Source: Trueperaceae bacterium (GTDB lineage Bacteria; Deinococcota; Deinococci; Deinococcales; Trueperaceae). From it: DNA of 15,197 nucleotides. Position numbers and translations under genes: made by a program. Of the stretch, positions 1 to 15,197 are shown one piece after another. The stretch is from positions 1 to 15,197 of the forward strand of contig JAABSI010000069.1 in NCBI GenBank assembly GCA_011390455.1, read 5' to 3'. The stretch's first letter is position 1, and every line of letters begins with the position of its first letter. The notes under the pieces were generated by a model, which was not told the DNA's origin, searched no databases, and saw only the letters and a program-made list of their open reading frames with translations.

Positions 1-249
1 GGTCTCGAAGGTCGCAGCGGGGTTCGCGGCGGCGAGCCAAGCGTCGTAGGCCAAATCGCCGTTAAGGTCGAACTCGATGGCGAGGTTGGTCGCGACGGCG
101 GCGTTGGAAGCGCCGAGCGTGAAGCGAAGCATGAGGACTTCTGGGATGGAGACCCGGACCTCGTGATCGACCTCATTGTTCTGCGCGAACACCGACCCAA
201 ACGAGGCGAGGACGAACATGGCCAGGGCAGAGACGAGGAACTTCTTCAT
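1..249 (-). CDS. Secreted beta-rich protein A (partial, N-terminal 83 residues)
   Basis: The frame is open from ATG at 249 to the window edge, so the C-terminus is missing. The N-terminus is a classic Sec signal peptide: MKK, a hydrophobic stretch, then VFA-Q with cleavage probably after about residue 22. The mature part begins NNEVDHEVRVSIPEVLMLRF, matching the start of the mature protein encoded just upstream (HQVSVSIPTVLRMRI), so the two are probably tandem paralogs. A GGAGGG ribosome binding site lies at 255-260. A c-di-GMP-II riboswitch directly precedes that site, so expression should follow cellular c-di-GMP. The protein family is not recognised. The short alternating hydrophobic pattern fits an extracellular beta-sandwich such as an adhesin, pilin-like or matrix protein, but that role is inference from fold style and regulation. 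Confidence 0.8.
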   Translation of the reverse strand, partial: MKKFLVSALAMFVLASFGSVFAQNNEVDHEVRVSIPEVLMLRFTLGASNAAVATNLAIEFDLNGDLAYDAWLAAANPAATFET

Positions 250-264
250 GATGACCCTCCGGTA

Positions 265-339
265 CTTCGGCCGGTTGCGCTACTAGCTCCCTCGAGTCCA
301 AGCGCCCAAGTTGCGGGCTCGAGTTCATCGCTTCCGAAG
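265..339 (-). promoter_or_regulatory. c-di-GMP-II riboswitch upstream of protein A
   Basis: Read on the minus strand, the element has P1 (CUUCGG/CCGAAG, 334-339 with 265-270), the conserved GAUGAA (324-329), and P2 (CUCGAG/CUCGAG, 318-323 with 291-296). The P2 loop holds UUGGGCGCUUGG; its GCGCU (301-305) pairs with AGCGC (277-281) to form a pseudoknot. This is followed by the invariant-looking CAACCGGCC. Order, spacing and sequence match what I recall of the clostridial c-di-GMP-II aptamer (GAUGAA, UUGGGCACUUG, AGUAGUGCAACCG). The ribosome binding site of the gene begins only 3-4 nt after P1, so translational control is likely. I recognised it by eye without a covariance-model score. Confidence 0.9.
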
Positions 340-437
340 GGCGGGCGACCGCGGGTTGGTTTGCGGCGCCGGTTGAGATGCCACGCAGGATGACCGAGGC
401 GCTCTGACCGGGCTCTTACTTTCTAACCGACACGGGC

Positions 438-489
438 GTGGGGTTCTTCACACGGTCGAACTTGACCTAGGTCGTGTGAAGAACCCCAC
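438..489 (-). terminator. 17-bp inverted repeat, probable terminator of protein B gene
   Basis: A perfect 17-bp stem (438-454 with 473-489; arm GTGGGGTTCTTCACACG) flanks an 18-nt loop. It starts 20 nt after the stop codon of the upstream minus-strand gene. There is no T-tract after the stem, as with the other hairpins in this window, so termination efficiency is uncertain. It isolates the two riboswitch-controlled genes from each other, consistent with each having its own control element. The perfect symmetry would also fit a protein-binding site. Confidence 0.65.
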
Positions 490-509
490 AGCGGGTGTCA
501 GGGACGCGC

Positions 510-983
510 TCAGGGCTGGGTCAAGGTGTAGACGACGGTTCCTCGATACGTTCCATCGGAAAGCGAACGGAGCAGCCCGTACGTGACCTCGAACGCGCGC
601 CATCCATCGGTCGCCGAGCCGGTGGCGAGCCGCGTACCGCCCGCGAGGCGGTGCCACGTGGTCCCGTCGAGCGTGGCGCCCAGGGGAACGGTGGCCGCGT
701 TGGAGGCCGCCCGGTACCGGACGTCGAGCGCCCAGTCGGCGTTCGCGCGGACCTCGATGCGGGTGCTTCCGGGGTTGATCCGGACGCGGTCGCCGGCGAC
801 CGTGACGGCGACGTCGAGCGCGGAGCGATCGCGGGTCGTGGCGTCGTCGATGCGCATGCGGAGCACCGTCGGAATCGATACGGAGACCTGGTGGGACGCG
901 GTTCCTTGGGCTAGGGCGCCCCCGTGGGGGACGACCAGCGCCAAGCACAGCGCGAGGACCTTCGAGAGGTCGTGAAGACGCAT
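510..983 (-). CDS. Secreted beta-rich protein B (157 aa), c-di-GMP-II controlled
   Basis: ATG at 983 is chosen because an AAGGAG site (992-997) sits 8 nt upstream; a GTG at 992 in the same frame overlaps that site and is unlikely. The product starts with a Sec signal peptide (MRLHDLSK, hydrophobic LALCLALVV, cleavage near ALA-Q at about residue 26). The mature part is short and beta-rich: HQVSVSIPTVLRMRIDD, an INPGSTRIEVRANADWALDV segment, and a final strand GTYRGTVVYTLTQ. There are no cysteines, catalytic motifs or membrane anchor in the mature part. It is a probable paralog of protein A. The last strand ('G-T-Y-x-G-T-V-x-Y-T-L') recalls fimbrial or WxL-type beta-sandwiches, so an adhesin or matrix component is a reasonable inference. 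No family is assigned. Confidence 0.85.
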   Translation of the reverse strand: MRLHDLSKVLALCLALVVPHGGALAQGTASHQVSVSIPTVLRMRIDDATTRDRSALDVAVTVAGDRVRINPGSTRIEVRANADWALDVRYRAASNAATVPLGATLDGTTWHRLAGGTRLATGSATDGWRAFEVTYGLLRSLSDGTYRGTVVYTLTQP

Positions 984-1109
984 CCAAACCACTCCTTAGT
1001 GTGGTCGGGATGCAACCTATTGTCGGTGTCGCCTGCGGTGCCCTGGGGCCCGCGGCGTCGGTCTGCGTGCTGCGACCGCTCGCCACGTACCTTCGCGCGG
1101 TGCAGACTC

Positions 1110-1187
1110 CATTCGGCCGGTTGCATCACTGGCTCCCCGAGTCCCATGATGCCCAGATAGGGATCCTCGGTTCATCGCCTCCGAACG
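1110..1187 (-). promoter_or_regulatory. c-di-GMP-II riboswitch upstream of protein B
   Basis: On the minus strand: P1 CGUUCGG/CCGAAUG (1181-1187 with 1110-1116, one G-U), GAUGAA (1171-1176), and P2 CCGAG/CUCGG (1166-1170 with 1137-1141) extended by UCCC/GGGA (1160-1163 with 1142-1145). The loop GCAUCA (1147-1152) pairs with UGAUGC (1123-1128) as a pseudoknot, followed by AACCGGCCGAA. Against the copy upstream of protein A, P2 (CUCGAG to CCGAG/CUCGG) and the pseudoknot (GCGCU/AGCGC to GCAUCA/UGAUGC) change in a compensatory way, while GAUGAA, UGGGC and GCAACCGGCC stay fixed. The leader continues about 110 nt to the gene, so the expression platform differs from that of copy A. Confidence 0.9.
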
Positions 1188-1582
1188 TTTCTGCGTTCGT
1201 CGGGGGGCGCTTGGCGCGGGCCCGGGGGCGTCGCGTCGCGGGGATCGCTCGATCCGACCCAAGCGCCCAACGGCGGGTCGGACGTCGGCGCGTCCTGCAC
1301 CCAGAGTATGCGTCAGGGCTGCTAACGGATGTCCCACATCGGCCGGGGTGCTCGGAACGTCGGGGGCGACGACCGCAGATAGTCCAGAGGTTCTGTCGGC
1401 ACGGGTCACCGCACGTGCCCGCGGGTGTGGTTTGGGCCCGTGTATCCTGCCGATGTGGAGCAAACGGGTACGTCGAGCACGCTGTCCGTCGCGAGACGGT
1501 CAGGGCGGCGGTCCAGCCAGAGGGGGTCAGGGCCGGGGTGCAGGATGGGACGAAGCGGGTGGGTCGAACGCGAGGACCTCCG
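1188..1582. other. Divergent intergenic region between riboswitch B and the ion-channel gene
   Basis: I see no convincing gene here. It must contain the promoter for the riboswitch-B transcript (minus) and probably that of the ion channel (plus), but no clear -35/-10 pair stands out. It holds two notable structures: CGAACG-CAGAAA-CGUUCG on the minus strand (1182-1199), which overlaps the 5' strand of riboswitch P1, and the aptamer-like hairpin at 1205-1282 listed separately. Confidence 0.6.
1205..1282 (-). other. Degenerate c-di-GMP-II-like hairpin/pseudoknot
   Basis: On the minus strand an 8-bp stem UCCGACCC/GGGUCGGA (1275-1282 with 1253-1260) encloses a loop containing UUGGGCGCUU, the same loop string as riboswitch A. 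The segment GGGCGCUUGG (1259-1268) is fully complementary to CCAAGCGCCC (1205-1214) downstream, which is the aptamer's pseudoknot topology with a much longer linker. GAUGAA and GCAACCGG are absent, so it should not bind c-di-GMP as a canonical aptamer would. It may be a decayed tandem copy or a chance GC-rich structure. Confidence 0.3.
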
Positions 1583-2416
1583 ATGAGCGACCGAGATCCT
1601 AGCGAGCAGTCGGACGCGAAGGCCCGGGAAGCGGAGGACCTGACCCGAGACCGCTACGAGCTCCTCCAGCGTCTGGAGGACTGGCTCGAGGCGCCGATGC
1701 TCGTGCTCGCGTTCGTCTGGTTGGTGCTGCTGGTCGTGGAGTTGATTCGCGGCGAGAGCCCGCTGTTCAACGTGCTCGGCACGATCATCTGGGTCGTCTT
1801 CATCCTCGATTTCGGCGTGAAGTTGGTCCTGGCCCCCGGCAAGGTCGACTACTTCAAACGCAACTGGCTGACGGCCGTGTCGCTCCTGATCCCCGCCTTG
1901 CGGCTCTTCCGGGTCACCCGCGCCTTCCGGTTGCTCCGTCTGGCCCGCACTGGCCGGGGGTTGCGCCTGGTTCGCGTCATCAGTTCGCTGAACCGCGGGA
2001 TGAAGGCGCTGGGCGCGAGCCTGAGTCGGCGAGGTTTCGGGTACGTGCTCGCCCTGACGCTGTTGGTCACCTTCGCCGGCGCGGCCGGGATGTACGCCTT
2101 CGAGAGCGAGGTACCTGGCGGACCGAGCAACTACGGCGAGTCGCTGTGGTGGACGGCCATGCTCATGACGACGATGGGCTCGCAGTATTGGCCGGAGACG
2201 GCCGAGGGGCGCGTGCTGTGCCTCTTCCTCGCGCTCTACGCGTTCGGCGTCTTCGGCTACGTGACGGGGGCGCTCGCGACCTTCTTCGTCGGCCGCGACG
2301 CCGACAGCGACGACGCCGAGTTGGCTGGGGCCAAGCAACTGGCGGGCCTGCGGGACGAGGTGATCGCCTTGCGCGAAGAGATCCGGGCCATGTCGAGGCA
2401 AGCGCCAGGGGCGTGA
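1583..2416 (+). CDS. Voltage-sensor ion channel, VIC superfamily, atypical filter
   Basis: A 277-residue membrane protein. Hydrophobic segments lie at about 38-54, 62-83, 94-106, 151-173 and 210-237. Between the third and fourth lies a textbook S4 sensor with arginine at every third position (R107, R110, R113, R116, R119, R122). The pore helix and filter follow at about 184-202: TTMGSQYWP replaces the potassium signature T-x-G-Y-G. A soluble C-terminal helix (about 250-272) looks like a short coiled coil, as expected for a tetramer. The length fits bacterial single-subunit channels. ATG at 1583 is used with a weak GAGG site at 1572; the longer upstream frame is low-complexity and not protein-like. 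The ion carried cannot be read from the sequence; the missing GYG argues against calling it strictly K+-selective. Confidence 0.88.
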   Translation: MSDRDPSEQSDAKAREAEDLTRDRYELLQRLEDWLEAPMLVLAFVWLVLLVVELIRGESPLFNVLGTIIWVVFILDFGVKLVLAPGKVDYFKRNWLTAVSLLIPALRLFRVTRAFRLLRLARTGRGLRLVRVISSLNRGMKALGASLSRRGFGYVLALTLLVTFAGAAGMYAFESEVPGGPSNYGESLWWTAMLMTTMGSQYWPETAEGRVLCLFLALYAFGVFGYVTGALATFFVGRDADSDDAELAGAKQLAGLRDEVIALREEIRAMSRQAPGA

Positions 2417-2550
2417 GGCGAAGGCCCCACGCGCTTCACCGAGCGACGGGGCAATTGCCGAGGATGCCACCGCTCGCACTCGCACCGGGGTCGGCAAGCG
2501 GGAGCGGCCGATCCGATCCAACGGACGGGACGTCGACCCGCACGACGGAA

Positions 2551-2590
2551 CGAACGGTGGCCGAGGCGCACGCGCCTCGGCCACCGTTCG
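2551..2590. terminator. 19-bp palindrome, shared terminator between ion channel and tRNA-Pro
   Basis: A perfect 19-bp stem (2551-2569 with 2572-2590) whose innermost pairs must open to form the loop. It begins 3 nt beyond the tRNA CCA end on the minus strand and lies downstream of the plus-strand channel gene, so it can serve convergent transcripts from both sides. Flanking short T-runs (GATTT on plus, TTCGTTCC on minus) are modest. Confidence 0.75.
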
Positions 2591-2593
2591 ATT

Positions 2594-2670
2594 TGGTCGG
2601 GGTGGCCGGATTTGAACCGACGACCACTTGACCCCCAGTCAAGTGCGCTACCAGGCTGCGCTACACCCCG
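2594..2670 (-). tRNA. tRNA-Pro (anticodon GGG)
   Basis: A complete 77-nt cloverleaf with encoded CCA. The acceptor stem CGGGGTG/CACCCCG is perfect. The D stem is GCGC/GCGC with loop AGCCTGGTA. The anticodon stem is CTTGA/TCAAG with loop CTGGGGG, placing GGG at 34-36 after T33. The T arm GTCGG-TTCAAAT-CCGGC carries the TTCAAAT loop. The discriminator is A. It reads proline codons CCC and CCU. It has its own promoter upstream and a hairpin terminator immediately downstream, so it is a monocistronic tRNA unit. Confidence 0.97.
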
Positions 2671-2715
2671 AGGAGACCGCGACGCGGCGGCATCGGCCGC
2701 GCGCGAACGCCCCGA

Positions 2716-2745
2716 AGGATACGTGTCGAGGACGCAGCGCGTCAA
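2716..2745 (-). promoter_or_regulatory. Sigma-70-type promoter of tRNA-Pro
   Basis: On the minus strand TTGACG (2740-2745), an 18-nt spacer and TATCCT (2716-2721) form the best promoter in the window. The predicted start near 2709 gives a tRNA 5' leader of about 38 nt for RNase P to remove. Confidence 0.75.
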
Positions 2746-2766
2746 CCGAGCGTGGGCTCGGGCCGC

Positions 2767-2796
2767 GGGACACGCCCACGCGGTGCGCGGTAGGCT
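2767..2796 (+). promoter_or_regulatory. Putative leaderless promoter of the Nudix gene
   Basis: TAGGCT at 2791-2796 ends 8 nt before the ATG at 2805, with GGGACA 18 nt further upstream (2767-2772). No ribosome binding site is present before this ATG. A -10 box this close implies transcription starting at or next to the start codon, as is common in Deinococcota and Actinobacteria. Confidence 0.45.
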
Positions 2797-2804
2797 CCGA
2801 CGCG

Positions 2805-3440
2805 ATGAGCGATTCGACGAGCGGATCCGAGATGCTCGACGCCCTGGACGCCGACGGTCGCCCCACCGGGATCGCGATCACCCGCGAGCGGGCGCATGCC
2901 GAGGGCGTCTGGCACGGCGCGGTGCACGTGTGGGTGCTCACGCCGGACGGCGCCGTCGTTCTGCAACGCCGGGCGCGGGGGAAAGACCTGGGCGGCGGCA
3001 AGGTCGACGTCAGCGTCGGCGGGCACTTGGCCGCGGGGGAGACGTGGCTCGCCGGACTGCGCGAGGCCGAGGAAGAGCTCGGGGTGGCCCTGGACTTCGG
3101 CGATGTCGTCCACCTGGGGCGCTTCCCGTCCGAGCGCCGCTACCCGGACGGGCGCCTGGACCGCGAGTGGCAGGACGAGCTGGTGGCGATCGTCGATCAG
3201 CCGCTCGACGCCTTCGTCCTTCCGTGCGACGAGGTCGAGGTGCTCTACGAGGTGCCGCTGGACCGCGCCATCGCGTTGTGGCGCGACGGCGCGCCGGTGC
3301 CGGCGCCCGGTTGGGACTGCCAGCGGCGCGTGAACGACGCCCTGCTGATCGAAGACGACCTGATCGCGCCGGCGCGCGCGGGCACCCTCGTTGCCTTGGA
3401 GCGTGTAGCCGCGTGGTGGGCGACGCGAACGGACCCCTGA
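2805..3440 (+). CDS. Nudix hydrolase, IPP-isomerase/YfcD-like
   Basis: A 211-residue protein. The N-terminus 'E-M-L-D-A-L-D-A-D-G-R-P-T-G' and following 'VWHGAVHVWV...VVLQRRARGKD' are typical of the Nudix branch that resembles isopentenyl-diphosphate isomerase and E. coli YfcD. The Nudix box spans residues 73-94 (G73, E79, then REAEEELGV with the metal-binding E90/E91). The spacer between E79 and the R86-E87 pair is six residues, where the consensus has seven. Enzymes of this type hydrolyse nucleoside-diphosphate-linked compounds using Mg2+; the substrate cannot be assigned. ATG 2805 is preferred because the family's N-terminus starts there and upstream sequence is the tRNA and its promoter. 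The gene stands alone and is followed by a strong terminator. Confidence 0.88.
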   Translation: MSDSTSGSEMLDALDADGRPTGIAITRERAHAEGVWHGAVHVWVLTPDGAVVLQRRARGKDLGGGKVDVSVGGHLAAGETWLAGLREAEEELGVALDFGDVVHLGRFPSERRYPDGRLDREWQDELVAIVDQPLDAFVLPCDEVEVLYEVPLDRAIALWRDGAPVPAPGWDCQRRVNDALLIEDDLIAPARAGTLVALERVAAWWATRTDP

Positions 3441-3446
3441 TCGAGC

Positions 3447-3481
3447 GCGGCGGGCGAGGAACCGAGTTCCTCGCCCGCCGC
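3447..3481 (+). terminator. Terminator hairpin after the Nudix gene
   Basis: A perfect 16-bp stem (3447-3462 with 3466-3481) with loop CGA, starting 6 nt after the stop codon. The stem is GC-rich and has no clear T-tract. It could also stop the minus-strand small-peptide transcript coming from the right. Confidence 0.75.
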
Positions 3482-3516
3482 TGCGCGTATGGAGCAACCG
3501 ATACTCCTATGGGTCG

Positions 3517-3627
3517 TCAAGCCGTCAGCGCGATGGGCGCGCTGACGGGCGCGAGGCTGAGCGTCGCGACGAGGGCGACAGTGGAGAGCCAAGCGATGGA
3601 CGGAAGGTGGTGGGCGGTGCCTGGCAT
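3517..3627 (-). CDS. Small hydrophobic peptide, 36 aa
   Basis: ATG at 3627 is preceded by AAGGAGGA (3633-3640) at 5 nt spacing, the strongest ribosome binding site in the window, which is the main argument that this short frame is translated. The peptide begins MPGTAHHLPSIAW and continues as one hydrophobic segment (about residues 12-33, WLSTVALVATLSLAPVSAPI) ending ALTA. It could be a single-pass membrane peptide or a short exported product. It lies divergent from the subtilase gene. A hairpin at 3522-3548 lies inside its last codons. No family is recognised and no function is proposed. Confidence 0.55.
   Translation of the reverse strand: MPGTAHHLPSIAWLSTVALVATLSLAPVSAPIALTA
3522..3548. 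repeat. 11-bp inverted repeat inside the end of the small-peptide frame
   Basis: CCGTCAGCGCG (3522-3532) and CGCGCTGACGG (3538-3548) are perfectly complementary around a 5-nt loop. On the minus strand the stem covers the last codons of the 36-aa frame and ends 3 nt before its stop codon ends. It may be a terminator stem or an mRNA-stabilising structure. There is no T-tract. Confidence 0.6.
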
Positions 3628-3945
3628 GCACGTCCTCCTTAAACACGGATATGGGACCCGAGTTTTTTGGCAGCATGGATGCGACGCGGTTCGTACGGTC
3701 GAATGTCCCCATGCCCGGCGGCGCTGCCGGCCGCTATGGCTCCTTGAGCGGTTCGGGAGCGTACACGACGCCAATGGGGCGCGAGGCTTCTGCCCGCACC
3801 GACGTGAAGATGGGTGTATTGTGAGAAATCCAACACGGTGAGGGTTGGGCGTCGAGGTATCGACGCTGCCCGCGACGGATGCCGATGCCGTGGATGGGGT
3901 GGTGCCGTGAGATCAACCGCGGCATTCGGATGAGGAGGCGAGACC
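3628..3945. other. Divergent region between small peptide and subtilase
   Basis: About 318 bases without a supported gene. It includes the ribosome binding sites at both ends (AAGGAGGA on minus at 3633-3640; GAGGAGG on plus at 3932-3938) and must carry promoters for both transcripts, but no convincing -35/-10 pair was found. It has a lower GC patch around 3815-3835 (TGTATTGTGAGAAATCC on plus), the likeliest area for a promoter. Confidence 0.5.
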
Positions 3946-6552
3946 ATGAGGCGGATGGTGGCATGGATGGTCCTGGTGTTCTTGGCCGGCGTGCTCACGG
4001 CCTGCGGTGGGCTTCAGCAGCAGGCGTTGGAGCAAGACGCAGGTCCGGAGGTGGGGCTCGGGGCGCAGAGCGTCGAAGCGCCTAGGTTCCTCGGTACCTT
4101 GGGTAACGAGTTTGATGGATCTATGGTCGACGAGACACCCTCGGCCTGGTTCGTGCAGTTCTCGGGCCAGCCCTCGGTCAAGGGTGGGCGCGCCAATGCG
4201 ATGGCCAACGAGCGCGCGTCGTTCCGGCGGGCGGCGGCGGCCGAGGACATCGTGTACGCCGAACGGCTCAGCTTCGAGACCCTGTTCAATGGAATGTCGG
4301 TGGTGGCGACGCCGTCCGAGATCGGCAAGTTGGCGAAGCTTCCTGGGGTCGTAGCCGTGTTCCCCGTCGTGACCATCGACGCCCCAGAGCCCGGTGACAC
4401 CACGCTGCCCGACATGCAGACGGCGCTCGACATGACCGGCGCGCGGTTCGCGCAGGACACGATGGGGCTGTCCGGCGAGGGCATCCGGGTAGGCATCATC
4501 GACACGGGCATCGACTACATGCACCCCGACCTGGGCGCTGGCTGGGGCGCTCGAGTGACCTACGGATGGGACTTCGTCGGCGACGCGTACAACGCGGGCG
4601 ATCCGGCAAACGACGTGCCGGTGCCCGACCCCGACCCAATGGATTGCAACGGCCACGGGACGCACGTGGCGGGCATCGTCGGCGCGGACGGCGACCCCGC
4701 GGCTGGTCGCGTTCTCGGCGTGGCACCGGAGGTCGAGTTCGGTGCCTACCGCGTCTTCGGCTGCGAGGGCTCATCGACCGCCGACCTCATCGTCGCCGCG
4801 CTGGAGCGCGCCTACCTCGACGGCATGGACGTCGTGAACATGTCGCTCGGCGCGGCGTTCCAGTGGCCGCAGTACCCGTCGGCCGTCGCCTCGAACGCCC
4901 TGGTCGACGCAGGCGTCGTCGTCGTGGCCTCGATCGGCAACAGCGGCGGCACCGGCGTCTACTCGGCTGGCGCGCCCGGCGTCGGCGAGAAGGTCATCGG
5001 GGTGGCGTCGTACGACAACACGTTCCTCGAGCAGAACCTGCTCGAGGTGGCCGGTCGGACGATCGGCCACGCGACGCTGACCGATGCACTCGACCCTCCC
5101 ACGAGCGGTACCGAAGAGGTCGTGTTCGTCGGACGCGCATGCAACGTCGATCCCTTGGTCGAAGATCCGGCGGGTAAGGTCGCCCTGGTCGTGCGGGGAG
5201 CCTGCGCCTTCTCCGAGAAGGCCGTCAACGCCGAGACCGCAGGCGCCACCGCCGTCGTGATCTTCAACAACGCTCCGGGTCCCTTTGCCGGCACCCTGGC
5301 CGGCGTTCCCGTTGGTGTCCCCGTCGTGAGCATCGCGGGGGAGGACGGCGAGTTCATCGCTGCCCAAGCCGCCCCGATCCTCCTCGCCTGGCTCGACGGC
5401 AGCGCCCTGTTCCCGAACCCGACCGGCGACCTGATCTCCTCGTTCAGCTCCTACGGTCTTGCGCCCGACCTCACGCTCAAGCCGGACCTCGGCGCGCCCG
5501 GCGGCCTCATCCGCTCGACCTACCCGCTGGCCCTCGGCGGCTACGCGGTCCTGAGCGGCACGTCGATGTCCGCGCCGCACGTCGCCGGTGCCGTCGCGCT
5601 GCTGCTCGAGGCCCGGCCCGACACCGCCGCCGAGGACGTCATCACCCTGTTGCAGAACAACGCTGACCCGAAGCCGTCCAGCCTTGACCCCACCCTTGGC
5701 CTCGACTTCGTGCACCGCCAGGGCGCCGGCATGATCAACATCCCGCGCAGCATCCTGGCCGAGACGTCCGTGACGCCTGCCAAGCTGTCGCTGGGCGAGA
5801 CCGAGGTCGGTCCCTTCACGACGACGCTGACGGTCTGGAACGATGGGGACGAAGACGTCACCTACGGGCTGAACGCCCAGGCTGCCTCAGTTACGGCATT
5901 CAACACATACTTCCCATCGTTCGGCACTGCTCCCTTCACGGTGACCTTCGGTGCCCCGTCCGTCACGGTACCGGCCGGCGGGAGCGCGACCGTCTCGGTG
6001 ACGATCACCGATCCGTACCAACTCCCGTCCCTGATCGCGGGCGGCTACATCGAGTTCTTGGCCCCGGACGGCGCCATCGCCCACCGCGTGCCCTACGCCG
6101 GCTTCTCCGGCGATTACCAGGTGCTCGAGGTCCTGGTGCCGACCGGCTTCGGCTTCCCGTGGCTGGCGACCCTCGAGGACGACTCGTTCTTCAACCAACC
6201 CGACGGCGCCCGCTACACCATGAAGGGCGACGACATCGCGTACGTCCTCGCCCACTTCGAGCACTACTCGCAGGTCACGAAGCTCGAGATCGTGCCCCTG
6301 CGCCAGGTCGGCGGCGCTCGCGACCTCGGCGTCATCGAGCTCGAGTACTTCTACCGCAACAGCACGCCCACCGGCTTCTTCGCCTTCGAGTGGGACGGCT
6401 CGGCCAAGGTCAACGGTCGGCGCACGACGCTGCCGATGGGGGACTACCAGCTCAAGCTGTCGGTGCTGAAGGCGCTCGGGGATCCGAGCAACCCCGCGCA
6501 CTGGGAGACCTGGACCTCGCCAACCATCTCCATCGCGCGCAGCAAGAACTGA
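3946..6552 (+). CDS. Lipoprotein subtilisin-like serine protease (S8) with PA domain
   Basis: 868 residues. ATG 3946 follows GAGGAGG at 7 nt spacing. The signal peptide ends in a lipobox (V-L-T-A-C, Cys20), so the protein should be lipid-anchored outside the cytoplasmic membrane. Residues about 62-145 look like an I9 propeptide inhibitor. The S8 catalytic domain follows, with Asp186 (GIIDTGID), His237 (NGHGTHVAG), oxyanion Asn332 (SIGNSGG) and Ser540 (SGTSMSAPHVAG). Between Asn332 and Ser540 a protease-associated (PA) insert lies at about 400-460 (KVALVVRGACAFSEKA). After the catalytic domain come an Fn3-like beta domain (from about 605) and further beta-rich C-terminal sequence to about 860. 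This is the layout of large extracellular subtilases that degrade proteins for nutrition; the exact substrate is unknown. All catalytic residues are present. It appears monocistronic. Confidence 0.95.
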   Translation: MRRMVAWMVLVFLAGVLTACGGLQQQALEQDAGPEVGLGAQSVEAPRFLGTLGNEFDGSMVDETPSAWFVQFSGQPSVKGGRANAMANERASFRRAAAAEDIVYAERLSFETLFNGMSVVATPSEIGKLAKLPGVVAVFPVVTIDAPEPGDTTLPDMQTALDMTGARFAQDTMGLSGEGIRVGIIDTGIDYMHPDLGAGWGARVTYGWDFVGDAYNAGDPANDVPVPDPDPMDCNGHGTHVAGIVGADGDPAAGRVLGVAPEVEFGAYRVFGCEGSSTADLIVAALERAYLDGMDVVNMSLGAAFQWPQYPSAVASNALVDAGVVVVASIGNSGGTGVYSAGAPGVGEKVIGVASYDNTFLEQNLLEVAGRTIGHATLTDALDPPTSGTEEVVFVGRACNVDPLVEDPAGKVALVVRGACAFSEKAVNAETAGATAVVIFNNAPGPFAGTLAGVPVGVPVVSIAGEDGEFIAAQAAPILLAWLDGSALFPNPTGDLISSFSSYGLAPDLTLKPDLGAPGGLIRSTYPLALGGYAVLSGTSMSAPHVAGAVALLLEARPDTAAEDVITLLQNNADPKPSSLDPTLGLDFVHRQGAGMINIPRSILAETSVTPAKLSLGETEVGPFTTTLTVWNDGDEDVTYGLNAQAASVTAFNTYFPSFGTAPFTVTFGAPSVTVPAGGSATVSVTITDPYQLPSLIAGGYIEFLAPDGAIAHRVPYAGFSGDYQVLEVLVPTGFGFPWLATLEDDSFFNQPDGARYTMKGDDIAYVLAHFEHYSQVTKLEIVPLRQVGGARDLGVIELEYFYRNSTPTGFFAFEWDGSAKVNGRRTTLPMGDYQLKLSVLKALGDPSNPAHWETWTSPTISIARSKN

Positions 6553-6558
6553 GTTCGT

Positions 6559-6593
6559 TCGGCCCTCCGGTACGCAACGTACCGGAGGGCCGA
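6559..6593 (+). terminator. Terminator hairpin 1 after subtilase
   Basis: A perfect 16-bp stem (6559-6574 with 6578-6593) around a CAA loop, starting 6 nt after the subtilase stop codon. A strong stem, no T-tract. Confidence 0.75.
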
Positions 6594-6607
6594 CCCAGGC
6601 AGCATTC

Positions 6608-6631
6608 GGGGCCCGCCAACCGGCGGGCCCC
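6608..6631. terminator. Terminator hairpin 2 between subtilase and RNase J
   Basis: A 10-bp stem GGGGCCCGCC/GGCGGGCCCC (6608-6617 with 6622-6631) with loop AACC. It is followed on the plus strand by TCCTTGTTC, the closest thing to a U-tract in this pair. It lies 32 nt past the RNase J stop on the minus strand, so it probably acts on both convergent transcripts. Confidence 0.7.
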
Positions 6632-6663
6632 TCCTTGTTCGCGATCGCGCGGGAACTGCGGCG

Positions 6664-8370
6664 CTACCCCTCGAGCACCGTCGGCAGGATGAGCGGGTTG
6701 CGGCCCGTCGCTTTGCGCAGGTAGCGCCGCACCGGGTAGAAGATGTCGTCGCGGATGTCCTGCAGCCGGCGCTTCTCCTTGACCCCGCGCTGGACGGCGT
6801 CGAGCGCCATCTTCTCGATCTCCTTGATCACGCCGTTGTTGCCCTGGGCGACGCCGCGGGTGATGACCTCGACGCTCGCCTGGCGGCTCGCGACGGCCAT
6901 GATCACCACGATGCCCTCCTCGGAGAGCATCTGGCGGTCGCGGATGATCGGCTCGTCGATCTCGTCGGTGCTCTTGCCCACCGAGTCGATGTAGATGATG
7001 CCGGTCTCGATCTGGCCGGTCACCTTCATGTCGTCCTTGGTGATGGTCACGATGTCGCCGTTGCGCGGGATGATCGCCTTCTTGGGCGGGCGCGGCATAC
7101 CCTCGGCCAAGCGCAGGTGGTTGACCTGGTGGCGCGGCTCGCCGTGCCACGGGATGAAGAAGCGGGGGCGGGCGAGGTCGAACACCAGCTTCAGCTCCTC
7201 GCGCGAGGCGTGGCCGGACACGTGGACCTTGAACTCGGGCGGGTAGAAGACGGTGATGTCGCGCTCGTAGAGCTGGTTGATCACGCGGTTCACGGCCTCT
7301 TCGTTGCCCGGGATCGGGTTCGAGGACATGATCACGGTGTCGCCGCGCTTGAGCGTGATCTTGCGGTGGGTGCCGGCCGCGAGGCGCGCGAGCGCCGCCA
7401 TCGGCTGGCCCTGCGAACCGGTGCACAGGAAGAGCAGCTTGTCGTCCTGGATGCCGTCGAGCTTGTCGGCCTCCACGAAGGGCTGCCGCAGCTTGAGGTA
7501 CCCGAGCTCCTGCGCGATCCGCGCCACCTTGATCATCGAGCGCCCCTCCATCACGATCCGCCGGTCGTACTGCTCGGCGACGGTGATGATGTTCTGGAGC
7601 CGGTGGACGTGCGAGCTGAAGGTGGTGACGATCACGCGGCCGGGCGCCTTGGCCATGATCTGGTTGATCGCGCCCTTGACGTCGTACTCGCTCATCGTGG
7701 TGCCCGGGCGCTCGGCGTTCGTCGAGTCGCTGATCAGCAGGAGGACGCCGTCGCGGCCGGCCTCGGCGATCTTGTGCAGGTGGCTCGTCTGGCCGTCGGC
7801 CGGATGGTAATCGAGCTTGAAGTCGCCGGTGTAGACGATGCGACCGATCGGCGTGTGGATGACCATGCCCGAGTTGTCGGGGATCGAGTGGGTCATGCGG
7901 AACATGTCGACGGTGAAGTGCGAGCCGATCTTGATCCGCTCGTCGGTCGTGATCTCGTGGAGGTCGACGTCGCTCTCCTTGAGCTTGAACTCCTCGAACT
8001 TGCCGCGCAGGAGGCCCAGCGTGAGCTTCGCCCCGTACATCGGGATCTTCTTGGGCAGCTGCTTGAGCATGTAGGGGAGGCCGCCGATGTGGTCTTCGTG
8101 GCCGTGGGTCAGCACCCAGCCCTTGATCTGGTGGGCGTGCTCGACCAGCCAGTCGATCTTGGGGACCAGGATGTCGACGCCGAGCATGTCGGCGTCGGGG
8201 AAGGCGAGACCGCCGTCCACCATGAGGATCTCGTCCTCGTAGCGGAACGCGGCCATGTTCTTGCCGATCTCGCCGAGCCCCCCGAAGGGGATGTACTCGA
8301 GCTTGCGATCGGCTTGGTTGGCGCCGCCCTCGTCGGGGCGGTCGCCCTTGCGGGAACCTCTTCGTGCCAT
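6664..8370 (-). CDS. rnj: Ribonuclease J (metallo-beta-lactamase / beta-CASP)
   Basis: A 568-residue, full-length RNase J. This enzyme has 5'-to-3' exonuclease and endonuclease activity on mRNA and rRNA precursors. Signature parts are the opening 'E-Y-I-P-F-G-G-L-G-E-I-G-K-N' (from about 25), the zinc motif H89-G-H91-E-D93-H94, the second metal region around TGDF, the beta-CASP segment with ISDSTNAERPG and FSSHVHRLQ, 'VHVSGHA', and the C-terminal 'PRFFIPWHGEPRH'. A final domain of about 110 residues ends the protein, as in Bacillus RNase J1. ATG 8370 has an upstream GGAAAGGG site. The gene sits directly downstream of pnp on the same strand, suggesting a grouped RNA-decay locus; two hairpins between them may uncouple expression. 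Confidence 0.96.
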   Translation of the reverse strand: MARRGSRKGDRPDEGGANQADRKLEYIPFGGLGEIGKNMAAFRYEDEILMVDGGLAFPDADMLGVDILVPKIDWLVEHAHQIKGWVLTHGHEDHIGGLPYMLKQLPKKIPMYGAKLTLGLLRGKFEEFKLKESDVDLHEITTDERIKIGSHFTVDMFRMTHSIPDNSGMVIHTPIGRIVYTGDFKLDYHPADGQTSHLHKIAEAGRDGVLLLISDSTNAERPGTTMSEYDVKGAINQIMAKAPGRVIVTTFSSHVHRLQNIITVAEQYDRRIVMEGRSMIKVARIAQELGYLKLRQPFVEADKLDGIQDDKLLFLCTGSQGQPMAALARLAAGTHRKITLKRGDTVIMSSNPIPGNEEAVNRVINQLYERDITVFYPPEFKVHVSGHASREELKLVFDLARPRFFIPWHGEPRHQVNHLRLAEGMPRPPKKAIIPRNGDIVTITKDDMKVTGQIETGIIYIDSVGKSTDEIDEPIIRDRQMLSEEGIVVIMAVASRQASVEVITRGVAQGNNGVIKEIEKMALDAVQRGVKEKRRLQDIRDDIFYPVRRYLRKATGRNPLILPTVLEG

Positions 8371-8422
8371 GGGATGGACCCTTTCCGTTCCCGAACGCGG
8401 GTGGTCTCGTGATGACCGCCGG

Positions 8423-8445
8423 CGGCCCCGATAAGGGTGGGGCCG
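8423..8445 (-). other. Hairpin in the RNase J leader
   Basis: A 7-bp stem CGGCCCC/GGGGCCG (8423-8429 with 8439-8445) with a 9-nt loop, about 53 nt upstream of the RNase J start. It may contribute to termination of pnp or protect or regulate the RNase J mRNA 5' region. Confidence 0.4.
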
Positions 8446-8475
8446 ATCGTCGTCCGGACGCCAAATGCGTGCGGA

Positions 8476-8503
8476 CGGGTGGGGGCGATGGCGCCCCCAC
8501 CCG
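8476..8503 (-). terminator. Terminator hairpin after pnp
   Basis: A perfect 12-bp stem (8476-8487 with 8492-8503) with a 4-nt loop, beginning 9 nt after the pnp stop. It is very GC-rich, followed on the minus strand by a sequence with only a short ATTT. Likely a full or partial terminator before RNase J. Confidence 0.7.
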
Positions 8504-8512
8504 CCTCAGACG

Positions 8513-10726
8513 TCAGTCGCGCCGAGGGCCGCGGGGACCGCGGTCGCCGTCGCGGCGAGGGCCACGGTCGCCATCGCGGCGCGGACCGCGCGGGCCGGCG
8601 GGCCGGCGCGGCGCGATCAGGCCCTCGAGCTCCGGGCGCACCAGGTCGATCTTGCCGCGGTCGTCGATCGTGTTGACCTTGACCTGGAGCCGGTCGCCTT
8701 CCTTGAGGACGTCGGAGACCTGCTCGACGCGCCCCTCGGCCATCTGCGAGATGTGCAGCAGCCCGTCGGTGCCGGGGAACAGGGTGATGAAGGCGCCGAA
8801 GTCGACCACCTTGGCCACCACGCCGTCGTAGATCTTGCCGAGCTCGGCGGTCGCCGTCATCGCCTTGATGCGCTCGCGCACCGCTTCGGCGGCCTCGGCG
8901 TCGTCGGAGTAGATGCGGACGGTGCCGTCCTCTTCGATCTCCACCTTGGCGCCCATCGCCTCGAGCTCGCGGATCTGCTTGCCGCCGGGTCCGATGATCG
9001 AGCCGATCTTGTCGCTCGGGATCTTGATGGTGAGGATGCGCGGCGCGCGCATGGAGACCTGCTCGCGGGGCGCGTCGAGCACTTGCTTCATCGTCTCGAG
9101 GATGTGCACGCGGCCCTCGCGGGCCTGGGCCAGCGCCTCGCGCATGATCTGCGGGGTGATGCCGCCGATCTTGATGTCCATCTGCAGGGCGGTGACCCCG
9201 TCGCGCGTGCCGCACACCTTGAAGTCCATGTCGCCGAGCGCGTCCTCGCTGCCGAGGATGTCGGAGAGGACCGCGTAGCGTTCGCCCTCCATGACCAGGC
9301 CCATGGCGATGCCGGCGACCGGCTTCGCCAGCGGCACGCCCGCGTCCATCAGCGCCAACGATCCGGCGCAGACGGTCGCCATCGACGACGAGCCGTTCGA
9401 CTCGAGCGTCTCGCCGACCACCCGGATGACGTACGGGAAGGTCTCCTTGGTCGGCACCTGGCGCACGAGCGCGCGCTTCGCCAGGTTGCCGTGGCCGAGC
9501 TCGCGGCGGCCGACGCCGCGCAGGCGCTTGGCCTCACCGGTCGAGAACGGCGGGAAGTTGTAGTGGAGCATGAACTCTTCGGACTTCTCGATCCCGAGGT
9601 CGTCGACGAGCCGGTTGTCGCGACCGGTGCCGAGGGTGGCGACCGCCAGGACCTGGGTCTCACCGCGGGTGAAGACGGCCGAGCCGTGCGCCATCGGGAG
9701 CACGCCGGTCTCGATCCAGATGGGGCGCACCGTGCGGACGTCGCGGCCGTCGGAGCGGACGCCGTCCTCGACGACCATGCGGCGCATCTCGGCGGCTTCG
9801 ACTTTGCGGAAGGCCGCCTTGAGCTGCGCGAGGCGCTCCTTGGCGTCGTCGGCACCGGCGTCCGGCATTCGCTCGGCGATCAGCCGGTCGCGCAGCGCCT
9901 TGGTGGCCTCCGAGCGCTCGTGCTTGCCGGGGGTGCGGAGCGTGCCGGTGAGGTCGGCGGCGCGGGCCGCGGCGGTCAGGTCGGCCACGTCCTCGTCGAG
10001 CACGTCGATGACCGACTCGAAGTCGCGCTTGGGTTGGCCGTGTTCGCTGCGCATCTTCTCGATGAGCTCGACCACGGGCGCGAGCGCTTCCTGGGCCGCG
10101 GTGATCGCTTCGACCATCGCGTCTTCGGCGAGCTCGGCGGCGGAGGCCTCGACCATCAGCACCGCGTCCTTGGAGGCGGCGACGGTGAGCTCGAGGCGGT
10201 TCTCCGGGTCCATCAGCTGCTGGAACGTCGGGGCGACGACCGGCGCGCCGTTCATGTGGCCGACGTGGGTGCAGGCGACCGGACCGTTCCAGGGGATGTC
10301 GGAGAGCGACAGCGCGGCGGACGCACCGATCGCGGCGAGCGGGGCGGCGTCGACCTGCTGGTCGGCCGAGAGCACCGTGACGATCACCTGGATCTCGTGG
10401 CGCAGCCCCTTCGGGAAGAGCGGACGGATCTGGCGGTCGATGATGCGCGCGTTGAGCGTCGCTTGGTTGGCCGGGCGGCCCTCACGGCGCAGGAACGAGC
10501 CGGGGATCTTGCCGACGGCGTAGTGGCGCTCCTCGTACTCGACCGTGAGCGGCAGGAAGCTCATCGGGCTCTTGTCGTCCGACATGTGCGCGGTGACGAG
10601 CACCAGGGTGTCGCCCATGCGGACGGTCACGCTGCCCGAGACCTGTTTGGCGTACTTGCCGGTCTCGATGATCAGTTCGCGTCCGCCTAGTTGGGTGGTG
10701 TAGCGATGTCCTTGGGGGATGTTCAC
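8513..10726 (-). CDS. pnp: Polyribonucleotide nucleotidyltransferase (PNPase)
   Basis: 737 residues, starting at GTG 10726 (VNIPQGHRYTT), which has a GAGGAG site just upstream; the longer ATG frame adds only arginine/proline-rich sequence. PNPase degrades RNA 3'-to-5' by phosphorolysis and can add tails. There are two RNase PH-like cores joined by a helical segment. The second holds the active site D495, D501 and K503 within SEDALGDMDFK, equivalent by motif alignment to E. coli D486, D492 and K494. A KH domain (about 562-620, with GSIIGPGGKQI) and an S1 domain (about 627-700) follow. The tail (about 704-737) is an arginine/glycine/proline/aspartate repeat that adds some 30 residues to the usual length. 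It follows rpsO, the common order, with a strong hairpin between. Confidence 0.97.
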   Translation of the reverse strand: MNIPQGHRYTTQLGGRELIIETGKYAKQVSGSVTVRMGDTLVLVTAHMSDDKSPMSFLPLTVEYEERHYAVGKIPGSFLRREGRPANQATLNARIIDRQIRPLFPKGLRHEIQVIVTVLSADQQVDAAPLAAIGASAALSLSDIPWNGPVACTHVGHMNGAPVVAPTFQQLMDPENRLELTVAASKDAVLMVEASAAELAEDAMVEAITAAQEALAPVVELIEKMRSEHGQPKRDFESVIDVLDEDVADLTAAARAADLTGTLRTPGKHERSEATKALRDRLIAERMPDAGADDAKERLAQLKAAFRKVEAAEMRRMVVEDGVRSDGRDVRTVRPIWIETGVLPMAHGSAVFTRGETQVLAVATLGTGRDNRLVDDLGIEKSEEFMLHYNFPPFSTGEAKRLRGVGRRELGHGNLAKRALVRQVPTKETFPYVIRVVGETLESNGSSSMATVCAGSLALMDAGVPLAKPVAGIAMGLVMEGERYAVLSDILGSEDALGDMDFKVCGTRDGVTALQMDIKIGGITPQIMREALAQAREGRVHILETMKQVLDAPREQVSMRAPRILTIKIPSDKIGSIIGPGGKQIRELEAMGAKVEIEEDGTVRIYSDDAEAAEAVRERIKAMTATAELGKIYDGVVAKVVDFGAFITLFPGTDGLLHISQMAEGRVEQVSDVLKEGDRLQVKVNTIDDRGKIDLVRPELEGLIAPRRPAGPRGPRRDGDRGPRRDGDRGPRGPRRD
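8540..8587 (-). repeat. 24-bp tandem repeat encoding GPRRDGDR in the PNPase tail
   Basis: Two back-to-back 24-bp units (8564-8587 and 8540-8563) encode identical octapeptides GPRRDGDR with several silent differences, followed by a related GPRGPRRD at 8516-8539. The protein repeat is conserved more than the DNA, which suggests selection on the basic tail. Such RG-rich tails often bind RNA. Confidence 0.8.
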
Positions 10727-10776
10727 GCCTTCTCCTCGGGGGCGCCGTGGACGGCGCGGTGGGGATGCAACGAGGC

Positions 10777-10816
10777 CGGGCCGGAGACCGTCGCACGCGC
10801 GACGGCTCCGGGCCCG
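10777..10816 (-). promoter_or_regulatory. rpsO-pnp intercistronic hairpin
   Basis: A long stem of about 17 bp (10777-10794 with 10799-10816, a single bulge/slip near the middle) with loop ACGC on plus. It lies about 58 nt after the rpsO stop and 50 nt before the pnp start. In other bacteria the pnp leader hairpin is cut by RNase III and controlled by PNPase itself; a similar job, or partial termination, is inferred here. Confidence 0.65.
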
Positions 10817-10874
10817 AACCACGATCGATGCGAGCGGCCGGTCGGCGAGAAGATCGCGGACCGGGGCGGCACGG

Positions 10875-11141
10875 TCAGCGCCGCAGGCCGAGGTCGGCGA
10901 TGAGCGCCTTGTAGCCCTCGTAGTCGGTGCGTTCGAGGTAGGTCAGCAGCCGCTTGCGCTTGCCCACCATGGTGAGCAGTCCGCGGCGACCGTGGTGGTC
11001 CTTCTTGTTCTCTTGCAGATGGCCGGAGAGCTCGGTGATGCGGGCAGTGAGCAGCGCGACCTGGACGTGCGTGGAGCCGGTGTCCTGGGCGTCGCGACCG
11101 TACTTCTCGACGACCGCTTTCTTCTTCTCGGGGGAGAGCAT
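10875..11141 (-). CDS. rpsO: 30S ribosomal protein S15
   Basis: 88 residues, the standard length. ATG 11141 gives [17 protein letters not shown], with the S15 core [36 protein letters not shown] and the end [18 protein letters not shown]15 binds the central domain of 16S rRNA early in 30S assembly. A longer upstream frame is discarded since S15 homologues begin at this methionine; the ribosome binding site is a modest AGG-rich stretch (GAAGGCAGG) just upstream. It lies immediately before pnp. The leader of about 100 nt could host S15 autoregulation, but no known S15-binding motif was identified with confidence. Confidence 0.97.
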
Positions 11142-11246
11142 CAGAGACCTGCCTTCGGTTTGGCGCGCGCGGCGCCACGTGAGATGTGCGGGAACCAGAC
11201 CGGATCCGAACGATGCGTCGATGCCGGTCGAGCGACCCAACGCGCT

Positions 11247-11255
11247 AGCGTACCA
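11247..11255 (-). promoter_or_regulatory. Possible extended -10 promoter for rpsO-pnp
   Basis: On the minus strand TGGTACGCT (TG-n-TANNNT) lies about 105 nt upstream of the rpsO start, in the gap after the S9 peptidase gene. No good -35 element is seen, which an extended -10 can tolerate. Confidence 0.4.
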
Positions 11256-11286
11256 CACCCGGTGGGCGTTCCCTCGTTGCGACGCG

Positions 11287-13329
11287 TCAGGCGTGCGCTC
11301 GGAACCACTCCAAGATCAGATCGATGCGCTGCATGCGGCGGTCGGGTCGGCCGCTGCGCGAGAGCTCGTGCCCCTCGTCCGGGAAGCGCACCAACCGCGT
11401 CTCAGCACGCCCGAGCCGCTTGAGGGCGCCGAACCACTGTTCGGCCTGCTCGATCGGGCAGCGGTGGTCGTTCTCCGAATGCAGCACGAGCGTGGGCGTG
11501 ACCACGTGCTCGACGTAGGCCAGCGGGCTCTGGCGCCACAGCGCCTCGAGGTCGAGCCACGGGGCGTCGCCGACCTCGCCCTCGGTGAAGAACGGGCCGA
11601 TGTCGGCGGTACCGAAGAACGAGATCCAGTTGCAGATGCTGCGCTGCGTCACCGCCGACTGAAAGCGATCGGTGTGGCCGACGAGCCAGTTGGTCATGAA
11701 GCCGCCGTACGACCCGCCGGTGAGGTGCACGGGGGCGTCGGGTCGCGCGTGGTGCGCGAGGACGTCGTCGACCACCGCCAGGACGTCGTCCGCGTCGATC
11801 GTGCCGTAGCGGCGCAGCATCGCGGTCGCGTGCACCTCGCCGTACGAGGAACTGCCGCGCGGGTTGAGCCACACGACCGTGTAGCCCGCCGCCGCGAGGC
11901 GCTGGAACTCGAAGCGGAAGCCCCAGCCGTCGTTCGTGTGCGGGCCGCCGTGGACCTGCACCACGATCGCGCGGTCGCGGCGCGGGCGCCTGGGGGCCAA
12001 GACGCCGTAGGCCACTTCGCCGCCGTCGGACCGCGCGAGCGCGCGCGCCTCGAAGGTGCGCGGACGATGGCGCTCGACCCAGGCATCGTTTGCGGTCGAG
12101 AGCCGCGCCGTGTTGCCGTCGGGACCCACCAGGACGAGTTCGCCCGGCGTGGCGGGGGTCTCGACCACCGCCAGCGTCCAGCGGTCGTCGCCGTCGAACG
12201 CGGTGGTGACGAAATCGCCGCCGGTGCGGACGTCCGCACCGCCGCCGGCCCCGAGCGCGACGCGCTCCAGGCCCGACCGGCCGTCGCGGTTGGCGATCAC
12301 GACCAGGGCGTCGCCGGCGCCGGTCCACACCGGGGTCGCGGGGTACGTGCCGTAGCGCGCGTCGCCGCCCGCCGACGGGCTCGCCTCGACGTCGGGGTCG
12401 CCGACGCGTTCCGGGTCGCCGCCCGCCGCCGCGACCACCCAGGCGCACGTCGGTCGGCCGAGGCTCCGGAGGTCGTTCGCGGCCAGGAACGCCAGCTGCT
12501 TCCCGTCGGACGACCAGGCCGGCGAACCGCCAGCGATCGCGGCGCCGAGCACGTCCCTCGGCGCCGAGGCCTTGCCGCGCCCCAGCGTCGCCGTCCACAG
12601 GCGCGCGCGCCCTTCGTCGTGCTCGGCGTCGTCCAAGGGGGCGAACCAGGCGAGGTGCGCGGTGCGGTCCACCACCACGACGGTGAGGCCGCGGGGTTCC
12701 TGGCCCAGCGTGGCGACGACGCGCGGCTCGGCCCCGTCGACCGGCACGCGCACCAGGTCGACCGGCGCGACCGGGGCGAAGCCCACGCCGTCCATGCGGT
12801 GCCGCCGGCGGTCGACCGTGCGACCGAGGCCGCGCTTGGCGTCCTCGTCCACGCGGTCGCCTCGGGTCGCCACGAGCACCGTGCGCTCGTCGAGCCAGGC
12901 ATGGGCGAGCACGGGGGTCGGCCACTCGGTCAGGGTGCGCGCCTCGCCGCCCGCCACGTCGATGACCGCGAGCTGCGCCGGGGCGAAGGCGCCCGAGGGT
13001 TCGAGGCGCGCGCGCAGGAAGGCGATGCGCGCGCCGTCGGGCGACCACCGCGGGGCGGTGTCGCGCTCGCCGCTGGTGAGCGGCCGGCCGCCGGTCGGCG
13101 CCGGAGCCTCCCGGCCCGCGGCGAGGGCGCTCGCCGCCGGCTCGAGGTCGAAGCGGTGCAGGCGGGTGCGGTAGCGCGGCGGCGCCTCGCCCTCCCCCGG
13201 CACCACCGTCGTGAGGGTGGCGACCGCCAGGGTCGGGGGGGCGCCCGCGGCGACGGGCGCCAGTCGCGGATCGGCGACGTAGGCCAGGTCGAGCAGGTGG
13301 CGCGTCTCGAGCGGTTCGTGCGGTTCCAT
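11287..13329 (-). CDS. S9 family prolyl-oligopeptidase-type peptidase
   Basis: 680 residues. ATG 13329 ([15 protein letters not shown]) follows AAGGAG at about 6 nt spacing; the longer frame reads through rlmB on the other register. The N-terminal about 420 residues form a beta-propeller of TolB/WD-like repeats (for example [32 protein letters not shown]). The C-terminal alpha/beta hydrolase domain has the triad Ser540 (TGGSYGGFM), Asp621 (HSENDHRCP) and His654 (DEGHELS), with oxyanion-region VHGGPHT. This is an acylaminoacyl-peptidase or dipeptidyl-peptidase type enzyme that cleaves short peptides. There is no signal peptide, so it should be cytoplasmic. Its start overlaps the rlmB stop (TGATG), implying translational coupling. 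Confidence 0.95.
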
Positions 13330-14108
13330 CAAACGGCTCCTTGGTCCGGTGCGGCCTCGGGGCCACCGGGGTCGGCGCCGGGCAGCGCATCGCGGGCGCT
13401 GGCGATCTCGTGCACGAGCAGCGCCGTGGCGATCCCCGCGTTGAGCGAGTTCGTGCGGCCGCGCAGCGTCAGGCGCACGACCTCGTCGCACCGCGCGCGC
13501 ACGAGTCGGCGCATGCCCTCGCCCTCGGCGCCGATCACGATGGCGACGTCGCGGTCCCAGTCGACGTCGCGCACCGCGCGCTCGCCGTCGCCGGCGCTGC
13601 CGAACACCCACACGCCGCGCTCCTTGAGCTCCTCGAGGTAGCGCGGGAGGTTCGTGACCTGCAGCAGCGGAAGGTGGGCGGTGGCGCCGGCGGCCGTCTT
13701 CGCCACGACGGGGGAGAGGGGAGCGCTGCGGCGCGCCTCGCTGACCACACCGTGCGCCCCCAGCGCTTCGGCGCTGCGGATGATGGCGCCGTAGTTGCGC
13801 GGGTCGGTGACGTGGTCGAGGCAGACGAGCAGGAGCCGCTCGCCGCGATCGCGCGCGAGGTCGAAGGGGGCTTCGGGGTCTGCGTAGCCGAGCTCGGCGA
13901 CCTCCGCGACGACGCCCTGGTGGTGCGTCGAGCGCACCGCCTGGTCGAGTTCGATGCGCGGTACCTCTTCGAGCGCGACGTCGGCGGCGCGGGCGGCGGC
14001 GGAGAACTCCGCGCGCGCGCTGCGCTCGATCCCGCGCGCGAGGAAGACGCGCACGACCTGGCCCTCGCGCAGCGCCTCGGCGACGGCGTGCCGTCCGTAG
14101 ATCAACAT
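13329..14108 (-). CDS. rlmB: SpoU/TrmH-family rRNA 2'-O-methyltransferase (RlmB-like)
   Basis: 259 residues. SPOUT-class knotted methyltransferase using S-adenosylmethionine. An N-terminal L30e-like substrate-binding domain (MLIYGRHAVAEAL, about 1-75) precedes the catalytic domain. Motif 1 is at 97-117 (LDHVTDPRNYGAIIRSAEAL, with N105 and R111), motif 2 at 192-203 (IGAEGEGMRRLV), and motif 3 at 215-230 (LRGRTNSLNAGIATAL, S221-L222-N223). RlmB methylates the 23S rRNA P-loop guanosine (G2251 in E. coli); the exact target here is inferred from family. The C-terminal 20 residues are an unconserved G/P-rich tail. It starts 9 nt after the ribF stop; no good ribosome binding site is visible. A TAGACT box 7 nt before the ATG could alternatively give a leaderless transcript, but its TAG is also the ribF stop codon, so coincidence is possible. 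Confidence 0.93.
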   Translation of the reverse strand: MLIYGRHAVAEALREGQVVRVFLARGIERSARAEFSAAARAADVALEEVPRIELDQAVRSTHHQGVVAEVAELGYADPEAPFDLARDRGERLLLVCLDHVTDPRNYGAIIRSAEALGAHGVVSEARRSAPLSPVVAKTAAGATAHLPLLQVTNLPRYLEELKERGVWVFGSAGDGERAVRDVDWDRDVAIVIGAEGEGMRRLVRARCDEVVRLTLRGRTNSLNAGIATALLVHEIASARDALPGADPGGPEAAPDQGAV

Positions 14109-14117
14109 GCGGCGAGT

Positions 14118-15050
14118 CTACGCGCCGGACGCCGCCGCGAGGGCCGCCCGCGCGTCCGCCGCGTCGCGAAGCAACTGCTCGCGAAGCGACTCGACCCCGT
14201 CGAACCGCTTCGGCGCCCGCAAACGCGCGAGCAGGTGCACGGTCACTTCGCGTCCGTAGAGGTCGAGGTCGACGTCGAACAGGTGCGCCTCGAGCGCCGG
14301 AGCGCCGTCGGGGAAGGTCGGGCGGGGGCCGACGTTGGCCATGCCCCCGAAGGTGCCGGAGGGGGTGTCGACGCGCACCGCGAAGACCCCGATCGGCAGC
14401 GCCTTGCGCGCATCGGTGGCGACGTTGAGGGTGGGGAAGCCGATCGTGCGACCCCGCCGGTCGCCCTCGACGACGGGTCCGTGCACCCGGTACGGCGCGC
14501 CGAGCAGGTGCGCTGCCCGCGCCACGTCGCCGGCCGTCAGCGCCGCGCGCACGGCGCTCGACTTCACGACCTCGTCGCCGACGAGCTCCAGCGGCACCAC
14601 CTCGAGGTGGTCGGCGGCGGAGCGCAGCAGGTCGAGGCCGCCGCTGCGCCCACGGCCGAAGCGGAAGTCCTCGCCGACCACGATCATCTGCGGCGCCAGG
14701 GCCGCGAGCTCGGCGACGAAGGTCTCGGGCGGCGTCTTGGCGAAGTCGTGCGTGAACGGCACGATCGCCACCTCGTGCGCCCCCGCCTCGGCGAGCAGGA
14801 CGTGCTTCTCGGCCTCGCTCGTCAGGAAGCGGGCGTCGCCGAACAGCACCTTCGCCGGCGGGAAGAACGACACCACCACGAGCGGCGCGCCGAGCGCGCG
14901 CGCCCGCGCGCCCGCCAGCCCGAGGAGGGCCCGGTGGCCCAAGTGGACGCCGTCGAAGTTGCCGAGCGCCAGCACCGCGCGGTGGGCCGCCACCTCGGCG
15001 AGCGATCGACGGTGCGGAACGGCCTCGGCGGCGGCGGTCGCGCGGTTCAC
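14118..15050 (-). CDS. ribF: Bifunctional riboflavin kinase / FAD synthetase
   Basis: 310 residues with GTG start at 15050, chosen because GGAG (15056-15060 region) sits 6 nt upstream and the resulting length fits RibF. It converts riboflavin to FMN and FMN to FAD. The N-terminal nucleotidyltransferase domain has LGNFDGVHLGHR (H36-x-G-H39) and VVGEDFRFGRGRSG. The C-terminal flavokinase domain has GRTIGFPTLNV (G204-F-P-T-L-N209), GMANVGPRPTF and LEAHLFDVDLDLYG, ending with the usual LREQLLRDA helix. The segment after strand 2 reads FFPPAKVLFG, where many RibF proteins have F-x-P-H-P. The start overlaps the stop of the upstream Nudix gene by 4 nt (GTGA), so they are co-translated. rlmB follows after 9 nt. 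Confidence 0.95.
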   Translation of the reverse strand: MNRATAAAEAVPHRRSLAEVAAHRAVLALGNFDGVHLGHRALLGLAGARARALGAPLVVVSFFPPAKVLFGDARFLTSEAEKHVLLAEAGAHEVAIVPFTHDFAKTPPETFVAELAALAPQMIVVGEDFRFGRGRSGGLDLLRSAADHLEVVPLELVGDEVVKSSAVRAALTAGDVARAAHLLGAPYRVHGPVVEGDRRGRTIGFPTLNVATDARKALPIGVFAVRVDTPSGTFGGMANVGPRPTFPDGAPALEAHLFDVDLDLYGREVTVHLLARLRAPKRFDGVESLREQLLRDAADARAALAAASGA

Positions 15051-15197
15051 GGCGGGCTCCGGTCCGCGTCGCTCGCCAGCGCGTGGCGGATGCCCAGGAG
15101 CGTGACCATGCTGGTCGCCAGCGCGCCGCGCGCCACGTCGTTCCACACGTCCTGCGGATCCCGCCATTCGACCTCGAGCTCCTCGCCCTCGTCCAAG
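15047..15197 (-). CDS. C-terminal end of a Nudix hydrolase (ADP-ribose pyrophosphatase-like), partial
   Basis: Only the last 49 residues are in the window (LDEGEELEVEWRDPQDVWND then ARGALATSMVTLLGIRHALASD, ending SPP). The 'E-G-E-E-L-E-V-E-W' strand followed by 'D-P-Q-D-V-W-N-D-V-A-R-G' and a final helix matches the C-terminal layout of ADP-ribose pyrophosphatase-type Nudix enzymes, in which this acidic stretch precedes a regulatory helix. The Nudix box lies outside the window, so the assignment rests on the tail alone. The gene overlaps ribF by 4 nt and is probably the upstream member of its operon. Confidence 0.6.
   Translation of the reverse strand, partial: LDEGEELEVEWRDPQDVWNDVARGALATSMVTLLGIRHALASDADRSPP

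Follow-up and report, generated by a model that had tools for sequence, protein, structure and literature searches.

Paralogous, probably exported subunits behind differing c-di-GMP-II aptamers in a conserved, putative surface locus of Trueperaceae

The A/B locus

The window (the whole 15,197-nucleotide stretch analysed) is Trueperaceae-like DNA. A profile search with B, one of the two genes described here, gave four genome loci, all in Trueperaceae assemblies, and the window gene at 6664–8370 is closest to genome G017 (92%), followed by G001, G016 and G004 (88–89%). The features of the locus and its neighbours are listed below; export is predicted from sequence, the signal peptides of A and B being judged by eye.

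1–249, minus strand: gene A, exported β-sandwich-type subunit, 83 codons seen, cut by the window edge
255–262, minus strand: CCGGAGGG, ribosome-binding site of A, complementary to 334–341
260–344, minus strand: c-di-GMP-II aptamer of A, GCGC type (RF01786, 69.4 bits)
334–341, minus strand: CCCTTCGG, 5' strand of aptamer stem P1, possible alternative partner of the A ribosome-binding site
438–489, minus strand: inverted repeat between B and A, two perfect 17-nt arms
510–983, minus strand: gene B, 157-residue exported β-sandwich subunit (open reading frame, homologues, AlphaFold2 model)
980–985, minus strand: segment 3, GGATGC, which holds the B start codon
980–1017, minus strand: B start-codon hairpin, covarying across 24 loci
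1008–1017, minus strand: segment 2, GGTTGCATCC, which pairs with segment 1 or segment 3
1106–1191, minus strand: c-di-GMP-II aptamer of B, GAUGC type (RF01786, 63.0 bits)
1119–1127, minus strand: segment 1, GATGCAACC, pseudoknot 3' strand of the B aptamer
1205–1214, minus strand: CCAAGCGCCC, reverse complement of the decayed-aptamer loop at 1259–1268
1222–1304, minus strand: apparently the degenerate first aptamer of a former tandem pair (RF03169, 27.4 bits, cut-off 40)
1583–2416: ion-channel gene
2594–2670: tRNA-Pro
2832–3440: NUDIX gene
3946–6552: subtilase with PA and fn3-like domains

The last four features (1583–6552), which adjoin the A/B locus, have no aptamer over the cut-off in a covariance-model scan. 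The 82-nt stretch around the inverted repeat has a folding energy of −40.3 kcal/mol and no U tract follows the repeat; a terminator and promoter scan found nothing.

Relationship of A and B

Neither A nor B has a meaningful Pfam match. A protein search with B returned 38 matches, the window's own copy included and nearly all full length. The A fragment gave a single match, and the A gene of a related contig (L004, see below) gave six. The nearest full-length relative of A is P0043 (191 residues), with 85% identity over 82 residues.

The common H-x-V-x-V-S-I-P-x-V-L pattern on which the first-pass annotation based its proposal of paralogy is present, as HEVRVSIPEVL in A and HQVSVSIPTVL in B. 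The homology is nearly full length in an hhalign comparison of nine A-type with 34 B-type sequences (probability 98.1, E 9.6e-14, 130 columns), and the B profile also matches A-type genes of other genomes (E 4.6e-9 to 6.3e-4); for both reasons the paralogy is real.

For B, the earlier description as β-rich agrees with an AlphaFold2 model (mean pLDDT 83.8) that forms a β-sandwich from residue 41 onwards. Residues 26–40, which hold the conserved H-x-V-x-V segment, form no strand in this model and have low-to-middling confidence; this fits, without showing it, a strand meant for another molecule. A Foldseek search with the B model gave no match at E 0.001 or better, and the best rows from VIA-align were unrelated folds mixed with pilins. 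A model of the A relative P0043, built from nine sequences, reached a pLDDT of only 45.9 and was discarded, so that the comparison of A with B rests on sequence profiles instead of folds.

Genes beyond the left edge

Contig L004 and the window share 461 identical nt, which start within B, span the A aptamer and reach the first codons of A. Past this point L004 carries a different A gene, which led to its rejection as a direct continuation of the window. L004 is binned in genome G004, but the RNase J-like genes of G004 and of the window are only 88% identical; mis-binning, a sister strain or an assembly switch are thus possible. L004 carries the following genes.

L004 1085–1684: C, third subunit
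L004 1710–2474: chaperone-like protein, 254 residues, two (Ig) domains
L004 2471–3415: D, two-part subunit
L004 3432–6374: large probable outer-membrane protein, 980 residues, convergent

In tblastn searches, loci of G002, G003 and G024–G028 proved to contain the same gene set, whole or in part. A, B, C and the C-terminal half of D form one family, the D half matching the subunits with an hhalign value of 99.3 (E 1.9e-20). In L004 neither C nor D has its own aptamer. The expectation of further members past the left edge is borne out on this contig by C and D, and the two-domain gene is chaperone-like; there is no usher family match, and a large probable outer-membrane gene is present. Carboxypeptidase-regulatory-like domains occur in all nine members of the large-protein family and NEW3-type domains in five of the nine, and from the sequence we read the middle of the protein as a putative β-barrel.

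An alignment of A relatives (P0039–P0045, L004 and L003), taken together with window 1–249, contains two types of signal peptide and two types of mature protein. Since all four combinations occur, this mosaic suggests recombination at the A gene.

Comparison with known surface systems

The closest analogues of the locus are chaperone-usher pili and WxL/WxLIP complexes. It resembles the former (archaic Csu and CupE; alternative Ecp) in its small subunits, two-Ig-domain protein, two-part subunit and large outer-membrane-like protein. The N-terminal segment lying outside the strands of the B model may be a further likeness, a passage on CupE offering an N-terminal segment as donor strand for comparison (PMC10104325). 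The two-part subunit D lies beside the other subunit genes and has a C-terminal half homologous to the subunits; by analogy it could have a tip role.

The chaperone-like family matches K-12 EcpB/EcpE with an hhalign value of 84.7 (E 6.7e-6, 137 columns), against E 0.028 for the best of 22 decoys. Its match to the classical K-12 chaperones is only 2.3 (E 0.02) once signal peptides are removed by a crude trimming rule that leaves some ends ragged; the value of 77.4 obtained with signal peptides was discarded accordingly. The match of the large protein to EcpC is confined to the C-terminal domain (16.9, E 0.0015), and to classical ushers it amounts to 1.4 (E 0.036). An apparent match of the subunits to K-12 pilins was likewise rejected as a signal-peptide effect (75.8 with and 1.9 without signal peptides), although the reference pair of classical pilins and EcpA scored 0.1 and this test therefore carries little information.

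The usher family PF00577 was found in none of the 39 family genomes, with a positive E. coli control, and the subunits have no Pfam family; on both counts, assembly into a fibre is putative. The PapD-type chaperone domain PF00345 (PapD_N) exceeds its cut-off in one of 111 phylum genomes (G042) and at none of the loci considered here. That sole match lies in L206 (G042:C134; E 3.1e-14), where a regular chaperone-usher system may exist.

WxL/WxLIP (DUF916–DUF3324) clusters share with the locus a combination of small and larger β-sandwich proteins and a two-Ig-domain partner, and WxLIP is predicted, in a passage of PMC10599100, to lend a strand to WxL. EcpB/EcpE and WxLIP, the two analogues of the chaperone-like family, both lend strands to β-sandwich partners, WxLIP by prediction. 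The locus could accordingly be read as a diderm counterpart of the Gram-positive WxL/WxLIP anchored adhesin complex and not as a pilus. The best solved-structure matches of the chaperone-like profile are EfmWxLIP1 (9i25, 9i1y), at a sub-threshold E of 0.024; the WxLIP family PF06030 is found in one of 14 chaperone-like members (E 0.0044), and three of its four sub-threshold matches in the family genomes fall on this same family. W84-x-L86 is, in addition, invariant in B. However, the dual W-x-L motif is absent from B, its second, C-terminal element reading YTL or a variant; the WxL Pfam family has no match among 34 B-type members (E allowed up to 10) or among P0043 and the A, C and D proteins of L004 (E allowed up to 5), and PF06030 exceeds its cut-off in none of the 39 family genomes. 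The riboswitch control is a further difference, as is the large probable outer-membrane protein, which would have no place in the Gram-positive clusters. We regard this reading as unlikely. A and B proteins may plausibly form a fibre or adhesin.

Aptamers in front of A and B

Both aptamers exceed the RF01786 gathering score of 53.5 (Rfam), at 69.4 bits for A and 63.0 bits for B, in agreement with the earlier assignment of one riboswitch class to the two genes. That they bind c-di-GMP and affect expression is predicted from these covariance-model scores. The riboswitch class, its presence in Deinococcota and its tandem arrangement there are already known: a passage of PMC9495176 calls the class typical of clostridia and deinococcus, and tandem c-di-GMP riboswitches are reported as enriched in Deinococcota in a passage of PMC12452182 that pools classes I and II.

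The third, decayed aptamer at 1222–1304 had been missed in the first-pass annotation. It seems to be what is left of a tandem pair, both members of which are still intact in front of B in three relatives (L102, L103 and L108). G002 has one intact and one weak (29.3 bits) aptamer before B, and G003, with none detectable there, appears to have lost it.

The two genes had also been seen as a duplicated riboswitch–gene cassette, but a simple duplication of this kind is not supported. The B–A order is old, recurring in other family genomes and outside the family, and the aptamers differ in pseudoknot type (GAUGC for B, GCGC for A) and in their leaders, that of B being 122 nt long with a start-codon hairpin and that of A 10 nt. 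From these differences A and B are probably not regulated alike.

Occurrence of the locus and its aptamers

C-di-GMP-II aptamers over the cut-off occur in at least 33 of the 39 family genomes, with at least 21 in one genome among the matches listed, and in 64 of the 111 genomes of the phylum set, family included. The B profile has matches in ten of the 39 family genomes. Relatives of the chaperone-like family are present in 56 of the 111 phylum genomes, and in at least 22 of these, by hand count, a copy and an aptamer are no more than about 4 kb apart. In a plasmid collection the chaperone-like protein matched three Deinococcus plasmids (27–28%), all named hypothetical, and the large protein had no match.

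Twenty further loci were fetched. Twelve of these (L222–L233) were chosen for a nearby aptamer, so that its presence in 12 of 12 follows from the choice; the other eight, not so chosen, include one with an aptamer (L234). Among L222–L233 a large protein is found in 11, a subunit match (E 0.001) in ten and a chaperone-like gene in all 12. In L228 the order on one strand is aptamer, aptamer, B-like gene, aptamer, subunit, chaperone-like gene and large protein, an arrangement also seen in the window's family. L226 and L229 resemble it, their second gene being preceded by a GAG-type aptamer. In seven loci (L222–L225 and L231–L233) a B-like or equivalent gene and the chaperone-like operon diverge, with c-di-GMP-II on the B-like side and the GAG variant on the chaperone-like operon. 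The one open-licence paper found to name this variant (RF03169) does no more than list the model.

Within the family, the clear targets of c-di-GMP-II aptamers are mostly exported or lipoprotein-like genes. In many family genomes, lipoprotein-like genes that encode the motif FGAFTYGGVWxGMEP follow two GCGC-type aptamers spaced about 85–110 nt from each other (L033, L041, L129, L135, L139, L143, L147, L152, L154, L158, L163 and L165); by eye, the proteins appear glycosidase-like. Pentapeptide-repeat-like lipoprotein genes begin 10 nt past an aptamer in L036, L037, L039, L046, L051, L136 and L142, and their ribosome-binding site abuts stem P1. Lipoprotein-like genes of about 531 residues start 3–5 nt after an aptamer in G025 and G026 (L172, L176, L179, L180, L187, L193 and L195), and the position of the ribosome-binding site in or at the P1 3' strand suggests an off switch. 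A prepilin-like gene (MRTRNNGF[ST]...) lies 54–56 nt behind an aptamer in L174 (G025:C113) and L190 (G026:C710), so type IV-pilus-like parts may share the regulon.

The B leader

The start-codon region of B resembles the pseudoknot strand of its aptamer, and the 10-nt segment 2 can pair with either: GGTTGCATCC is the full complement of the aptamer strand GATGCAACC, and its 3' part is complementary to GGATGC (980–985). With c-di-GMP, the aptamer would retain segment 1 and leave segment 2 free for the start-codon region, turning B off; without c-di-GMP, segments 1 and 2 would pair first during RNA synthesis and B would be translated. Because a bound aptamer cannot release segment 1, the ligand would favour the start-codon hairpin, and we infer that c-di-GMP turns B off.

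The arrangement recurs in a catalogue of 152 sites, window included, drawn from the family c-di-GMP-II matches listed; gene starts here and in the aptamer-strand loci below are heuristic and some are wrong (L276, L277). A segment-2-like stretch (p<0.05) is found in 13 of the 18 GAUGC-type sites with a called gene, usually 30–37 nt before the start; it lies farther away in G017, where the called start is wrong. ATGC gene starts occur at 14 of 18 GAUGC-type against 31 of 121 GCGC-type sites. When hairpin arms were re-paired between 16 loci (two loci of G025 contig C334 being left out), the score fell in 2000 of 2000 trials (22.7 vs 19.2). Segment 2 also fits aptamers of its own class (20.4) better than those of the GCGC class (16.7), the highest of 1000 draws being 17.6.

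Among the 111 genomes, the aptamer strand GAGCCAGTGATGCAACCG has 18 sites, spread over 16 genomes that all belong to the family set; GAGCCAGTGGTGCAACCG has 21 sites in as many genomes, none of which belongs to that set. The hairpin is present in 24 of 40 loci, window included (16 of 19 AUGC-type and eight of 21 GUGC-type). Across these 24, all 144 cells of the lower stem are paired, 11 of them changed on both sides, and the covariation of 0.327 (0.214 when shuffled) is reached by none of 500 shuffles. The pair at the first base of the start codon is U-A in 21 loci and C-G in three, and the neighbouring pair is C-G in 15, U-A in eight and U-G in one. The whole 12-pair hairpin has 86.3% of its cells paired, above all 500 shuffles, with the upper part less regular than the rest. 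In L258–L260 a GUG start accompanies GCACC in segment 2 and GGUGC in the aptamer strand.

A further test used loci picked by aptamer strand alone, independently of the choice of the 24, and asked, against 300 shuffles, how well the upstream stretch can pair jointly with strand 1 and the start-codon region. The AUGC-type loci reached p<0.01 in 15 cases out of 18; the 15 include L276, whose start is probably wrong, and L277 had been dropped because its automatic start lay too close. Of the GUGC-type loci, eight of 21 reached this level. All eight of the latter are beside a chaperone-like gene and five match the B profile. Twelve other GUGC-type aptamers outside the family (L261–L272) stand before other, mostly lipoprotein-like genes and have no start-codon hairpin.

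Alternatively, the hairpin could form constitutively, segment 2 matching the aptamer only as a by-product of the shared (A/G)UGC, with c-di-GMP acting on B through transcription, RNA decay or hardly at all. Equilibrium folding of the window agrees with this, as it keeps the start-codon hairpin closed with and without ligand; if the switch works, the order of folding must therefore matter. With the aptamer blocked, predicted access to the start codon falls by 0.15 on average over 15 GAUGC loci, with single loci ranging from −0.74 to +0.39, and rises by 0.10 in 180 controls. A constitutive hairpin would not need the 5' extension GGUU of segment 2, which is complementary to AACC of the aptamer and superfluous for the hairpin. 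It also leaves aside the helix of at least seven pairs with the aptamer strand in 15 of 18 AUGC-type and eight of 21 GUGC-type loci, the better fit of segment 2 to aptamers of its own class and the sequence of G003, where B has no detectable aptamer and segment 2 reads GGGCTTCATCC, the GGUU part being changed. A constitutive hairpin is thus rather improbable, and a c-di-GMP off switch remains the preferred reading for B. No description of an AUGC or GUGC start-codon context in the aptamer pseudoknot strand was found among the listings of open-licence papers searched.

The A leader

In the short leader of A, the 5' strand of P1 (CCCTTCGG) may pair with the ribosome-binding site (CCGGAGGG). The ligand would draw this strand into P1 and thus off the ribosome-binding site, so that A would be on with c-di-GMP, opposite to B. 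Long complementarity between the two elements is found in five of nine A leaders. The pairing failed its controls, with 663 of 2000 permutations in a first test and folding values of 0.28 against 0.27 for the control in a second, and this sign is inferred more weakly than that of B. GGAGG is preceded by CC in 15 of 24 short riboswitch leaders and in 11 of 45 other starts, a comparison complicated by many orthologous sites and by a background that is not free of riboswitch genes.

C-di-GMP commonly favours matrix and pili, and A and B might both be switched on by it as ordinary biofilm genes with additive riboswitches, as the exported or lipoprotein-like nature of most clear family targets would lead one to expect of a matrix regulon, but the leader of B speaks for an off switch and has no expression platform in common with that of A, making this quite unlikely.

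Functional implications

The reading we favour, with a probability of about 0.55, is that A and B are subunits of one conserved Deinococcota surface system and that c-di-GMP sets the amount of each. The N-terminal H-x-V-x-V-x-I-P-x-V-L segment would serve as a strand donated to a neighbouring molecule, in the manner of strand-complemented pili or WxL complexes; the large protein could provide the exit through the outer membrane. A bolder proposal, which we consider possible but doubtful, is that of a phylum-wide class of strand-complemented fibres in which c-di-GMP toggles paralogous subunits through riboswitches of opposite sign, with start-codon mimicry and two signals. In such mimicry the pseudoknot strand would copy the AUGC or GUGC start, and the ligand would decide which copy is covered by the antisense strand that they share. 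Outside the family, where the chaperone-like operon stands under the GAG variant, two signals may set the composition of the surface.

To us, the novelty lies in the conserved locus, in the mimicry of the start codon and in the two paralogous subunits, which are likely to differ in sign. To our knowledge, little is known of c-di-GMP outputs in Deinococcota. The locus, if correctly read, would provide a concrete surface structure of this phylum under direct RNA control, together with a new translational riboswitch design in which the aptamer imitates the start codon that it controls. If the signs of A and B are truly opposite, a single second messenger would set which subunit coats the cell.
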